Assembly: GCF_003074135.1 (NCBI RefSeq)
Contig: NZ_PPDK01000001.1
Coordinates: forward strand, 868,001 to 932,000
DNA: 64,000 bases
Direction of reading: 5' to 3'
Source of the DNA: Euzebya tangerina
GTDB taxonomy: Bacteria > Actinomycetota > Nitriliruptoria > Euzebyales > Euzebyaceae
A model generated the notes under the pieces. That model was not told where the DNA came from. It searched no databases and worked only from the letters and a program-made list of their open reading frames with translations. How positions within the stretch are numbered: the stretch's first letter is position 1; each line of letters opens with the position of its first letter. Positions 1 to 64,000 of this stretch are shown here, in pieces. Both the position numbers and the translations under genes were made by a program.

Positions 1-299
1 TAGGTCTCCAGTGCCTCCCGAGCCGCTGCCCGCGTGTTGGTCGGGTGCGGTGAGAGATCCCTGGTCAGGGCCGTCTCACACATGACGATGATGTCGTCAC
101 CGCCTCGGATCGGGTCGGGGACGACGCGCACCGGCTGCAGGACGACGTCGGAGTTGTCTCCGGTCGCCTGGTTCGTGGAGGACCCGTCGTACCCCCAGAT
201 GCCCGGCTCGTCACCGTCTGCGAGGATCTTGGTCTTGGAACGGATCTCGGCAGTGGGTTCGGTGCCATCGATCCAAAGGTATTCAGCCCGGAAGGCCAT
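1..299 (-). CDS. glnII: Glutamine synthetase, type II (N-terminal part, cut by window edge)
   Basis: This is the first ~99 codons of a glutamine synthetase, which joins ammonia to glutamate using ATP. The translation begins MAFRAEYLWIDG and carries the GSII hallmarks RSKTKIL, WGYDGSSTNQ and GDNSDVVLQPV, then DPIRGGDD, the beta-grasp region that completes the active site between subunits. The pattern is that of eukaryote-like GSII rather than GlnA type I. The ATG at 299 has an AGGAG Shine-Dalgarno about 8 bases upstream. The gene runs out of the left edge, so the catalytic C-terminal domain is not visible. It is divergent from the GGDEF gene, and a possible GlnR half-site lies between them. 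Confidence 0.87.
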   Translation of the reverse strand, partial: MAFRAEYLWIDGTEPTAEIRSKTKILADGDEPGIWGYDGSSTNQATGDNSDVVLQPVRVVPDPIRGGDDIIVMCETALTRDLSPHPTNTRAAAREALET

Positions 300-360
300 T
301 GATTCAGCTCCTGTCAGTTCTGAAATCGCGAACGTAAGTCACACAGTGGAACCACGCCGT

Positions 361-376
361 GTTACAGCCATGTTTC
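361..376. promoter_or_regulatory. Possible GlnR-type nitrogen-regulator half-site
   Basis: GTTAC-N6-GTTTC lies 62 bases upstream of the glutamine synthetase start, in the 300-526 divergent intergenic region. Actinobacterial GlnR boxes are built from GTnAC-N6-GAAAC units. Only one unit is present and the second half is inverted, so this is weak. I see no other clear element in this 227-base gap. Confidence 0.25.
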
Positions 377-526
377 GTACACGACTCGGCTCGGCAAAAT
401 CGTCCGCCGCGCTCAGGCGACGTGGCCAAGTGGCCGAGATATGGGGTCGAGGTTCACTTCTGCGCGCACGGGTCGGGCTGCTTTCGTACGTCCTACATCC
501 CGACGCCGCACCACACCCCTACCCAC

Positions 527-2059
527 ATGATCGATTTCTCCACCACAACCGATCCGCAAGCCGTCGCCCACCACGAGGCGATGCTCCTCGGTGCCGCGGT
601 CGGGTACGGCGATGGGACACTGGCCACCCTGACCAGGTCCCGCGAGGTGGCGCAGGACAACGGCTGGACCGACGTCCTGCTGGCGCTCCGCAGGGTGGAG
701 GTCGCACACGCTCGACGGTGGAACCCCGATCGCTACGCCGATCTGCTTGCCCTGGCCGAGCGGGAGTCCGTCGCTGCCGGCAACGACGCGAGTCTGGCGC
801 TGTGCGTCCTACGGCAGGGCGTCGACACGTTCAACGCGGGCGACTCGAGCACGTTCCTGACCGACGTGGCGGCCGGCGCGGCGCTCCTGCGCTCGGACAC
901 CTCTCCCGTCCTTGATCGGGCTGCTGGCTTCTTCACGCTGGGCGCCGCCTTGGACTCCGCGCGGCTGTGGGAGTTGGCCGAGGAGTCCTACGCCGAGTGC
1001 GAGGCGCTGTTGTCGACGTTTCGCGGCTTCGACCCGCTCCGACGCTTCCTCTGCCACAACCGCGCGGAGGTCGTGTTGATGCGGGCCCTCGCGCTGGCCG
1101 AGGCCGGGCGAATCACGGCGTCTGTCGACGCGATGCGGGACAACGACGAGATCATCGAAGCAGGGCTTGCCAACGTGGACGTGCCGTTCAGCGTGAGCCG
1201 CATCAGGGCGCTCCTCGCCGTCGCGAGACGCCTGACCGACCAGCCGGTGGACCAGGCCGAGGTCCAGGCGTTGGTCACCGAGTTGCGGCGTCATGCCGAC
1301 GAGCCGGTGACCGAACTCGTTCTGCAGCTCCTGCCCTTCGACCCTGATGATCCACCCCCGCCTCCCACGACCCACGAGAGCCTGTTCCACACCACCGGAC
1401 TGCTGCTCTACGCGCAGGGCCTGGGCGAGGCCCGTGCCGCCCCGGACCTGGTGATCGAAGCCCACCGTGCCCACGCCGTGGCGTTGGCGGACCACAGCTG
1501 GCGCTCACGACGCTCGGTGGTCGAGGGCGTTGCGGCCTCCATCACCTCCTACCACACCTCCGAGGACCGGGAGCGGTTGGCCCGCCAGGTGGTGACCGAC
1601 CCACTCACCGGTCTCGGCAACCGTCGGGCTCTGGATGCGATGCTCGAGGAGCAGGCCGGCCGCCAGATGGTCATCCTCGTTCTCGACCTGGACAACTTCA
1701 AGCAGATCAACGACACGTACGGACACCAGGCGGGGGACGCCGTCCTGATCCGCTACGGCGACATCCTCCGCGACGTGGTGGAGACCTGGACCCGGAGCGA
1801 CGAGGCGCTGATCGTGCGCCTGGGTGGTGACGAGTTCATCGTCCTGTTCCCCGGCGGCAGCCTCGAACGGGGCCGGGACCTCGTGCGGGCCATCGAGGAG
1901 GAGTTGGCATCTCAGGACTGGTCTGAGCAGACCCCGGGCTCCACACCGGGGACCAGCATCGGGATGGCCAGCGGGCCCGCCGGATCGGACCTGTTGGCGC
2001 AGGCCGACCGCGGCCTGTACGACGAGAAGAGGCGCCCGGCCACCACCTTGCGCCGCTGA
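527..2059 (+). CDS. GGDEF-domain diguanylate cyclase with helical-repeat N-terminus
   Basis: A 510-residue protein whose C-terminal ~170 residues form a GGDEF domain that would make cyclic-di-GMP from two GTP. The domain opens with DPLTGLGNRRAL, followed by DLDNFKQINDTYGH, and the active-site loop GGDEF is at residues 433-437. No RxxD inhibitory site stands at the usual position before the loop. The N-terminal ~340 residues are Ala/Leu/Glu-rich helices resembling TPR-like repeats; no membrane segment is seen, so it is probably cytosolic. The ATG at 527 begins MIDFSTTTDP, but no good Shine-Dalgarno is visible; an open frame continues upstream with low-complexity sequence, so the start is uncertain. 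It is convergent with the next gene, 5 bases away. Confidence 0.8.
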   Translation: MIDFSTTTDPQAVAHHEAMLLGAAVGYGDGTLATLTRSREVAQDNGWTDVLLALRRVEVAHARRWNPDRYADLLALAERESVAAGNDASLALCVLRQGVDTFNAGDSSTFLTDVAAGAALLRSDTSPVLDRAAGFFTLGAALDSARLWELAEESYAECEALLSTFRGFDPLRRFLCHNRAEVVLMRALALAEAGRITASVDAMRDNDEIIEAGLANVDVPFSVSRIRALLAVARRLTDQPVDQAEVQALVTELRRHADEPVTELVLQLLPFDPDDPPPPPTTHESLFHTTGLLLYAQGLGEARAAPDLVIEAHRAHAVALADHSWRSRRSVVEGVAASITSYHTSEDRERLARQVVTDPLTGLGNRRALDAMLEEQAGRQMVILVLDLDNFKQINDTYGHQAGDAVLIRYGDILRDVVETWTRSDEALIVRLGGDEFIVLFPGGSLERGRDLVRAIEEELASQDWSEQTPGSTPGTSIGMASGPAGSDLLAQADRGLYDEKRRPATTLRR

Positions 2060-2064
2060 CCTGT

Positions 2065-3261
2065 CTAGGCGCGCAGGACGTCGTTGTCCCAGACCTCGGC
2101 GATCCGGTCGGCGTTCGCGGCGTAGACGTCGTAGGGGTAGTACTTGAGGTTCGCGAAGTCCTCCTCCGACGCGGGGAAGGCCGCCGCCCAGACCTCGTCG
2201 GAGGCCGCGTAGGTCTCTGCGATGTCGGGGATCGCGCAGGAGTACTCACCTGACTCCGCCAGTGACTGCTGGAACTCGCGGCTGCAGATGTGGTCCAGCG
2301 CAGCCAGCGACAGATCGACGTTCCGGACGTTCTGCGGCACGGAGAAGAACAGCTGCACGTAGGCATCGGTGCCGGAGGGGATGGTCCCCTGCACGGGTTC
2401 GCCGTCCTTGATCGGAGCGAGCAGGCCGTTGCCATGGATGTTGCCGGCCGCCACCTCTCCGTTGACGAGGGCGTTGACGCCGTCGGCCGTCGAGGGCCAG
2501 TAGAACTGCACCTGATCACCGTTCGCGGCGGCGAAGGCCAGGACCCCCTCCAGGTCGTCCTCCAGCAGTGCGACGCCCATGCCGGGCTCGAGCCCCTCAG
2601 CCTCCGCCATCATCTCGGCGAAGGTGTAGAGGGACATGTAGCTGAGGTTGTAGAGCATGAACCCGCGCTCGGGTGTCCGCTCGAGCAGTTCCCCCCACGT
2701 GGTGAAGGGCTCGGCTTCCAACTCGGTATTGGTCGCCAGGGTCATGGCCGAGGAGTGGAAGGGGATCCCGAACCCCTCGTCGTAGACCGTGGCGTTCAGG
2801 AGATTCGGATGGAAGTTCGCCGCAGCGTTCGGCACGCGGTCGACGTCGAACTGCTGGAACAGGCCCTGCTCAACCGCCGGCAGGCCCTGGGTGGGGTCGG
2901 TCAGGACCAGGTCGAACGGTGGCGCCTCAGTCGGTGCCGCGTCCAGTCGCGCGATCCCCTCGGTCCAGGCCGAGTCGATGGTGACGGATGCGCCCGTGGC
3001 AGCCTCGAACTGGGGGACGAAGAAGTCGCGGTACAGGGTCTCGGTCAGGCCCGAGTAGACGAGCAGCGTGATCTCCTCGCCGTCGAACTCGTTGCCGGCC
3101 GCCTGCGGTGACGCGGACCCCTCCGTCGCGGGCGCTGGGGACTCCGGCCCGGGTGAGGACGCCGTGTCCTGCACGCTGGCGCAGGCACCGAGCAGTGGCA
3201 CCGCGCCGAGGCTCAGCCCGGTCGCGCGCAGAAGTGAACGGCGTGAAATCTTGCGTTGCAT
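2065..3261 (-). CDS. ABC transporter extracellular solute-binding lipoprotein, orphan
   Basis: A 398-residue periplasmic-binding-type protein. The N-terminus has a twin-arginine-like motif SRRSLLRATG (residues 6-15) and a lipobox LGAC with Cys27, so it is likely Tat-exported and lipid-anchored. A low-complexity Pro/Ser/Ala linker follows, then a bilobal substrate-binding domain starting EITLLVYSGLTETLYRDF, most like the spermidine/putrescine (PotD) or iron(III) group. The ATG at 3261 is favoured over an in-frame start 21 bases upstream because AGGGGC lies just before it. No permease or ATPase gene is adjacent, so the transporter partners must be elsewhere. The substrate cannot be read from sequence. 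Confidence 0.8.
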   Translation of the reverse strand: MQRKISRRSLLRATGLSLGAVPLLGACASVQDTASSPGPESPAPATEGSASPQAAGNEFDGEEITLLVYSGLTETLYRDFFVPQFEAATGASVTIDSAWTEGIARLDAAPTEAPPFDLVLTDPTQGLPAVEQGLFQQFDVDRVPNAAANFHPNLLNATVYDEGFGIPFHSSAMTLATNTELEAEPFTTWGELLERTPERGFMLYNLSYMSLYTFAEMMAEAEGLEPGMGVALLEDDLEGVLAFAAANGDQVQFYWPSTADGVNALVNGEVAAGNIHGNGLLAPIKDGEPVQGTIPSGTDAYVQLFFSVPQNVRNVDLSLAALDHICSREFQQSLAESGEYSCAIPDIAETYAASDEVWAAAFPASEEDFANLKYYPYDVYAANADRIAEVWDNDVLRA

Positions 3262-3351
3262 GACAAGCCCCTGTAGTCGCAATCGTGAGTGAGAGCGGTC
3301 GGATCCTACGTAGTTCTACTGAGCAACGCAGTGGTCACCCTTCGAGTTCCC

Positions 3352-4908
3352 TCAGTTCCCGGCATCCTCGGTCGCTTGCTGTTCCTCGAGGGTGGGGCCG
3401 CCGACGACCTGGAACTCCGCGAGACCAACCGACTCGCCGGTCCGCTCCAGGGTGAGCTCCAGCGAGTGCTGGCCCGACGGCCAGCCGGCCTGTGGGACCT
3501 GCCGCGTGAACCGCGTGATGCCCTGGCCCGGACTCAGGTCGGCGCGCTCGAGACCGAACGGCTGCCCCTCCACCGTCCACTCAGCGATCAGGGCGTCGTC
3601 CGGCTCGGCCCCGTCGTACTCGATGGTCACGGAGATCGGGTCGAACGGATCGGCGGTCGGGTTGTCGAAGTCCGGGTCGCTGCCGATGCCGACGGCGACG
3701 CCGGCGCGTGACAGGACGAACGCGGGCCCCGGGTCGGCTGGTGGAGCGGCTTCGGAGACCTCGGCACCGGCCTCGGCGTCATCGGGACTCGGGTCATCGG
3801 TCGGGGTGGCGTCATCAGCATCGGGCGTGGCCGCAGCGGCAGCGGCGTCGGCACCGTCGACGGCCGCCGGGGTGACGTCGTCCGCCGGCTGCTCGCTGGC
3901 GGAGTCTCGGCCGGAGGTGCGCCAGAAGTAGAGACCCACCAGGGTCGCGACCAGCAGGACGACCACGATCCAACCCCACGGCGTGCGGCGCGGCGGCCTG
4001 CCGGGGGTGCCGAGCTCTGGCTCTTCCTGTGCCTCGGAGAGGTCGATCTCATCGGCATCCCGCTCGTCCAGGAACTCCCCCTCGACGTCGGCGTCCTCCA
4101 CGTCGGCGTACTCGTCCCCGTCGAGGTATGCGCCCTCGTCGAGGTACCCGTCCTGGTCGACGTACTCGCCCTCGTCGACGTACTCGCCCTCGTCGACGTA
4201 CTCGCCCTCGTCGAACTCCTCCGCCGACGATGACTCCTCGACCTGATCGTCGTCCGCGCCTGCGAACCACTCCGGTTCCAGCGGCTCGCTCTCGATGACC
4301 GCGGGGTGGGCACCCGCAGCGGACTCGCGAGCCGGATCCGACTCCTGCTCATCAGCCTGCCCCTCGGCGGGGGTCAGCGGTCCCTGTCGGACGGCGACCT
4401 CGTCGAGCAGATCCTGGGGGACGTCGACCTTGGCGATCTCGATCAGCTCATCGCGGCCGGTGAGGATCATCTCCCGAAGGTGCCCGAGTGCCTCGCTCTG
4501 TCTCGCCGCAGCGACGTCGGCCGGGTTGCCGACGGCCAGGCCGCCGAGGCGCTCGGGGTGGGTGATCTCGAACTGCACGTCGGGTCCCAGCGCCTCCAGG
4601 CGTCCGTGGGCCAGTTCCGTCCTGGCCTCACGGGCATCGACGCTCGCCAGACCGGCCGCGGAGTCGAGCCCGATCCCGATCGCGTCGTGCAGGAGCGCCA
4701 ACTCGGATGCGGGGCACATCGTGGGGGCGGTCACGGCGGCGGCACGGACCCGTCGCAGGAGGATCTCACGGCGGAGTTCGTCGTCGGCACCCGGCACCTC
4801 AGGACGGGCGACGGCAGCCAGGACCGCGGTCCTCGCGGTCTGCTCACTGCCCGTCAACCACCACGCGTAGGTGTAGGCCAGGGCGACCTCTGCGGACTCG
4901 ACGTTCAT
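3352..4908 (-). CDS. Single-pass membrane protein with acidic DEGEYV repeats, unknown function
   Basis: I do not recognise this 518-residue protein. Residues 1-165 are a helical cytosolic region that starts MNVESAEVALAYTYAWWLTGS and loosely resembles sigma-factor or anti-sigma helical domains. Residues 185-300 are extremely acidic and contain a hexapeptide repeat (DEGEYV three times, then degenerate DQDGYL, DEGAYL, DGDEYA). One membrane helix is at about 311-329, preceded by RPPRR, which predicts the N-terminus inside. The outside part has a Thr/Asp/Ala linker and a compact C-terminal domain (~400-505) that looks Ig-like. It starts 31 bases beyond the stop of the downstream-strand metallopeptidase gene and may be cotranscribed with it. 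Function unknown. Confidence 0.7.
   Translation of the reverse strand: MNVESAEVALAYTYAWWLTGSEQTARTAVLAAVARPEVPGADDELRREILLRRVRAAAVTAPTMCPASELALLHDAIGIGLDSAAGLASVDAREARTELAHGRLEALGPDVQFEITHPERLGGLAVGNPADVAAARQSEALGHLREMILTGRDELIEIAKVDVPQDLLDEVAVRQGPLTPAEGQADEQESDPARESAAGAHPAVIESEPLEPEWFAGADDDQVEESSSAEEFDEGEYVDEGEYVDEGEYVDQDGYLDEGAYLDGDEYADVEDADVEGEFLDERDADEIDLSEAQEEPELGTPGRPPRRTPWGWIVVVLLVATLVGLYFWRTSGRDSASEQPADDVTPAAVDGADAAAAAATPDADDATPTDDPSPDDAEAGAEVSEAAPPADPGPAFVLSRAGVAVGIGSDPDFDNPTADPFDPISVTIEYDGAEPDDALIAEWTVEGQPFGLERADLSPGQGITRFTRQVPQAGWPSGQHSLELTLERTGESVGLAEFQVVGGPTLEEQQATEDAGN
4156..4209. repeat. Three perfect 18-bp tandem repeats inside the acidic-repeat gene
   Basis: The 18-mer GTCGACGTACTCGCCCTC occurs three times without mismatch at 4156, 4174 and 4192, and degenerate copies extend left to about 4090. 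It is in frame and encodes DEGEYV on the minus strand. Perfect DNA identity suggests recent expansion by slippage. Confidence 0.9.
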
Positions 4909-4939
4909 TGGTTCGGCTGAAGGGTACAGCGCGACCTGA

Positions 4940-7627
4940 TCAGCCGATGATGGGCAGCAGCACGCCGTCCACGTCGTCGTCCGGGATGTCCTCGGGCAGG
5001 ACGAGCGCCTCGACCGTCCCCTCCGGTCCGGTGATGCTGAACCCGGTCACCTGGCCCTCGTCCTGGGCCGCGACGTCGATGACCCGCAGCACCCACGGTT
5101 GGGTCGCGCTGGGCGGATAGAACCCGGCGCAGACGTCGGCAGAGGCGGTCAGGGAGAGGTCATCGTCGGAGTTCTGCGAGTCCGGCTCCCAGAGGTCGAC
5201 GCGGCAGAGGATGTCCGTGGTCTCCGACAGCAGGTCCACCACCAGGATCGACACCGACAGGTCCCCGACGTAGGTGTGCTGGATGTCGACCTGGGCGGTC
5301 ACCTGGCCCGCGGCCGGTGGTGCTTGCCCGGCCGGGGGATCAGCCGCAACCGGCTCCTCAGTTGCGTCCTGGGGCGCAGCGGGCTCCGCCGTCGGTTCGG
5401 CCACCGGCGGTGCCGAGGCCACCGGCCCATCGACGCCCATCGGGGTCGGGGTGGTCGCGCCGATCTGGGCCGTCACCCCGACCGGATCGTCGTCCGGGAT
5501 GATCTGGGGCAGGGAGGACGCCAGGAAGCGCCGGCCCGCATGGCTGATCGAGAACTGGAAGAGCGTCCCCTCGTCCTCCACCGCGAAGTCCCTCGCGGTC
5601 AGCAGCCACACCGAGTCGGGGCCCGGTGGGAGGAACTCGGCACACGTGGTTCCGTCCAGCCCGAAGCGGCCCGTGATGTTGTCCTCGGAGTCGTTCGGGT
5701 CCGGCGAGACCAGCGTGGCGCTGCACAGCTGGGTGTTCTGGCCATCGACGACATCGAGCACCAGTTCGATGTCACCGCGGTAGGTGTGCTGGATCTTGAC
5801 GCCGACGACCGAGTCGGCCGCTTCGAAGTCGTCGAGGCCGTCGATCTGCGTCATCGGCGTGCCGCTGGCCTGCAGGCCGCGTGCCGCGAACACCTGCTGG
5901 ATGATGTCGGCGTTGGTGCTCGCGTAGAAGGTCTGGTCCGACACGGCGAAGGCCGTCGCCGCATCATTGAGGTCCAGGGTCGGCGTGAGGAAGGGCAGCG
6001 AGCCGAGGAGGGTGCCGTAGACCTGGTCGCGCACCGCGTCGCACGGGTTGGTCTGGCGGTCCTGGCACTGGTTCGGCGTCAGGCCGGTCTCGCGGTCGAG
6101 GACCTGCCGGAAGATCTCCCACACGGCCCCGGTGAAGATCTCGCCGTCCAGGTGGACCTCGAACCGCAGGTCGTCGGGGTAGACGAGCTCGCGGTCGACG
6201 CGGCGGATGCACACGCCCTGCTCGGCCCAGTGGAAGAGGCACTCGACATCGCCGTTGCGGAACTCGAGGGTGGTGAAGACGCTGGCCAGGTCGGCGAAGC
6301 CCTCGTGGAAGGCGATGCCCTCCTCCGTGCGGATGTTGGGGACGGCGGCCTGCAGCAGTGCGTGGCCGTACTCGTGGATGATGCCCTGGGCGTCCTCCGC
6401 TTCGTTCACCCCGTCGCCGCCGCTGCCCATGCGGATGAGGTCCTCGAGGAAGAGGTACTGCGCGTTGTCGGGGAAGTCCCGGGCGATGGGCTCGAAGTCG
6501 ACGGGGTCATCGGCGTGATAGCGGTACCCCAACTCCTGGACGATCTGCTGGGAGTAGTCGATCCAGTAGTAGGTCATCCCGGATTCGAAGGTGATGTCCT
6601 GGCCACCTCGGCCACCCTGGCCGTGGACGCCGTCGGGGTCGCTGTAGGCGGCCAGGGACGGCGGGGTGATCTGGGCGTAGCGGCCGATCAGGTCGCCACC
6701 AGCGGGGTTGGTGAGATTGGCGAGGGGCACCCCGACCAACGTGCTGTTCGCCTGGGCGGGACTGATGCCGGGGTTGCCGCTGGCGTAGATCGGGTCGACC
6801 ACGAAGATGCACGCGCTCGGCGGCGCCGGGGCGTTGCAGCCGCCCGCTTGGGCCACCTCATCTCGTCCAGCAACCTCCGCATGGCCTGCTCCGTCGCGGG
6901 CCTCGGTGCCGTTGTCAGGCGGCGTTCGGTAGCTGTGGTCCGTCGAGAGCCGATCGACGCTGAGGACCTGTCCGTCGGTCGCGTCGACCACGACGGCGTA
7001 GCCAGCCGGTGGGTCCTCGGTCGTGACCTGCACCTCCCAGCCGAGCCGCAGTTCGGTCCCGACCTCGAGCCACGTAGCCGTGGTGGTCGGGTCCCCGACC
7101 ACGGTCCCGGGGACGGCCTTCTCCGCGATCTCGAACGCCTCGTCGGCCGTCAACTCCTCGGTCACGCCGTCGCCGGGGAGGGTCTCGGTCAACGACTGGC
7201 TGGCCCCGATGACCTCGCCGTTCTCCCGGACGTGCACGATGAACTGGGCGCCGCGAACGCTGACCTCGTCGTGCTGTTGGACGAAGGTGAGGTGGGTGAC
7301 GTCGGCGGTCTGACTCACCTGCTCGAGGAAGAGCTCCTCTCGCAGCATGTCGGTCAGCCCCGACTCCTCGGCGATCCAGGTTCCAGTGGCGTCCAGGATG
7401 GCCGGTTCCACATCGAGGTCGACACCGGGGGCGAACATCACGGCGTCGCCCCCAGCGCCGCCCCCAGCCTGCGTGTCCTGCTCCTGACCGTCGGACTGCT
7501 CGCTGGTGGTCTCCCCTCCATCTTCGGGCTCGTCGCCTCCGCCGGTGCACGCGGCCGCAACAACCGCCAGGACGAGGAGCAGCGCGAGGACGCGGGGAGT
7601 GGCCGATGGCGCGCGTGAGTCGGTCAT
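4940..7627 (-). CDS. Secreted zinc metallopeptidase lipoprotein with two P-domain-like repeats
   Basis: An 895-residue secreted protein. A signal peptide ends at a lipobox with Cys27. A propeptide-like region (FTP/PepSY type) spans roughly 70-230. The catalytic zinc motif HEYGH is at 418-422 with the third ligand in EGFAD (Glu442, Asp446), the arrangement of gluzincins of the M4/M36 (thermolysin/fungalysin) clan. Two related C-terminal domains follow, each with the pattern IQHTYxGDxxxxxxVV and ending near GTV or GTL, matching the proprotein-convertase P domain. The ATG at 7627 with AGGA upstream is preferred over an in-frame start 20 codons earlier because it places the signal peptide properly. 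It would cleave extracellular proteins; substrate unknown. Confidence 0.82.
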   Translation of the reverse strand: MTDSRAPSATPRVLALLLVLAVVAAACTGGGDEPEDGGETTSEQSDGQEQDTQAGGGAGGDAVMFAPGVDLDVEPAILDATGTWIAEESGLTDMLREELFLEQVSQTADVTHLTFVQQHDEVSVRGAQFIVHVRENGEVIGASQSLTETLPGDGVTEELTADEAFEIAEKAVPGTVVGDPTTTATWLEVGTELRLGWEVQVTTEDPPAGYAVVVDATDGQVLSVDRLSTDHSYRTPPDNGTEARDGAGHAEVAGRDEVAQAGGCNAPAPPSACIFVVDPIYASGNPGISPAQANSTLVGVPLANLTNPAGGDLIGRYAQITPPSLAAYSDPDGVHGQGGRGGQDITFESGMTYYWIDYSQQIVQELGYRYHADDPVDFEPIARDFPDNAQYLFLEDLIRMGSGGDGVNEAEDAQGIIHEYGHALLQAAVPNIRTEEGIAFHEGFADLASVFTTLEFRNGDVECLFHWAEQGVCIRRVDRELVYPDDLRFEVHLDGEIFTGAVWEIFRQVLDRETGLTPNQCQDRQTNPCDAVRDQVYGTLLGSLPFLTPTLDLNDAATAFAVSDQTFYASTNADIIQQVFAARGLQASGTPMTQIDGLDDFEAADSVVGVKIQHTYRGDIELVLDVVDGQNTQLCSATLVSPDPNDSEDNITGRFGLDGTTCAEFLPPGPDSVWLLTARDFAVEDEGTLFQFSISHAGRRFLASSLPQIIPDDDPVGVTAQIGATTPTPMGVDGPVASAPPVAEPTAEPAAPQDATEEPVAADPPAGQAPPAAGQVTAQVDIQHTYVGDLSVSILVVDLLSETTDILCRVDLWEPDSQNSDDDLSLTASADVCAGFYPPSATQPWVLRVIDVAAQDEGQVTGFSITGPEGTVEALVLPEDIPDDDVDGVLLPIIG

Positions 7628-7793
7628 TGCGAACGATCCTGATCTGCTTCGGACTGGCTGACCAGCAGATCCTACGTTCGTAAGCACCTCGACATGGTCG
7701 CCCGTGGACTGAGTGGGGCCTCACAAGGCCCGGTTGCGGCCGGGTCCGGACCGCCGGTCGGACGACGATTGCGACCCGATTCGAAAAAGATCC

Positions 7794-7818
7794 GAACCGA
7801 ATGACGGGGCGTCCCGTA
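7794..7818 (+). promoter_or_regulatory. Possible ECF-sigma promoter before the DUF6529/cupredoxin cluster
   Basis: GAACC and CGTA are separated by 16 bases, about 100 bases upstream of the ATG at 7917. The spacing fits extracytoplasmic-function sigma promoters but the -10 part is short. The rest of the 7628-7916 gap shows nothing else clear. Confidence 0.22.
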
Positions 7819-7916
7819 CAGGTCACCACAGGCCCACCGCTCCGCCCCCCGGGTCCGAACCGGCCGGGCGAATCCACGTCGCCGGGTCGCCCGGCGCCCC
7901 CAGAGGAGATCTTGGC

Positions 7917-8495
7917 ATGTCGACACTCGACCCCCCCGCGCTCGACGCGACCGGCACGACCGCCCCCCGTCCCGCCAGTCGGACACTGATCCGCCTGACC
8001 GTGATCGGGGCGCTGGTCTCGGTCGCACTCGGCACCTACGGCCAGGTCCACACCGCCACCGGTGAGCGGATCGTCACCTTCGGGTTCGCCGACACCATCA
8101 CCATGAAGGCGTGGCTTGCCACGGGGGCAGCCGCCCTCGCCGTGGTCCAAGCCGCCTCCGCGGCGTGGATGTTCGGTCGGCTGCCACGGGTCGGCCCGGC
8201 ACCGTCGGGAGTGGCCGCCGTCCACCGCTGGTCCGGGACCGTGGCGTTCGTGCTGACGCTACCGGTGGCCTACCACTGCCTCTGGTCACTCGGCTTCCGC
8301 TCCGCCACACCGCGCGTGCTGATCCACTCCGTGCTCGGGTGCCTTTTCTACGGCGCCTTCGTCACCAAGATGCTGACGCTGCGCTCCGAGGACCTGCCGG
8401 GCTGGGCCTTGCCGGTCGTCGGCGGGGTGCTGGTCGCGCTCCTGGCGGGTCTGTGGACGACGTCCTCCCTGTGGTTCTTCACGACCTTCTCCTGA
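7917..8495 (+). CDS. DUF6529-like polytopic membrane protein, putative heme/redox carrier
   Basis: A 192-residue membrane protein with about five hydrophobic segments. The start ATG at 7917 has AGGAG eight bases upstream. Conserved-looking histidines lie in membrane segments: VHRW, AYHCLW and LIHSVLG. This pattern resembles cytochrome b561/ferric reductase-like folds and DUF6529 family proteins, which I recall as neighbours of cupredoxins in actinobacteria. It is the first gene of a same-strand trio with a cupredoxin and a Lipoprotein_15 protein, so a role in electron transfer across the membrane is plausible. Heme binding is inference from the histidines only; no enzyme motif is present. Confidence 0.62.
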   Translation: MSTLDPPALDATGTTAPRPASRTLIRLTVIGALVSVALGTYGQVHTATGERIVTFGFADTITMKAWLATGAAALAVVQAASAAWMFGRLPRVGPAPSGVAAVHRWSGTVAFVLTLPVAYHCLWSLGFRSATPRVLIHSVLGCLFYGAFVTKMLTLRSEDLPGWALPVVGGVLVALLAGLWTTSSLWFFTTFS

Positions 8496-8537
8496 CCTCC
8501 CCTCAACTGAACCACGACGCCCGAAGGAACCACCGCC

Positions 8538-9038
8538 ATGCGCTCGACCATCACCCCCACCCTCGCCATCTGCCTGATCGCCGGCATCGCCGCCGGGATC
8601 GCCCTGGCCCGACCCGCACGCACCGTCGCGGTCGCAACCGACGTGGCCGGCGTGGTCACCCAGGCGCCCGATCCGGTCGCCGCGGACCCGGCCTACGGCG
8701 CCGGGGGCCAGGCCGTGACCCCGCCACCGCCAGGTGCGCCGGGTGAGGCGCCGGCCGCCACGCAGCAGGCCGCACCGCCACCCGCGGCACCGACTCCCGT
8801 GCTGACGATCAGCGACTTCTCCTTCACCAGCCCACCGACGGTGCCGCCCGGATCACCGATCCAGATCACGAACGCCGACGGCGTCCCCCACACCGTGACG
8901 GCCACCGACGGGCAGTTCGACACCGGCGAGATCGCCGGCGGGGCGACCGCCACCCTCACCGCGCCCACGGCACCGGGTCAGTACTCGTTCTTCTGCGCCA
9001 TCCACCCGTCCATGACCGGTGTCCTGACCGTCGCCTGA
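8538..9038 (+). CDS. Membrane-anchored cupredoxin (plastocyanin-like)
   Basis: A 166-residue protein with an N-terminal membrane anchor or uncleaved signal (residues 7-24), a Pro/Ala-rich linker to about 87, and a C-terminal cupredoxin domain. The type 1 copper ligands are visible as His118 (PHTVTATDG), Cys153, His156 and Met159 (FFCAIHPSM). It should sit on the outer face of the membrane and carry single electrons. AAGGAACC precedes the ATG. It lies 42 bases after the DUF6529-like gene and before the Lipoprotein_15 gene, forming a putative redox operon. Confidence 0.85.
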   Translation: MRSTITPTLAICLIAGIAAGIALARPARTVAVATDVAGVVTQAPDPVAADPAYGAGGQAVTPPPPGAPGEAPAATQQAAPPPAAPTPVLTISDFSFTSPPTVPPGSPIQITNADGVPHTVTATDGQFDTGEIAGGATATLTAPTAPGQYSFFCAIHPSMTGVLTVA

Positions 9039-9103
9039 CACCCCCACGTTCCACGACCGAAGTCCCCGTCAGCTACCGCCAACACGAAAGAGAGATGAGA
9101 TCC

Positions 9104-10096
9104 ATGAACACCCGATTGATCCTGATGACCGTCGTCGCCGCACTGCTCCTCGCCGCCTGCGGAGGAGACGCGGCAGAGACGACCGCCACCGCACCACCCG
9201 ACACCGCCGTTGCTGCGGCAACCACCGAAGCCGCGCCGCCGGCACCGGCCCCGACCGTCATCTCCGCCAGTGCGGGGCAGACCGATCTGGGACCGACGCT
9301 CGTCGGCGAGAACGGCCTGACGCTGTACGGCTTCACCAACGACACCCAAGCTGCGTCCACCTGTGGCGGAACCTGCGCCGAGGCATGGCCCCCGGTCATC
9401 GTCAGCCCGGACTGGGACGTCGCACCCGACCTGGACGCCGGCATCTTCGCCACCACCACCCGCGACGACGGCTCGTTGCAGCTCGTGGCCGGACGCTGGC
9501 CGCTGTACTACTTCGCCGGCGATGCCGCTGCGGGTGACATCAACGGTCAGGGCTCAGGCGACGTGTGGTTCGCCGTCGACCTGGACGGTGGGCTGTACAC
9601 CGACCAAGCCGCTGCTGCTGACGACGCCGCTGCTGAGGAAGCCGCCCCTGAGGCGGCGGATGGGGCCGAAGCCGAGGCGGCAGCCCCCGCCACCATCGTC
9701 TCCACCGGCGACACCGACCTGGGCCCGGTTCTGGTCGACGCGGATGGACTGACCCTGTACGGCTTCACCAACGACGTCGACGGTCAGCCGACCTGCGAGG
9801 ACGACTGCGCCGACGCGTGGCCGCCGGTGATCATGGACTCCGCCGAGCTGCCCGAGGGCCTCGACGCCGAGGTCTTCAGCGTGGTGGAACGTCCCGACGG
9901 TTCCTTCCAGCTCTCCGCCGGTGTCTGGCCGCTGTACACCTTCGCTGGTGACGGTGCCCCCGGCGACGTCAACGGGCAGGGCTCGGGCGACGTCTGGTTC
10001 GCCGCCACGCCGGAGGGCGGGCTGATCCGCGACGGTGCCGACGCCGCTGCTGCAGAGGAGGCCCCGGCGGAGTCCGACTCCGACGACGGCTACTAG
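9104..10096 (+). CDS. Lipoprotein with two Lipoprotein_15 (PF03640-type) repeats
   Basis: A 330-residue lipoprotein with signal peptide and lipobox LAAC (Cys19). Two homologous ~105-residue domains follow, separated by an Ala/Glu-rich linker. Each begins with LTLYGFTND, contains a CxxxCAxAWPPV motif and ends with WPLYxFAGDxxxGDxNGQGSGDVWF, typical of the COG4315 secreted repeat family of unknown function. A second in-frame ATG lies at 9095; 9104 is preferred because AGAGAG is then better spaced. Neighbouring cupredoxin and DUF6529-like genes suggest an envelope redox role. Each domain keeps two Cys that could form a disulfide or bind a cofactor; this is inference. Confidence 0.83.
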   Translation: MNTRLILMTVVAALLLAACGGDAAETTATAPPDTAVAAATTEAAPPAPAPTVISASAGQTDLGPTLVGENGLTLYGFTNDTQAASTCGGTCAEAWPPVIVSPDWDVAPDLDAGIFATTTRDDGSLQLVAGRWPLYYFAGDAAAGDINGQGSGDVWFAVDLDGGLYTDQAAAADDAAAEEAAPEAADGAEAEAAAPATIVSTGDTDLGPVLVDADGLTLYGFTNDVDGQPTCEDDCADAWPPVIMDSAELPEGLDAEVFSVVERPDGSFQLSAGVWPLYTFAGDGAPGDVNGQGSGDVWFAATPEGGLIRDGADAAAAEEAPAESDSDDGY

Positions 10097-10116
10097 GCTG
10101 CCCGCCTTCCACGACG

Positions 10117-10167
10117 ACTCTGGGTCCGCAGATCTGGGCAACCGCCCAGTCCTGCCGGACCCAGAGT
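10117..10167 (+). terminator. Long nested hairpin after the redox cluster
   Basis: A perfect 12-bp stem (ACTCTGGGTCCG at 10117-10128 with its complement at 10156-10167) encloses a second 6-bp stem CTGGGC/GCCCAG with loop AACC. It starts 20 bases after the stop at 10096. There is no U-run after it, so it could be a high-GC terminator or a structured RNA element. Confidence 0.55.
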
Positions 10168-10239
10168 TGCGTTGTGCCTGGTCACACTGCCGTCCAGTAC
10201 GGTGAGCACACCCCAGCCACCACCTCCAGGAGACCTGCG

Positions 10240-10389
10240 ATGCTCGACCCCGCCATCATGTGGATCATCGGCACCGTCATCGTGCTGCTGCCGTTCGTCC
10301 TCACCTACGTCTTCCACAGCCGCAACCAGTCGGACTCGCGCGGGCGTCGGGTCAACCGACGCTGGCAGGGACACTCCTTGATCGAGTGA
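10240..10389 (+). CDS. Small single-pass membrane protein
   Basis: A 49-residue product starting MLDPAIMWIIGTVIVLLP with one membrane helix (about 6-25) and a basic, Arg/Ser-rich C-terminal tail. CCAGGAG is placed 7 bases before the ATG, which supports real translation. It lies between a strong hairpin and the dnaK promoter, so it probably has its own transcript. I do not recognise the family. Confidence 0.55.
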   Translation: MLDPAIMWIIGTVIVLLPFVLTYVFHSRNQSDSRGRRVNRRWQGHSLIE

Positions 10390-10422
10390 CGTATAACCTT
10401 ATAGCGGTACGCTCAGGTTTCC

Positions 10423-10450
10423 TTGCGGATCTGAGGTAGATCGCTACACT
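10423..10450 (+). promoter_or_regulatory. Predicted dnaK promoter
   Basis: TTGCGG (10423-10428) and TACACT (10445-10450) are separated by 16 bases, about 50 bases upstream of the dnaK ATG. Upstream, at 10392-10403, is an AT-rich inverted repeat TATAA-CC-TTATA, unusual in this GC-rich context. Confidence 0.45.
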
Positions 10451-10466
10451 CCGAACCACGCGTTCA

Positions 10467-10488
10467 CTTGCAAGCACCAACACTCGTG
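10467..10488 (+). promoter_or_regulatory. Degenerate HAIR-like element (possible HspR operator)
   Basis: CTTG at 10467 and ACTC at 10482 echo the HspR HAIR box CTTGAGT-N7-ACTCAAG, but the spacing is one base longer and the inner bases do not match. It sits just downstream of the predicted dnaK promoter, and hspR ends this operon. Confidence 0.3.
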
Positions 10489-10502
10489 CGGAGGTAGCAC
10501 AC

Positions 10503-12341
<1,839 letters not shown>

Positions 12342-12344
12342 CCC

Positions 12345-13025
12345 GTGGCCGACAACTCACCTGACAACGGCGCACCCGACGAACCCGTCGACGACGCGCC
12401 GGCTGACCCCGACGTGCTCGACATCGAGGAGGGGGGCGCCGCCACAACTGGCGCGGCCCCGCCCGACGGTGATGAGTACGACGCCGGCTCGCTTGGAGCC
12501 GTTCCCGCCGAAGAGGAGGGACCGCCGGTCGATCGCCCCGAGTTGGGCGAGGACCATGCCGGCCCCAAGCCCGAGCCCGACCCCTTGGAACAGGCCCAGG
12601 CCGAACGGGACGAACTGCGAGACCAGCTCCTCCGGGCACGCGCGGACTACGACAACCTCAACAAGCGCCGCCACAAGGAGGTGGCGGCCGCCCGAGGTCG
12701 CGGCGCAGCAGCCGTGATGGAGGGCCTGCTCGAGGTCCTCGACAACTTCGGCTTTGCGCTCCAGGCAGCTGCGAGGTCTGAGGACGCCCAACTGGCGAAG
12801 GGCGTGCAGCTGGTCCACGACCAGCTGCTCGAGGCGCTCGAGAAGGCCGGCCTCTCCGAGGTCGACGGGGTGGGATCGGTGTTCGACCCCGCGCACCACG
12901 AAGCGCTGATGAGTGAAGCCGACGGCGAGGACCGCCCGCAACCCGAGGTCGCCGAAGTCCTCCGAGTCGGCTACCGCTACCACGACCAACTGCTGCGCCC
13001 CGCGTCGGTCAAGGTCGTGGAGTGA
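12345..13025 (+). CDS. grpE: GrpE nucleotide exchange factor
   Basis: A 226-residue co-chaperone that releases ADP from DnaK. A disordered acidic N-terminus (about 1-80) precedes a long coiled-coil helix (LEQAQAERDELRDQLLRARADY) and the beta domain ending in VGYRYHDQLLRPASVKV, a standard GrpE C-terminal signature. The start is GTG at 12345, three bases after the dnaK stop, so translation is probably coupled. Confidence 0.95.
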   Translation: MADNSPDNGAPDEPVDDAPADPDVLDIEEGGAATTGAAPPDGDEYDAGSLGAVPAEEEGPPVDRPELGEDHAGPKPEPDPLEQAQAERDELRDQLLRARADYDNLNKRRHKEVAAARGRGAAAVMEGLLEVLDNFGFALQAAARSEDAQLAKGVQLVHDQLLEALEKAGLSEVDGVGSVFDPAHHEALMSEADGEDRPQPEVAEVLRVGYRYHDQLLRPASVKVVE

Positions 13026-13079
13026 CCCCCAGCATCATCGCGCTGCCGCGCGAGCATCGACACCAGAGAGGAGGACCCG

Positions 13080-14282
13080 ATGTCACAGGCTGATTGGCTC
13101 GAGAAGGACTACTACAAGATGCTCGGTGTGGCATCGGACGCCTCGGCCGACGAGATCCGAAAGGCCTACCGGAAGCTGGCCCGGGAGAATCATCCCGACG
13201 CCAACCCGGACAACCCGAAGGCAGAGGAGCGCTTCAAGGAGGTCAGTGAGGCCAACAGCGTCCTGTCGGATCCATCCAAGCGCGCCGAGTACGACCAGTT
13301 CCGCCAGTTGGCTGCCAGCGGTGGATTGGGGGGCGGCGGGTTCGGCGGCTTCCAGGGCGGCGCACCGTTCGGGGGCAGCACGCAGAACATCGATCTGAAC
13401 GACCTGCTCGGCAACATCTTCGGCGGTGGTGGCGGCAGCGCCCGCGCCTCCGCTGGTCGTGGTGGCAGGCCGACCGGCCCGCGACGCGGCAACGACGTCA
13501 AGACCGGCGTGACCCTGTCCTTCGAGGACGCCATGGCCGGAGTCACGGTCACCCTTCGGGTACGCGGCAACGCCGTCTGCTCCACCTGCTCCGGCATGGG
13601 GGCCCGCCCGGGCACCTTCCCCCACCGCTGCGACCGGTGCGGCGGCCAGGGTGTGGTCAATGACAACCAGGGCCTGTTCGCCTTCTCCCAACCCTGCCCG
13701 GTGTGTGCCGGTCGCGGGGAGGTCATCGACGACCCCTGCCCGACCTGTGCCGGCTCGGGTATCGAGCAGCGGACCCGAACCGTCAGGACCCGGCTGCCCG
13801 CCGGGGTGAGGGACGGTCAGACGGTGAAGCTGCCCGGCAAGGGCGAGCCTGGCATGTACGGCGGTCAGCCCGGGGACCTGCTGGTCGAGGTGACGGTGGC
13901 CGAGCACGACGTCTTCGTCCGCTCGGGTGACAACCTCAAGCTCAGCGTGCCGATCACCTTCGCTGAGGCCGCGCTCGGCGCCCAGATCTCGGTCCCGACC
14001 CTGGATGGCTCGGTCACCCTGAAGATCCCCGCCGGGACGGAGTCCGGACGGACCTTCCGCGTCCGTGGCCGGGGTGCCCCGAAGCGCGGGAAGGGCAAGA
14101 AGTCCGGCGGCGACCTGCTGGTCACCGTGACCATCACCGTCCCACAGAAGCTGACCAAGACCCAGAAGAAGGTCGTGGAAGACTTCGCCGCGATGGACGA
14201 CTCCGATCCGCGGGCCACGTTGAACGCGTTGTCACGCAACGGCGCGACGGCGGATGCTGCGAGCGAGGACGTGGACGTCTGA
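13080..14282 (+). CDS. dnaJ: Chaperone DnaJ (type I)
   Basis: A 400-residue Hsp40 that delivers clients to DnaK and stimulates its ATPase. The J domain carries HPD at 38-40; a Gly-rich region with FGGFQGG follows; the zinc-finger domain has all four CxxCxGxG repeats ([32 protein letters not shown]). The two C-terminal beta domains and a basic segment [13 protein letters not shown] complete it. AGAGAGGAGG precedes the ATG. The stop overlaps the hspR start by one base. Confidence 0.96.
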
Positions 14283-14692
14283 TGCGCGAACGTGCGGTGT
14301 ACATCATCTCGGTGGCTGCCGAGCTGTCCGGTGTGCACCCCCAGACGCTGCGCACCTACGAGCGGCGCGGGCTGCTGAAGCCCCACCGAACCCCCGGCGG
14401 AACCCGACGGTACTCCGCGCGTGATGTCGAGCGGGTCCAGCTGATCCAGGAGCTGACCCAGGGCGACGGCATCAACCTGGCCGGGGTTCTGCGGATCCTC
14501 GCGCTCGAGGACCGTCTGGACGAGATGCAGGACCGGCTGGCGGCCGCCCAGCAGGAGGTCGAGGACGTCAAGGCCGAGGCGCGCGCAGCAATCCGTGAGG
14601 TGCAACGCTCCCGGACCAGCGACATCGTGCTGTATCGCCGCCCGACCGACGTCGAGCGTCACCAGGGCGCCCAGCGCGGCCGTCGGCGCTGA
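14282..14692 (+). CDS. hspR: Heat-shock repressor HspR (MerR family)
   Basis: A 136-residue MerR-type regulator. The winged helix-turn-helix reads YIISVAAELSGVHPQTLRTYERRGLLKPHRTPGGTRRYS (motif parts HPQTLRTYE and GGTRRYS), typical of HspR, and a coiled-coil dimerisation helix follows (RLDEMQDRLAAAQQEVEDV). The gene is translationally coupled to dnaJ (TGATG). In Streptomyces, HspR uses DnaK as corepressor to shut off this same operon; the gene order here supports the same circuit. Confidence 0.93.
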   Translation: MRERAVYIISVAAELSGVHPQTLRTYERRGLLKPHRTPGGTRRYSARDVERVQLIQELTQGDGINLAGVLRILALEDRLDEMQDRLAAAQQEVEDVKAEARAAIREVQRSRTSDIVLYRRPTDVERHQGAQRGRRR

Positions 14693-14775
14693 GCCGCACG
14701 CGCTGCTCGTCCACTCGGTCCGGATGATCCGACTCGGGGGACACGCACGCTGGAAGACCGCTCCCGAGCTGAGGC

Positions 14776-15885
14776 TCATAGGGTGACGCCCTGACTGGCC
14801 AGGAAGCTGTGGGGATCCGTGGTCCCGCCCCCTGCCGGGTAGACCTCCAGGTGCAGGTGGGGACCGGTCGAGTTGCCGGTGCTGCCGCACGCAGCGATGT
14901 GCTGACCGGCCACGACGGTCTGGCCCGGTGAGACGACGAACGAGCCGTTCTGCAGGTGCAGGTAGCGGGTGCGCAAGCCCTCACCGTGGTCGACCCACAC
15001 CACATTGCCGGCGCCGCCCTCCCGGCGGGTGTGGGCTACGGTTCCGGACCCGGCTGCGACGATGGGACTGCCTGCCGGGCAGGCCAGGTCCAGACCGGCG
15101 TGGAACCTCCTGGCACCGCTGATCGGGTGGATCCGATAGCCGTAGCCGCTCGAGATCCGGACGTACTGGGGGGCCGGGTTCACCCACGCGCCACCGCCGA
15201 TCACCAACGGCTCACCGTCCAACGTCGTGGCTGCGGCCAGGTAGGTGGTCATCCACGTCAGCACCTCCTGCACGTACTCATAGGACCGGTTGTACGCGCC
15301 GACGGCCTGACGACGACCGGTGTCGGAGTCGATGGCATCACGGGCCGCCGCACAGAGGTAGGTGGCCGCCGAGAGGGCCGCGTCGAAGAAGTTGTGCGGG
15401 TCGGCCTGCCCGTTCCCGTCACCATCGCTGCCGTAGGCGGCCCAGGTGCCGGGGATGAACTGCATCGGTCCGAGTGCACGGTCGTACCCGGTGTGGCCGT
15501 CCAGCCGGCCGTCGTCGGTGTCGAGGATCGGCCGCGTGCCGGGGAGTGAGCCGTCCAGCAGAACGCCCTGGATCGGCGGCCGGACATCGCCGTCAGCTGC
15601 GGCGACCGACCCCCCGAAGCGCCCGTGGTCGGTCTCGACCTTGCCGATCCCGGCCAAGAGGGCCCACGACACCGGACAGGGCCCGCCATCGGTCTCGTCG
15701 CGTTCGGCCAGTCGTTCGGCGGCGTGAGCGTAGGCGCGCGCTGCCGTCTCGGGGATGTCCTGATGTGTCCGAACGAGCGCCGCGCCCGAGTCGGCGCCAC
15801 CCGCGGCGACGAGGACGATGAGCGCGACCACGAACACAACCGGCAGCACCGGCGCGACCAGGATGACCACCTTCCAGCCGGTCAC
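14776..15885 (-). CDS. TcpG-like bifunctional peptidoglycan hydrolase (transglycosylase plus M23 peptidase)
   Basis: About 369 residues. One N-terminal membrane helix (VVILVAPVLPVVFVVALIVLV) anchors it. A lytic-transglycosylase domain follows with the catalytic Glu in GIGKVETDHG and the GPMQFIPGTWAAYG signature. The C-terminal half is an M23/LytM endopeptidase with zinc ligands in HAGLDL and GPHLHLEV. Such two-domain enzymes (TcpG of pCW3, Orf14 of Tn916) open the cell wall for the conjugation channel. It is the last gene of the Tcp-like operon, 31 bases after the TcpH-like stop. The start is uncertain: GTG at 15885 or TTG at 15894, neither with a strong Shine-Dalgarno. Both active-site sets look intact. 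Confidence 0.85.
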   Translation of the reverse strand: MTGWKVVILVAPVLPVVFVVALIVLVAAGGADSGAALVRTHQDIPETAARAYAHAAERLAERDETDGGPCPVSWALLAGIGKVETDHGRFGGSVAAADGDVRPPIQGVLLDGSLPGTRPILDTDDGRLDGHTGYDRALGPMQFIPGTWAAYGSDGDGNGQADPHNFFDAALSAATYLCAAARDAIDSDTGRRQAVGAYNRSYEYVQEVLTWMTTYLAAATTLDGEPLVIGGGAWVNPAPQYVRISSGYGYRIHPISGARRFHAGLDLACPAGSPIVAAGSGTVAHTRREGGAGNVVWVDHGEGLRTRYLHLQNGSFVVSPGQTVVAGQHIAACGSTGNSTGPHLHLEVYPAGGGTTDPHSFLASQGVTL

Positions 15886-15916
15886 CGTGAACAACCCGCT
15901 GTCGCGGACACACCGA

Positions 15917-17746
15917 TCACGTCCCCGAGGCCTGCTCTCGCGGCTGCTGGGTGCGCCGGGACATCGCCCGCAGGCGACTGCCGCGATTGAGCGCCGTCGG
16001 TGCCAACCCCGTGCCGAGTCCCTCCAGCCCCTGCCTGACGACGGTGATGCCGGCCTTGACCGCCACCGCGCCAGCATGGACGTCGGCCGCAGTGGCGGCG
16101 GCCCTGGCCGTGCCGCGGGCGACCGCGCCGCCGACGGCAGCACCGGGACCACGACCCTGCGCCCCGACGTCGGCGCCCGGGCCGGCCACGCGTGCGGCGG
16201 TGCTCCTCGCGGCGAACCGCATCGACTTGAACACACGCCCCCGGACGATGACGAGGGCCCACGCGAGCACCAGCGCAAGCGCCATCCTGACCACGATGGG
16301 CTGACCGAACGCCCGATCCAGGACCGTCCCGACCGAGGTCAGCAGCAGAGAGAGGAAGAAGCCCGACCCCATGAAGAGGACAGCAACCTTCAGCAGGCTG
16401 TGGAACCATCGGGCGAGCAGCTCCCGGCCGGCACCGGGCGCGATGCCGGCCACGAAGGCAACGGGCATGGCGAGGATCAGCAGGACGCCGGCCACCTGCG
16501 CGATCAGCAGGGTGCCGGCGGTGAGCATCACGGCCACCCCGAACGCGGCGGTGGCCACCGCATAGGCACCCGAGGCCATGACGCGGCTGGCACTCATCCT
16601 GGCGTTGAACAGGCTCATGTTGGGGCAACCGACGTCGTTCATCCAGCGGCGCGGCTCGTCGATGTTGTCCCAGGCACGCTGCTCGACCAGTTCGCCGGCG
16701 ACCGCGCCGCAGGCACTCTCGGGATCCGGGATGGACCCCCACTGCAGCACCATGAACGGCTCGTGGACGAAGGTGTCGAAGTGGTTGTTCAGCACGTCGT
16801 CGAAGCGGCTCTGCGCCGGAACACCGCCGGCGCAGTAGTCCGACCGTGCCTGGTCGGGGTCGCCGTCGGTGCTGCCGAGCTCCATCATCCCAACGGTCAG
16901 GTCGCTCATGACGGACAGGCCGGTGCAGGCCGTGTTCTCCGCACCGTGGAGCAGGCCACCGCCGATCAGAGCAATGGACACTGCCACCAACACCTCGCCC
17001 ATGGCTGCTTGTGCTCGGTGGCGGAAGATCTGCCACCCAGCGTGTGCGATCGCTAGCAGCAGCATCAGCTCGCTGAGCGGGATGCCGGAGCGGCCACCAC
17101 GGAGCAGGTGGCCGTAGGACTGGCTGAGCGCGGACACGTCACCGCTGAGCAGGTGGGCGATGTCGAATCGCAGGACCAGTCGGAGCACCCACCCCGCAAC
17201 CGTGAACACCCAGACGCCGATCGAGAAGAAGAAGCGCGCGATGGTGACGAATGCCCGATCCACCAGGTCGACGGACGCGCCGAGTTCGTAGTGGGCGAGG
17301 TTCCGATCTGCTGGGCTGGCATGCTCGCCCAGCAGTTCGGTGACGAGGTCAACCGCGGAGAACTCTTCCTCGTCGTAGCCACGGATGTCCTCCACGACAT
17401 CTGGCACGCTGCTCGGGTCCCCCCGCTCGGGTGAGGCTCCCGACCCGAGTCCCTCGATCGGGGCGAGCACCGGCGCCTGGTCATCCGGACCCTCGTCGGC
17501 CTGGTCCACGTCATCCGGCGGCGGGGCCGGCTCGTCCAGTGGCGCCCCGACCGAAGCCGGTGGGATCTCCGACGGCGTGGGGCTCCGCACCGGCTCGGGC
17601 GTGGTGTCCGGGCGTGGCTCAGTCGGGCCGCCGGTGGCCTCGTCGGCCAGGGGTTGCGCCCCGGACATCGACGGTGACCAGACCACCGCGACGACGACCA
17701 CCAGCAGCCCTGCCCATCGGAGGCGTCTGCCCCGACCGGCCGTCAT
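15917..17746 (-). CDS. TcpH/VirB6-like polytopic channel protein
   Basis: A 609-residue membrane protein. An N-terminal signal-like helix is followed by a long Pro/Glu/Asp-rich extracellular stretch (about 30-150), then about seven to eight membrane helices (for example FFFSIGVWVFTVAGWVLRLVL and LLIAQVAGVLLILAMPVAFV) and a basic, Ala/Gly-rich cytosolic tail. The topology and position match TcpH/Orf15, the VirB6-like channel of Gram-positive conjugation systems. Two Cys pairs lie in an external loop (TACTG, YCAGG, SACGA, GCPN) and may form disulfides. ATG at 17746 overlaps the VirB4-like stop (ATGA), indicating coupling. Confidence 0.75.
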   Translation of the reverse strand: MTAGRGRRLRWAGLLVVVVAVVWSPSMSGAQPLADEATGGPTEPRPDTTPEPVRSPTPSEIPPASVGAPLDEPAPPPDDVDQADEGPDDQAPVLAPIEGLGSGASPERGDPSSVPDVVEDIRGYDEEEFSAVDLVTELLGEHASPADRNLAHYELGASVDLVDRAFVTIARFFFSIGVWVFTVAGWVLRLVLRFDIAHLLSGDVSALSQSYGHLLRGGRSGIPLSELMLLLAIAHAGWQIFRHRAQAAMGEVLVAVSIALIGGGLLHGAENTACTGLSVMSDLTVGMMELGSTDGDPDQARSDYCAGGVPAQSRFDDVLNNHFDTFVHEPFMVLQWGSIPDPESACGAVAGELVEQRAWDNIDEPRRWMNDVGCPNMSLFNARMSASRVMASGAYAVATAAFGVAVMLTAGTLLIAQVAGVLLILAMPVAFVAGIAPGAGRELLARWFHSLLKVAVLFMGSGFFLSLLLTSVGTVLDRAFGQPIVVRMALALVLAWALVIVRGRVFKSMRFAARSTAARVAGPGADVGAQGRGPGAAVGGAVARGTARAAATAADVHAGAVAVKAGITVVRQGLEGLGTGLAPTALNRGSRLRAMSRRTQQPREQASGT

Positions 17747-20127
17747 GCGGCTGCCGCCGGTGTGGTGTCCAGCGCCTCCTCGACTGCAGCGGTGGCGGCC
17801 GGCAGGACCTGGACGAGCCCGACGCGGTCCTGCACGTCGCGAAGCAGGCACTGCCCGGTCTGCAAATCGGCCGTGACCAGCCCGATCAGATCGTCGGTTG
17901 CCTCCAGGCCCAGGAAGTCCAGACCGGCGGCTGCGGCGCCGCGACTCTGCCGGAACAGCATCCGCATGCCCAGGAGGTGGCTCAGGGCATCGTCCCCGAG
18001 GTCTCCGGGGTGTTGGGAGAGCAGCCACACGGCGGCGTTGTGCTTGCGGCCGTCGCGGATCGAGTCGAGCAGGAGCTGTCGACCCTGGGGGCTGGCCGTC
18101 AACGCCCAGGCCTCATCGATCAGCGTGGCGCCGAACCGCTCGCCGTCCTCGAAGGTCAGGGTCCGCGCGACGGCGGCGACGAGGTACAGCAGCGCCTGGC
18201 CGAAGATCTGCTCGGGGAGCAACTGGCGGGCCAGGTGTTCGTGCAGCATCGCCTCGCGGTCGGGCAGCGAGAGTCCGGGCGCGTGGAAGCAGATGTAGTC
18301 GGCGTCCAGTGCCAGTGGTGGGCGATCGGCGAACACCAGCTGGGCCAACGGATGATCGGTGTAGCTCGCCAGCTTGCGGCGCAGACCGTGCGCCGCGGGC
18401 TCGTCGTCGGCTTCCAACGCACCGAGGACGTCGGCCAGCACGCCGCCCGCTGCCGCCACGCGGCGAACGGCCTGGGCCAGGACCGCTCCGTCGACGTCGG
18501 AGGGGGTGGTCCGCGTGAGCAGGGTGAGGAACCCGAGCGCCACCCGGACTCCGGTCTCGTCGCCGAACACCCGCAGTGGGTCCATGCCGACCTGGGTCTG
18601 CTCGTCCAGTCTGACCACGGCGGCGTCACCTGGAACCGCACAGGCGAGGGTGGCGTACTCGCCGGCTGAGGTCCGGTCGAGGGTCACGACTCGCCCTGCG
18701 CGGGCGATCGTCCCCAGCAGCAGGCGCTTGATGAAGTAGGACTTGCCGCTGCCCAGGGCACCGAAGATCCCCAGGGAGCCGGACCGGTTCGTCGCCGGTC
18801 CGAAGGCCGGGTCCAGCAGGACCGGCGCGGGCTGCCCGCCGGAGAGGTTCAGCCCGATCGGGATGCCCTGGGGGTCCCCGACGGCGGTCCCTGCCACCGG
18901 GACGCCGGCGGCCAGGTCGCGGGGCAGGAGGTGTTGGGTGTAGTCGCGGCAGACGGCTGGCACGGTCGAGCCGGGTAGACCGGCTTGGAACAGTGCCACC
19001 TGGCCGCCCGTGGGTCGGTGCAGGCTGTACCCCCACGGCTCCAGCAGGTCCTTCAGTCCCGCGGCCCGGGTGTCCACCTCGGCCGGCGAACGGCCCGCGA
19101 CGACGTAGGTGATCGTGACCAGCAGCTCCGGGTCACCGGGGTGAGCCACGAGGGACGCCTGTTGGTCGTCGACCCCCTCCAGCGCCGAGGCCAGCGTCCG
19201 GGGCGCTCCGGCGGGTTCCCCCTCGTACTCGGCGTACTGGGCGTTCAGCTGCCGCTGCTGGCGTCGGGCCCGGGTCTGCGCCTCGATGTTGGGTACGGCT
19301 TCCAGGCGGGCATGCCAGTCGACGTCGAATGGGGCCAGGTCCGCCATGCCGAACCACTCACCACCGCCGGGGTAGGAGAACCGAGCCGGCATCTCGGAGA
19401 CGACGAGCGCGCTCTGATAGGCCGTGCCGACGTCGGTGTCGACCCGCAGGTACCGGCGATGACGAGGGCGTCCCGGGTCCTCGGCCGTCCCGCCTTCCCA
19501 CAGCACCACATCGTCCAGGTGACGGCTGGCCGTCAGCCGCTCACGGCGGGCCAGCGGCGGTGCGTCCAGTCCGCGCAGCGCGGCTCGGCGATACAGCCAT
19601 CGGAGCTCGCCAGGACCCACCTGGTCCACGTCGATCGTCCGAGCCAATCGGCTGCCGAGGTCGGCAGCCCGCTGGGCGGCGACGCCGCGGTCGGTCTGGG
19701 GCGTCTCGGCCACCGGGATGCCGAAGGTGCCTGCGACGGCCGCGCAGGCGCTGTCGAACACCGTGCGAGCCCGGGGCCGGATGATCTGTGCCGCCAGGTA
19801 CACCCGCCGCTCGACGGGCCGCTGCTCGACCAACCTGCTCAGGGGCTGTCGTGCGTGGGTTCGCCATCGGGCGGCGGCGGCTGCGGGGACGGCGGCGGCG
19901 ACCCGCTCGGCCAGCTCCCGGGCATCAACCGGCCGCGTCACACCGATCAGTTGGGAGACCCGTGGCAGGGCGACGATGGCATCCTTGACGCGGGCGTGCA
20001 GAGCAAGCTTTCCCTCCGAGGGCAGGAAGGGATAGCTGGGCAGTTCCACACGCCACACCGCCCACACGGCCCCGTCGCGCGTCCAGATCCGGTTGCCGTC
20101 GATGTGCCGGGCCGGGGTCAGGGCCAC
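17743..20127 (-). CDS. TcpF/VirB4-like conjugation ATPase
   Basis: A 794-residue type IV secretion ATPase that would power assembly or substrate transfer at the membrane. The N-terminal ~440 residues resemble the VirB4/TraE region; Walker A GALGSGKSY has Lys462 and Walker B is LIDEAW with Asp671/Glu672, followed by RDGRKHNAAVWLLSQHP, a typical VirB4 motif. The chosen GTG at 20127 has GGAGGT five bases upstream; an open frame continues upstream but overlaps the TcpE-like gene. It sits between TcpE- and TcpH-like genes in the same order as pCW3. The catalytic residues are intact, so the system could be functional. Confidence 0.87.
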   Translation of the reverse strand: MALTPARHIDGNRIWTRDGAVWAVWRVELPSYPFLPSEGKLALHARVKDAIVALPRVSQLIGVTRPVDARELAERVAAAVPAAAAARWRTHARQPLSRLVEQRPVERRVYLAAQIIRPRARTVFDSACAAVAGTFGIPVAETPQTDRGVAAQRAADLGSRLARTIDVDQVGPGELRWLYRRAALRGLDAPPLARRERLTASRHLDDVVLWEGGTAEDPGRPRHRRYLRVDTDVGTAYQSALVVSEMPARFSYPGGGEWFGMADLAPFDVDWHARLEAVPNIEAQTRARRQQRQLNAQYAEYEGEPAGAPRTLASALEGVDDQQASLVAHPGDPELLVTITYVVAGRSPAEVDTRAAGLKDLLEPWGYSLHRPTGGQVALFQAGLPGSTVPAVCRDYTQHLLPRDLAAGVPVAGTAVGDPQGIPIGLNLSGGQPAPVLLDPAFGPATNRSGSLGIFGALGSGKSYFIKRLLLGTIARAGRVVTLDRTSAGEYATLACAVPGDAAVVRLDEQTQVGMDPLRVFGDETGVRVALGFLTLLTRTTPSDVDGAVLAQAVRRVAAAGGVLADVLGALEADDEPAAHGLRRKLASYTDHPLAQLVFADRPPLALDADYICFHAPGLSLPDREAMLHEHLARQLLPEQIFGQALLYLVAAVARTLTFEDGERFGATLIDEAWALTASPQGRQLLLDSIRDGRKHNAAVWLLSQHPGDLGDDALSHLLGMRMLFRQSRGAAAAGLDFLGLEATDDLIGLVTADLQTGQCLLRDVQDRVGLVQVLPAATAAVEEALDTTPAAAA

Positions 20128-20495
20128 AGCGCACCTCCGTCCGCCGGTCGAAGGGTGTGGGGTCGGACGGCCCGGACGGGCTGACCATCCCGCACACCTT
20201 GTCGTGGCCGTGCGGCGTAGGTCAGCAGACCGAGGGCGTAGCGCCCGGGCGACCGTCCCTCGACGCGGGCGTGCCTGACCGCCCAGGCCAGGACGAGGGG
20301 CAGGAGCATGGCCACGACCAGATCGAGTGCGCCCGGGAGGACGGCCCAGAGGTGTCGGGTGGACACCTCCAGGATCACCGTCGTGAGCAGCACGCCGACC
20401 TGGGCTGGCGTCAGTGGCGTGGGGAGTGCGTAGCCGCCGACCTTGCCGATCACCAGCGGGAATCGTCGGGCGTGGGTGTAGGTCCGGCACTCCAT
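20118..20495 (-). CDS. TcpE-like conjugation membrane protein
   Basis: A 125-residue protein with two adjacent hydrophobic segments around 30-75 (VGVLLTTVILEV and LVVAMLLPLVLAWAV) and soluble basic ends containing RTYTHARRFP and YALGLLTYAARPR. The length, double-spanning topology and position before the VirB4-like gene match TcpE/Orf17. The gene overlaps the VirB4-like start by 10 bases and begins 8 bases after the TcpD-like stop. The family call rests mainly on context and topology. Confidence 0.65.
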   Translation of the reverse strand: MECRTYTHARRFPLVIGKVGGYALPTPLTPAQVGVLLTTVILEVSTRHLWAVLPGALDLVVAMLLPLVLAWAVRHARVEGRSPGRYALGLLTYAARPRQGVRDGQPVRAVRPHTLRPADGGALWP

Positions 20496-20503
20496 CGCTC
20501 GCG

Positions 20504-20728
20504 TCACTGCACCCAGGTCTGGGCGTCGACGTCGATCTGCCCCTCGAGCAGTTCGACGTTGCCGGTGGCCCAGACGACCAATCCGGCCATGACCACGGCG
20601 GTGATGGTGGGCACCAGCGCCTTGGTCTTCCACCACACGCCGGCGACGTAGACAGAGGCGGCGACAGCTATGGCTGCCTGGATGACGGTGCCGAACTGGT
20701 TGATCATCTGACTCAGGAAGTCGATCAC
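20504..20728 (-). CDS. TcpD-like or VirB2-like small double-spanning protein
   Basis: A 74-residue protein with two membrane helices (about 14-32 and 37-54) joined by a short basic loop WWKTKA. GTG at 20728 has AAAGG eight bases upstream. In pCW3 the gene between tcpC and tcpE encodes the small membrane protein TcpD; the hairpin shape would also fit a VirB2-type pilin. Sequence alone does not separate the two. Confidence 0.6.
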   Translation of the reverse strand: MIDFLSQMINQFGTVIQAAIAVAASVYVAGVWWKTKALVPTITAVVMAGLVVWATGNVELLEGQIDVDAQTWVQ

Positions 20729-20795
20729 GGTGTTGCCTTTCGGTTGGTGGTGGAACAGTGAGCTGGCGTCGGAGGCTGCTCGGGTTCGAGCGAGC

Positions 20796-21686
20796 TCACC
20801 CCGTGCCGGGCGGGGCCTCCAGCGGCACGGCCGGGAGGACGCTGCGGACTTCGAAGTGCGTGCCGCTGCGATCCATGAGCAGGGGGAGGTGCATCACCTC
20901 GATGCGCCCGTCGGTTCCGATCGTCCGGGCCTCGACCAGGGCGATGGCCTGGGTGGGGCCGTAGGGCGAGGCAGCGATTCGCTGGACGTTCACCTCCTGC
21001 ACCGGGTGCAGGAGCGGCTCGACCTGGGCGTCGGTGGCGACGTAGCGGTCGAGCTCACCCGCCCCGCTCAGGTAGGCGCGGGCGAAGCCGCCAGCGGACT
21101 GGTGGGCCGGGTCCTGCTCGTCCGGTGGCTGCAGCGGTGGCAGGAGCGACTGGGGGTGGCTGTCGGGGGCCGGCCGGCTCACGCGCGTGGGGCGCATCTC
21201 GACCAGCGGTCCGGTGGGCGACATGGCGATGGTCACCTGGTAGGTCAGGACCACGCCGTTGTCGGCGACGCCGACGGTGACGCCCCAGCGGTCCGGCCCA
21301 GCCCGCGCGACACCGAGGGTGGCGACGTGGTCAGGCCGAGCCCGGCGTGCCGTGACGTCGGCCTCCAGGAGTTCGGTGGGGACCGACCGGTCGATCGCCG
21401 CGACGGCGAAGGCTCGCGCCGCGGGTTCGAGCCAGGGGTCGACGGTGCGCCCTGCAGTTCCGAGGTGGGCGATCACGGCGAGTTCGGCCAGTCCGGTGAC
21501 GCCGGCCGGTGGTGCGGGCGGCGCCTCCGGTGGGAGCGCAACAGGCGGTCGCAGGAGCGCCGCGGTGCCGATCAGTGGCCCGAGGACCACAACGGTCCAC
21601 AGCGCCGACGTCAGGAGCCTGACCCGAACCCGCGGCGGGATCGCGGTTCGATCCACGCCGCGGGCCGCCGCCCCCATCGTGGTCAC
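20796..21686 (-). CDS. TcpC-like (VirB8-like) conjugation scaffold protein
   Basis: A 296-residue protein with a short basic cytosolic end, one membrane helix (about 25-45) and a large outer part. The outer part shows two NTF2-like units, the second introduced by AGGFARAYLSGAGELDRYV, typical of TcpC/Orf13 proteins, which are structural relatives of VirB8. GTG at 21686 overlaps the LysM gene stop (GTGA). It would recruit the other channel parts at the membrane. Confidence 0.75.
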   Translation of the reverse strand: MTTMGAAARGVDRTAIPPRVRVRLLTSALWTVVVLGPLIGTAALLRPPVALPPEAPPAPPAGVTGLAELAVIAHLGTAGRTVDPWLEPAARAFAVAAIDRSVPTELLEADVTARRARPDHVATLGVARAGPDRWGVTVGVADNGVVLTYQVTIAMSPTGPLVEMRPTRVSRPAPDSHPQSLLPPLQPPDEQDPAHQSAGGFARAYLSGAGELDRYVATDAQVEPLLHPVQEVNVQRIAASPYGPTQAIALVEARTIGTDGRIEVMHLPLLMDRSGTHFEVRSVLPAVPLEAPPGTG

Positions 21687-22603
21687 GACGCGACCACCAC
21701 ATCAGGTGGCGGCAGGGTGAGGACCTCGCCGGGCCGGATCAGGTCCGGGTCGCCCGAGGAGACGGTCTCGGCCTCGAGGTTCGCCTCGATCAACCGCAGC
21801 CAGTAGGCGTGGACCTGGCGATCGGTGGGACGGTCCTCGCCGCCAGACAGCGCCCCACGGGCGATGACCCAGAGGTTCTCGCCGACCGCAACGGTGTGCG
21901 AGTCGACGCCGGCTGTCGGTGGTGCGGGGGCCGCGACGCCCGGGCCTCCTGCGGGCGTCGCAGACTGAACCGAGTCCGGTGGGGGTGGGCCGTGACCCGT
22001 GGAGGGCGGGACCGCCGGGGGTGCAGGAGTCGGCGTCGGGGACGCCCCGCCGGGGCCGGTCGTGTTCGGCGGGTCGACTGGATTGGGGGTCCTGACCGGG
22101 TCGACCGGGTTCGCAGTTGGGGCAGGGTCGACCGGGTTCGCAGTTGGCGCGGGGTCGACCGGGGGAGCGGTGACACCGATGGGGTCGGAGCCGATCACCG
22201 GCACCGGCGGGGATACCACCTGCTGGACCGGGACGGCCTCAGAGACCTGCGACGCCGCTGCCGCCGGGCCGGCGGCCACGGTCAGGACCAGCGTTGCCCC
22301 GACGGCGCGGTTGACCACCCGCTGGACCCATGCGGGCGCGATACCCGGCCGGGGCCCGGCCGCCCCACGATGCGAAGCCGTCCTGGCGTGGACCAGAGCC
22401 CCGACGAGGTCGACCACGGTGCCGAGGAGCAACCACCAGGTCGCCAGCCAGGCTCCGAGGTGGACCGTGGCCGTCAGCAGGTCAGCCAGTTCGACCGATC
22501 GGACCCACGTCACGGTGAGCTGCGCCCGATAGGGCAACGACAGGGAGTGGGTCAGGGCCACACCGGCGCCCTGGGCCGCAACCAACAACAGCAGTCGTGT
22601 CAT
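21683..22603 (-). CDS. Membrane protein with Pro-rich repeats and C-terminal LysM domain
   Basis: A 306-residue protein and first gene of the Tcp-like operon. Two or three N-terminal hydrophobic segments (to about 135) are followed by a Pro-rich stretch with a nine-residue repeat (NPVDPAPTA) and a C-terminal LysM-like domain (SHTVAVGENLWVIARGAL to IRPGEVLTLP) that should bind peptidoglycan. ATG at 22603 has no clear Shine-Dalgarno. This gene is not a standard part of Tn916 or pCW3 loci; it may tether the channel to the cell wall. That role is inference from the domain and the operon. Confidence 0.72.
   Translation of the reverse strand: MTRLLLLVAAQGAGVALTHSLSLPYRAQLTVTWVRSVELADLLTATVHLGAWLATWWLLLGTVVDLVGALVHARTASHRGAAGPRPGIAPAWVQRVVNRAVGATLVLTVAAGPAAAASQVSEAVPVQQVVSPPVPVIGSDPIGVTAPPVDPAPTANPVDPAPTANPVDPVRTPNPVDPPNTTGPGGASPTPTPAPPAVPPSTGHGPPPPDSVQSATPAGGPGVAAPAPPTAGVDSHTVAVGENLWVIARGALSGGEDRPTDRQVHAYWLRLIEANLEAETVSSGDPDLIRPGEVLTLPPPDVVVAS
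22098..22161. repeat. 27-bp tandem repeat encoding the Pro-rich spacer
   Basis: A 27-bp unit beginning GGGTCGACCGGGTTCGCAGT is repeated at 22098 and 22125, with a partial third copy from 22152. It is in frame with the LysM gene and encodes a nine-residue NPVDPAPTA-type repeat. Confidence 0.85.
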
Positions 22604-22618
22604 GGCTGGGCACTGTAC

Positions 22619-22636
22619 GGCCTATCAAGCTAGGCC
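22619..22636. promoter_or_regulatory. Operator-like palindrome at the predicted start site
   Basis: GGCCTA-N6-TAGGCC, a perfect 6-bp inverted repeat, overlaps the expected transcription start of the Tcp-like operon. Another GGCC lies at 22647. This is where a repressor would act; no regulator gene is adjacent. Confidence 0.42.
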
Positions 22637-22640
22637 AGCA

Positions 22641-22668
22641 AGTCTTGGCCTGTGTAAAACCATGTCAA
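22641..22668 (-). promoter_or_regulatory. Predicted promoter of the Tcp-like operon
   Basis: On the minus strand a perfect -35 TTGACA (22668-22663) is 16 bases from AAGACT (22646-22641). Transcription would start near 22634, some 30 bases before the first ATG. No other element was seen in the rest of the 22604-22877 gap apart from the palindrome at 22619-22636. Confidence 0.55.
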
Positions 22669-22877
22669 CACTTGCCATGCCCCCTTGGACCGGCGCCTCA
22701 ACACGCCTGAGTTGGCGCACCGAGAAGACCAGGTGAGAGCACTGCCCAAGGGGCATCAGCCCCGACGTCCATTCGACCCCACGTTGGACACACCTGGGCG
22801 GCTGCCCGATGGCCGCTGCCTGACAGCCACCGGCTGAGCGCCGCGACCCCCTCGCCGTGCGCCCCGGTCGTCGCTAG

Positions 22878-23348
22878 CTAGACGTCGATCGTTCCTCGCC
22901 CGCCCGCGTCGGGCGTGTCATCGGTCACCACGGCCTTGCCGATCTGGAATGCCTGCACCAGCTTGTTCGGTGCGGTCCAGTACTCCCAGACATCCGCGGC
23001 GAGGTGCGCCACCACGGCATCGGCCTTGCCGTTCTCGAACCATGCGGCCGTCGCCTCGTCCCATAGCTCGTCCAGCAACTCGGCGCTCTCGGAGATGGTG
23101 AGCGTCCCGGAGATCGACACCCACACGTCGTCGTCGGTCAGGCTGACGTTCGCGGCCCGTGCCCCCGACATGACCCACTCCGCACCGCTGTCCACGACGA
23201 AGACCACGTGCCCCTCGTCATCGATGTCCTGCACGGTGAGGGGCCGCGCTCGGAGTCGTCCGGTCACGTCCATGGTGGTCAGCATCGCGATCTTGACATC
23301 GTCGATCTGGTCGCGGACGTCCTGGAGGGAGAGTTGTTCGTCAGCCAT
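22878..23348 (-). CDS. Pyridoxamine 5'-phosphate oxidase-like general stress protein
   Basis: A 156-residue split-barrel flavoprotein of the general-stress-protein-26 type. It opens with a helix (LQDVRDQIDDVKIAML), then RLRARPLTVQDIDDEGHVVFVVD and a VSISGTLTI strand, and ends with EYWTAPNK, all usual for this family that binds FMN or F420-like cofactors. True substrate unknown. It stands alone, divergent from the dehydrogenase gene. Confidence 0.8.
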   Translation of the reverse strand: MADEQLSLQDVRDQIDDVKIAMLTTMDVTGRLRARPLTVQDIDDEGHVVFVVDSGAEWVMSGARAANVSLTDDDVWVSISGTLTISESAELLDELWDEATAAWFENGKADAVVAHLAADVWEYWTAPNKLVQAFQIGKAVVTDDTPDAGGRGTIDV

Positions 23349-23463
23349 GGTTCTGCCCTAGCCGAGGTGGCCGGGTCTGAATCACCACAATTCGTGCCGG
23401 GCGATGCCACGGGTAGCCTCGTCGATCCTGTCGGAGACCCACTTCCAGGAGGACACCCAGACC

Positions 23464-24327
23464 ATGGCCGGAGTAGAAGGACGAGTCGTCATCGTGACCG
23501 GGGCAGGTGGCGGGCTGGGGCGGCAGCACGCGCTGCTGCTGGCCTCCCGCGGCGCCAAGGTCGTGGTCAACGACCTGGGTGGGAAGCGGGACGGGACCGG
23601 TGCCGGCAGCCAGATGGCCGACCAGGTGGTCACCGAGATCGAGGAGGCCGGGGGAGCGGCCGCTGCCAACTACGACGACGTTGCGACGGAGGAGGGCGGA
23701 GCAGCTGTGGTCCAGACCGCGCTGGACGTCTTCGGCCAGGTCGACGGCGTGGTCAACAACGCCGGGATCCTCCGGGACGGCACCTTCCACAAGATGGAGT
23801 ACGCAGCCTGGGACGCGGTCCTCAAGGTGCACCTGTACGGGACCTACAACGTGACCCGGGCCGCGTGGCCCCACTTCCGCGAGCAGTCCTTCGGGCGGGT
23901 GGTGATGACCACATCCACGAGTGGCTTGTACGGCAACTTCGGCCAGACCAACTACGGGGCCGCCAAGCTCGGGATGGTCGGCCTGATGAACACGCTGGCC
24001 CTCGAGGGGAAGAAGTACTCGATCGGGGCGAACGCCGTGGCCCCCATCGCGGCCACCCGCATGACCGAGGACATCTTCGACGAGGCGTCGCTCGAGAAGT
24101 TCGACCCGGCGTACGTCTCGCCCCTCGTCGCCCATCTGTGCAGCGAGGAGATGACCGACAGCGGCCAGATCATCCTTGCGGGCGGCGGCAACTACGCCCG
24201 GGTCGCTTTCAGCCAGTCGGCCGGGGCGTCCTTCGAGGACATACCGACCCCGGATGCCATCGCCGAGCAGTGGGACACCATCACCGACATGGACGGTGCC
24301 AGCCTCGGGATGCCCTTCAGCGGTTGA
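23464..24327 (+). CDS. Short-chain dehydrogenase, 3-hydroxyacyl-CoA dehydrogenase-like
   Basis: A 287-residue NAD(P)-dependent oxidoreductase. Rossmann motif TGAGGGLG is at 12-19, the NNAG motif is present (VVNNAGIL), and the catalytic YGAAK follows Ser in TSTSG. The sequence (NDLGGKRDGTG, ILRDGTFHKM) resembles the dehydrogenase unit of peroxisomal multifunctional enzyme type 2, acting on (3R)-hydroxyacyl-CoA in fatty-acid breakdown. AGGAGG precedes the ATG at 23464, so an in-frame start 20 codons earlier is rejected. It is a single gene. Confidence 0.86.
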   Translation: MAGVEGRVVIVTGAGGGLGRQHALLLASRGAKVVVNDLGGKRDGTGAGSQMADQVVTEIEEAGGAAAANYDDVATEEGGAAVVQTALDVFGQVDGVVNNAGILRDGTFHKMEYAAWDAVLKVHLYGTYNVTRAAWPHFREQSFGRVVMTTSTSGLYGNFGQTNYGAAKLGMVGLMNTLALEGKKYSIGANAVAPIAATRMTEDIFDEASLEKFDPAYVSPLVAHLCSEEMTDSGQIILAGGGNYARVAFSQSAGASFEDIPTPDAIAEQWDTITDMDGASLGMPFSG

Positions 24328-24409
24328 GCCTGCAGCCACGGAGCCAGCGCCTGGTGCGTTCGCCGGATGGCCGGCGAGGTGGCCGGTCCAGTGGTCCTAG
24401 GATCCCCGT

Positions 24410-25165
24410 ATGACCGAGCCGACCGACGAGCTGTACAGCACCGACGCCTACCTGCGGACCTTCGAGGCCACGGTGGTCGCGGTGGACACCGATGCCCACC
24501 GCGTGGCGCTCGACCGCTCGGCGTTCTACCCCGGCGGCGGTGGCCAGCCCGCGGATCGTGGCCTACTGGCGGTGGACGGCGGCGCCGACGGGATGCTCTC
24601 GTTGGACGTCACCAAGGTCGGCAAGACCAAGGCGCTCGTCTGGCACGAGTTGGCCGACGGAACACCGCTGCCCGACCCGGGCACGCCGGTGGAGGGGACG
24701 CTCGACTGGGAGCGCCGGCACCAGCTCATGCGGACCCACACCGCCCTGCACATCCTCTGCGGCGTGATCTGGGCCGACTTCGGTGTGGCCGTCACCGGTG
24801 GGAACATGGAGCCCCTCAAGGGTCGGCTGGACTTCGAGCTCGACGCCATGTCTGCAGAACTCGGCCAGCAGGCGCAGCGGCGGATCAACGAGGAGATCGA
24901 GCGGGCCCGCGAGATCATGGTCGACTTCATCTCACGAGCTGAGGCCGATGATGACCCGGCGCTGATCCGCACCAAGGCCAACCTCATCCCAGCCTTCATC
25001 GACCCCCTCCGCGTCATCGACATCGCCGGTCTGGACCGGCAGGCCGACGGCGGCACCCACGTTGCCACCACGGCGGAGGTGGGTCGGGTGGAGGTCACCA
25101 AGACCGAGTCGAAGGGCAAGGCCAACAAGCGCATCCGCCTGGTGGTCAACGACGCGGCCACGTAG
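24410..25165 (+). CDS. Alanyl-tRNA editing protein (AlaX-like)
   Basis: A 251-residue stand-alone editing factor that removes serine or glycine from mischarged tRNA-Ala. It contains the N-terminal barrel (SAFYPGGGGQPADRG) and the editing domain with zinc motif HTALH. The second zinc motif reads DGGTH where alanyl-tRNA synthetases have CGGTH, so one Cys ligand is replaced by Asp. The product is of the medium AlaX size and lacks the synthetase core. It follows the dehydrogenase by 82 bases. Confidence 0.86.
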   Translation: MTEPTDELYSTDAYLRTFEATVVAVDTDAHRVALDRSAFYPGGGGQPADRGLLAVDGGADGMLSLDVTKVGKTKALVWHELADGTPLPDPGTPVEGTLDWERRHQLMRTHTALHILCGVIWADFGVAVTGGNMEPLKGRLDFELDAMSAELGQQAQRRINEEIERAREIMVDFISRAEADDDPALIRTKANLIPAFIDPLRVIDIAGLDRQADGGTHVATTAEVGRVEVTKTESKGKANKRIRLVVNDAAT

Positions 25166-25187
25166 GGCACGATCTCCTGGTGGACCG

Positions 25188-27848
25188 CTACTCGAAGCGG
25201 ACCTCGACGGTGCCGTACAGCTCGGCCACCAAGCCGTCTTCGGTGAGGCGCAGTTGGCCATCGCCATCCTCGTCCTCCCAGGCCACCACCTGTGTGCAGT
25301 CCGGCCCAGCGGAGCTGTCCAGCGCCACTGATGCCTGATCGTCCTGCACCTCCACGTGAGGCAGGAGGGCCGCGCCATCGACGGACTCACCGTTCGACCG
25401 AACGATCAGAGCTGTGCCGGTGTCGGTGCTCCCGAGTGCATCGGCTCGGCCGTCGCCGTCGACATCGGCCTTCTCCAGCTGGAGCTGATCGTTGATCGTC
25501 ACCGACGAGCTTGCGCACGGCAGCAGGCCGACGGCGAGCGTCTCGGGCAGCACCTGGTCGGGGAAGAACGGCTCGGCCTGAATCGTCACCGCATCGCCGA
25601 CCGCGACGGCCTGGTCCTCACCGAGACGGAGGAACTGACTGGCGCCGGCGTCGCTGTCCACCGGTCCTCGCGCGTCGGTGACCCCGATGGCTGCGGCGAG
25701 GACGTCCACACTGACGGCCGCCGTCCCACCGATCGCCTGGACGGCGTCGGGGAGGGAGGCCGTCGGATCGGCCAGGTAGGACACCGCACCGCTCCCGAGG
25801 CGCGTGGGCGACTCGGTCAGGACGATCGGGGACCCCGTCACCGCGCCGTGGGGACCTGCGGCCAGGACGTCGACGAAGAGGTCACCCCGGCCCAGAAGGA
25901 CGCTGGTCCCGGGTACCCATCCGGCCCGCACGGAGAGCTGGGCGATGCGCTCGACGGTGCGCAACCGATCAGCGCCCGCGACCCGCTCGACCGTGATGTC
26001 GAGGTCGGCGATCTGCTCCTGCACCGCAGGGGTGATCTGATCGTCGTTCCCCAGCAGGTAGACCTGCTGGATCTCGAGGTCGGTCAGGGACTGCGCGGTC
26101 TCTTCAGGCAGTCGGTCGGTCTCGGCCAGCAGGATCGGGAAGCCCTGCGCCGCGGCGGCCGGCGCCGCAGCGAGCGCGCTGGCGAAGTCGCCACCCTGGG
26201 CGACGAATGCGGTGGTCTGCCCCTCGACCTCGTTGATGCCTCGCTCGGCGGCGAGCAGCTCGGCGGCGCGTGCAGCCGTGGCGAAGCGGTTGGGCCCCTC
26301 GACTCGCTGGACGTCGGTGACGGAGTCCGGGAGCGCACTCACCACGGCCTCGCCGACCGCTGCGGTCCCGCCCATGATGATCGCGGTGCTGGCACCGAGG
26401 TCGGTGATGGCCCGCGCCGTCTCGTCGTTCAGGCGGTCGGAGTCAGTCACCAGGACCGGTACGTCACCACGGGGTGAGAGCGGCGCTGAGGCGAGCGCGT
26501 CGGGGAAGTCGTCAGCCCTCGCGAGGATGACCTCCTCCGCGCCGTCGGGGTGGTCAAGGGCGGCCAGCTCAGCCGCAGTGTTGTAGCGGTTGACGCCATC
26601 CACCCGCGCGGGGACGGTGCTGCCATCCGGGATCGGGCCGCCCTCCGAGATCACCTGGACGTCGAAGGTGATGTCGTTGACCTCGACTCCGCGGTTGGTG
26701 TTCTCCCCGTTCACGACAGCCACCGAGACCCGCTCGGCCTCGTCCAGGCCGTCGAGTGACAGCGTGACCGTCCCGTTCTCGAACTGGCCGGAGCGCTGCT
26801 CCACCGTGCCGTCCATTCGTGACGCGACCAGCGCAGCACCTCCCAGCAGGTAGTCGGCAGTCGACACCTCCACCGTGACGTCGGCCGTCGGCTGGATGTC
26901 GTAGACGGCGTAGGCGGCAGGGCTCAGCGTCGTGCTCGCCGAGCCGTCCGCCCCGATCGTGTCCTGTCGGGCGACCTCCGGGTAGGTGACCACCTCACCC
27001 TGGGATGTGTCCCGCGGGAACACGCCCGGCTGGTTCCAGATCATCGACGCCTCGGCGAACTCGACGAACTGCTCGGCGAATGACGAGCCCCGCTCGACCA
27101 GTTCGTCATTCATCGCCGCCAGCGGCAGGCCGTTGTTCTGCGCCGTCCGGGCCCAGATGTCCTGGATCAGCGCCAGGTCGAACTGGTCGTCCAACCACTG
27201 CATGACCACGTGGGCGCCGTACTCGGTCGCGCCGTCCTCGGCGTCACGCAGGGGCACATCGGTGTTGCCCGCGTAGGCGAAGATGTCCCCGGTTCGAACT
27301 CGGTCGGTGTTGGCCACCTCCTCGAAGGTCGATGTCGCCTCACGGAGCCACGGCTGGGTGATGCCCGAGATCGCAGCCTGTGTCAGGTGGTGGAGCTCGT
27401 GAAGGGCGATGCCGAGGATGTCCTCGTCCGCCATGTCGACCTCCATGCGAATCGACCCGGAGATCGACGGGCACTCGGGTTCCTCACAGGCGCCGTCATA
27501 GTCGGCGAGTCCCAGTTGGCCCATGAGGTCCTTCAGGTAGACGTCGATTCGTCCGTCGCCGCCGAGCTGGCCGTCGTCGAGCGGCGGCCTCCACCCCTCC
27601 TGGATCACGGTCAGCTCATACGCCTCGTCGAAGGCCGCGGCCATCCGTTCTGCCACGTCTCGGCTCGTCGCATCTGGTGAGGACTCATCGGTGGTGTAGT
27701 GGATCCTGAACCGCTCGGTGTCGAGCGTCTCGGGGAGGTCCGAGGGTCGTGGCTGCCCCACCGTGAACTCCTGCTCCTGGGCCGTGGCGGGCGCTGGCAG
27801 CACCAGCAGCAGCAGTGCGAACATCGCTACGAGGAGGCGACATGACAT
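25188..27848 (-). CDS. Secreted protein with HELHH metallopeptidase-like domain and cell-wall-binding repeats
   Basis: An 886-residue exported protein with a cleavable signal peptide (residues 1-23). The N-terminal domain has a zinc-protease motif HELHH (150-154) with a possible third ligand near Glu170 (WLREATSTFEE), and an EF-like segment GGDGRIDVYL. The middle (about 400-720) holds cell wall binding repeat 2 (PF04122-type) units, recognisable as VDGVNRYNTA, VEGPNRFATA and VAGADRLRTV starts with GGTAAV strands. The C-terminal ~120 residues have a further Asp-rich DVDGDGRAD calcium-like motif. It probably attaches to the wall non-covalently and cleaves proteins outside the cell. Confidence 0.82.
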   Translation of the reverse strand: MSCRLLVAMFALLLLVLPAPATAQEQEFTVGQPRPSDLPETLDTERFRIHYTTDESSPDATSRDVAERMAAAFDEAYELTVIQEGWRPPLDDGQLGGDGRIDVYLKDLMGQLGLADYDGACEEPECPSISGSIRMEVDMADEDILGIALHELHHLTQAAISGITQPWLREATSTFEEVANTDRVRTGDIFAYAGNTDVPLRDAEDGATEYGAHVVMQWLDDQFDLALIQDIWARTAQNNGLPLAAMNDELVERGSSFAEQFVEFAEASMIWNQPGVFPRDTSQGEVVTYPEVARQDTIGADGSASTTLSPAAYAVYDIQPTADVTVEVSTADYLLGGAALVASRMDGTVEQRSGQFENGTVTLSLDGLDEAERVSVAVVNGENTNRGVEVNDITFDVQVISEGGPIPDGSTVPARVDGVNRYNTAAELAALDHPDGAEEVILARADDFPDALASAPLSPRGDVPVLVTDSDRLNDETARAITDLGASTAIIMGGTAAVGEAVVSALPDSVTDVQRVEGPNRFATAARAAELLAAERGINEVEGQTTAFVAQGGDFASALAAAPAAAAQGFPILLAETDRLPEETAQSLTDLEIQQVYLLGNDDQITPAVQEQIADLDITVERVAGADRLRTVERIAQLSVRAGWVPGTSVLLGRGDLFVDVLAAGPHGAVTGSPIVLTESPTRLGSGAVSYLADPTASLPDAVQAIGGTAAVSVDVLAAAIGVTDARGPVDSDAGASQFLRLGEDQAVAVGDAVTIQAEPFFPDQVLPETLAVGLLPCASSSVTINDQLQLEKADVDGDGRADALGSTDTGTALIVRSNGESVDGAALLPHVEVQDDQASVALDSSAGPDCTQVVAWEDEDGDGQLRLTEDGLVAELYGTVEVRFE

Positions 27849-28093
27849 GACAGTTCTTCCTTCGGTCGTTGGACGACGGTCTCACCCCCGAAGACGTGTG
27901 GGGGACCCTCTGGGTTGACGTGGTCTCCCGCAGGTCACGCCCGAACGGCGACGAGTGTGACATTCGGGGTGGATCGGCAACGCACCCCGGTGTGGTGGTG
28001 CCCGGCCGTTCGTCGCGCAAACGCCCGACAAGGGTCATTACAGTGTCGTAAGAACTGGAGTTACCCACGCCGACGACGCGTTCACTGGACCCC

Positions 28094-29128
28094 ATGAGCA
28101 CCCAACAGGCACCACACCACACTGCTCCGCCGCCCCCGCCGCCGTCCGGCCCACAGCAGCCGTCATCCGGCGCGTCGCTGGCCCCGCGCATCGTCCTCAT
28201 CGGACTGCCGATCCTGGTCGGCATCGTCGTCGGGATCACCCGCCCCGAGGTCTACACGGCCCTGTTCAACAGCCCACAAGCCATCGCGATCGTTGCCGGG
28301 ATCATCGCCGCCATCCTCGGCCTCTCGGCGCTGCTCCGCCGCTACCTGTCGAACCAGTGGCTGATCACCGGTCTGCTGCTGGTCCCACTGGCCGTCGTCG
28401 GGTACCTGTTCATCGCGCCCTACTACGCCGAGGACGTGGTGGTCGACGAGGCACTCCCCGGCCTGGAGACCGCTGCTGTCAGCGCCGACCAGGCCGAGGA
28501 GCCTGCGGGGGCCGCCGATGCTGAGGCCGGGTCGGCTGAGGCCGAAGCTCCGGCCGACGACACCGCGGAAGCGCCGACTGATGCCGAAGGGTCGGCCGCG
28601 GATCCAAGCGTTGAGAACGAGGAGGCCGTCGGGGACAGTCCTGCCCAGGACGGAGCGGCCCAGGACGGAGCGGCCCAGGACGGGGCTGCCGACAGCGCTG
28701 CCGAGCCAGCCGGCGAGCCGGACGTCGCCCAACCCGAGGACGTGGAGCCCGAGCCCGCCCCCGAGGAGCCGGCAGCCCCTGCCGGCCCCGTGCAGCTCAG
28801 CAACGGCACCTTCGTCGGCCTGGACAACCACTTCGCTGAAGGCGAGGCCGCGATCTACACGCTGGAGGACGGCAGTTCGATCGTCCGCCTCGAGGACGTG
28901 AACCTGCAGCAGGTCCCCGAGGCCGTCGTCTACCTCGTTCCGGGCACCAACCAGGAGGGCCTGGCAGAGGGCAACATCAACCTGGGACCGTTGACCGGCA
29001 ACGTCGGCTCGTCCAACTACGCCATCCCGCCGGAGGTGGACCTCCCCGCCGGCGAGTGGACCGTGCTGGTCTGGTGTGAGGTGTTCGCCTCACCCGTCGG
29101 CGGCGCCACCCAGGTCGCGATCGGCTGA
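28094..29128 (+). CDS. Membrane protein with acidic linker and C-terminal DM13 domain
   Basis: A 344-residue protein. A Pro/Gln-rich start is followed by three membrane helices (about 30-48, 58-76, 84-103), then an Ala/Glu/Asp-rich linker with QDGAA repeats (about 112-235) and a DM13-like domain: GTFVGLDNHFAEGEAAIYTLEDG, VVYLVPG and the conserved Cys in VLVWCEVF. DM13 domains are thought to be redox-active, with this Cys near a bound cofactor; here that is inference. The weak GGACCCC before the ATG leaves the start somewhat open. The 245-base gap upstream holds nothing I recognise. Confidence 0.75.
   Translation: MSTQQAPHHTAPPPPPPSGPQQPSSGASLAPRIVLIGLPILVGIVVGITRPEVYTALFNSPQAIAIVAGIIAAILGLSALLRRYLSNQWLITGLLLVPLAVVGYLFIAPYYAEDVVVDEALPGLETAAVSADQAEEPAGAADAEAGSAEAEAPADDTAEAPTDAEGSAADPSVENEEAVGDSPAQDGAAQDGAAQDGAADSAAEPAGEPDVAQPEDVEPEPAPEEPAAPAGPVQLSNGTFVGLDNHFAEGEAAIYTLEDGSSIVRLEDVNLQQVPEAVVYLVPGTNQEGLAEGNINLGPLTGNVGSSNYAIPPEVDLPAGEWTVLVWCEVFASPVGGATQVAIG
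28643..28687. repeat. 15-bp tandem repeat in the acidic linker
   Basis: GCCCAGGACGGAGCG occurs perfectly at 28643 and 28658 and with changes at 28673, encoding QDGAA repeats in the DM13 protein. Confidence 0.85.
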
Positions 29129-29281
29129 TCCCCAGCACCCCCCTGCGTGTGGTTCAGGTTCCGAATACGCGACCAGAACCACACAGTCCCGGTCGGCGCC
29201 GCCCTGAACGCGCCGTCCAACGGCACGTAGGGGGCGGTCCAGGCCGGCGCGCACCTGGCCACGTTCGTTACGCTCCACGAC

Positions 29282-31276
29282 GTGACCTACTTCATCACCG
29301 GTGGGACCGGGTTCATCGGGCGGAACCTCATCGAGCGGCTGGCCCGCCGGCCCGGGACGATCCACTGCCTCGTCCGTGCGGAGTCGGTGGGCAAGCTGGC
29401 GGCCATCGGTCGCCGCTACGGCCTCCAGGAGGACCGCCTGATCCCGGTCATCGGCGACCTGACCCTCCCCAACCTGGGGGTCGACGCCGCCACGATCGAG
29501 GGCCTGGCCGGCCAGGTCGACCACCTGTTCCACCTGGCGGCGGTGTACGACATCACCGCCGACCCGGAACGCCAGCGGATCGCCAACGTCGACGGCACCC
29601 GTCGGATGCTCGATCTGGCCGAGGCCATCCAGGCCGGCACGGTCCACCACATCTCCTCGATCGCCGCCGCCGGGACCTACCGAGGGACGTTCACCGAGGA
29701 CATGCTGGAGGAGGCAACCGGCCTGTCCGACCCGTACTACCGGACCAAGCACGAGTCCGAGAAGTTGGTCCGGTCCGACTGCACCCGCCCGTGGCGGATC
29801 TACCGACCCGGCATCGTCTTGGGGGACTCACGCACCGGCGAGATGGACAAGGTCGACGGACCCGCGTACGCCTTCGGCCTGCTCAAGCGGCTGCGCCACA
29901 GCCTGCCGGGCTGGTTCCCCCTCATCGGCATCGAGGGCCGGCGACCCAACCTGGTCCCGGTCGACTTCGTCGCCGACGCGCTGGACCACATCGCCCACAC
30001 CCCGGACCGGGACGGCCAGACCTTCCACCTGACCGACCCGAACCCGCAGACCGCCGGCCGGGTCCTGAACACCTTCGCCAAGGCCGCCGGAGCCCCCCGG
30101 TTCGGGATCCGGATCGACCCCGGCGTCTTCGATCTGGTCCCGAACACCGTCACGCTCGGCCTGATGGCCCTGGCACCGGTTCGGCGCATCGTGCAGGCCA
30201 TCACGGACAGCACCGGCATCCCCCGCCAGTTCTTCACCTACGTGTCGAACCCGACCACCTTCGACTCGACCAACACCCAGGCGGCGCTGGAGGGCACGGA
30301 CATCGACGTCCCCGCCGTCTACAGCTACGCGGACAAGGTCTGGGACTACTGGGCCCGCAACCTCGACCCCGCCCTGTTCGAGGACCGCTCGCTGGCGGGC
30401 GCGGTCGCCGACAAGCGGATCATGATCACCGGGGCCTCCTCCGGCATCGGACGGGCGGCCGCCCAGCAGATCGGCGCCGCCGGTGGGACGGTCCTCCTCG
30501 TGGCCCGGAGCACCGAGAACCTGGAGGCGACGAAGGCCGACGTCGAGGCAGCCGGCGGCACCGCCTTCGTCCATCCCTGCGACCTGACCGACGACGATGA
30601 CGTCGCCCGCCTCGTCGAGGAGGTCCTGTCCACCCATGGCGGGGTCGACATCCTGGTCAACAACGCCGGTCGGTCGATCCGCCGCGGGTTGGCCATGTCG
30701 TATGACCGGCTGCACGACTTCCAGCGCACCATGCAGCTGAACTACTTCGGCGCGCTCCGGCTGATCCTGGGGTTCCTCCCGGGGATGCGGGAGCGACAGT
30801 TCGGCCACATCATCAACGTCTCCTCCATCGGTGTGCAGACCAACGTCCCACGGTTCAGCGCCTACGTCGCCTCCAAGTCGGCGCTCGATGCGTTCAGCCG
30901 GTGCGCCGGCACCGAGATCATCGACGACAACTGCCACGTCACCACCATCTACATGCCACTGGTCCGCACCGAGATGATCACACCGACGAAGATGTACGAC
31001 GCCTTCCCGGCCAGCACGCCGGAGACGGCCGGCGGCCTGATCTGTCGCGCCATCATCGACCGGCCGAAGCGGATCGCGACCGGTCTCGGCAACGCGGCTC
31101 AGGTCGGCCAGGCCCTGGCCCCCAAGCTGATGGACGCCATCCTGAACACCGGCTACCACCTGTTCCCCGACTCCCGGGCCGCACGCAACGGCTCGTCCGA
31201 GGTGGCGACCGACGAGGACGAGGCGTCGTCAGAGGGCCTGGCATTCGCCCACCTGCTCCGCGGCATCCACTGGTAA
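29282..31276 (+). CDS. Fused two-domain acyl reductase/short-chain dehydrogenase (AcrA1-like)
   Basis: A 664-residue fusion of two Rossmann enzymes. The N-terminal half is an extended SDR/thioester-reductase type (TGGTGFIG at 6-13, DLTLPNLG, DPYYRTKHESEK). The C-terminal half is a classical SDR with TGASSGIG at 383-390, NNAG, and YVASK at 528-532. This is the domain order of Mycobacterium AcrA1 and related fatty acyl-CoA reductases that make fatty alcohols for wax or lipid synthesis. The start is GTG at 29282 without a clear Shine-Dalgarno. The gene is isolated. Both cofactor sites look intact. Confidence 0.82.
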   Translation: MTYFITGGTGFIGRNLIERLARRPGTIHCLVRAESVGKLAAIGRRYGLQEDRLIPVIGDLTLPNLGVDAATIEGLAGQVDHLFHLAAVYDITADPERQRIANVDGTRRMLDLAEAIQAGTVHHISSIAAAGTYRGTFTEDMLEEATGLSDPYYRTKHESEKLVRSDCTRPWRIYRPGIVLGDSRTGEMDKVDGPAYAFGLLKRLRHSLPGWFPLIGIEGRRPNLVPVDFVADALDHIAHTPDRDGQTFHLTDPNPQTAGRVLNTFAKAAGAPRFGIRIDPGVFDLVPNTVTLGLMALAPVRRIVQAITDSTGIPRQFFTYVSNPTTFDSTNTQAALEGTDIDVPAVYSYADKVWDYWARNLDPALFEDRSLAGAVADKRIMITGASSGIGRAAAQQIGAAGGTVLLVARSTENLEATKADVEAAGGTAFVHPCDLTDDDDVARLVEEVLSTHGGVDILVNNAGRSIRRGLAMSYDRLHDFQRTMQLNYFGALRLILGFLPGMRERQFGHIINVSSIGVQTNVPRFSAYVASKSALDAFSRCAGTEIIDDNCHVTTIYMPLVRTEMITPTKMYDAFPASTPETAGGLICRAIIDRPKRIATGLGNAAQVGQALAPKLMDAILNTGYHLFPDSRAARNGSSEVATDEDEASSEGLAFAHLLRGIHW

Positions 31277-31297
31277 TGCTCGCTGAGCCCCAGCCGC

Positions 31298-31789
31298 CTA
31301 GCTGAGCTCCAGGCAGAAGCCCTCCGCGCGCACGCCCGGCGCCGGCTCGTGATCCAACTCCGGCATGCGCACGAACCCGTCCCGCTCGACGATCTCCCGG
31401 ATGGCGTCCATCATCTTCATGACCGTGGCGACGACACGACCCTTGTTCGAGGCCCGAGCCTCCTCCACCACCCACCTGACCAGGGCCGTCCCGATGCCCT
31501 GATTGCGCTGGTCGGGCAGGACCGCCAGGAGGCGGATGGCGACGGTGCCCTCCTGGACGCCACGCCACTCGCGGAACATCGTCACCGTTCCGACGATCTC
31601 GCCCGACTCGTCGACCGCAACGACGATGTCCCCGTCGTGCTTGCGCCCGTGCACGTTGGCGATGTCGCGCGCGAACATCGCCCAGGCGTCCGGTGACATG
31701 GCGGCGGCGAACTCGGCGTACGCATCGACGACCAACTGGGCGACTCCGTCGAGTTCCTCTTCGGTGGCGAGCCTGATCGTGAGTTCCAT
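31298..31789 (-). CDS. GNAT-family N-acetyltransferase
   Basis: A 163-residue acetyltransferase. The acetyl-CoA binding motif is QRNQGIGTALV in the middle, preceded by the strand AIRLLAVLPD. ATG at 31789 (MELTIRLATEEEL) is preferred to an in-frame start ten codons upstream. Substrate unknown. It is divergent from qcrC. Confidence 0.82.
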   Translation of the reverse strand: MELTIRLATEEELDGVAQLVVDAYAEFAAAMSPDAWAMFARDIANVHGRKHDGDIVVAVDESGEIVGTVTMFREWRGVQEGTVAIRLLAVLPDQRNQGIGTALVRWVVEEARASNKGRVVATVMKMMDAIREIVERDGFVRMPELDHEPAPGVRAEGFCLELS

Positions 31790-31850
31790 GTTGCCAAGCG
31801 TAGAGGCTGGAGAGCCCACCGAGAAGTCGAGAGTCTGCTAGTAAGGAACT

Positions 31851-32768
31851 GTGCAGACGACCCCGTCCCGAGCCAGGACCTACGGAGCGTGGTTCGTGGT
31901 CGTCGTCGCGCTGCTCGCGGTCGCGGTGCTGAGCCTCCGCCCCGCCAGCGCGGTCGAGGGTGACGAGGAGGATCCGATCGCCAACCCCGTCGCCTTCGCC
32001 GAGGCCAGCTACGCGGGCGTCTGCGCCGAGTGTCACGGTGGCGACGGCAACGGCGGCGTCGTCCCGGGCAGCGAACGGTTGGCGCCGTCCCTCCGGGACG
32101 AGGGCGTGACGGAGGCCTACATGGACCTCGTGTTGCGGACCGGCCGGATGCCCCCGCCGGGCGACCCCTTCGACAACCGGGCGCGCGAGGTCTTCTACAC
32201 CGATGCCGAACGTGAGGCGATGGTCGACTGGTTGGTGGCCGAGTTCGGCCTGGAACGCGACATCCCAACCGTGGAGGAGGGCGACGTCGCCGTCGGCCTC
32301 GAGCTCTTCGCGCTCAACTGTGCGCACTGCCATGGCAACACGGGTGCTGGAGGCAACGCCGGCCAGGACGCCTTCACGCCCACGGTGACGGGCCTCGGGC
32401 CCATTGCCGTGGCTGAAGCCATCCGGGTCGGCCCGTTCGAGATGCCGGCCTTCAACGACGAGACGATCACGCCGGAGGAGGTCAACGCCATCACGAGCTA
32501 CCTGGAGGCCGTCGAGGAGAAGGGCGGCACCCCGCTGTTCGGCCTGGTCGAGTTGAACCCGGTGTTCGCCTCGGGCTTCGTCGCCGTCTTCGCCGCGGCA
32601 CTGATCGGCTCGCTCCTCTACATCGGTGGCCGGCCGCAGCCCTTCGAACAGGTCCCGGTCGGCGACGCGATGGACCACCCCGACACCACACCGATCGAGA
32701 CCGAGGTCGCCGAGCCGGAGGGCACCACGCCGATGCCCGACGACGACCAGGAGGATCCAGATGGCTGA
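31851..32768 (+). CDS. qcrC: Cytochrome bc1 complex diheme cytochrome c subunit
   Basis: A 305-residue membrane-anchored diheme cytochrome c. An N-terminal signal anchor (about 14-33) leads to two c-type domains with heme sites CAECH (58-62) and CAHCH (157-161); Met ligands are likely in GRMPPPG and FEMPAF. A C-terminal membrane helix (about 231-252) precedes an acidic tail. In actinobacteria this QcrC passes electrons from the bc1 complex directly to cytochrome aa3. The start is GTG with AAGGA three bases upstream. The stop overlaps the qcrA start by 8 bases. Confidence 0.93.
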   Translation: MQTTPSRARTYGAWFVVVVALLAVAVLSLRPASAVEGDEEDPIANPVAFAEASYAGVCAECHGGDGNGGVVPGSERLAPSLRDEGVTEAYMDLVLRTGRMPPPGDPFDNRAREVFYTDAEREAMVDWLVAEFGLERDIPTVEEGDVAVGLELFALNCAHCHGNTGAGGNAGQDAFTPTVTGLGPIAVAEAIRVGPFEMPAFNDETITPEEVNAITSYLEAVEEKGGTPLFGLVELNPVFASGFVAVFAAALIGSLLYIGGRPQPFEQVPVGDAMDHPDTTPIETEVAEPEGTTPMPDDDQEDPDG

Positions 32769-33684
32769 CCCGGCATCCCCCGACCCGTCACCTCCCAACC
32801 AGCAGGCGACCCCGGCGGCACCGGTCGTCGACCTCGAACCGGAGCACGAGCTCATCGTCCTGGCCCGGACGACACCCGAGGCCAGCAGTGCCAACGACAC
32901 ACTGGTCATCGGCACGGCCATCGGCGCCGCGGTCTTCGGAATCGCCTTCGCGGTCAGCCTGGTCATCGGCCTGCCGATCGGCTGGTACGGCATGTTCCTG
33001 GCCCTGGCGTTCTTCAGCCTGGGCCTGTCGATCCGCCGCTACTTCTTCGACCGGTTCCCCGAGATCGAGGCGGCCGAGCTCCGCGAGGTTCCCGACGACC
33101 AGCCGGAACGGCCCGTCAGCAACGTGCCGGCGCTGGCCCGCCGACCCCTGCTCACGCGGGTGCTGCTGGGCTCAGCCGGAGTCTTCGGCGCCAGCTTGCT
33201 GGCCCTGGTGCCCTCGCTCGGCCCCCGCGTGGGCGAGCAGCTTCGATCGACGCCCTGGGCCAGTGGTGTGCGGCTGAAGACGACCGAGGGTGAGGACATC
33301 CGCGCGGAAGACCTGGCGATCGGGACGGTCGTGACCGCCTGGCCGGCCGACAACATCGGCTTCGAGCGCGCAGCCGTGCTGGTCATGCGCTTGTCCGACG
33401 AGCCCGCCGAGCCGACCAACATGGAGTGGGTCATCGAGAACTCGCTGGTCGCCTACTCGAAGATCTGTACGCACGCCGGCTGTCCCGTCGCCCTGTTCCG
33501 CGAGCGGGAGAACTCGCTGTTCTGCCCCTGCCACCAGTCCACGTTCGACGTCCGACGGGCCTGTCAGCCGACCTTCGGACCGGCCACACGCCCCCTGCCG
33601 CAGCTGCCGCTCGGCACCGACGACGCGGGCTTCCTGATCGCCCTGGGCGACTTCGTCGAGCCGCCCGGCCCCTCCACCGGTTGA
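32761..33684 (+). CDS. qcrA: Rieske iron-sulfur subunit of the bc1 complex
   Basis: A 307-residue protein with an N-terminal cytosolic segment and three membrane helices, as usual for actinobacterial QcrA, then a periplasmic-side Rieske domain. The [2Fe-2S] ligands are Cys236-His238 (CTHAGC, with Cys241) and Cys255/Cys257-His258 (CPCHQS). The cluster takes an electron from menaquinol and passes it to QcrC. ATG at 32761 lies inside the end of qcrC, so translation is coupled. Confidence 0.93.
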   Translation: MADPASPDPSPPNQQATPAAPVVDLEPEHELIVLARTTPEASSANDTLVIGTAIGAAVFGIAFAVSLVIGLPIGWYGMFLALAFFSLGLSIRRYFFDRFPEIEAAELREVPDDQPERPVSNVPALARRPLLTRVLLGSAGVFGASLLALVPSLGPRVGEQLRSTPWASGVRLKTTEGEDIRAEDLAIGTVVTAWPADNIGFERAAVLVMRLSDEPAEPTNMEWVIENSLVAYSKICTHAGCPVALFRERENSLFCPCHQSTFDVRRACQPTFGPATRPLPQLPLGTDDAGFLIALGDFVEPPGPSTG

Positions 33685-33700
33685 GGATGGTGATGTTGTA

Positions 33701-35071
33701 GTGACTCCCCTGTTCAGTGCACTGTTCGACTCCCTCGACAAGCGCATGAAGCTGAAGGGCCCGACCCGTCAGGCGGCCAACAAGGTCTTCCCGGCGAACT
33801 GGTCGTTCCTGCTGGGTGAGGTGGCCACCATCTCCTTCGGCGTCCTGGTCGCCACCGGGATCTTCCTGACCCTGTTCTACCGGGCCTCGACGGACCCCGT
33901 CGTCTACACCGGCTCCAACGAGTTCTTCAACGGCGTCACCCTGCCGGCCGCCTTCGAGTCGGTCATCCGCCTGAGCGATGACATCCCGGGTGGTCTGTTC
34001 GTCCGACGGGTGCACCGAGCCGCCAGTCATCTCTTCATCGCCACGATCGTGCTGCACATGCTGCGCATCATCATGACGGGTGCGTTCCGCAAGCCACGCG
34101 AGCTGAACTACCACGTGGGCATCGGGCTGTTGACGGTGTCCTTGGCGGAGGGGTTCCTCGGCTACTCCCTGCCGTACGACTCGTTGGCAGGCACCGGGAT
34201 CCGCGTGGCCTACTCGATCGTCCTGTCGATCCCGTACGTCGGGGAGAACGTCGCCTTCTGGGTGTTCGGGGGCGAGTTCCCGACCGGCGACATCATCCCG
34301 CGGTTCCAAGCCCTCCACGTGTTCGTGCTGCCGCTCGTGATCTCGGGGCTGATCGCGGTGCACGTCGCCATCCTGATCCGGCAGAAGCACACCCAGATGC
34401 CCAAACCGGATGTCGACGGGCACACCTACATCGTCGGCAAGCCGCTCTGGCCCGGCCAGTTCGCCGAGTCCACGACGTTGTTCCTGTGGGTCGGCGGGTT
34501 GCTCGCTCTCTCCTCGACGCTGATCCCGTGGAGCGATGTGGAGCTGCTGGGCCCCTACCTCCCGGGGGAGGTCGGCAACAACGCCCAGCCCGACTGGTTC
34601 CTGTTCTGGACCGATGGGCTGCTCAGAGCCCTGCCGCCGTTCGAGTTCACGATCCTCGGCGGCACCTTCAACACCGTGTTCGTCGCTGGGGCGGTGATCC
34701 CCGGGATCATGTTCGGGCTGCTGATCGCCTACCCGTTCCTCGAACGGAAGGTGTACAAGCTGGAGGGGGATTGGCACGTCCTGACCAATCCGCTCGACAT
34801 CCCGCTCCGCGGTGCGATGGTCATGGGAACCTTCTCCTTCGTCCTGCTGGCATCGGCCAACGCCACCAACGACATCCTCTCGCGGATGATCGGCATCCCC
34901 ATCGAGACGATGGTCTGGGTGTTCCGCCTGTCGATGCTGTTCGCGCCACCGCTGCTGGCCTACGCGGTGTACCGCTACTCGAAGCAGCGGCTGATCGAGA
35001 CGGGCTCGCGGGTCGCAACCAACGAGCAGGAGGCCCAGAGTCGCTTCGACGCCTCACAGGTCTCGGGCTGA
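33701..35071 (+). CDS. qcrB: Cytochrome b subunit of the bc1 complex
   Basis: A 456-residue polytopic protein carrying two b hemes and the quinone sites. Heme-ligand histidines are in VHRAASHLFIATIVLH and in the later segment RFQALHVFVLPLVISGLIAVH. The Qo motif reads PDWF in place of PEWY. The start is GTG at 33701, 16 bases after qcrA. It closes the qcrCAB operon; the cytochrome oxidase ctaE gene, often placed before qcrC in actinobacteria, is not adjacent here. Confidence 0.94.
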   Translation: MTPLFSALFDSLDKRMKLKGPTRQAANKVFPANWSFLLGEVATISFGVLVATGIFLTLFYRASTDPVVYTGSNEFFNGVTLPAAFESVIRLSDDIPGGLFVRRVHRAASHLFIATIVLHMLRIIMTGAFRKPRELNYHVGIGLLTVSLAEGFLGYSLPYDSLAGTGIRVAYSIVLSIPYVGENVAFWVFGGEFPTGDIIPRFQALHVFVLPLVISGLIAVHVAILIRQKHTQMPKPDVDGHTYIVGKPLWPGQFAESTTLFLWVGGLLALSSTLIPWSDVELLGPYLPGEVGNNAQPDWFLFWTDGLLRALPPFEFTILGGTFNTVFVAGAVIPGIMFGLLIAYPFLERKVYKLEGDWHVLTNPLDIPLRGAMVMGTFSFVLLASANATNDILSRMIGIPIETMVWVFRLSMLFAPPLLAYAVYRYSKQRLIETGSRVATNEQEAQSRFDASQVSG

Positions 35072-35128
35072 GAACCCCGTCAGCGGCTGAACACCCCGTC
35101 AGGGGCTGAGAACCCCGTCAGCGTGCTG
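35069..35128. repeat. Three direct repeats between qcrB and the convergent gene
   Basis: A unit of about 20 bases, TGAgAACCCCGTCAGcGgC, occurs three times in a row with few changes, starting at the qcrB stop codon. A small palindrome GCTGATCAGC follows. It lies between convergent genes and may help end transcription. Confidence 0.6.
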
Positions 35129-35129
35129 A

Positions 35130-35501
35130 TCAGCGGGGCAGGATCGCCCGCACGGCGCTGGCCAGGTCCCGGCTGATCTGGCCGGCCGGGACTGCCCGCG
35201 CGACCAGGCTCGCACACGCGGGCCACTCATCTCGTGGGTGCCACGTCACGGCGACGACCGGTGGCGGGTCACTGCTCAGGGCACGAAGCCGGTCGAGGGT
35301 CGGGTCGGCCGGCGACAGCACGGTCACCACGGCCTGCTGCTCGTCGACGGCGGCACGCAGGATCCGGGCGACCACCACCTCCTCGTCCCGGTCGAACGCG
35401 GCGGTCCGGCACACGAGGACATCGGCGGAGCGCAGCAGCCCGGCCAGCAGCTCGACGGTCCCGCCGTACCGGGCAACCACGACGACCCCGCCTGCCGTCA
35501 C
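35130..35501 (-). CDS. Small hypothetical protein, response-regulator-like
   Basis: A 123-residue protein starting at GTG 35501 (MTAGGVVVVARYGGT). It alternates hydrophobic strands (VVVVARY, AVVTVLS, PVVAVTW) with helices, as in flavodoxin/receiver-like folds, but no phosphoacceptor motif is obvious. It lies 26 bases downstream of the glycosyltransferase stop on the same strand and may be its last cotranscribed gene. No family recognised. Confidence 0.5.
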   Translation of the reverse strand: MTAGGVVVVARYGGTVELLAGLLRSADVLVCRTAAFDRDEEVVVARILRAAVDEQQAVVTVLSPADPTLDRLRALSSDPPPVVAVTWHPRDEWPACASLVARAVPAGQISRDLASAVRAILPR

Positions 35502-35527
35502 GTCCTCACATCCCAGCCGACGCGCGA

Positions 35528-36661
35528 TCAGCCACGGCGGAGGGCCTCCTCAGGGGCTGCTGGCACATGACCATGGATGGCCAGCATCCGGGTCACAGCC
35601 CGATCCCACGTGAACGGTTCGGCAGCGGCCCGTGCGGCGGCCCTCGCCTCGTCGGCGCCCGAGAGCAGCTGTGTGATGGCTCCGGCCATGGCATGGCCAT
35701 GGTTGTACGCGCTGGCCCCGAAGGGCTCCTGCAGGATGTCGGCCAGGGCGCCGGACTGCGACGACACGACCGGTGTCCCACATGCCAGCGCCTCGAGCGC
35801 CGTCAGCCCGAAGGTCTCCAGCGGGCCCGGACAGATGGCGACGTCGGCGGCGGCGAGCACCTCGGCGACGTGCTGGCGGCTGCTGAGATGACCGAGGAAG
35901 GTCACGGGCAGGTCGCGCGCCTGTCGCCGGAGGGCACGCTCGCTCGAGCCCGTCCCCGCGATGACGAGGTGCGCGTCGACGCCCTGCTGTCGGAGCACCG
36001 CGAGCGCATCGAGGGCTGATCCGGCCTGCTTCTCCGGCGACAGCCGGACGACCATGGCCAGCAGCACGTCGTGCCCGTCACGCAAGCGGCGACCGACCAC
36101 CGGGCTGCGATGTCGGGGATGGAACTGATCGACGTCAACTCCCCAGTCCACGACCTCGACCGGGAGGTCTGCGGCGAACTCCTGACGGGCCCAGGCGGAG
36201 GGCACCACGACCCGGTCGAAGCGGGCGGCGGTCCGACGATTGTCCCGCCGGGCCATCAGGGCCGGACGGATCAGCCACGGCAGGTACTGGTCGGCCAGCC
36301 GATCCAGCCGCTCGTGGACCACCATCGTCGAGGGAACACCGGCACTGGCAGCCCAGTCACCGAGCCCGCGCAACGTGGAGCGGTCGTGGACCTCCAGCCG
36401 GTCGGGTCGCACCTCGTCCAGGGTGCGGCGCACCGCTCGCAGGTTGGTGATCATCCGATACCCACCGGTGCCCGGCACCACCGGGGAGGAGATGGCGATG
36501 GTGAGGCCGTGCGGGCCGATCTCGCGGTCGAATGCCGGCCCCGGTCGGATCAGGATCGTGTCGACGCCGCGCGCCGCGTAGCCCTTGCGGAGCGCCGCGA
36601 TGGTGCGGGCGATCCCACCGGAGGTCGGCGAGATGAAGTTCGCCAGCTGGACCACCCGCAT
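35528..36661 (-). CDS. Glycosyltransferase family 4
   Basis: A 377-residue GT-B enzyme. The N-terminal acceptor half begins MRVVQLANFISPTSGGIARTI with the usual GGI loop; the C-terminal half binds the nucleotide-sugar and has the EX7E motif ETFGLTALE. It is coupled to the upstream glycosyltransferase by a TGATG overlap. The pair likely acts in sequence on a lipid or cell-wall glycan; donor and acceptor cannot be read from sequence. Confidence 0.85.
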   Translation of the reverse strand: MRVVQLANFISPTSGGIARTIAALRKGYAARGVDTILIRPGPAFDREIGPHGLTIAISSPVVPGTGGYRMITNLRAVRRTLDEVRPDRLEVHDRSTLRGLGDWAASAGVPSTMVVHERLDRLADQYLPWLIRPALMARRDNRRTAARFDRVVVPSAWARQEFAADLPVEVVDWGVDVDQFHPRHRSPVVGRRLRDGHDVLLAMVVRLSPEKQAGSALDALAVLRQQGVDAHLVIAGTGSSERALRRQARDLPVTFLGHLSSRQHVAEVLAAADVAICPGPLETFGLTALEALACGTPVVSSQSGALADILQEPFGASAYNHGHAMAGAITQLLSGADEARAAARAAAEPFTWDRAVTRMLAIHGHVPAAPEEALRRG

Positions 36662-37812
36662 CAGCCCACCGCCGCCCTGGGTCGTGGATGCTCCTGGAGC
36701 ACCGACGGGGCGACCACGGCCTCGTAGTGGCCCACGAGCTCATCGGTCAGGGTGCTCCAGGTCCGGTGCGCGACGCCCGGCCGTGCCGCCAGGGCGAGGC
36801 GTACTCGTTGGTCAGCGTCGTGAACGAGCCGGGCGACAACGCGCCGCAAGCTACGCCCGTCGCCCGCACGGTACAGAAGTCCGTTGTGGTTGTGCCTGAC
36901 CAGATCCAGGGGTCCGCCGATCGCCGGAGCAATCGCCGGAACGCCGCTGGCCAACGCCTCCTGGATCGTCTGGCAGAAGGTCTCGTGGGCGCCGGTGTGG
37001 ACGAACAGATCCAGGCTGGCGTAGATCCGTGCCAACTCGACCCCGCCCTTGTAGCCCGTGAAGACCGCGTCGGGCAGCTGTCGGGCCAGCTTCTCCCGGT
37101 CGGGGCCGTCACCGACCACGACCAGACGGGCGCCGGGCGTCCCCCGCAGGGCGCGGAGCAGGCCGACGTTCTTCTCAGGCGCCAACCGGCCGACGTAGCC
37201 GATGAGCAGGCAGTCGCCGTCGTCGCGACCGGCGCCCAGTGCTCGTCGTATCTGCGCGGACCGCTTGGTGGGGTGGAAGTGCGTGCTGTCCACTCCGCGG
37301 CCCCACAACGCCACGCGTGGGACGCCATGTCGTCGGAGATCCCAGGCAGCCGACCGAGACGGGGCCAGGGTGCGGTGCGCCATCGAGTGCAGGTGGCGGG
37401 TCCACCGCCAGGCGAGGTTCTCGGCGGCCGCGACCTTGTAGTGCCGGGCGAACCGGGGGAAGTCGGTCTGGTAGACCGCGACGCTCGGTGTGCCCATGCG
37501 CCGGGCGACCGACAGCGCCCACGCGCCCAGCGCGACGGGACCAGCCACGTGGATGACGTCTGGTCGGAACGCGGCGAGGTCGTGGAAGGTGTCCGCGGTC
37601 GGACGACCCACCGGGATGGCCTGGTAGCCGGGGAGTGGAACCGATGGCGTGCGGACGACGGTGATGTCACCGAAGCGGGCCGGCCCGGGACCAGGCCCGA
37701 CGATGAGCACATCATGCCCGCGGGCGTGCAGCTGTTCGCTGACGCGAGCAACCGAACCGGACACGCCATTGATGGTGGGGAGGAATGACTCGGTCACGAT
37801 GGCAACTCGCAT
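36661..37812 (-). CDS. Glycosyltransferase family 4, MgtA-like mannosyltransferase
   Basis: A 383-residue GT-B enzyme starting MRVAIVTESFLPTINGVSGSV, which closely fits the GDP-mannose-dependent alpha-mannosyltransferase MgtA/PimB group. The catalytic region shows GRLAPEKNVGLLRAL, and the donor motif ETFCQTIQEALASGVP. MgtA acts in mannosylated glycolipid synthesis in corynebacteria. No Shine-Dalgarno is seen at the ATG and CACACT lies 6 bases upstream of it, so the message could be leaderless. A 6C-type RNA ends about 70 bases upstream on the same strand. Confidence 0.82.
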   Translation of the reverse strand: MRVAIVTESFLPTINGVSGSVARVSEQLHARGHDVLIVGPGPGPARFGDITVVRTPSVPLPGYQAIPVGRPTADTFHDLAAFRPDVIHVAGPVALGAWALSVARRMGTPSVAVYQTDFPRFARHYKVAAAENLAWRWTRHLHSMAHRTLAPSRSAAWDLRRHGVPRVALWGRGVDSTHFHPTKRSAQIRRALGAGRDDGDCLLIGYVGRLAPEKNVGLLRALRGTPGARLVVVGDGPDREKLARQLPDAVFTGYKGGVELARIYASLDLFVHTGAHETFCQTIQEALASGVPAIAPAIGGPLDLVRHNHNGLLYRAGDGRSLRRVVARLVHDADQRVRLALAARPGVAHRTWSTLTDELVGHYEAVVAPSVLQEHPRPRAAVG

Positions 37813-37879
37813 ACAGCGAGTGTGCGGGCCACGCCAACGAATTGCCCGGCCTCTGGGTTACCGCCAGGCGAACTCCCGC

Positions 37880-37988
37880 AAAAGGTCCGCCCCGCCAACG
37901 GGGGGTGGCGGGGCGGACATGAATCGCTGCTCTACGGGGGGACGAGCAGCGACTGGGAGGATGAGATACGGGGGGTCCCATCGCTCGG
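37880..37988 (-). ncRNA. 6C RNA (actinobacterial small RNA, B11-like)
   Basis: On the minus strand there are two consecutive hairpins with CCCCCC in the loop, the defining feature of 6C RNA. The first has the 8-bp stem 37944-37951/37925-37932 with loop GTCCCCCCGTA; the second has a perfect 12-bp stem (37907-37918/37885-37896) with loop ACCCCCCGTT and is followed by CTTTT, so it doubles as the terminator. A third C6 run occurs near the 5' end (37970-37975). It has its own promoter. 6C RNA is conserved in Actinomycetota; the mycobacterial copy (B11) regulates mRNAs through the C-rich loops. Confidence 0.85.
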
Positions 37989-37993
37989 TTGCG

Positions 37994-38022
37994 AGTATGG
38001 CACCACCCCACAGCAAGATCAA
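37994..38022 (-). promoter_or_regulatory. Promoter of the 6C RNA
   Basis: Minus-strand TTGATC (38022-38017) and CATACT (37999-37994) are separated by 17 bases, which would start the RNA near 37987, just before the first C-run. Confidence 0.6.
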
Positions 38023-38079
38023 CGGCACAACAGTATTTAGGCCACAATTCGTAAGATCCAGTCGCAAGATCCAACCGAG

Positions 38080-38520
38080 CTAGCGTGGCCTGTCAGCCGG
38101 CTGCAGCAGGTGCCGCCCCGGCAGGTGGTCGGTACCGAACAGCTCAGCGGTCACCAGATGGTTCCAGCCGCACACCAGGCAGCACTCGACCGTGTAGGCG
38201 GTGAAGCTCGCGTACCGGCTGGCCAGGTCATGGAGTTCGTCCGTCGTCCACACGACCCGGCCGGACCGTTGTCGGAGCGAGGACCCGAACACGTAGGTCA
38301 CCTCACGCAGGGTGGTGTCCCGATCGTGTGGCACGGCTGCCCGCTCGTCCGCCAGTCGGCAGATGGGACAGGTCCGCGCCGTGACCCGCCCGACGTTGGC
38401 CGCTGCTCGTAGGAGCTCCGGGTGGGCATCGACCACGTCCTGCACGGCCACGGCGCCGCGCGTGACCTGGCTGACCAAGGCGCGCTTGGCCATCCGATAG
38501 TCGATCCGTCCGGTACTCAT
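38080..38520 (-). CDS. DUF5318 family protein
   Basis: A 146-residue protein starting MSTGRIDYRMAKRALVSQ. It carries a Cys pair CPIC and a second C-rich motif CCLVCGWNH, which could bind zinc. DUF5318 is an actinobacterial family whose mycobacterial member (Rv0049) lies beside the PadR and ino1 genes, as here. ATG at 38520 is used, since AAGG lies 7 bases upstream; the TTG two codons earlier is less likely. The function is unknown. Confidence 0.8.
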   Translation of the reverse strand: MSTGRIDYRMAKRALVSQVTRGAVAVQDVVDAHPELLRAAANVGRVTARTCPICRLADERAAVPHDRDTTLREVTYVFGSSLRQRSGRVVWTTDELHDLASRYASFTAYTVECCLVCGWNHLVTAELFGTDHLPGRHLLQPADRPR

Positions 38521-38600
38521 GGGCAACCTTGAGTCTGCCAGGGCACGTCAACCGCGGCGGTGTGGGCGGGCTGTCGCTACCGTTGCATGTGTCGCGGCGC

Positions 38601-38617
38601 TATATCGCCCCGATATA
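38601..38617. promoter_or_regulatory. Operator-like palindrome before padR-ino1
   Basis: TATATCG-CCC-CGATATA, a perfect 7-bp inverted repeat with a three-base spacer, lies 25 bases upstream of the PadR start in the 38521-38641 gap. AT-rich sequence is rare here. It fits an autoregulatory PadR operator overlapping the promoter. Confidence 0.55.
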
Positions 38618-38641
38618 TCCGCCGTTACCGAGGAGATCGCG

Positions 38642-39178
38642 TTGCTCGACCTGGCCATTCTGGGCCTGCTCAAGGAGGGCGCGATGCACGGGTACGAGCT
38701 GAAGCGCCAGCTGGGGCAGCGGCTCGGCTTCTTCTGGACGGTGTCCTACGGCTCGCTCTACCCCACGCTGCGCAAGCTCGAGGCCGGCGGGTACGTGGAG
38801 CGCATCCCCGATGCGGACAGTCGGTCGCGACGACGCCAGGTGGTCCAGATCACGGCGGCTGGCGAGGCGAGGTTCCTCGACCTCATCAGCCAGCGCTCCA
38901 CCAGCGCCTGGGAGGAGGAGAAGTTTCCCCTCCGCTTCGCGTTCTTCACCTACCTGCCGACCGAGACGCGGGTCTGGCTGCTGCAGCGGCGACGCGATTA
39001 CCTGCTCGACCGCGTACAGGAGGGCGAGTCGGGCCTCAGGCGGGCGACGCGCGGCCGCGCGGACAGCTACACGATCTCCCTGATCCGTCATGGCGTCGAG
39101 CGAACACGGCTTGACCTCCGGTGGATCGAAGACCTTCTGCTTGCTGAAACAACCCCCCACTCCAAGGAGACAACCTGA
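38642..39178 (+). CDS. PadR-family transcriptional regulator
   Basis: A 178-residue regulator. The PadR winged helix begins [47 protein letters not shown], with the typical [11 protein letters not shown] recognition region, followed by a helical C-terminal dimerisation domain. The start is TTG at 38642, chosen because GAGGAG is 6 bases upstream and family members begin at this leucine. It overlaps ino1 by one base (TGATG), so it likely controls inositol synthesis and itself. Confidence 0.87.
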
Positions 39179-40284
39179 TGAGTTCTGTGCCCGACACCGG
39201 TCACACCAGTTCACGATCGGTTCGCATCGCCATCGTCGGCGTCGGGAACTGCGCCAGCTCGCTGGTGCAGGGCGTGACGTACTACGCCGACGCCTCACCT
39301 GACGAGCGCGTTCCAGGTCTGATGCACGTGGAGCTCGGGGGGCTCCACGTCCGCGATCTCGAGTTCGTGGCTGCGTTCGATGTCGACGCGAAGAAGGTCG
39401 GACGGGACCTCTCCGAGGCGATCGTGGCCGAGCCCAACAACACCATCACATTCGCCGATGTGGCCCCGACGGGTGTGACCGTGCAGCGTGGACCGACGCT
39501 GGACGGCTTCGGCGAGTTCTACAGCCAGGTCGCCACCGAGTCCGACGACCCCGTCGTCGACGTCACTCAGGCGTTGAAGGACGCTCGTGCCGATGTGCTG
39601 GTGTGCTATCTGCCGGTGGGGTCGGAGGAGGCCGCCAGGTTCTACGCCCAGTGCGCCATCGACGCTGGCGTCGGGTTCGTCAACGCCCTGCCGGTGTTCA
39701 TCGCCACCGACGAGGCTTGGGCCGCGAAGTTCGAGGCAGCCGGCGTGCCCATCATCGGGGATGACATCAAGAGCCAGGTCGGTGCGACGATCACGCACCG
39801 GCTGCTGACGAAGCTCTTCGAGGACCGTGGTGTGACCGTGGACCGGACCTACCAGTTGAACTTCGGCGGGAACATGGACTTCATGAACATGCTGGAACGC
39901 AAGCGGCTGACGTCGAAGAAGCTGTCCAAGACCCAGTCGGTGACCTCGCAGATGATCGAGCCGGTGAGTTCCGACCGCATTCACATCGGCCCGTCAGACC
40001 ACGTCCCGTGGCTGGAGGATCGCAAGTGGGCCTACATCCGCATGGAGGGCCGCAACTTCGGTGACGTGCCACTCAACGCCGAGCTGAAGTTGGAGGTCTG
40101 GGACTCCCCGAACTCCGCCGGTGTGGTCATCGATGCCGTCCGGTGCATCAAGCTGGCGCAGGAGCGCGGCATCAGCGGGCCACTGCTCGGCCCGTCCTCC
40201 TACTTCATGAAGTCCCCACCCGTCCAGTACGCCGACAGCGTGTGCCATGACATGGTCGAGGAGTTCATCGCCACGGAGGGCTGA
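39178..40284 (+). CDS. ino1: myo-Inositol-1-phosphate synthase
   Basis: A 368-residue enzyme that converts glucose 6-phosphate to inositol 1-phosphate with NAD, feeding phosphatidylinositol, mannosylated lipids and possibly mycothiol. NAD motif [13 protein letters not shown] is near the start, and the conserved region [16 protein letters not shown] and [10 protein letters not shown] follow. AAGGAG precedes the ATG, which overlaps padR. The padR-ino1 pairing and DUF5318 neighbour match mycobacteria. The 222-base gap after it (40285-40506) shows no recognised element. Confidence 0.95.
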
Positions 40285-40506
40285 TGGGATCGTCACCGAC
40301 GTTCCGTCCTTCGGCGATCACTCCCAGTAGCAAAACCGTTCCAGGAATTCCCAGTTCTTCACCTCAACCGTAAACCCCGTCGATGTAGTTCGAGGTCGAC
40401 CCCACCACAGGTTATGTCATCCTGATCCGGACTCGGGATCTCCTGACCAGGGGAAACGCGGCGAGGCGCCATCTGGCGCACGTACGCCCTCTGATGATCC
40501 CTCTGA

Positions 40507-41994
40507 CTACCCCTTCTGGTCCTTGACCTTCGGTGGTATGCGCGTTCCGACGGGCGTCAGTCCCTCACCGGCTGCCCACTCGTCCAGCAACTCGTAGGCG
40601 ACGTCCTCTGACACCGGCCCACGTTCCAGTGCCTGGTCCTTCAGGTGGTTCCAGGCCTTCCCCACCAGAGGACCGGGCTCGATGCCGAGATAGGCCATCA
40701 TCTGCGTCCCGTCGATGGCCGGGCGTACGGCGTCCACCGCCTCCCGCTCCGCGAGGATCTCGATCCGCTCCTCCAGATCATCCATGGCCCGTGCGAACCG
40801 GCGGCGCTTCCGCTTGTCGCGGGTGGTGACATCGGCCCGCGTGAGCAGGTTCAGACGACGGAGCCGGTCGGTTGTCTCGGCATCGTGGACATACCGCCGC
40901 ACCGCCGAGTCGGTCCACTCGCCGTCGGAGTACCCGTGGAACCGAAGATGCAGCCGCACCAGCTCGGACACCTCGCGGATCATGTCCTTGGAGTACTTCA
41001 GCTCACGCATCCGGTGACGCGTCATCCGCGCGCCGACGACGTCGTGGTGGTGGAAGCTCACGGTGCCATCGGGGTGGAACTCCCTGGTGGCCGGCTTCCC
41101 GATGTCGTGGAACAGGGCCGCCAACCGCAGGATCAGATCGTCCGCGTCGCACGACTCCACCACCGCCAACGTGTGGGCGTAGACGTCCTTGTGGTGGTGG
41201 GCGGGATCCCGCTCCATCTGCAGGGCCGAGACCTCCGGGATGATGTACTCCGCAAGCCCCGTGCCGACCAACAGGTCCAGGCCGCGCCCGACGTGTTCGC
41301 CGACCATCAGCTTGTCCAACTCGACCTGGATGCGCTCTGCGGAGACTGCAGTCAGATCTGCGGCCATGGCGGTTGCGGCGGCTACCGCCTCGTCGTCCGG
41401 CACGAACCCGAGTACCGCGGCGAAGCGGGCCATCCGCAGCATGCGCAGCGGGTCGTCGGAGAAGCTCACCTTCGCATCCGAGGGCGTCCGCAGCGTGCCG
41501 GCGCGGATGGCCTCCCAGCCGTGATGCGGGTCCACGACCAGTCGGTCGGGCACGCGGACGGCGATGGCATTGATGGTGAAGTCCCGCCGAGCGAGATCTG
41601 CCTCGATGCTGCTGCCGAAGTTGACCTCCGGGTGCCGCGAGCCGGCCGTGTAGGCATCCGACCGGTAGGTCGTGATCTCGATGGTCTGGTCACCACGCGC
41701 GGCGCTCACGGTGCCGAACCTGGCCCCGGTCAACCAGATCGTGTCCGCCCAGCCGCGCAGCACGCCCTCGGTCTGCTCGGGCGTCGCAGAGGTCGCGAAG
41801 TCGAGATCGCCGCTCACCGCGGCTGACGCGCGCCCCATGAGGACGTCCCGGACGATGCCGCCGACCAGGAACAACTCATGGCCGGCCTCGTCGAACAGGT
41901 GGCCCAGCTCGTCGGCCACGGCGACGTCGATCAGCGCACCGAGCACCTGCAGTTGCTCGGCACGGGAGTCGGCGGGGCTGGCCATGCCATACAT
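40507..41994 (-). CDS. pcnA: CCA-adding tRNA nucleotidyltransferase
   Basis: A 495-residue class II nucleotidyltransferase that builds or repairs the CCA end of tRNAs. The head domain has GGIVRDVLMGR and the catalytic DLDF (GDLDFATSA); RRDFTINA and the neck motifs (PLRMLRMARFA) follow. A C-terminal HD domain (HDIGKPATRE with HHHDVVGARM) suggests phosphohydrolase activity. ATG at 41994 or 41985 are both possible; neither has a strong Shine-Dalgarno. Mycobacterial pcnA sits at the same place before mutT4. Confidence 0.9.
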   Translation of the reverse strand: MYGMASPADSRAEQLQVLGALIDVAVADELGHLFDEAGHELFLVGGIVRDVLMGRASAAVSGDLDFATSATPEQTEGVLRGWADTIWLTGARFGTVSAARGDQTIEITTYRSDAYTAGSRHPEVNFGSSIEADLARRDFTINAIAVRVPDRLVVDPHHGWEAIRAGTLRTPSDAKVSFSDDPLRMLRMARFAAVLGFVPDDEAVAAATAMAADLTAVSAERIQVELDKLMVGEHVGRGLDLLVGTGLAEYIIPEVSALQMERDPAHHHKDVYAHTLAVVESCDADDLILRLAALFHDIGKPATREFHPDGTVSFHHHDVVGARMTRHRMRELKYSKDMIREVSELVRLHLRFHGYSDGEWTDSAVRRYVHDAETTDRLRRLNLLTRADVTTRDKRKRRRFARAMDDLEERIEILAEREAVDAVRPAIDGTQMMAYLGIEPGPLVGKAWNHLKDQALERGPVSEDVAYELLDEWAAGEGLTPVGTRIPPKVKDQKG

Positions 41995-42103
41995 CGTACG
42001 GGGCGCAGGGCTGGCGCCGGGTGACCCGACGGGCACGGCAGGTCGCGCCTGCCCGGGCACCGCCCGCCAAGCCGGCAGGGGTTCCCGACCGGCTGCAGGA
42101 GAC

Positions 42104-43180
42104 CTAGGCCACGGGAAGTCCGGCGGCGCGGACGTTGATCTTGAAGTCGTGCGGGCTTGTGGACGCGGCCAGCGCATCACGGAGGTTGATGCGGCCGCTC
42201 GCGTACAACTCGAGCAGGTGCTGGTCGAAGGTCTGCATCCCGTAGTAGGCACCCTCGGCAATCGCGTCACCGATGTCCTCGGTCTTCTCCGGGTCGGCGA
42301 CGAACTCGTACAGGCGCTGCGTCATCACGAAGGTCTCGAGAACGGCCACCCGTCCGCCGTCGACCTGCGGGACGAGCCGCTGACAGACGATGCCCTTCAG
42401 CGCGTTGGCCAGCGACAGTCGGGCCTGACCCTGCTGATGTGGGGGGAACATGTCGAGAATTCGGTTGACCGTCTCGGTGGCATTGGTCGTGTGCAGCGTG
42501 GAGAGCACGAAGTGCCCGGTCTCCGCGGCCTGGAGCGCGGCGGTGACCGTCTCGACGTCTCGCATCTCACCGATGAAGATGACGTCCGGGTCCTGCCGGG
42601 CGACGGAGCGCAGGCCCGTGGTGAAGTTCTCGGTGTCCACACCGATCTCACGCTGGTCGATGATCGAGAGGTTGTCGCGGTGGAGGATCTCGATCGGGTC
42701 CTCGAGGGTCACGACGTGTGCCCGGCGTGAGGCGTTGATGTGGCCCAGCATCGCGGCAGTGGTCGTCGTCTTCCCCGACCCGGTAGGTCCGGTGACCAGG
42801 ACCAGACCGCGGTGCTCCTCAGCCATGGCGCGGCAGACCGGGGGCAAGCCGAGCTCGGCGAACGACTGGTTGCCCACGGAGACCTTCCGCAGCACCAGCC
42901 CCGTCGATCCGCGCTGCTTGAAGACCGCAACGCGGAACCGGCCGAGACCGCTGACGGAGTAGGCCGCGTCAGCCTCCTGGCCTCGGTTGTAGGCCTCGAG
43001 GGCCCGGCCGCCGAGCACCTCCAGAGCCATCGCCTCGGTGTCCTCCGGATGCAACCACGGCAGGTCGTTGACCTCGTTGAGGTCACCGTCCACCCGGATG
43101 AAGGCGGGGCCGCCGGCCTTGAGGTGCAGGTCCGAGCCGCCCTTGTCGACGAGCACTTGGAGATAGTCCCTGATCTTCAT
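42104..43180 (-). CDS. pilT: PilT-type twitching ATPase, orphan
   Basis: A 358-residue secretion-type hexameric ATPase that retracts type IV pili. Walker A GPTGSGKTTT is at 131-140, the Walker B Glu205 is in IFIGEMRD, the Asp box is VTLEDPIE and the His box STLHTTNA. The PilT-type N-terminal domain (YLQVLVDKGGSDLHL) is complete. ATG at 43180 is preferred over a GTG/ATG 13 codons upstream. No pilin, pilC or pilB genes are in the window, so partners must be elsewhere. It lies between pcnA and the Nudix gene, which are adjacent in mycobacteria. Confidence 0.9.
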   Translation of the reverse strand: MKIRDYLQVLVDKGGSDLHLKAGGPAFIRVDGDLNEVNDLPWLHPEDTEAMALEVLGGRALEAYNRGQEADAAYSVSGLGRFRVAVFKQRGSTGLVLRKVSVGNQSFAELGLPPVCRAMAEEHRGLVLVTGPTGSGKTTTTAAMLGHINASRRAHVVTLEDPIEILHRDNLSIIDQREIGVDTENFTTGLRSVARQDPDVIFIGEMRDVETVTAALQAAETGHFVLSTLHTTNATETVNRILDMFPPHQQGQARLSLANALKGIVCQRLVPQVDGGRVAVLETFVMTQRLYEFVADPEKTEDIGDAIAEGAYYGMQTFDQHLLELYASGRINLRDALAASTSPHDFKINVRAAGLPVA

Positions 43181-43284
43181 GCCGTTCGTATCGGCAAGCC
43201 ACCCCACCTCCTTGACCAATCCGGTTCACGGAGGGCCACGACGATGGCCCAAGACAGCCTGGGGAGCACGTAAGGTGAAGGCCG

Positions 43285-43719
43285 TTGGCCAGGTATCCGA
43301 CCAAACACGCGACGTCCGCAGGCGGGCTGGTTCTCGATGACCGTCCGGACGGCCGTTGGGTTGTCCTGATCGCGCATCGTGGGGCCGATGGCCGACTGCA
43401 GTGGACCCTGCCGAAGGGCGGTCTCGAGCACGGGGAGAGTCTCGAGGCAGCAGCGGTCCGTGAGGTTCGGGAGGAGACGGGCCTCGACGCCGTCATCCTG
43501 CGGAAGTTGGGGGTCGTCGACTACTGGTTCGTGTGGCACCCCGACAGGGCCCGGTACCACAAGTTCGTCCACTACTACCTCATGGCCTTCGAGGGCGGCT
43601 CATTCGACGACCGCGACGACGAGGCCGAGGACGTGGCCTGGGTGCCGTTCACGCAAGCGCTGGAGCAGCTGTCCCACGCCAACGAGGTCGAGCTGGTCCA
43701 GAAGGCTGCCGCGGCGTGA
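43285..43719 (+). CDS. mutT4: Nudix hydrolase, MutT4-like
   Basis: A 144-residue Nudix enzyme. The full Nudix box is GGLEHGESLEAAAVREVREETG. The start is TTG at 43285 with AAGGTG seven bases upstream. The place between pcnA and the DUF6049 gene matches Rv3908 (mutT4). It hydrolyses nucleoside diphosphate derivatives; the mutation-preventing role is by homology of position. It overlaps the next gene (GTGA). Confidence 0.85.
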   Translation: MARYPTKHATSAGGLVLDDRPDGRWVVLIAHRGADGRLQWTLPKGGLEHGESLEAAAVREVREETGLDAVILRKLGVVDYWFVWHPDRARYHKFVHYYLMAFEGGSFDDRDDEAEDVAWVPFTQALEQLSHANEVELVQKAAAA

Positions 43720-45878
43720 CCGGATGGCAGCTCCGGCGCCCGACTGCGCCGCTCCGGATGCTCACGACCCTCGCGGCCGCCGTCCTGCTGGTGGTGGTCG
43801 CGGGGCCGGCGGGTGCACAGTCCGAGCAGGCAGCGCCCGACCCGGCCGGCCCGCTGGGTGCGTTCGAGCTGGTCGAGATCGATGCCGTGGTGGAGCACAT
43901 CCCAACCGATGAGGAAGGCGACTCACAGGAGGAGCCCGCACCCCAGCCGATCGCGCTGGGCCTGCAGGTCGACACCGGCCCCGTGGCGCGCAGCGACCTG
44001 CGCGTGGTCACGTCGGTCTACACCAGCACACCGGATGTCGAGTCCCTCCGAGCGGCCGTGGCGGGTGAGTTGCCGACGCTGTTCAGCTCCACCTCATCCG
44101 AGCTGCCCGACCTGGCTGCGGGCACCTCCCGGGTCGTCCGCCTGGACCTGAATCCAGAGGAGTTGGCGTTGCGGGGCGAGGACCGGACGGGCGTGTACCC
44201 GCTGCAGGTCCAGCTGTTCAGCGGTGCCGAGCTCCTCGGCACGCAGACGACCTCGGTGATCGTGTTGCCCGAGCGGCAGGCCCGGCCGCTGCCGACCACG
44301 CTGCTGCTGGACGTCGTGGCGCCCACGGCCCCGTTGCTCGGGGATCAGCCCGACGCCGGATTCGCCGAGCTGCTGCGGCCCACTGGCGCGGTGCAGTCGA
44401 CCAGCACAGCGCTGGAGGACCTCGTGGCGCGGGGCACCGCCGCCGGACTGACGCTGGCGGCGGACGGGCGAACGCTCGAGGAGCTCTCCGGACTGGCCGA
44501 CGGCTGGGTGACCGCTGATGACGCGGTGGTCGACGCGGCCTCCCGGCCCGCCCGGCGGGCCGACCGTGCCATGGATGTGCTGGCGGCCCTGGCGCGCCGC
44601 AGTGACACCGAGGTCGTGGCGTATCCGTACGGGCCTGCCGATCTTGTGGCGCTCGTGCGTGGCGGGCTGGCCTCCGAGGCCCGAGCCGCTGTCGCCGACG
44701 CTTCGGCCACGGTCAGCGACCTCCTCGACCAGCCGGTCAACGGTCAGATCGTCGTGCCGCCGGCCGGCCTGGACGCTGCGACCCTGGCGGTGGTCGGCCA
44801 GACCGACCCCTCAGCCGTGGTCCTCCGCGAGCGTGCCGTCACCTTCGCCGCAAGCCAGACGCTGGAGCCGCTTCGTCGACTGCGAACTGCGGACGGCGGC
44901 GAAGTGCGGGTGCTGGTACCCGACGCAGGGCTGAGCGACGGTCTGCGGAACGACCCGTCCACCGCGGGCCTGCAGTCCTTCTTGGCGGAGACCGCGCTCG
45001 CCTGGCTCTCGGCGGGCGAGGCCCAGGCCTCCGCCGGCGTGCTCCTCGACATCGATGCGCTGAGCCTGGGCGCCGATGACGGGCGTCCGGCGCTCGACCT
45101 GACCGCCGTCCACGACGCCATCCTCGCGGCGCCGTGGCTGCGGCCGGTGTCGCTGTCGACCATGACCGAGGAGCTGCAGCCGTCCGCGCGGCTTGCGCGG
45201 CTCGCCTACGGCCCGGATGCGGTGGCCGCAGAGCTGCCGCCGGAGTACATCGCCGCGTACGGCCGGGCACGAGACGCCCTTGACCCGTTGGCCTCGATGC
45301 TCCCTGCAGATGACCGCTCGCCGTTCGGGTTCGCCCAACTGCTGGAGCCGATGCCCTCGACCCGGTACCGCCTCCCCTCGCGTCAGACCGCGGGCCTGCT
45401 GCGCGGCAACCAGGTGATCACCCGCCTCGATGCCCTGACCCGGGCCGTCGAGATCCTCCCCAGCGCGTCGATCACCCTGACCGCCACGACCGGAGAGGTC
45501 CCGGTCACCGTCGCGAACACCAGCGACGTCACTCTGCGGGTCCGAGTGGCCCTCGACTCCCGACGCTTCGAGTTCGACGAGGGCAGCAGCCAAGACATCA
45601 CCATCACCCCGGGCGCCTCACAGCGCCTGAGCTTCGCCGCTCGATCACGGAATCCGGGTGGCTTCGCCCCGATCTCGGTCGCCCTGACCGACCCCGCGGG
45701 CACCCTGACGCTGGCGACGACCCAGCTGTCCGTGCGCTCGACCGCGATCCCCGTGGTGGGTCTGGTCGCCACGATCGGCAGCGCCCTGTTCCTGACGGCC
45801 TGGAGCGTCCGTCGGCTCAGGCGACGGACGATCGGCACCTCCGCAGCGCCCGACACCAGGCAAGAGAGCGCCGCGTGA
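43716..45878 (+). CDS. DUF6049 family secreted membrane-anchored protein (Rv3909-like)
   Basis: A 720-residue protein with an N-terminal signal (TAPLRMLTTLAAAVLLVVVAGPAGAQ), a large outer region and one C-terminal membrane helix followed by RRLRRR, so a tail-anchored ectodomain. The place between mutT4 and murJ matches Rv3909. The ectodomain contains beta-sandwich-like parts near the end (VPVTVANTSDVTLRVRVAL). Its role is unknown, but its fixed neighbours murJ and sigM point to the cell envelope. GTG at 43716 overlaps the Nudix stop and the end overlaps murJ by 4 bases. Confidence 0.8.
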   Translation: MTGWQLRRPTAPLRMLTTLAAAVLLVVVAGPAGAQSEQAAPDPAGPLGAFELVEIDAVVEHIPTDEEGDSQEEPAPQPIALGLQVDTGPVARSDLRVVTSVYTSTPDVESLRAAVAGELPTLFSSTSSELPDLAAGTSRVVRLDLNPEELALRGEDRTGVYPLQVQLFSGAELLGTQTTSVIVLPERQARPLPTTLLLDVVAPTAPLLGDQPDAGFAELLRPTGAVQSTSTALEDLVARGTAAGLTLAADGRTLEELSGLADGWVTADDAVVDAASRPARRADRAMDVLAALARRSDTEVVAYPYGPADLVALVRGGLASEARAAVADASATVSDLLDQPVNGQIVVPPAGLDAATLAVVGQTDPSAVVLRERAVTFAASQTLEPLRRLRTADGGEVRVLVPDAGLSDGLRNDPSTAGLQSFLAETALAWLSAGEAQASAGVLLDIDALSLGADDGRPALDLTAVHDAILAAPWLRPVSLSTMTEELQPSARLARLAYGPDAVAAELPPEYIAAYGRARDALDPLASMLPADDRSPFGFAQLLEPMPSTRYRLPSRQTAGLLRGNQVITRLDALTRAVEILPSASITLTATTGEVPVTVANTSDVTLRVRVALDSRRFEFDEGSSQDITITPGASQRLSFAARSRNPGGFAPISVALTDPAGTLTLATTQLSVRSTAIPVVGLVATIGSALFLTAWSVRRLRRRTIGTSAAPDTRQESAA

Positions 45879-47635
45879 CGGGTGAGGGGCCTTCGACGGC
45901 CAGCCGGCTGCCCGATTCCTCACGCGGCTCGTTGCTCGTGGCGGCCGGGATCGCCCTCTCACGCGTCGCCGGCCTGATCCGTGAGATCACGATCGCGGCG
46001 TTCTTCGGCAACAGCGTCGCCACCGACGCCTTCAGCGCTGCATTCCGGATCCCCAACATCCTGCAGAACCTGCTGGGCGAGGGGGTCCTGTCGGCCTCCT
46101 TCATCCCGTCCTACACCGGGTTGTTGGCTCGGGGCCGCACCAAGGAGGCCGGCAAGGTGGCCGGCACCATCCTGTCCCTGCTGATCCTGGTCACGGCCGC
46201 CTTGGTCCTGGTCGGCGTGTTCGCCGCGGACACCCTGGCCGGCATCTTCGCACCCGGCTTCACCGGTGCCCGCCGCGAGCTCACCACCACACTCATCCGC
46301 GTCGTGACGCCGGGCATCGGCCTGCTGGTCCTGTCGGCCTGGTGCCTGGGGATCCTCAACAGCCACCGCCGCTTCTTCCTCTCCTACGTCGCCCCGGTCC
46401 TGTGGAACCTCGCCCAGATCGTCGGTCTGCTGGTTGCCGGCGTCTTCGCGTTCACCGAGATCGAGGGTGCGGGGACCGTGGTCACCAGCGACGCCCGGGG
46501 ATTGATCATCGTCCTGGCCTGGGCAACCGTTGCGGGTGCCGTGTTGCAGTTGGCCGTCCAGATCCCCACCGTGGCCAAGTTGGAGCCGGACCTCGAACTG
46601 TCCCTCCACATCGACCGGGAGTCCGGAACGGTCCTCAAGCGATTCCTGCCGGTGGTCGGTGCCCGCGGGGTGGTGCAGCTGAGCGCCCTGCTCGACACCC
46701 TGCTGGCGTCGTTCCTCGTGGTCGGCGCTGTGTCGGCGCTGCGGTACGGGCAGGTGCTCTACATCCTCCCGATCAGCGTGTTCGGGATGAGCATCGCCGC
46801 CTCGGAGCTGCCCGAGCTGTCGTCCGACGCTGCGGTCGGCAAGCGGGACGAACGGGTGTCCGCGATCCGCGTGCGTCTGCGGACCGGGCTGGCCCGGATC
46901 AGCTACTTCGTGGTGCCGACAGCCCTGGTGTACGTCGTCGCCGGCGACCTGATCGTCGGGACGCTGCTCCAACGAGGCGAGTTCGAGCGCAGCGACACCG
47001 TGCAGGTCTGGTCCATCATCGGGGCGTACGGGATCGGCCTCGTGGCAGCGACCTGGGCACGCCTGCTGCAATCTGCGCTCTACGGGATCGGCGACACCAC
47101 CAGCCCGGCCCGAGCCAGCCTGGCCCGGGTCGGCACCTCGCTCGTGGCCGGTGCGATCCTGATGGTGCAGTTCGACCAGATCGGCCTTGGTCCGGAGGGT
47201 CTCACCGTCGTGGGCGACCTTCCGGCCTTCTCGCTGGTTCCGGCTGAGGTGCGGGAGGCAGCTGACACGATCCCGCGCCTGGGGGCCATGGGCCTGGCGC
47301 TTGGTGTATCCGTCGGCTCGTGGGTCGAGTTGCGGCTCCTGCGCGACCGCCTGACGCGTGTCGTGGGCCGCTTCGACGTCGTCGGCGGCGTCCGGGACAA
47401 CGTGCTGCAGGCGGCGTTCCTGGCCGCTGGTACGACGGTTGTCGTGCGGCTGATCACCGAACAGGTCCCGGTCTTCGCTCGCGGGGTGCTGGCCGTCGCC
47501 GCGGCGACGATCACCTACCTGCTCGCCAGCAAGAGCCTCGGCTTCCCGCTGGCTCGTGCGCTGAACGGTCGCGGACCTGACCGCCGACCCGCCCGGACGG
47601 CCAGTGCCCGGCGGTCCAACGACGGCGGTCGTTGA
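45875..47635 (+). CDS. murJ: Lipid II flippase MurJ (MviN)
   Basis: A 586-residue polytopic protein with about 14 membrane helices, moving lipid II across the membrane for peptidoglycan synthesis. The N-terminus RVAGLIREITIAAFFGNSVATDAFSAAFRIPN and GVLSASFIPSY are family signatures with the conserved Arg residues of the cavity. GTG overlaps the DUF6049 stop (GTGA). Unlike Mycobacterium MviN, no kinase domain is fused at the C-terminus; a separate kinase gene follows after 27 bases. Confidence 0.94.
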   Translation: MTGEGPSTASRLPDSSRGSLLVAAGIALSRVAGLIREITIAAFFGNSVATDAFSAAFRIPNILQNLLGEGVLSASFIPSYTGLLARGRTKEAGKVAGTILSLLILVTAALVLVGVFAADTLAGIFAPGFTGARRELTTTLIRVVTPGIGLLVLSAWCLGILNSHRRFFLSYVAPVLWNLAQIVGLLVAGVFAFTEIEGAGTVVTSDARGLIIVLAWATVAGAVLQLAVQIPTVAKLEPDLELSLHIDRESGTVLKRFLPVVGARGVVQLSALLDTLLASFLVVGAVSALRYGQVLYILPISVFGMSIAASELPELSSDAAVGKRDERVSAIRVRLRTGLARISYFVVPTALVYVVAGDLIVGTLLQRGEFERSDTVQVWSIIGAYGIGLVAATWARLLQSALYGIGDTTSPARASLARVGTSLVAGAILMVQFDQIGLGPEGLTVVGDLPAFSLVPAEVREAADTIPRLGAMGLALGVSVGSWVELRLLRDRLTRVVGRFDVVGGVRDNVLQAAFLAAGTTVVVRLITEQVPVFARGVLAVAAATITYLLASKSLGFPLARALNGRGPDRRPARTASARRSNDGGR

Positions 47636-47662
47636 CGCCGACCTACTGTGGTGCGGAGTTCG

Positions 47663-49207
47663 ATGGGACCTCCTGCAACCTCTGATCTCCTGGCGAACCG
47701 ATACGTTCTCGAGGAGCACATCGCGGTCGGTGGCATGGCCGCTGTGTGGCGTGCTCACGATGAGGTCCTGGCCCGCACCGTGGCGATCAAGATCCTGCAC
47801 GACGACCTCTCTCGTGACGCCACGATCCGGGAGCGGTTCCGCCGTGAGGCGGTTGCCGCCGCCAAGCTGGTCCACCCGGGAATCGTCTCCCTCTTCGACA
47901 CCGGACTGGACGGCGACCGCGTCTACCTGGTCATCGAGTTCATCGACGGCCAGACCCTGGCCGACCGGCTCAAGGAGGGCCCTCTCGAGCCGGACGAGGC
48001 GGCCCGCATCACCCTCCGGATCGCCAGCGCCTTGGCCCACGCTCACGATCGCGGGATCGTCCACCGCGACATCAAGCCGGCCAACGTGCTGCTGACCGCG
48101 GACGGCGGCGTCAAGGTCACCGACTTCGGCATCGCCAAGGCCGCTCGTGATGCCAGCCTGACGATGTCGGGCCAGATCATGGGCACGGCCGCCTACGTCG
48201 CCCCCGAGCAGCTGACCGCAACCGGCGAGGCCGGCTCACCGTCGATCGATGGCCGCGCCGACCTCTACGCCCTCGGGCTGTGCCTGTACGAGATGGTCAC
48301 CGGACGCAAGGCCTTTCCGGGAACGGACCCCGTGGCGGTAGCCCGCGCGAGGCTGACCGCATCCGCCCCGCAGGCACGACGAGTGCGGGCCGACATCCCC
48401 AAGGGCCTGGAAGCCCTGATCACCGAGCTGACCGCCTTCGACCCCGAGAACCGTCCCCAGTCCGCCCACGTCGTGGTGCAGGCACTGCGCCCCTTCCAGC
48501 CGGATCCGGCCATCCCGCTGGTGACCGAGGTCGACCCACCCGCGGAGAGCGAGTCGATCCGGTCCGAACTGCGGTGGCTCTTCCCCGTCGCGGGCCTCCT
48601 CGTGCTCGCAGGGGGGCTGGTCGGCATCGGCACGCTGAGCGGGCCGGTCGAGCCGACGCAGATCTCGCTCCTGGACGCCCAGGAGGTGACCCCGCCTCCG
48701 CTCGCGGGGCCGACGGACGAACCGGAGGTGCCGGAGGCGACCCCCGAGCCCACCCCCGTCGAGTTCGGCCCCATCACCGCCTTCGACCCACCCGGCGGCG
48801 ACGGAACGGAGCAGGACGACGAGTTGGTCAACATCGCCGACGGCGATCGCGAGACCGTCTGGACCACAGAGCAGTACGACACCGCCGCCTTCGGGAACCT
48901 GAAGAACGGGGTGGGCTTCCACATCGATCTGCGGTCACCGACCGCGATCTCGTCCGTGGCGTTGACCGTTCCTCGAGGTGGCTTCGATGTCGAGTTGCGC
49001 GTCGCCGACCGTCCGGACGCCGATCCGGCGAACTGGGCGACGATACAGGCCATCAACGACATCCCCGCAGGCACCACCACGTATGGACTGCCGGACATGC
49101 CGGAGGCCCGCTATCTGCTGGTGTGGATCACCGGTGACCTGCAGCCGTTCCGGTCACAGTTCCGTGCAGAGGTAGCCGAGGTCGTGGTGACGACTTTGGC
49201 ATCCTAG
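47663..49207 (+). CDS. Ser/Thr protein kinase with extracellular discoidin-like domain
   Basis: A 514-residue receptor-type kinase. The kinase domain (about 14-280) has the VAIK lysine (Lys43), HRDIKPAN with catalytic Asp136, DFG at 154-156 and PE of the activation segment (VAPEQL), so it should be active. One membrane helix is at about 306-326, a Pro/Thr/Glu linker follows, and the outer C-terminal domain (about 370-514) is like F5/8 type C/NPCBM folds (NIADGDRETVWTTEQYD). In Mycobacterium the same kinase-plus-outer domain is fused to MviN and is a pseudokinase. ATG at 47663 is my choice; GTG at 47648 or 47651 are alternatives. Confidence 0.88.
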   Translation: MGPPATSDLLANRYVLEEHIAVGGMAAVWRAHDEVLARTVAIKILHDDLSRDATIRERFRREAVAAAKLVHPGIVSLFDTGLDGDRVYLVIEFIDGQTLADRLKEGPLEPDEAARITLRIASALAHAHDRGIVHRDIKPANVLLTADGGVKVTDFGIAKAARDASLTMSGQIMGTAAYVAPEQLTATGEAGSPSIDGRADLYALGLCLYEMVTGRKAFPGTDPVAVARARLTASAPQARRVRADIPKGLEALITELTAFDPENRPQSAHVVVQALRPFQPDPAIPLVTEVDPPAESESIRSELRWLFPVAGLLVLAGGLVGIGTLSGPVEPTQISLLDAQEVTPPPLAGPTDEPEVPEATPEPTPVEFGPITAFDPPGGDGTEQDDELVNIADGDRETVWTTEQYDTAAFGNLKNGVGFHIDLRSPTAISSVALTVPRGGFDVELRVADRPDADPANWATIQAINDIPAGTTTYGLPDMPEARYLLVWITGDLQPFRSQFRAEVAEVVVTTLAS

Positions 49208-49212
49208 TGGGG

Positions 49213-49797
49213 ATGTCCGAGACACATGCCAGCGGGGGGGAACTCGACGACGAACAGCTCGTCGCGGACTTCGTGGCGGGCGACGAGCAGGCCTACGCGG
49301 CGCTCATGGACCGCTATGCCCGGCGCGTCCACGGCATCTGCTACCGCTACTTCGGCAACACCACCGACGCGGAGGACGCGGCGCAGGACGCCTTCGTGAC
49401 GCTGTACCGCAAGGCACACCTGTTCAGCGGCAAGTCCAAGTTCTCGACCTGGATGTATCGGGTGACGACCAACGCCTGCAACGACCTGGGCCGCAAGCGA
49501 GCCCGGCGCCCGCAGAAGGCCGACGCCGAGGTGTCGGACCTGCAGCTCGAGGAGCCGACGGACGCCATCGGACAGAAGACCCTCCAACTGGAGCTGCGGA
49601 AGGCGCTGATGCAGTTGGAGCCCGACTACCGCGACGCGGTCGTCGCCCACACCGTCGAGGGGCACCCCTACGCCGACATCGCCGAACGCACGGGTGTGGC
49701 CGTGGGGACCATCAAGTCGCGGGTCCACCGGGGCCACGCGAAACTGGCCAAGATCCTGTCCGGGGAACCATCTGGCCGCGCGCCACCTCATACCTAG
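49213..49797 (+). CDS. sigM: ECF sigma factor, SigM-like
   Basis: A 194-residue ECF sigma factor. Region 2 spans DEQAYAALMDRYARRVHGICYRYFGNTTDAEDAAQDAFVTLYRK with the aromatic FSTWMYRVTTNAC; region 4 is DYRDAVVAHTVEGHPYADIAERTGVAVGTIKSRVHRG. The gene position between murJ/kinase and the trxB-trxA pair matches SigM of mycobacteria (Rv3911). ATG at 49213 follows an alternative GTG at 49207 that overlaps the kinase stop. Its anti-sigma is probably the next gene. Confidence 0.88.
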   Translation: MSETHASGGELDDEQLVADFVAGDEQAYAALMDRYARRVHGICYRYFGNTTDAEDAAQDAFVTLYRKAHLFSGKSKFSTWMYRVTTNACNDLGRKRARRPQKADAEVSDLQLEEPTDAIGQKTLQLELRKALMQLEPDYRDAVVAHTVEGHPYADIAERTGVAVGTIKSRVHRGHAKLAKILSGEPSGRAPPHT

Positions 49798-49860
49798 CGG
49801 GCACACGCCCGCCTTCCCCGACCACTCCGGTCCCATCAACGCGGATCCACCAGCCACGGC

Positions 49861-51087
49861 ATGAACCAACCACCCGACATCGCAGAGCAGCTCGCGGCCT
49901 TCCTGGCCGGCGAGCTGGATGACGACGCCGCGGCGGCTGTCCAGGCCCGGATCGATGGTGAGCCGTGGGTGGCGGAGCTGGCCGACCAGACCGCGGACAT
50001 GCTGATGGGATTGGGTCAGGTCGATCAGATCGAGCCGGCGCCCGGCTACGAGGACCGGCTCCGTGCCGCGGTCGCGCAGGAGCTGGGACGCCCGGTCGAG
50101 GACCTGGTCCCCGACGCTCGCTCGCTGGCCACGGCCGCGGCGGCAGCCACGGGCTGGGCGACCGAGAAGGAACCTCAGCCAGGTGGATCAACCGGCGCAG
50201 CACGCGCGACCCAAAGCCGGCAGGACCGCACCCGAACTGGCCGGTTCCTGGCCATCGCCGCCGGCTTTGCGCTGGTTGCCGTCGCGGCGGTGGGCACGCT
50301 GGTCAGTTCCGACTTCGGCAGCGGTGACGACGGCGACGCTGAAGCCGCAGCGGATACCGCAGAGGTGGACGACTCGGGCGATGAGGCGACGGAGGGCCGG
50401 AGCTTCGACTCGGCGGCTTCGGACGTCGGGGAGGAGTCGTTCGACGAAGAGGCCATGGCGGACGAAGCCGGGGAGGAGGCCATGGCGGAAGAGGAAGCCG
50501 TGGAAGACGAAGCCATGGAAGACGAAGCCATGGATGAGGAGGAGCCGGCCGACGACGGCGATCAGGCGCTGGCCCAGGACGAGGCCGTGGAGGAGGACGC
50601 GGCTGCGGATGCCCAGGAACCCACTGAGGGGCCCCAGGCGGCGGCAGACGCAACCGGAGCCGACCAGACAGCGGCCGCAGCGGTCGGACCCCAGCAGCTG
50701 ACGCTGGGCAGTGTTCCCGGTGGTGTCGAGGAACTGCGGACACTCGTTGCCGACGCGCCCGCGGCGACGGCGCTGCTCGGCACCCCCGTCGACCAGGTCG
50801 CCGAAACCGCCGAGAACTACCTCAGTGAGCTCCTTCGAGCCCAGCCGTACGCTGATGGGACACCCGCCGGACAGTGCCTGGAGCAGGTCCTGACCGAGGC
50901 CGCGGCCGCACCGCTGACGGCTGAGGCGGACCTGGTGCCGGCCGTGGCCGCGCGCGTGGACCTCCCTGCTGGCCCGTCCATCGCCTTTGCGATGGTGCGC
51001 TCGGCGAATGGGACGCAACTCGACCGCGTCGACGTGTACGTGGTGGATGCCGCCGACTGCACGCTGCGACAGGTCCTCGGCGGCTGA
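49861..51087 (+). CDS. Putative membrane anti-sigma factor with acidic repeats
   Basis: A 408-residue protein. Its N-terminus (about 1-75) resembles anti-sigma domains (EQLAAFLAGELDDDAAAAVQARI), but the HxxxCxxC zinc motif is absent. A membrane helix is at about 129-149. Outside, an extremely acidic stretch (about 155-270) with repeats of EDEAMEDEAMDEEE type precedes a C-terminal domain of about 120 residues. It lies 63 bases after sigM, so it is the likely partner, comparable to RsmA of mycobacteria. The partner role is inferred from place and domain shape. Confidence 0.7.
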   Translation: MNQPPDIAEQLAAFLAGELDDDAAAAVQARIDGEPWVAELADQTADMLMGLGQVDQIEPAPGYEDRLRAAVAQELGRPVEDLVPDARSLATAAAAATGWATEKEPQPGGSTGAARATQSRQDRTRTGRFLAIAAGFALVAVAAVGTLVSSDFGSGDDGDAEAAADTAEVDDSGDEATEGRSFDSAASDVGEESFDEEAMADEAGEEAMAEEEAVEDEAMEDEAMDEEEPADDGDQALAQDEAVEEDAAADAQEPTEGPQAAADATGADQTAAAAVGPQQLTLGSVPGGVEELRTLVADAPAATALLGTPVDQVAETAENYLSELLRAQPYADGTPAGQCLEQVLTEAAAAPLTAEADLVPAVAARVDLPAGPSIAFAMVRSANGTQLDRVDVYVVDAADCTLRQVLGG

Positions 51088-51118
51088 CCACCACCTGCCG
51101 GTTGGGCACCTCCGAGTC

Positions 51119-51145
51119 GGGAATACTGATCGCCTCGTGTCGTTG
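51119..51145 (+). promoter_or_regulatory. Thiol-oxidative-stress (SigR/SigH-like) promoter before trxB
   Basis: GGGAAT (51119-51124) and GTTG (51142-51145) are separated by 17 bases, close to the SigR/SigH consensus GGGAAT-N18-GTT known from trxBA in Streptomyces and mycobacteria. It lies about 68 bases upstream of the trxB ATG. Confidence 0.55.
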
Positions 51146-51212
51146 AGATCTGTCGCACGACACCCCGCACTGCACCGCCAGACGCCCCGACCCCCTCGTA
51201 GGTACTGACCCA

Positions 51213-52160
51213 ATGAGTGACTCCCCCTCCAGCGACTCTGCCCGCAACGTGGTGATCGTCGGCTCCGGCCCCGCCGGGCTCACGGCTGCCTTGTACGCCG
51301 CGCGAGCCGATCTGGAGCCCCTGGTGATCGAAGGTCAGGCGGCGGGCGGGCAACTCATGCAGACCACGGAGGTCGAGAACTTCCCGGGCTTCCCCGACGG
51401 ACGGATGGGCCCGGAGCTGATGATGGACTTCCGCAAGCAGGCGGAGAAGTTCGGGACCGAGTTCCTCACCCGCGACGTCGACGAGGTCGTCCTGACCGAC
51501 GGGTCCCCCTTCACCCTCACGGTCGGCTCCGAGGAGATCCTGGCCAAGACCGTGATCATCTCCACCGGCGCCACCGCTCGGTGGCTCGAACTGGAGAACG
51601 AGCAGCGACTCATCGGCAAGGGCGTCTCGGCCTGTGCGACCTGCGACGGCTTCTTCTTCCGGGATCGGGAGCTGCTGGTGGTCGGTGGTGGCGACTCGGC
51701 CATGGAAGAGGCGACGTTCCTGACCAAGTTCGCGTCGAAGGTCACCGTGGTCCACCGCCGCGATGAGCTGCGCGCATCCAAGATCATGCAGGACCGCGCC
51801 TTCGCCAACGACAAGATCGATTTCCTGTGGAACACCGAGGTCGTCGATGTCCTGGGTGAGGACCAGCTGACCGGAGTGGTCCTGTCCGACACCACGACCG
51901 GGGAGACCCGGGAGCACGCGACGGACGGCTTGTTCCTCGCGATCGGGCATGACCCCACCTCGGCCCTGTTCCTCGGACAGGTCGACACCGACGAGGACGG
52001 CTACATCCTGGTGGAGGAACCAACCACCGCAACGAACATCCCCGGTGTCTTCGCCGCCGGCGACATCACCGACCGGATCTACCGCCAGGCCATCTCAGCT
52101 GCCGGGCAGGGCTGCAAGGCGGCGATGGACGCCGAGCGGTGGCTCGAAGCCCAGCACTGA
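51213..52160 (+). CDS. trxB: Thioredoxin-disulfide reductase
   Basis: A 315-residue FAD enzyme that reduces thioredoxin with NADPH. FAD motif is IVGSGPAGLTAALYAARA, the redox pair is Cys141-Cys144 in CATCDG, the NADPH motif is GGGDSAMEEA, and the C-terminal ASAGDI-like FAAGDITD is present. It is followed by trxA after 87 bases, and preceded by a SigR/SigH-like promoter. Confidence 0.95.
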   Translation: MSDSPSSDSARNVVIVGSGPAGLTAALYAARADLEPLVIEGQAAGGQLMQTTEVENFPGFPDGRMGPELMMDFRKQAEKFGTEFLTRDVDEVVLTDGSPFTLTVGSEEILAKTVIISTGATARWLELENEQRLIGKGVSACATCDGFFFRDRELLVVGGGDSAMEEATFLTKFASKVTVVHRRDELRASKIMQDRAFANDKIDFLWNTEVVDVLGEDQLTGVVLSDTTTGETREHATDGLFLAIGHDPTSALFLGQVDTDEDGYILVEEPTTATNIPGVFAAGDITDRIYRQAISAAGQGCKAAMDAERWLEAQH

Positions 52161-52247
52161 CCCCTGCCCGCCACGGAATACGACGGTCAGCCGGATCGTT
52201 GATCAGACCAGATCACCCCGCCAATCAACACATGTGAGGACATGAAC

Positions 52248-52571
52248 ATGAGCAACGCCCCCGCAGTAACCGACGCCACCTGGACCGAAGAGGTGCTGCA
52301 GTCCGACAAGCCCGTCCTGATCGACTTCTGGGCTGAGTGGTGTGGCCCGTGCCGCATGGTCGCACCCGTCGTCGACGAGATCGCGCAGGAGCAGGCTGAG
52401 CACATCAAGGTCGTCAAGCTGAACGTCGACGAAAACCCCGACACGGCACGGCACTACAAGGTCATGTCCATCCCCACGATGCTGGTCGTCTCCGACGGCG
52501 TGGAGAAGAAGCGGATCGTCGGCGCCAAGGGCAAGGCTGCCCTGCTCGGCGACCTGTCGGAGTTCCTGTAG
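52248..52571 (+). CDS. trxA: Thioredoxin
   Basis: A 107-residue thioredoxin with the active site WCGPC (Cys32, Cys35) and cis-proline region SIPTM. ATG at 52248 is chosen over 52242 because GAGGA is then seven bases away. It receives electrons from TrxB. A bidirectional hairpin terminator follows. Confidence 0.95.
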   Translation: MSNAPAVTDATWTEEVLQSDKPVLIDFWAEWCGPCRMVAPVVDEIAQEQAEHIKVVKLNVDENPDTARHYKVMSIPTMLVVSDGVEKKRIVGAKGKAALLGDLSEFL

Positions 52572-52602
52572 TCGGTCGCCTCACGAATGCTGTGAGATCC
52601 CC

Positions 52603-52627
52603 CACCCCGGCCCCCGCGGCCGGGGTG
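52603..52627. terminator. Bidirectional hairpin terminator after trxA
   Basis: A perfect 10-bp stem, CACCCCGGCC/GGCCGGGGTG, with a five-base loop lies between the convergent trxA and acetyltransferase genes and is followed by TTCCCTGTCC. Confidence 0.75.
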
Positions 52628-52640
52628 TTCCCTGTCCGGA

Positions 52641-53288
52641 TCAGGGGCTGACGGCTCTCGACTCCAGTGCGGGACGGCCTCGGACGGCCTCGCGTCGCGA
52701 CAGGGTGGCTGCGACCCCGCCGAGCGCGTGGCTCATGGCCTCCGCCCACCGGATCGTCCGAGCGGTCTCGATGCGATACAGGCCCAGCTCGGCGTCCGCC
52801 CGGTAGAGCCGGAAGCCCAACGCCGTCAAGGCCGCGCCCGGCAGGATGCATGACCCCGGCCGATCGGCCTCCAGTGCGCCGTGGCGACCGAAGGCCTCCA
52901 CCGCCGCGGTCTCGTGCAGCAACGCCTCCCGCATGACCGTCTGCAAGAGCTGTCGCGCCGCGCCTGACCGCCGCACCTCCGGGTCGACCCAGATGGTGGC
53001 CAGGACCAGCGCGTCCTCGCTGACGTGCAGCCCCAGGACCCGAGTCCTGCGCAGCATCGAGGGTGGCGCGAAGACGCAGAACGCGACCAGCCGCTCATCG
53101 GCCCAGATCCCCTTGGCAGGCGCCCCCCAATCGAGCTCGACGGACTTCCACCAGGCATCCTGCCCGGCCTCGTCAGAGCCACTGTCGGTCGAGTGCGTGC
53201 CCACCTCCTCGGATTGCCAGAAGAGGCAGCCGCGGCACGGGCCTGGCAGGCTCTCCAGGTCCTCCACACGCAGGTCTCGCACCCTCAC
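52641..53288 (-). CDS. GNAT-like acetyltransferase of the oriC-proximal cluster
   Basis: A 215-residue protein beginning VRDLRVEDLESLPGPCRGCLFWQ, with an acetyltransferase core strand LVLATIWVDPEVRRSGAARQLLQTV. Relatives lie near trxA/cwlM and parB in other actinobacteria (Rv3916c-like position). CxxC near the N-terminus (PCRGC) is notable. GTG at 53288 overlaps the upstream stop (GTGA); GTG at 53282 is an alternative. The substrate is unknown. Confidence 0.7.
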   Translation of the reverse strand: MRVRDLRVEDLESLPGPCRGCLFWQSEEVGTHSTDSGSDEAGQDAWWKSVELDWGAPAKGIWADERLVAFCVFAPPSMLRRTRVLGLHVSEDALVLATIWVDPEVRRSGAARQLLQTVMREALLHETAAVEAFGRHGALEADRPGSCILPGAALTALGFRLYRADAELGLYRIETARTIRWAEAMSHALGGVAATLSRREAVRGRPALESRAVSP

Positions 53289-53452
53289 CTGATGCGTCCG
53301 TCCTCGTCCGGTCGACGCTCGGTCAGACGGGCCAGCAGGCCCACGGCCACGCCGAGCAACAGACCGACGACGGTGCGCCGCAGCAGCGCTGTGCCCTCGA
53401 GCGCTCGAGCCGAGCCGCCGGCTTCCGAGCCGGTTGGATTCGCGCCGGACAT
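53285..53452 (-). CDS. Small membrane protein
   Basis: A 55-residue protein with a Ser/Gly/Ala-rich start and one membrane helix (TVVGLLLGVAVGLLARL), then an acidic-basic tail. GGAGG lies just before the ATG at 53452, and the stop overlaps the next gene. I do not recognise the family; it is divergent from the aminotransferase. Confidence 0.6.
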   Translation of the reverse strand: MSGANPTGSEAGGSARALEGTALLRRTVVGLLLGVAVGLLARLTERRPDEDGRIR

Positions 53453-53521
53453 GGCCCTCCAGCCTACGCCATGCGCAGTGGTCCGTTCGGTGGCCGGCGG
53501 CGTCCCAACTACTCTGGAGCC

Positions 53522-54754
53522 ATGAGCGTCCTCGATCCCCATCTTGCGCGGTATGCCGCACGCGCCAAGGGCATGACAGCCAGCGAGATTCGGGCGCTGT
53601 TCGCCGTCGCCTCCCGACCCGAGGTGGTGTCCCTGGCGGGTGGCATGCCGGACGTCAGCGTCCTCGACTACGACCAGGTCGCAGCCGTCGCGGCCGAGGT
53701 CATGGCCAGCCAGGGGGACGTCGCCCTCCAGTACGGCGGCGGTCAAGGGTCTCCCGAGCTCCGCGAACAGCTCTGCACGGTCATGCGCACCGAGCACGTG
53801 AGCGCCCGGCCGGACGATCTCGTCGTCACCGCCGGAGGGCAGCAGGCCCTGGATCTCCTCGCCCGACTGTTCATCGATGCGGGCGACGTCATCGTGGCCG
53901 AAGGACCCTCCTACGTCGGTGCCCTGAGTGCCTTCGGACAGTACGAACCTCACATCGTGCACGTCCCCATGGACGAGGGTGGGCTGATTCCCGAGGCGTT
54001 GGCCGAGACACTCGACCGACTCCGCGACGAGGGCCGGACGCCGAAGATGCTGTACACGATCCCGAATCATCAGAATCCTGCCGGTGTGTCGCTCGACCTG
54101 GAACGGCGCCAGGCCATCCTGCGCTTGGCCGAGGACCACGACCTGATGGTCATCGAGGACAACCCGTACGGCATGCTCGACTTCAAGCACGAGACACGAA
54201 CCCCACTGGTGACGCTTGCGCCGGAGCGGGTGATCTACATCGGGACGCTGAGCAAGATCTTCTCCCCCGGCATGCGCGTCGGTTGGGTCCTGGCGCCCCG
54301 GTCCGTCCGTGACCGACTGGTCCTGCTGAAGGAGGCATCCGACCTCTGCCAGTCCAACGTCACCCAGGCGATCGCCGAGGCGTGGCTGCGGACCCAGCCA
54401 TGGATGGACCAGGTGCGTGCCTTCACCGAGCTCTACCGCGAGCGGTGCGACGTGATGTTGGCCGAGATCGAGACGGCCTTTCCCGCGGAGGCGGCCGTGG
54501 CTGCACCTACAGGAGGGCTGTTCGCCTGGGTCAGCCTGCCGCCTGCCATCGACACCGGAGCCATGTTGCCCCGGGCCATCAATGCCCGGGTCGCCTACGT
54601 CCCCGGACGGGCCTTCTTCGCCGATGGCGGAGGAACCCAGCAGATGCGACTCAACTTCAGCTACGCCGACAGCACCAAGATCGCCGAGGGGATCCGTCGC
54701 CTGGGCAAGCTGATAGGGGAGGAGCTGACCCTCCTGGAGGCGTTCGGCCGATGA
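53522..54754 (+). CDS. PLP-dependent aminotransferase (2-aminoadipate/MocR-like class I)
   Basis: A 410-residue fold-type I aminotransferase. The PLP lysine is Lys245 in IGTLSKIFSPGMRVGW; YTIPNHQNPAGVSL and EDNPYGML are conserved around the cofactor. ATG at 53522 has GGAG four bases upstream. Such enzymes (LysN-like) use 2-aminoadipate or aromatic/branched amino acids; the real substrate is unclear. It is translationally coupled (ATGA) to ddl, so supplying or recycling amino acids for the wall is possible. Confidence 0.85.
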   Translation: MSVLDPHLARYAARAKGMTASEIRALFAVASRPEVVSLAGGMPDVSVLDYDQVAAVAAEVMASQGDVALQYGGGQGSPELREQLCTVMRTEHVSARPDDLVVTAGGQQALDLLARLFIDAGDVIVAEGPSYVGALSAFGQYEPHIVHVPMDEGGLIPEALAETLDRLRDEGRTPKMLYTIPNHQNPAGVSLDLERRQAILRLAEDHDLMVIEDNPYGMLDFKHETRTPLVTLAPERVIYIGTLSKIFSPGMRVGWVLAPRSVRDRLVLLKEASDLCQSNVTQAIAEAWLRTQPWMDQVRAFTELYRERCDVMLAEIETAFPAEAAVAAPTGGLFAWVSLPPAIDTGAMLPRAINARVAYVPGRAFFADGGGTQQMRLNFSYADSTKIAEGIRRLGKLIGEELTLLEAFGR

Positions 54755-55713
54755 GCGAGGAGACACCGGCCACGTTGTCCATCGCGGTCATCGCTGGTGG
54801 CCTGTCGTTGGAACGCGACGTCAGCCTCCGCTCCGGGACCCGTGTGGCTGCAGCGCTCGAGAGTCAGGGTCACGACGTGACGCTGCTGGACGTCGACCAG
54901 CACCTGCTGGACACACTCGAGACCGCACGGCCCGACGTCGCCTACATCGCCCTCCACGGCCGCATGGGCGAAGACGGAACCGTGCAGGGCCTGCTCGAGC
55001 TGCTCGACATCCCATTCACCGGTCCGGACGCTCGGGCCTCAGCAGCCTCATGGGACAAGGCCGTGGCGAAGGGTGTGTGGCGGCGGGCGGGTCTTCCGAC
55101 ACCCGACTGGGTCTCGTTGTCCTCCGACGCCATCCGGGATCTCGGGGCCGCCAGGATCCTTCCGCAGATCGTGCAACGACTTCCCCTCCCGCTGGTGGTC
55201 AAGCCCGCCCAGGGTGGTGGCAGCATGGGTGTTGGTTATGTCAACTCAGCTGAGCAGCTGACCGATGCGCTGATCGGCTCATTCCGCTATCACCCGGTCG
55301 CCGTTGTCGAGCGATTCGTCGCAGGTGTCGAGGTCGCCGTCTCGATCGTCGACGACCAACCACTCCCGGTCGTGGAGATCGAACTGCCCGACGAGGGCGG
55401 GGAAGACGTCCACTACGACTTCGCGGCCCGATACACCCCCGGCGGCGTCACCCTGCACGCTCCGGCACGTCTGGGCGAGACCGTGCTCAAGAACGTCACT
55501 GAAGTTGCGGTCGCTGCGTACAGGGCGTGTGATGCTCGGCACGTCACACGAGCAGACATGATCGTCGACCCGGGGGGGAATCCCTGGCTCTTGGAGTTGG
55601 ACACCTCGCCAGGGATGACCGAGACCTCGTTGCTCCCCGCGGCGGCGGATGCCGCAGGGGAGACCTTCGCCGCCCTCTGCGACCGCATCGTCCGGGCCGC
55701 TGTGGATCACTGA
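54751..55713 (+). CDS. ddl: D-alanine-D-alanine ligase
   Basis: A 320-residue ATP-grasp enzyme joining two D-Ala for peptidoglycan precursors. HGRMGEDGTVQGLLELLDIPFTG, VVKPAQGGGSMGV and LELDTSPGMTETSLLP are present in the right order. The ATG overlaps the aminotransferase stop. It converges with parB, with a 69-base gap that shows no clear terminator. Confidence 0.93.
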   Translation: MSEETPATLSIAVIAGGLSLERDVSLRSGTRVAAALESQGHDVTLLDVDQHLLDTLETARPDVAYIALHGRMGEDGTVQGLLELLDIPFTGPDARASAASWDKAVAKGVWRRAGLPTPDWVSLSSDAIRDLGAARILPQIVQRLPLPLVVKPAQGGGSMGVGYVNSAEQLTDALIGSFRYHPVAVVERFVAGVEVAVSIVDDQPLPVVEIELPDEGGEDVHYDFAARYTPGGVTLHAPARLGETVLKNVTEVAVAAYRACDARHVTRADMIVDPGGNPWLLELDTSPGMTETSLLPAAADAAGETFAALCDRIVRAAVDH

Positions 55714-55782
55714 ACAGGCTAAACGCGCTCAGATCCACTCTGACGGGAGATAGCAGCTACCTTGTGCCCGTGGGTAGGCCGA

Positions 55783-56682
55783 CTATCCCGCCAGGAGATC
55801 GCGACCAGCTCCGCGGCCCACGATGTCCAGGAGGCGCTCCAGGTCTTCGGCGCCGGAGAAGTCGATCACCAGGCGACCCCGCTTCAGGGAGCCCTTGATC
55901 TGGACCTTCGTGGCCAGGGCGTCGACCAGTCGCTGCTCGACGTGCGCAAATGTCGACGCGGACCGCTCGCGGGCGGCACTCGCCAGTTCGTTCATCTGGG
56001 CATCTGCCGCACGAGCGTGCCGCTCACTGATGGTTCGGACGAGCTCCTCGGTGTTCCGCACCGACAGCCCTTCGGCCAGCACCTGCTGCGCGACCCGGAC
56101 CTGCTCATCCCGCTCGTCCAGGCTCAGGAGCGCTCTGGCGTGGCCTGCGGAGAGGCTGCCCGCCACGACGTGCTCCTGGACCGGTTCGGGGAGCGCCAAC
56201 AGGCGCAGGGCGTTGGAGATGGCTGACCGTGATCGGCCCAGCTTGGTGGCCAAGGCGTCGTGGGTCATGCCGAAGTCGTCCAGCAGCTGCCGGTATGCCG
56301 TGGCCTCTTCAATCGGATCCAGATCGGCACGGTGGACGTTCTCCACCAGCGCTTCGGTGAGGAGCTGGTCATCTGCCGTATGCCGAACCACGACAGGCAC
56401 GTCGACCAAGCCCGCCATTCCCGCGGCCCTGAAACGCCGTTCACCGGCGACGATCTGGTACCCGCCCTCAGGACGAGGTCGAGCCACGATGGGCTGCAAC
56501 ATCCCGACCTCGGCCAGGCTGATGGCAAGTTCGTCCAGCAGCGCGTCATCGAAGTGATCGCGTGGCTGACGTGGGTTCGGATGCAGGTCGCCAAGAGGGA
56601 CCGTTATCAGTCCGGACTCCCCTGGGGCCGCTGCGGGGATCAACGCACCCAACCCGCGGCCCAGACCACCTTGCTTGCTCAT
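55783..56682 (-). CDS. parB: Chromosome partitioning protein ParB
   Basis: A 299-residue CTPase/DNA clamp. The CTP-binding part has GGYQIVAGERRFRAA, the helix-turn-helix region contains TKLGRSRSAISNALRLLALP, and the C-terminal dimerisation part is present. It binds parS sites, two of which lie in parA and rsmG, and acts with ParA. ATG at 56682 overlaps the parA stop (ATGA). Confidence 0.95.
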   Translation of the reverse strand: MSKQGGLGRGLGALIPAAAPGESGLITVPLGDLHPNPRQPRDHFDDALLDELAISLAEVGMLQPIVARPRPEGGYQIVAGERRFRAAGMAGLVDVPVVVRHTADDQLLTEALVENVHRADLDPIEEATAYRQLLDDFGMTHDALATKLGRSRSAISNALRLLALPEPVQEHVVAGSLSAGHARALLSLDERDEQVRVAQQVLAEGLSVRNTEELVRTISERHARAADAQMNELASAARERSASTFAHVEQRLVDALATKVQIKGSLKRGRLVIDFSGAEDLERLLDIVGRGAGRDLLAG

Positions 56683-57626
56683 GCCGACTCCTTGTTGTCC
56701 AAATCGCGGTGCTGTGCATCGAGGCGTTCGATGACCTCACGAGCCAGCCGCCGATAGGCCATCGAACCGCGGGATGCTGGGTCGAACTGGGTGATCGGCT
56801 GACCGAAGCCGGGGGCTTCCGCCAGACGGACCGTCCGCGGCACCATGCTCTGAAACACCAGGTCACCGAAGTGTTCGGTCACCTCGTCGACGACCTGCTG
56901 ACTCAGGTTCGTGCGGCCGTCCGCCATGGTCAGCGCGAAGCCCAGGATGTCGAGCCCAGGGTTGAGTTGGCCCTTGATCAGCTCGGCGTTTCGACGGAGT
57001 GCACCCAATCCCTCCAAGGCGAAGTACTCGCACTGGATCGGGACGATCACACCGGTCGCCGCAGCGAGGGCGTTCACGGTCAGCAACCCCAGACTGGGTG
57101 GGCAGTCGACCACGATGACGTCGACGTCGGCACGGACGGACTCCAGCGCACGAAGCAACTTGTGCTCCCGACTGAACGCACTGACCAACTCCACCTCAGC
57201 GCCAGCCAGGTCGATGTTGGCGCGAACCAACCGCAGGCCCGGTTGGCTCGTCGCCACGATTGCCTGCTGGATCGGGGCGTCGTCAACGAGGACGTCGTAG
57301 ATCGTCGTCTCATCGGGTGCCGCCCGCAGACCCAGGCCCGAACTGGCATTTCCCTGTGGGTCGAAGTCGATCAGCAGGACGTGGAGCGAGCGCTCGGCCA
57401 GCGCTGCGGCCAACGAGACCGCGGTTGTTGTCTTGCCGACGCCGCCCTTCTGGTTCGCCACCGCAAGAATGGGGGCGGGCGAGTAGCGGCGGGCCTGATT
57501 CTGCGTGTGGGGGGCGCCCCACCCAACTGGCGGGTCGGCCTCCGTGGGTGGCAGCACGCCAACAGGCGGAGGGGCTGGAACAGCGTCGCTCAAGTGTCTA
57601 CCTCGTCGGTGTTCCACGTGAAACAT
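56679..57626 (-). CDS. parA: Chromosome partitioning ATPase ParA
   Basis: A 315-residue deviant-Walker ATPase. The motif KGGVGKTTT spans about 60-68, with the switch DFDPQGN and DCPPSLG. The start at 57626 makes the first residues MFHVEH, which are translated from a parS site; a TTG at residue 12 is an alternative start. It works with ParB to move the origin region. It overlaps parB and follows rsmG. Confidence 0.95.
   Translation of the reverse strand: MFHVEHRRGRHLSDAVPAPPPVGVLPPTEADPPVGWGAPHTQNQARRYSPAPILAVANQKGGVGKTTTAVSLAAALAERSLHVLLIDFDPQGNASSGLGLRAAPDETTIYDVLVDDAPIQQAIVATSQPGLRLVRANIDLAGAEVELVSAFSREHKLLRALESVRADVDVIVVDCPPSLGLLTVNALAAATGVIVPIQCEYFALEGLGALRRNAELIKGQLNPGLDILGFALTMADGRTNLSQQVVDEVTEHFGDLVFQSMVPRTVRLAEAPGFGQPITQFDPASRGSMAYRRLAREVIERLDAQHRDLDNKESA
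57610..57625. promoter_or_regulatory. parS site at the parA start
   Basis: TGTTCCACGTGAAACA differs from the universal parS TGTTTCACGTGAAACA by one base. It covers the first codons of parA. Confidence 0.85.
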
Positions 57627-57665
57627 CGGGTGTGGAACCCGTGGTCGATGATCCGTGCGTTGCGT

Positions 57666-58424
57666 CTAGCGTCCGCCGCCCAGGGGAGCGGACTGAGGAA
57701 GCCCGTTTCGACGTGGAATCCCACGTGGAGGGCCACCGGATGCAACGATGCTAACAACAACCGTGCCACGATCCGCGGATGCAGCACCGCTCACGGGCAC
57801 GTCGGTCGTCGCGACCTCCTTCATACGCAGACGCCCCGAACACCGCTGGAAGTACCCGCGCTCTTGCTCCACCGATGCCCCTTTCACGGCCTCCAACCGC
57901 CCGCGAGGACGGAGGAACCCCCTGGACAGCTCAGCCACGATGTCCAGTCGGGCCAGCGCACGGGACACGACGCCGTCGTAGAGCCCTCGATAGGCCTCGT
58001 CGCGCGCCAGCTCCTCAGCCCGACCGGCCACAGCTCGCGCATTCTCCAGGCCGAGGATGTCGATGAACTCGTTCACGGCATCGACCTTCTTGCGTCTGGC
58101 ATCGATCAGCGTCCAGCCGACGTGTGGCCGGAGGATTGCTCCCACCAGCCCCGGCAATCCCCCACCCGTCCCGAGGTCGATCCAGTGCTGACCGTCCCCC
58201 GTCCGGATGAGCTCGATCACGGCCCGACACTCCGGGAGGTGGATGCTCTGGAGCAGGCCCCGATCACGGGCGGAGACCAGGTTGTGTGGAGACTCGCTGA
58301 TCAGCTGGCCCAAGAGGTCCAACTGCACCTGCTCGGACGCATCAGGCGTTTCACGTGAAACGCGAGCCGGTTGGGGCCGGCTCGCGTTCGGGTCAGGATC
58401 GGGGTGCTCTCCCGCTGAGTCCAT
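57666..58424 (-). CDS. rsmG: 16S rRNA (guanine527-N7) methyltransferase RsmG
   Basis: A 252-residue SAM-dependent methyltransferase (GidB). The SAM motif is WIDLGTGGGLPGLVGAIL and the family motif SRALARLDIVAE follows. ATG at 58424 overlaps the jag stop (TGATG). A parS site is translated as VSRET near the N-terminus. The C-terminal tail (GIPRRNGLPQSAPLGGGR) is typical of the family end. Confidence 0.93.
   Translation of the reverse strand: MDSAGEHPDPDPNASRPQPARVSRETPDASEQVQLDLLGQLISESPHNLVSARDRGLLQSIHLPECRAVIELIRTGDGQHWIDLGTGGGLPGLVGAILRPHVGWTLIDARRKKVDAVNEFIDILGLENARAVAGRAEELARDEAYRGLYDGVVSRALARLDIVAELSRGFLRPRGRLEAVKGASVEQERGYFQRCSGRLRMKEVATTDVPVSGAASADRGTVVVSIVASGGPPRGIPRRNGLPQSAPLGGGR
58347..58362. 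promoter_or_regulatory. parS site inside rsmG
   Basis: CGTTTCACGTGAAACG is a perfect 16-bp palindrome with the complete 14-bp parS core. It is inside the start of rsmG. Degenerate CACGTG/ACGTGG sites lie at 57705-57730. Confidence 0.88.
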
Positions 58425-58933
58425 CAACTCTGCGGGTGGATGACCACGCGTCGGCGTGGCTCGGCACCCTCGCTGGCCGATGTCACACCACCGGATGAGG
58501 ACACCAGGTTGTGCATCATCTTCCGCTCGAAGGCATCCATCGGGTCGAGCTTCACGGGTTGGTTGGTCTCTCGTACCTCGGCAATCGCCTCGCGGCAGTG
58601 CTCTCGCAGCTTCTCCAACTGTCGTTCGCGATAGCCCTCGACGTCAACCCGCACGTGGCTGCGTCGCTCGGTTTGTCGTTGCACCGAACTGCGGACCAGT
58701 TCCTGGAGGGCATCCAGCGTCGCCCCTCGCCGGCCGATCAGCAGGCCACTTCCCACATCCTGGAGCGTCACGACAGCCTGGTCCTCCTTCACGACGATCT
58801 CGATGTCGCCAGGCAGGTCGAGGATGTCGAGCAAGCCTTCCATGAAGTCGGCGGCGAGATCTGCATCTTCGTCCATCTGGTCCAGCACCGAGACCTCATC
58901 TTCCGGCGCGTCGAGCTCAGGTTGTGCACTCAT
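58424..58933 (-). CDS. jag: Jag/KhpB RNA-binding protein (KH-R3H)
   Basis: A 169-residue RNA-binding protein with an acidic N-terminus, a KH domain (VGSGLLIGRRGATLDALQELV with the RRG loop) and a C-terminal R3H-like domain (ETNQPVKLDPMDAFERKMMHNLV). The N-terminal Jag_N domain is missing, as in other actinobacteria. ATG at 58933 has AAAGG upstream. It lies between yidC and rsmG as usual. Confidence 0.92.
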   Translation of the reverse strand: MSAQPELDAPEDEVSVLDQMDEDADLAADFMEGLLDILDLPGDIEIVVKEDQAVVTLQDVGSGLLIGRRGATLDALQELVRSSVQRQTERRSHVRVDVEGYRERQLEKLREHCREAIAEVRETNQPVKLDPMDAFERKMMHNLVSSSGGVTSASEGAEPRRRVVIHPQS

Positions 58934-59003
58934 GTCTTGCCTTTCATGTGGTGTAGCGGACGGCCGCCGGATGGGGGAGTGACTCGCCATCCGTGCGGTT
59001 CGC

Positions 59004-60050
59004 CTAGGACTGTGACTTCTTGCCTGTTGATGGGCTGCCGCTCGACTTGTTCGACGACGACTTCCTCGAGTTCGACTTCTTGCCCTGATTCCTCTGGGCT
59101 TGGGACTTCCCGGCCTGTCCGTTCTTATTGCCGTTGCCCGAGCCGTTCTTCCCGTCGTTCTTGCCCTTCGAGTCCTTCACGACGTCGGAGGACTGGTCGC
59201 TCTTGCCAGAGACGTCGCGCTTGCGGCGCGCTGCCGCCGCACGCTTCTTGCGACGGTGCTCTTCCTTCCGAGCCTCAGCAGCGGCCTCCTCCTCAGCAGC
59301 GACCTTCCGGAAGATCAGTGCCTGCTGACCCATGGTCCAGAGGTTCGTCGTCACCCAGTACAGCACCACGCCGATGGGGAAGGTGAACGACAGGAAGCCC
59401 AGGAAGACCGGCATCACGTAGAGCATGATCTTCTGGACCTGCGCCTGCTGATCGTTGCTCGTGCTGTTGGGGTCATTCGCGTTCCGGGCCTGCATCTGCT
59501 TCTGCGACCAGTAGGTCGTGGCAACCTGCAGGATGACCAGGGCGATGGCGCCGATCTCGAAGCTGCCCTGCGCGGTGTTGGTGAGGCTCTCGATGCCGAG
59601 CCACGGCGCACCTTCGAGCTCGGGGATGCGCAGCGAGTCGTCACCGGCCGGCTGCAGCACACGGAACAGGGCGAAGAAGATCGGCATCTGCAGCAGCAGG
59701 GGCAGACAGCCGCCCACGGGGTTGACACCGTGCTCCTGATACAAGGCCATCTGGGCCTCGCGTTGCTTCTCCTTCAGCTTCTGATACCGCTCGGGATCGG
59801 TCTTGCGCATCCCCGGGTCGGCTTTGTACTTGGCCTGGATCTTCTTGAGCTCAGGCTGGATCTGCTGCATCCCGCGCATCGAGCGGGTCTGGCGCACCAT
59901 CAGGGGGATCAGGAAGATCCGCACGGTGACGGTCAGCAGGATGATGGCAATGCCCCAGGCGAACTGTCCGACCAGTGGCTCCAGCAATCCTTCGTAGAAT
60001 CGCAGGATCGCCTCCAGGCCATCCAGTAAGCCGTTCCATATTGCGCCCAT
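59004..60050 (-). CDS. yidC: Membrane protein insertase YidC
   Basis: A 348-residue insertase with five membrane helices; the cavity Arg lies in VRIFLIPLMVRQTRSM and the hairpin GGCLPLLLQMPIFFALFRVL is a family signature. The last ~85 residues are a long basic, Gly/Ser/Lys/Asn-rich tail that probably binds ribosomes. The ATG overlaps the yidD stop. Confidence 0.94.
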   Translation of the reverse strand: MGAIWNGLLDGLEAILRFYEGLLEPLVGQFAWGIAIILLTVTVRIFLIPLMVRQTRSMRGMQQIQPELKKIQAKYKADPGMRKTDPERYQKLKEKQREAQMALYQEHGVNPVGGCLPLLLQMPIFFALFRVLQPAGDDSLRIPELEGAPWLGIESLTNTAQGSFEIGAIALVILQVATTYWSQKQMQARNANDPNSTSNDQQAQVQKIMLYVMPVFLGFLSFTFPIGVVLYWVTTNLWTMGQQALIFRKVAAEEEAAAEARKEEHRRKKRAAAARRKRDVSGKSDQSSDVVKDSKGKNDGKNGSGNGNKNGQAGKSQAQRNQGKKSNSRKSSSNKSSGSPSTGKKSQS

Positions 60051-60385
60051 CAGGCCACGCTCTCCTCAGTGTCGTTCATCGGTGCCCTGTTGACGGCGGT
60101 ATCGACGAACGTGTGTTCGGTGTCGGTGTTCTTCCTCGGGGGAACGGGGTCAAGGCCCGTTCCACCCCATGGGTGGCAGCGCAGCAGACGCCGCGTCGTG
60201 AGGTACAGGCCCTTGAATCCCCCGTGCACGCGCAGTGCCTCGAGGGCATAGGCGGAGCAGGTCGGGTGGTACCGGCAGCGGTCCTGCATTCTGGGAACGA
60301 GCCGGTAGAGCCGAATCGGCAGTTGCAGGATCCATGCCAGTGGCGACGCGGCTGGGACGTCCACGGTGCGGTCTGACCCGGTCAC
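60050..60385 (-). CDS. yidD: Membrane protein insertion efficiency factor YidD
   Basis: A 111-residue membrane-associated protein with the signature [20 protein letters not shown] and [18 protein letters not shown] at 60385 overlaps the rnpA stop. It assists YidC, whose gene follows by one-base overlap. Confidence 0.93.
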
Positions 60386-60726
60386 GACAGCCTCACCCGT
60401 GCGGTCGCGCGTGAGATGCTCTGGTGAACCTCATCGCGCAACTGCCCATACGGCGCGCGGTCGGCCCCGGTCTTGCCACTCACCACAAGGTCATAGCCAC
60501 GTGGCAGTGGCTGCTCACGAAGCGCAGCGCGGATCCGGCGCTTGGCGGTGTTGCGCATCACGGCATTGCCGACCCGCCGTCCGGCGACGACGGCGACGCG
60601 GGTGTGGTCGACGGCACCACGACCAGCGTGGACGAGGACATGCCGTGACCCGGCGGCACAGCGCGCTCCGATCACTCGTCGGATGTCTCGGGCGGAGCGG
60701 AGACGCGCGGTTCTCACAGCCTCCAC
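60382..60726 (-). CDS. rnpA: Ribonuclease P protein component
   Basis: A 114-residue basic protein that binds RNase P RNA for 5' tRNA maturation. It has the RNR motif region [26 protein letters not shown] at 60726 or the GTG three codons later could start it. It lies between rpmH and yidD as in most bacteria. Confidence 0.92.
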
Positions 60727-60778
60727 GGTATCGACATGCGTGCGGTGCCGTCCGAGCAGATGGGGGGTGACGACGGTC

Positions 60779-60913
60779 TCAGGCCGACAGACGCTTGCGA
60801 CCCTTGGCGCGACGCGCCTTGATGACGCGACGTCCCGCCGGCGTCGACATCCGGTTGCGGAAGCCGTGCTTGCGCTTGCGGCGGCGGTTGTTTGGTTGAT
60901 AGGTGCGCTTCAT
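60779..60913 (-). CDS. rpmH: 50S ribosomal protein L34
   Basis: A 44-residue protein [18 protein letters not shown] followed by [22 protein letters not shown], the standard L34. GAGGT lies seven bases before the ATG at 60913. The first gene of the minus-strand rpmH-parB run. Confidence 0.96.
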
Positions 60914-61304
60914 GGGTGACCTCGAACATCGAGTGGGGTCTCGCAGCCGGGAACGTGACCGTCCCGCGCGAGGGTGAAGTTGGTGCGGCGCGTGCGCTGA
61001 ACTGGTGGTCATAACTGGTGGCCGGGCACTCGTCGTCAGGGTTCGGAACCCGTGGTGCGGCCTCACGCGCGAATCACAAGGGTACCGACCCCCCTCTGGT
61101 GGCGTCAACCACGACCAATCGGCCCTTGTTGGCCCTCCTGGCCTGTGCCAGACTCGCATGCCTTGTCACGTCGTTCCCCGTTGGTCCTGGCGACGGCGAC
61201 AGTCCGTTACCGGCACCTCCAGCAGCCAGGACCATCGTGATGGTCACCGAACACCCCTACGGGCAGCGGCCGCCTGCCTTCACACCGCCACAGGACCCAA
61301 CCTC
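60914..61304. other. Divergent rpmH-dnaA intergenic region
   Basis: These 391 bases must hold the promoters of rpmH and dnaA. I could not find a convincing -35/-10 pair for either, nor perfect DnaA boxes. A minus-strand TTATGA (61016-61011) is a weak -10 candidate for rpmH. Confidence 0.5.
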
Positions 61305-62723
61305 TTGACCGATCTCAACCCCTCCGATCTCGACGACGCGTGGAAGGTTGCGGTCCAGACCCTGTCATCCAGTGTGTCCAGTGCCGCCCAACTGACCTGG
61401 CTCGACGACACCCAGCCGGTGGGGCTCTCGGACGGCATCTTCGTCCTCTCGGCGCCCAACCCGTTCGCCCAGGAGCAGATGAAGCGGCGCTTCAGCGATG
61501 ACCTCGTCAACGCCCTGTCCGGAGCCGTCGGCCAACCGGTCCAGGTGCTGATCACTGCGCGGGCCGATGACACCCCGGCGGAGACGATCAGTGCCCCCGT
61601 CCCACTGGACGACCCGCCGGAGATGCGGTTGGTGGAGAACAAGCCCTCGCCCTCTCCGACGTCGACGGTCACGTCGAACTCGCTGGCCGAGGCCAACCTC
61701 TCAGACAAGTACGTCTTCGACCGATTCGTGATCGGACCGGGCAACCGGTTTGCTCACGCGGCGGCCTTCGCGGTCGCCGAGGCGCCGGCCAAGGCCTACA
61801 ACCCGCTGTTCATCTACGGCGACTCGGGGCTCGGTAAGACCCACCTGCTCCAAGCCATCGGTCACTACATCGGCCGGCTCTACCCGCGGACCAAGATCAC
61901 CTACGTCACCAGTGAGCAGTTCACGTCGGAGTTCATCGAAGGCGTGCGGCGCGGCCAGCAGGCCCAGTTCCAGCGGCGCTACCGCGACGTCGACATCCTG
62001 CTGATCGACGACATCCAGTTCCTGGAGAAGGCCGAGCGGACCCAGGAGGAGTTCTTCCACACCTTCAACGCCCTGCACCACGCCGAGAAGCAGATCGTCC
62101 TCACCTCCGACCGCCCACCGCGGCAGCTCGAGCGCCTGGAGGCGCGACTCGTCACCCGCTTCGAGATGGGTCTGCTCACCGATGTGCAGCCACCCGACCT
62201 CGAGACACGACTCGCCATCCTCCGGCGCAAGGCGGACATCGATGACGTCGCGGTGCCAGGCGACGTGCTGGAACTGATCGCGGGGCGCATCTCGACCAAC
62301 ATCCGGGAGTTGGAGGGGGCGCTCATCAGGGTGATCGCCGCTGCCAGTCTGTCCAAGCAGCCGGTGACCATGAGCCTGGCGGAGACGGCACTCAAAGACG
62401 TCTTCCCCGAGGCCCGGACCGGCGACATCACCGCCGAGCTGATCATCGACGAGACCGCCACCTACTTCAACCTCACGCCCGAGGAGCTGTGCTCCAAGAA
62501 GCGAACCCGCTCTCTGGTCAACGCGCGACAGATCGCCATGTACCTCACCAGGGAGCTGACGGAGCTGTCCCTGCCGAAGATCGGTGAGGCCTTCGGAGGT
62601 CGTGACCACACCACCGTCATGCACGCGAACAAGAAGATCACGAAGCTGATCAAGGAACGGGCCGCCACGTTCGAGCAGATCCAGGATCTGACCAGTCACA
62701 TCAAGCTGCGTGCCCGGGGTTGA
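61305..62723 (+). CDS. dnaA: Replication initiator DnaA
   Basis: A 472-residue AAA+ initiator. N-terminal DnaB/helper domain I (to about 85), variable linker, then AAA+ domain III with Walker A GDSGLGKTH (172-180) and Walker B LLIDDIQF (Asp235-Asp236), and domain IV with the box-binding motif GGRDHTTVMHA. The start is TTG at 61305 with AGGA nine bases upstream; an open frame continues upstream but is not protein-like. It is followed by the origin and dnaN. Confidence 0.96.
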   Translation: MTDLNPSDLDDAWKVAVQTLSSSVSSAAQLTWLDDTQPVGLSDGIFVLSAPNPFAQEQMKRRFSDDLVNALSGAVGQPVQVLITARADDTPAETISAPVPLDDPPEMRLVENKPSPSPTSTVTSNSLAEANLSDKYVFDRFVIGPGNRFAHAAAFAVAEAPAKAYNPLFIYGDSGLGKTHLLQAIGHYIGRLYPRTKITYVTSEQFTSEFIEGVRRGQQAQFQRRYRDVDILLIDDIQFLEKAERTQEEFFHTFNALHHAEKQIVLTSDRPPRQLERLEARLVTRFEMGLLTDVQPPDLETRLAILRRKADIDDVAVPGDVLELIAGRISTNIRELEGALIRVIAAASLSKQPVTMSLAETALKDVFPEARTGDITAELIIDETATYFNLTPEELCSKKRTRSLVNARQIAMYLTRELTELSLPKIGEAFGGRDHTTVMHANKKITKLIKERAATFEQIQDLTSHIKLRARG

Positions 62724-62772
62724 GCCGTCCTCCGCACGTCCGGGCAGGTCACCGATCCGTCCACAGCCACCA

Positions 62773-62781
62773 TGTGGACAA
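62773..62781 (-). promoter_or_regulatory. DnaA box
   Basis: TGTGGACAA, a perfect TTGTCCACA on the minus strand. A weaker CCGTCCACA lies nearby on the plus strand at 62757. Confidence 0.85.
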
Positions 62782-62783
62782 CC

Positions 62784-62792
62784 TGTCGACAA
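62784..62792 (-). promoter_or_regulatory. DnaA box, one mismatch
   Basis: TGTCGACAA, eight of nine bases of the minus-strand box, two bases from the perfect one. Confidence 0.6.
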
Positions 62793-62927
62793 CCTCGCGC
62801 TGTGCACACGCGACGAGGCAGACTGTGCGAACACCACATGGCATTCAGGGAACTACACGAGTGCCACACACGAGCTGCACATCACTACACACACGACGAA
62901 GAGGCTGCTGACCAGGCACAACGCGCG

Positions 62928-62936
62928 TTGTCCACA
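62928..62936 (+). promoter_or_regulatory. DnaA box
   Basis: TTGTCCACA, perfect, on the plus strand, just before the trinucleotide-rich stretch. Confidence 0.85.
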
Positions 62937-63046
62937 GGTACTGACAGCCCCTACAACTACAACTACATCTTGTACATACGAGTCCTTCTCAACCCCGTAG
63001 GCCGATCTCGCGGTGGATATCGCATCCCCGCGACCAGGAGTAGACG

Positions 63047-64000
63047 ATGAAATTCAGGGCGGAACGCACCGAGTTCGAGGAAGCCATCAAGTGGGTTCAG
63101 CGAACCGTCGGTGAGCGGGTCAGCTTCCCCGCGATGGCCGGCATCAAGCTCAGCCTCTCCGGTGACGTCGTCACGCTCTCCTCCACCAACGGGCAGGTCG
63201 ACTCCGAAGTCGAACTCACCGTCCAGGGCGAGCGTGACGGTGGGGCGCTGGTGTCCGGCAAGCTCCTCTCCAATGTGGTCCACCTGCTGCCGAACGATGC
63301 GGTCGAGCTCGACGTCTCCGGTGACGCCCTGCACATCACGTGCGGTCGCGCCAGCTTCGAGCTGCGGCTGATGATGCTGGAGGACTTCCCCCAGCTGCGC
63401 GTTCCGGCAGAGGATGCTCCAACCGCAACCCTGAAGGCGCAGGAGTTCTCCGATCTGGTGGGCCAGGTCGCGAAGTCCGCCAGCACCGAGGACGCGCGAG
63501 CCGTCCTGACCGGCGTCAAGCTCGAGGCGGGTGGTGGATCGTTCACCGCCTCCGCCACCGACTCCTACCGGCTCGCGATTCGGTCGATCCCCTGGGAGGG
63601 AGAGGGAGAGATGACCGCGCTGGTGTCCCGGCGCGCGCTCGACCAGGCCAAGGCCGCGGCCGACATGCTGGGCAACGACGTCACCATGGTGCTCGAGCCC
63701 AGCTACGCCACGTTCTCCTTCGCCGATCGCCGGCTGGTCTCGACCCTGATCGAAGGGAAGTACCCCGAGGTCCGGCAGCTCATCCCCGATGGGTTCGAGC
63801 GGCGCCTCCGGGTGGATCGACTGGCCCTCGCCGAGGTCGTTCGTCGAATCGCGGTCGTAGGTGAGGCCGACAAGTCGATGACGCCGGTCATCATGGAGAT
63901 GGCGGGCAACAGCGTCGTGGTCAAGGCTGACTCCTCGGAGGCCGGCCAGGCCGAGGAGTCGCTGCCCGTGGAGCTGGAGGGTGAACCGTTGACCATCGCC
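63047..64000 (+). CDS. dnaN: DNA polymerase III sliding clamp (beta subunit), cut by window edge
   Basis: The first 318 residues of the clamp, MKFRAERTEFEEAIKWVQRTV onward. Domains I and II are complete (ATDSYRLAIR, and STLIEGKYPEVRQLIP at the domain II end), and domain III is partial. AGGAG lies five bases before the ATG at 63047. It lies downstream of oriC as usual and runs past the right edge. Confidence 0.95.
   Translation, partial: MKFRAERTEFEEAIKWVQRTVGERVSFPAMAGIKLSLSGDVVTLSSTNGQVDSEVELTVQGERDGGALVSGKLLSNVVHLLPNDAVELDVSGDALHITCGRASFELRLMMLEDFPQLRVPAEDAPTATLKAQEFSDLVGQVAKSASTEDARAVLTGVKLEAGGGSFTASATDSYRLAIRSIPWEGEGEMTALVSRRALDQAKAAADMLGNDVTMVLEPSYATFSFADRRLVSTLIEGKYPEVRQLIPDGFERRLRVDRLALAEVVRRIAVVGEADKSMTPVIMEMAGNSVVVKADSSEAGQAEESLPVELEGEPLTIA

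Follow-up and report, generated by a model that had tools for sequence, protein, structure and literature searches.

The closest described counterparts of the locus reported here are the Tcp (MPF_FA) type IV secretion systems (T4SSs) of pCW3 and Tn916, which share with it equivalents of TcpC, TcpE, TcpF/VirB4 and TcpG and a probable equivalent of TcpH, and in which tcpE directly precedes virB4. In PMC6137059 and its references, TcpA, TcpD and TcpE are called essential for transfer of pCW3. According to a 2025 review, the known functions of Gram-positive T4SSs are nearly all DNA translocation, and dedicated effector translocators in Gram-positives are a long-standing question (PMC12857230). The VirD4-less T4SSs in that review are Gram-negative; Ptl, Brucella VirB, ComB and Bartonella Trw resemble our locus in being core T4SSs that function without a coupling protein, but they differ in their diderm envelopes and VirB9/VirB10-type outer parts. 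T4SSs with a VirB4 cluster but no relaxase were described as a class, the MOBless T4SSs, in 2011 (PMC3158045). Co-option of Gram-positive T4SSs has been reported for the monoderm Patescibacteria, whose chromosomal systems mostly lack a relaxase and in some cases lie near dnaA (PMC12102498), though these are of the MPF_FATA type, many have VirB2-like pilins, and VirD4 homologues are common in those genomes. It is also suggested by cmdABCDEF (SCO4126-4131) of Streptomyces, a chromosomal VirB4-like membrane cluster that affects sporulation and chromosome segregation, not secretion (PMC2782261).

The window analysed here, a 64,000-nucleotide stretch from the chromosome of the marine actinobacterium Euzebya tangerina (G000:C1:868001-932000), carries an operon which in contrast to pCW3 and Tn916 is chromosomal in four species, with no TcpA found and no relaxase nearby. 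What is new is a T4SS of the Tcp type, without a coupling protein and close to the replication origin, in Actinomycetota; no paper on a Euzebya T4SS was found in one open-access library. As Euzebya includes cultured species, a Tcp system that is truly fixed, constrained and coupling-less would make the effector-translocator question directly testable by gene deletion.

Gene content and setting of the operon

Positions 14776-22603 are filled by seven minus-strand ORFs, all confirmed and packed with overlaps or near-contact, as an earlier sequence-only reading had described. The likely starts were corrected to 20127 (VirB4), 20495 (TcpE), 17746 (TcpH) and approximately 15894 (hydrolase).

22612..22661, minus strand: candidate leaderless promoter, with TACAGT (-10-like) at 22612-22617 and GGTTTTACAC at 22652-22661
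21683..22603, minus strand: LysM-like protein, the operon's first gene; its N-terminal part is hydrophobic, and a long Pro-rich linker leads to a LysM-like domain at the C-terminus
20796..21686, minus strand: TcpC/VirB8-like protein; one TM helix and two NTF2-like domains (PF12642 passed by relatives; predicted fold)
20504..20728, minus strand: TcpD-like protein of 74 aa with two TM helices, assigned from position and size
20118..20495, minus strand: TcpE/VirB3-like protein (PF12648)
17743..20127, minus strand: VirB4/TcpF ATPase of 794 aa (profiles; Walker motifs intact)
15917..17746, minus strand: TcpH/VirB6-like polytopic protein with a Pro-rich N-part (NF046089)
14776..15894, minus strand: TcpG/VirB1-like hydrolase; N-terminal TM, SLT_2 lytic transglycosylase, M23 endopeptidase
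10503..14692, plus strand: left flank, dnaK-grpE-dnaJ-hspR, in convergent orientation to the operon
22878..25165, strand unspecified: right flank, PNPOx-like gene, SDR and AlaX-like gene; SDR and AlaX are retained on this flank in each of the four Euzebya

Profile searches bore out the identities proposed for TcpE (PF12648, 37.6 bits against a cut-off of 29.9), for both hydrolase domains (M23 at 100.6 bits and SLT_2 at 29.1 bits, each above its cut-off) and for VirB4, which matched AAA_10 at E=1e-55 and NF052333 (ATPase_TcpF) at E=4e-49, the latter under the curated cut-off. TcpH, which has six hydrophobic stretches, matched NF046089 (CD3337/EF1877) with E=5e-12 and 45 bits, far under the cut-off of 120, and its relatives matched the same profile. 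TcpC was reached by way of its relatives and fold: the window's own protein had no Pfam match, its orthologues in genomes G010, G213 and G004 passed PF12642, and its AlphaFold model (mean pLDDT 71.6) had as its top match 3ub1, by its annotation an NTF2-like protein of plasmid conjugation, with both NTF2 domains covered (Foldseek 4e-7; VIA Z 11.9 over 188 residues), followed by the VirB8-like OrfG of ICESt3.

Two of the original calls came out softer. The 74-aa protein, conserved in the eight genomes compared and without a significant Pfam family, is named TcpD-like from its position, its size and its two TM helices. A relationship to DUF6112 was rejected, the proteins being unrelated, and one to TrbC/VirB2 was not convincing. 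The LysM assignment is marginal, with the Pfam LysM profile matching a single orthologue at 16.8 bits, below the cut-off of 20.9; in the model of this protein the N-part is helical and the linker has a pLDDT <50. The ATPase and hydrolase motifs are intact, as first read, with Walker A/B and RDGRKHNA invariant in six genomes and the SLT glutamate and M23 zinc-site pattern retained in all four Euzebya. With its TcpF-type VirB4, a tcpE gene directly preceding virB4, an NTF2-type TcpC and a wall hydrolase, the Euzebya operon has these hallmarks of MPF_FA systems.

The operon does sit between hspR and housekeeping genes, as had been claimed, with dnaK-grpE-dnaJ-hspR on one side and the PNPOx/SDR/AlaX genes on the other. 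The window spans the replication-origin region, with dnaA (61005-62723) approximately 38 kb from the operon and parAB, gidB and a YidC-family gene in between, a location that recalls the T4SSs near the origin in some Patescibacteria. Codon usage of the operon's larger genes is within the host range.

Upstream regions in Euzebya have a -10-like hexamer 7-10 nt ahead of the start codon and an upstream GGTTTT element. Comparison of four such regions by eye gives weak grounds for regarding 22612-22661 as a possible leaderless promoter, comparable elements being present in the other Euzebya. Control through a HAIR (HspR) site was discarded as an explanation for the operon, as the one match had three mismatches, was located elsewhere, and approximately one is expected by chance.

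Conservation in Euzebya and occurrence beyond the genus

The genus was sampled with four genomes, some of them draft (G000-G003, where G000 is the window's genome and G003 is Euzebya pacifica, its second contig matching NZ_CP031166 at 100%). All four carry the same seven genes in the same order beside the SDR gene, so that neither absence from close relatives nor the patchiness or variable location typical of integrative elements was encountered. On the operon's other side, hspR is present in three; in the fourth stretch (L014) no dnaJ or hspR match was found within 9 kb. VirB4 of the window is 66-69% identical to its counterparts in the other Euzebya, compared to 74-77% for the SDR, and this divergence is as expected of vertical descent. 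TcpC, TcpH and the LysM-like protein evolve fast (38-53% identity in the same comparison). For the closest pair, G002/G003, Nei-Gojobori dN/dS was 0.05 for tcpD, 0.08 for tcpE, 0.11 for virB4, 0.21 for the hydrolase and 0.25-0.31 for TcpC, TcpH and LysM, next to 0.055 for the neighbouring SDR; wider pairs were near saturation. For this pair, the ratios are strongly indicative of purifying selection on the operon genes. A decaying, functionless remnant of an integrated element is accordingly very improbable: the mobility genes are missing and several components diverge fast, as decay would have it, but all seven genes are open in four species, dN/dS of the closest pair is low, and catalytic motifs and gene order are kept.

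Of 396 genomes of the phylum scanned, 40 had a match of some kind, roughly half of these being weak and partial; an alignment query found matches where a single-protein query gave none. In G004, a genome from the family of Euzebya, the order TcpC-TcpD-TcpE-VirB4-TcpH-M23 is flanked by a YibE/F gene on one side and a pfkB gene on the other. In the distant family f40, G125 and G213 have LysM-TcpC-TcpD-TcpE-VirB4-TcpH in common next to lgt and ferredoxin genes; in G213 the contig breaks off inside tcpH, and in G125 a phosphate-type transporter follows the operon. The neighbours are housekeeping genes in G004 and f40 alike. The f40 loci (L101:5651-13516 and L100:54-7492) thus represent two genera with the operon fixed beside lgt/ferredoxin, and no hydrolase gene was found after TcpH in L101. 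LysM and the hydrolase differ from one lineage to another and so do not count among the universal parts of the system.

Other relatives look mobile. In G010 the gene set is accompanied by a tyrosine integrase next to tRNA-Met, as well as by a Replic_Relax protein and a VirD4-like ATPase; no att repeat of at least 15 bp was found in the stretches compared. In this ICE-like element (L017:6217-7374) the first zinc-site His of the M23 domain is replaced by Tyr, though the element looks intact. Coupling ATPase and relaxation genes also lie by the clusters of G357, Streptacidiphilus and a Kitasatospora plasmid (NZ_CP108405), and a coupling ATPase lies by those of G158 and G188, which belong to one genus. 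The ICE-like and plasmid relatives (G010, G357, Streptacidiphilus, Kitasatospora) share the core gene set with Euzebya, their VirB4 being ~33-49% identical, but differ in having a replication-relaxation gene along with a coupling ATPase resembling VirD4, to which G010 adds the integrase. No close plasmid relative was found, the best being ~35% identical. In the VirB4 tree, Euzebya and G004, the latter on a long branch, group with support of 96/99. All seven coupling-less rows also group together, with support of 36/32 only, which is compatible with one domestication or with several.

Coupling and mobility genes

Among the scanned window ORFs (mostly of at least ~250 aa), no recombinase, relaxase or coupling gene was recognised, the relaxase searches covering the MOBF and MOBP types but not TcpM, MobT and MOBV. 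There are no tRNA genes in the window and no direct repeats of at least 18 bp bracketing the operon. The absence of mobility genes and att-like repeats reported by the sequence-only reading thus held, and no relaxase, coupling protein and integrase with att sites turned up near the operon. With no coupling ATPase of its own, no relaxase alongside and no integrase with an att/tRNA boundary recognised, the locus looks like neither a conjugative system nor an ICE; as a VirB4 cluster without a recognised relaxase, it falls among the MOBless T4SSs.

Genome-wide, a profile of the mobile relatives' coupling ATPase (A2) and PF13814 (Replic_Relax) were both undetectable in G000-G004, G125 and G213, which are all seven of the chromosomally embedded cases. 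Both were present in G010, G357, G394, G158 and G132, the A2 match in G394 being weaker and located elsewhere; G039 was negative for both, yet an ATPase of its own adjoins its cluster. A coupling gene of the G010 P0008 type, relocated elsewhere in Euzebya, was not detected. The FtsK/TcpA profile PF01580 matched a single 847-aa protein in G000, which is read as the chromosomal FtsK, and likewise one protein in G001. In G002 and G003, the FtsK/SpoIIIE profile had further matches in multi-ATPase proteins of 1556-1561 aa, read as type VII EccC, plus weaker ones.

In the genome as a whole, neither TcpA nor PF13814 was found, but it does encode MOBF relaxases and one VirD4. MOBF (TrwC) relaxases are plentiful in Euzebya, the TrwC gene nearest to the operon being 106 kb off, and G000 also has one weak MOBP fragment. 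VirD4 (PF02534) had one match each in G000, G001 and G003, two in G002 and none in G004 or G010. The VirD4 of G000 lies 77 kb from the operon, inside a separate second T4SS (L029:1120-11206, G000:C1 ~797-807 kb) that comprises M23, DUF6112, SCO6881/TrbL, SCO6880, VirB4 and VirD4. This second system is present in all four Euzebya (L030, L031 and L032 in the others), is related to the Streptomyces SCO6878-6881 cluster, and in G000, G001 and G003 lies 14-30 kb from TrwC relaxase genes.

Proposed role of the operon

Of the modules of a Tcp system, the operon retains those for the translocon and the wall, but not the one for substrate coupling. Its domestication, as proposed by the sequence-only reading, is highly probable, the same site in four of four Euzebya and the absence of mobility and coupling genes supporting it well; as a "secretion machine" the operon is putative. 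Fixation, constraint and the loss of exactly the DNA-loading parts point to co-option. The explanation that we favour is a chromosomally fixed Tcp/Tn916-type (MPF_FA-like) T4SS that descends from conjugative elements and that Euzebya has co-opted; taken as a whole, with the mechanism set out below, we give it even odds. A somewhat bolder generalisation, which we would place just short of even, is that it belongs to a recurrent, selected, non-conjugative class of Gram-positive T4SS, a coupling-less Tcp type fixed at three sites in at least two actinobacterial families, in which TcpC-TcpD-TcpE-VirB4-TcpH was kept and the coupling ATPase and relaxation protein were lost.

Conjugation by the operon alone is unlikely, since TcpA, TcpD and TcpE are reported to be essential in pCW3. 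As no coupling ATPase was recognised that could load a relaxase-DNA complex, substrates would most likely arrive without VirD4. By analogy with the VirD4-less Gram-negative systems, we tentatively suggest that VirB4 drives a two-step export or an envelope task. TcpE and TcpH would form the membrane channel, powered by VirB4, and TcpC would take it through the wall, with the SLT-M23 protein opening the peptidoglycan locally and the LysM-like protein serving as a wall anchor or wall sensor. Candidate substrates may be proteins that reach the machine through Sec/Tat, in a two-step route like that of Ptl, or the machinery might act in envelope assembly, rather than on conjugative DNA.

An envelope or cell-cycle complex like Streptomyces CmdA-F is an unlikely alternative, but one that has an actinobacterial precedent (PMC2782261) and fits the LysM and wall-hydrolase genes as well as the origin-proximal position near parAB, yidC and dnaA. 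The Cmd proteins, however, resemble the SCO6880/SCO6881 type, and hence the second T4SS of Euzebya rather than the Tcp type. Less probable still is a split conjugation system, in which VirD4 and MOBF relaxases from elsewhere serve the channel in trans and DNA is still moved. All four Euzebya have VirD4, the genus has many TrwC relaxases, and coupling genes can be distant from virB4 in Patescibacteria (PMC12102498), but the Euzebya VirD4 lies in an operon with its own VirB4, SCO6880, SCO6881/TrbL, DUF6112 and M23, and G004 keeps the Tcp-type operon with no VirD4 or TrwC match at all. A ComB-like DNA-uptake machine for natural transformation ranks slightly lower again: H. pylori ComB is also VirD4-less and runs on VirB4 alone (PMC12857230), but it acts across an outer membrane, and the loci compared, in a search that did not extend to ComEC, show no linkage of the operon to a competence gene.

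VirB4 relatives were also seen in other settings. The 571-kb plasmid of E. pacifica (NZ_CP031166; L022:9696-12167) encodes a very distant VirB4-like ATPase with a weak match, and a 52-kb IMG/VR contig (L125), which is probably not a phage but an integrative element, encodes a VirB4 that is 41% identical to that of the window.
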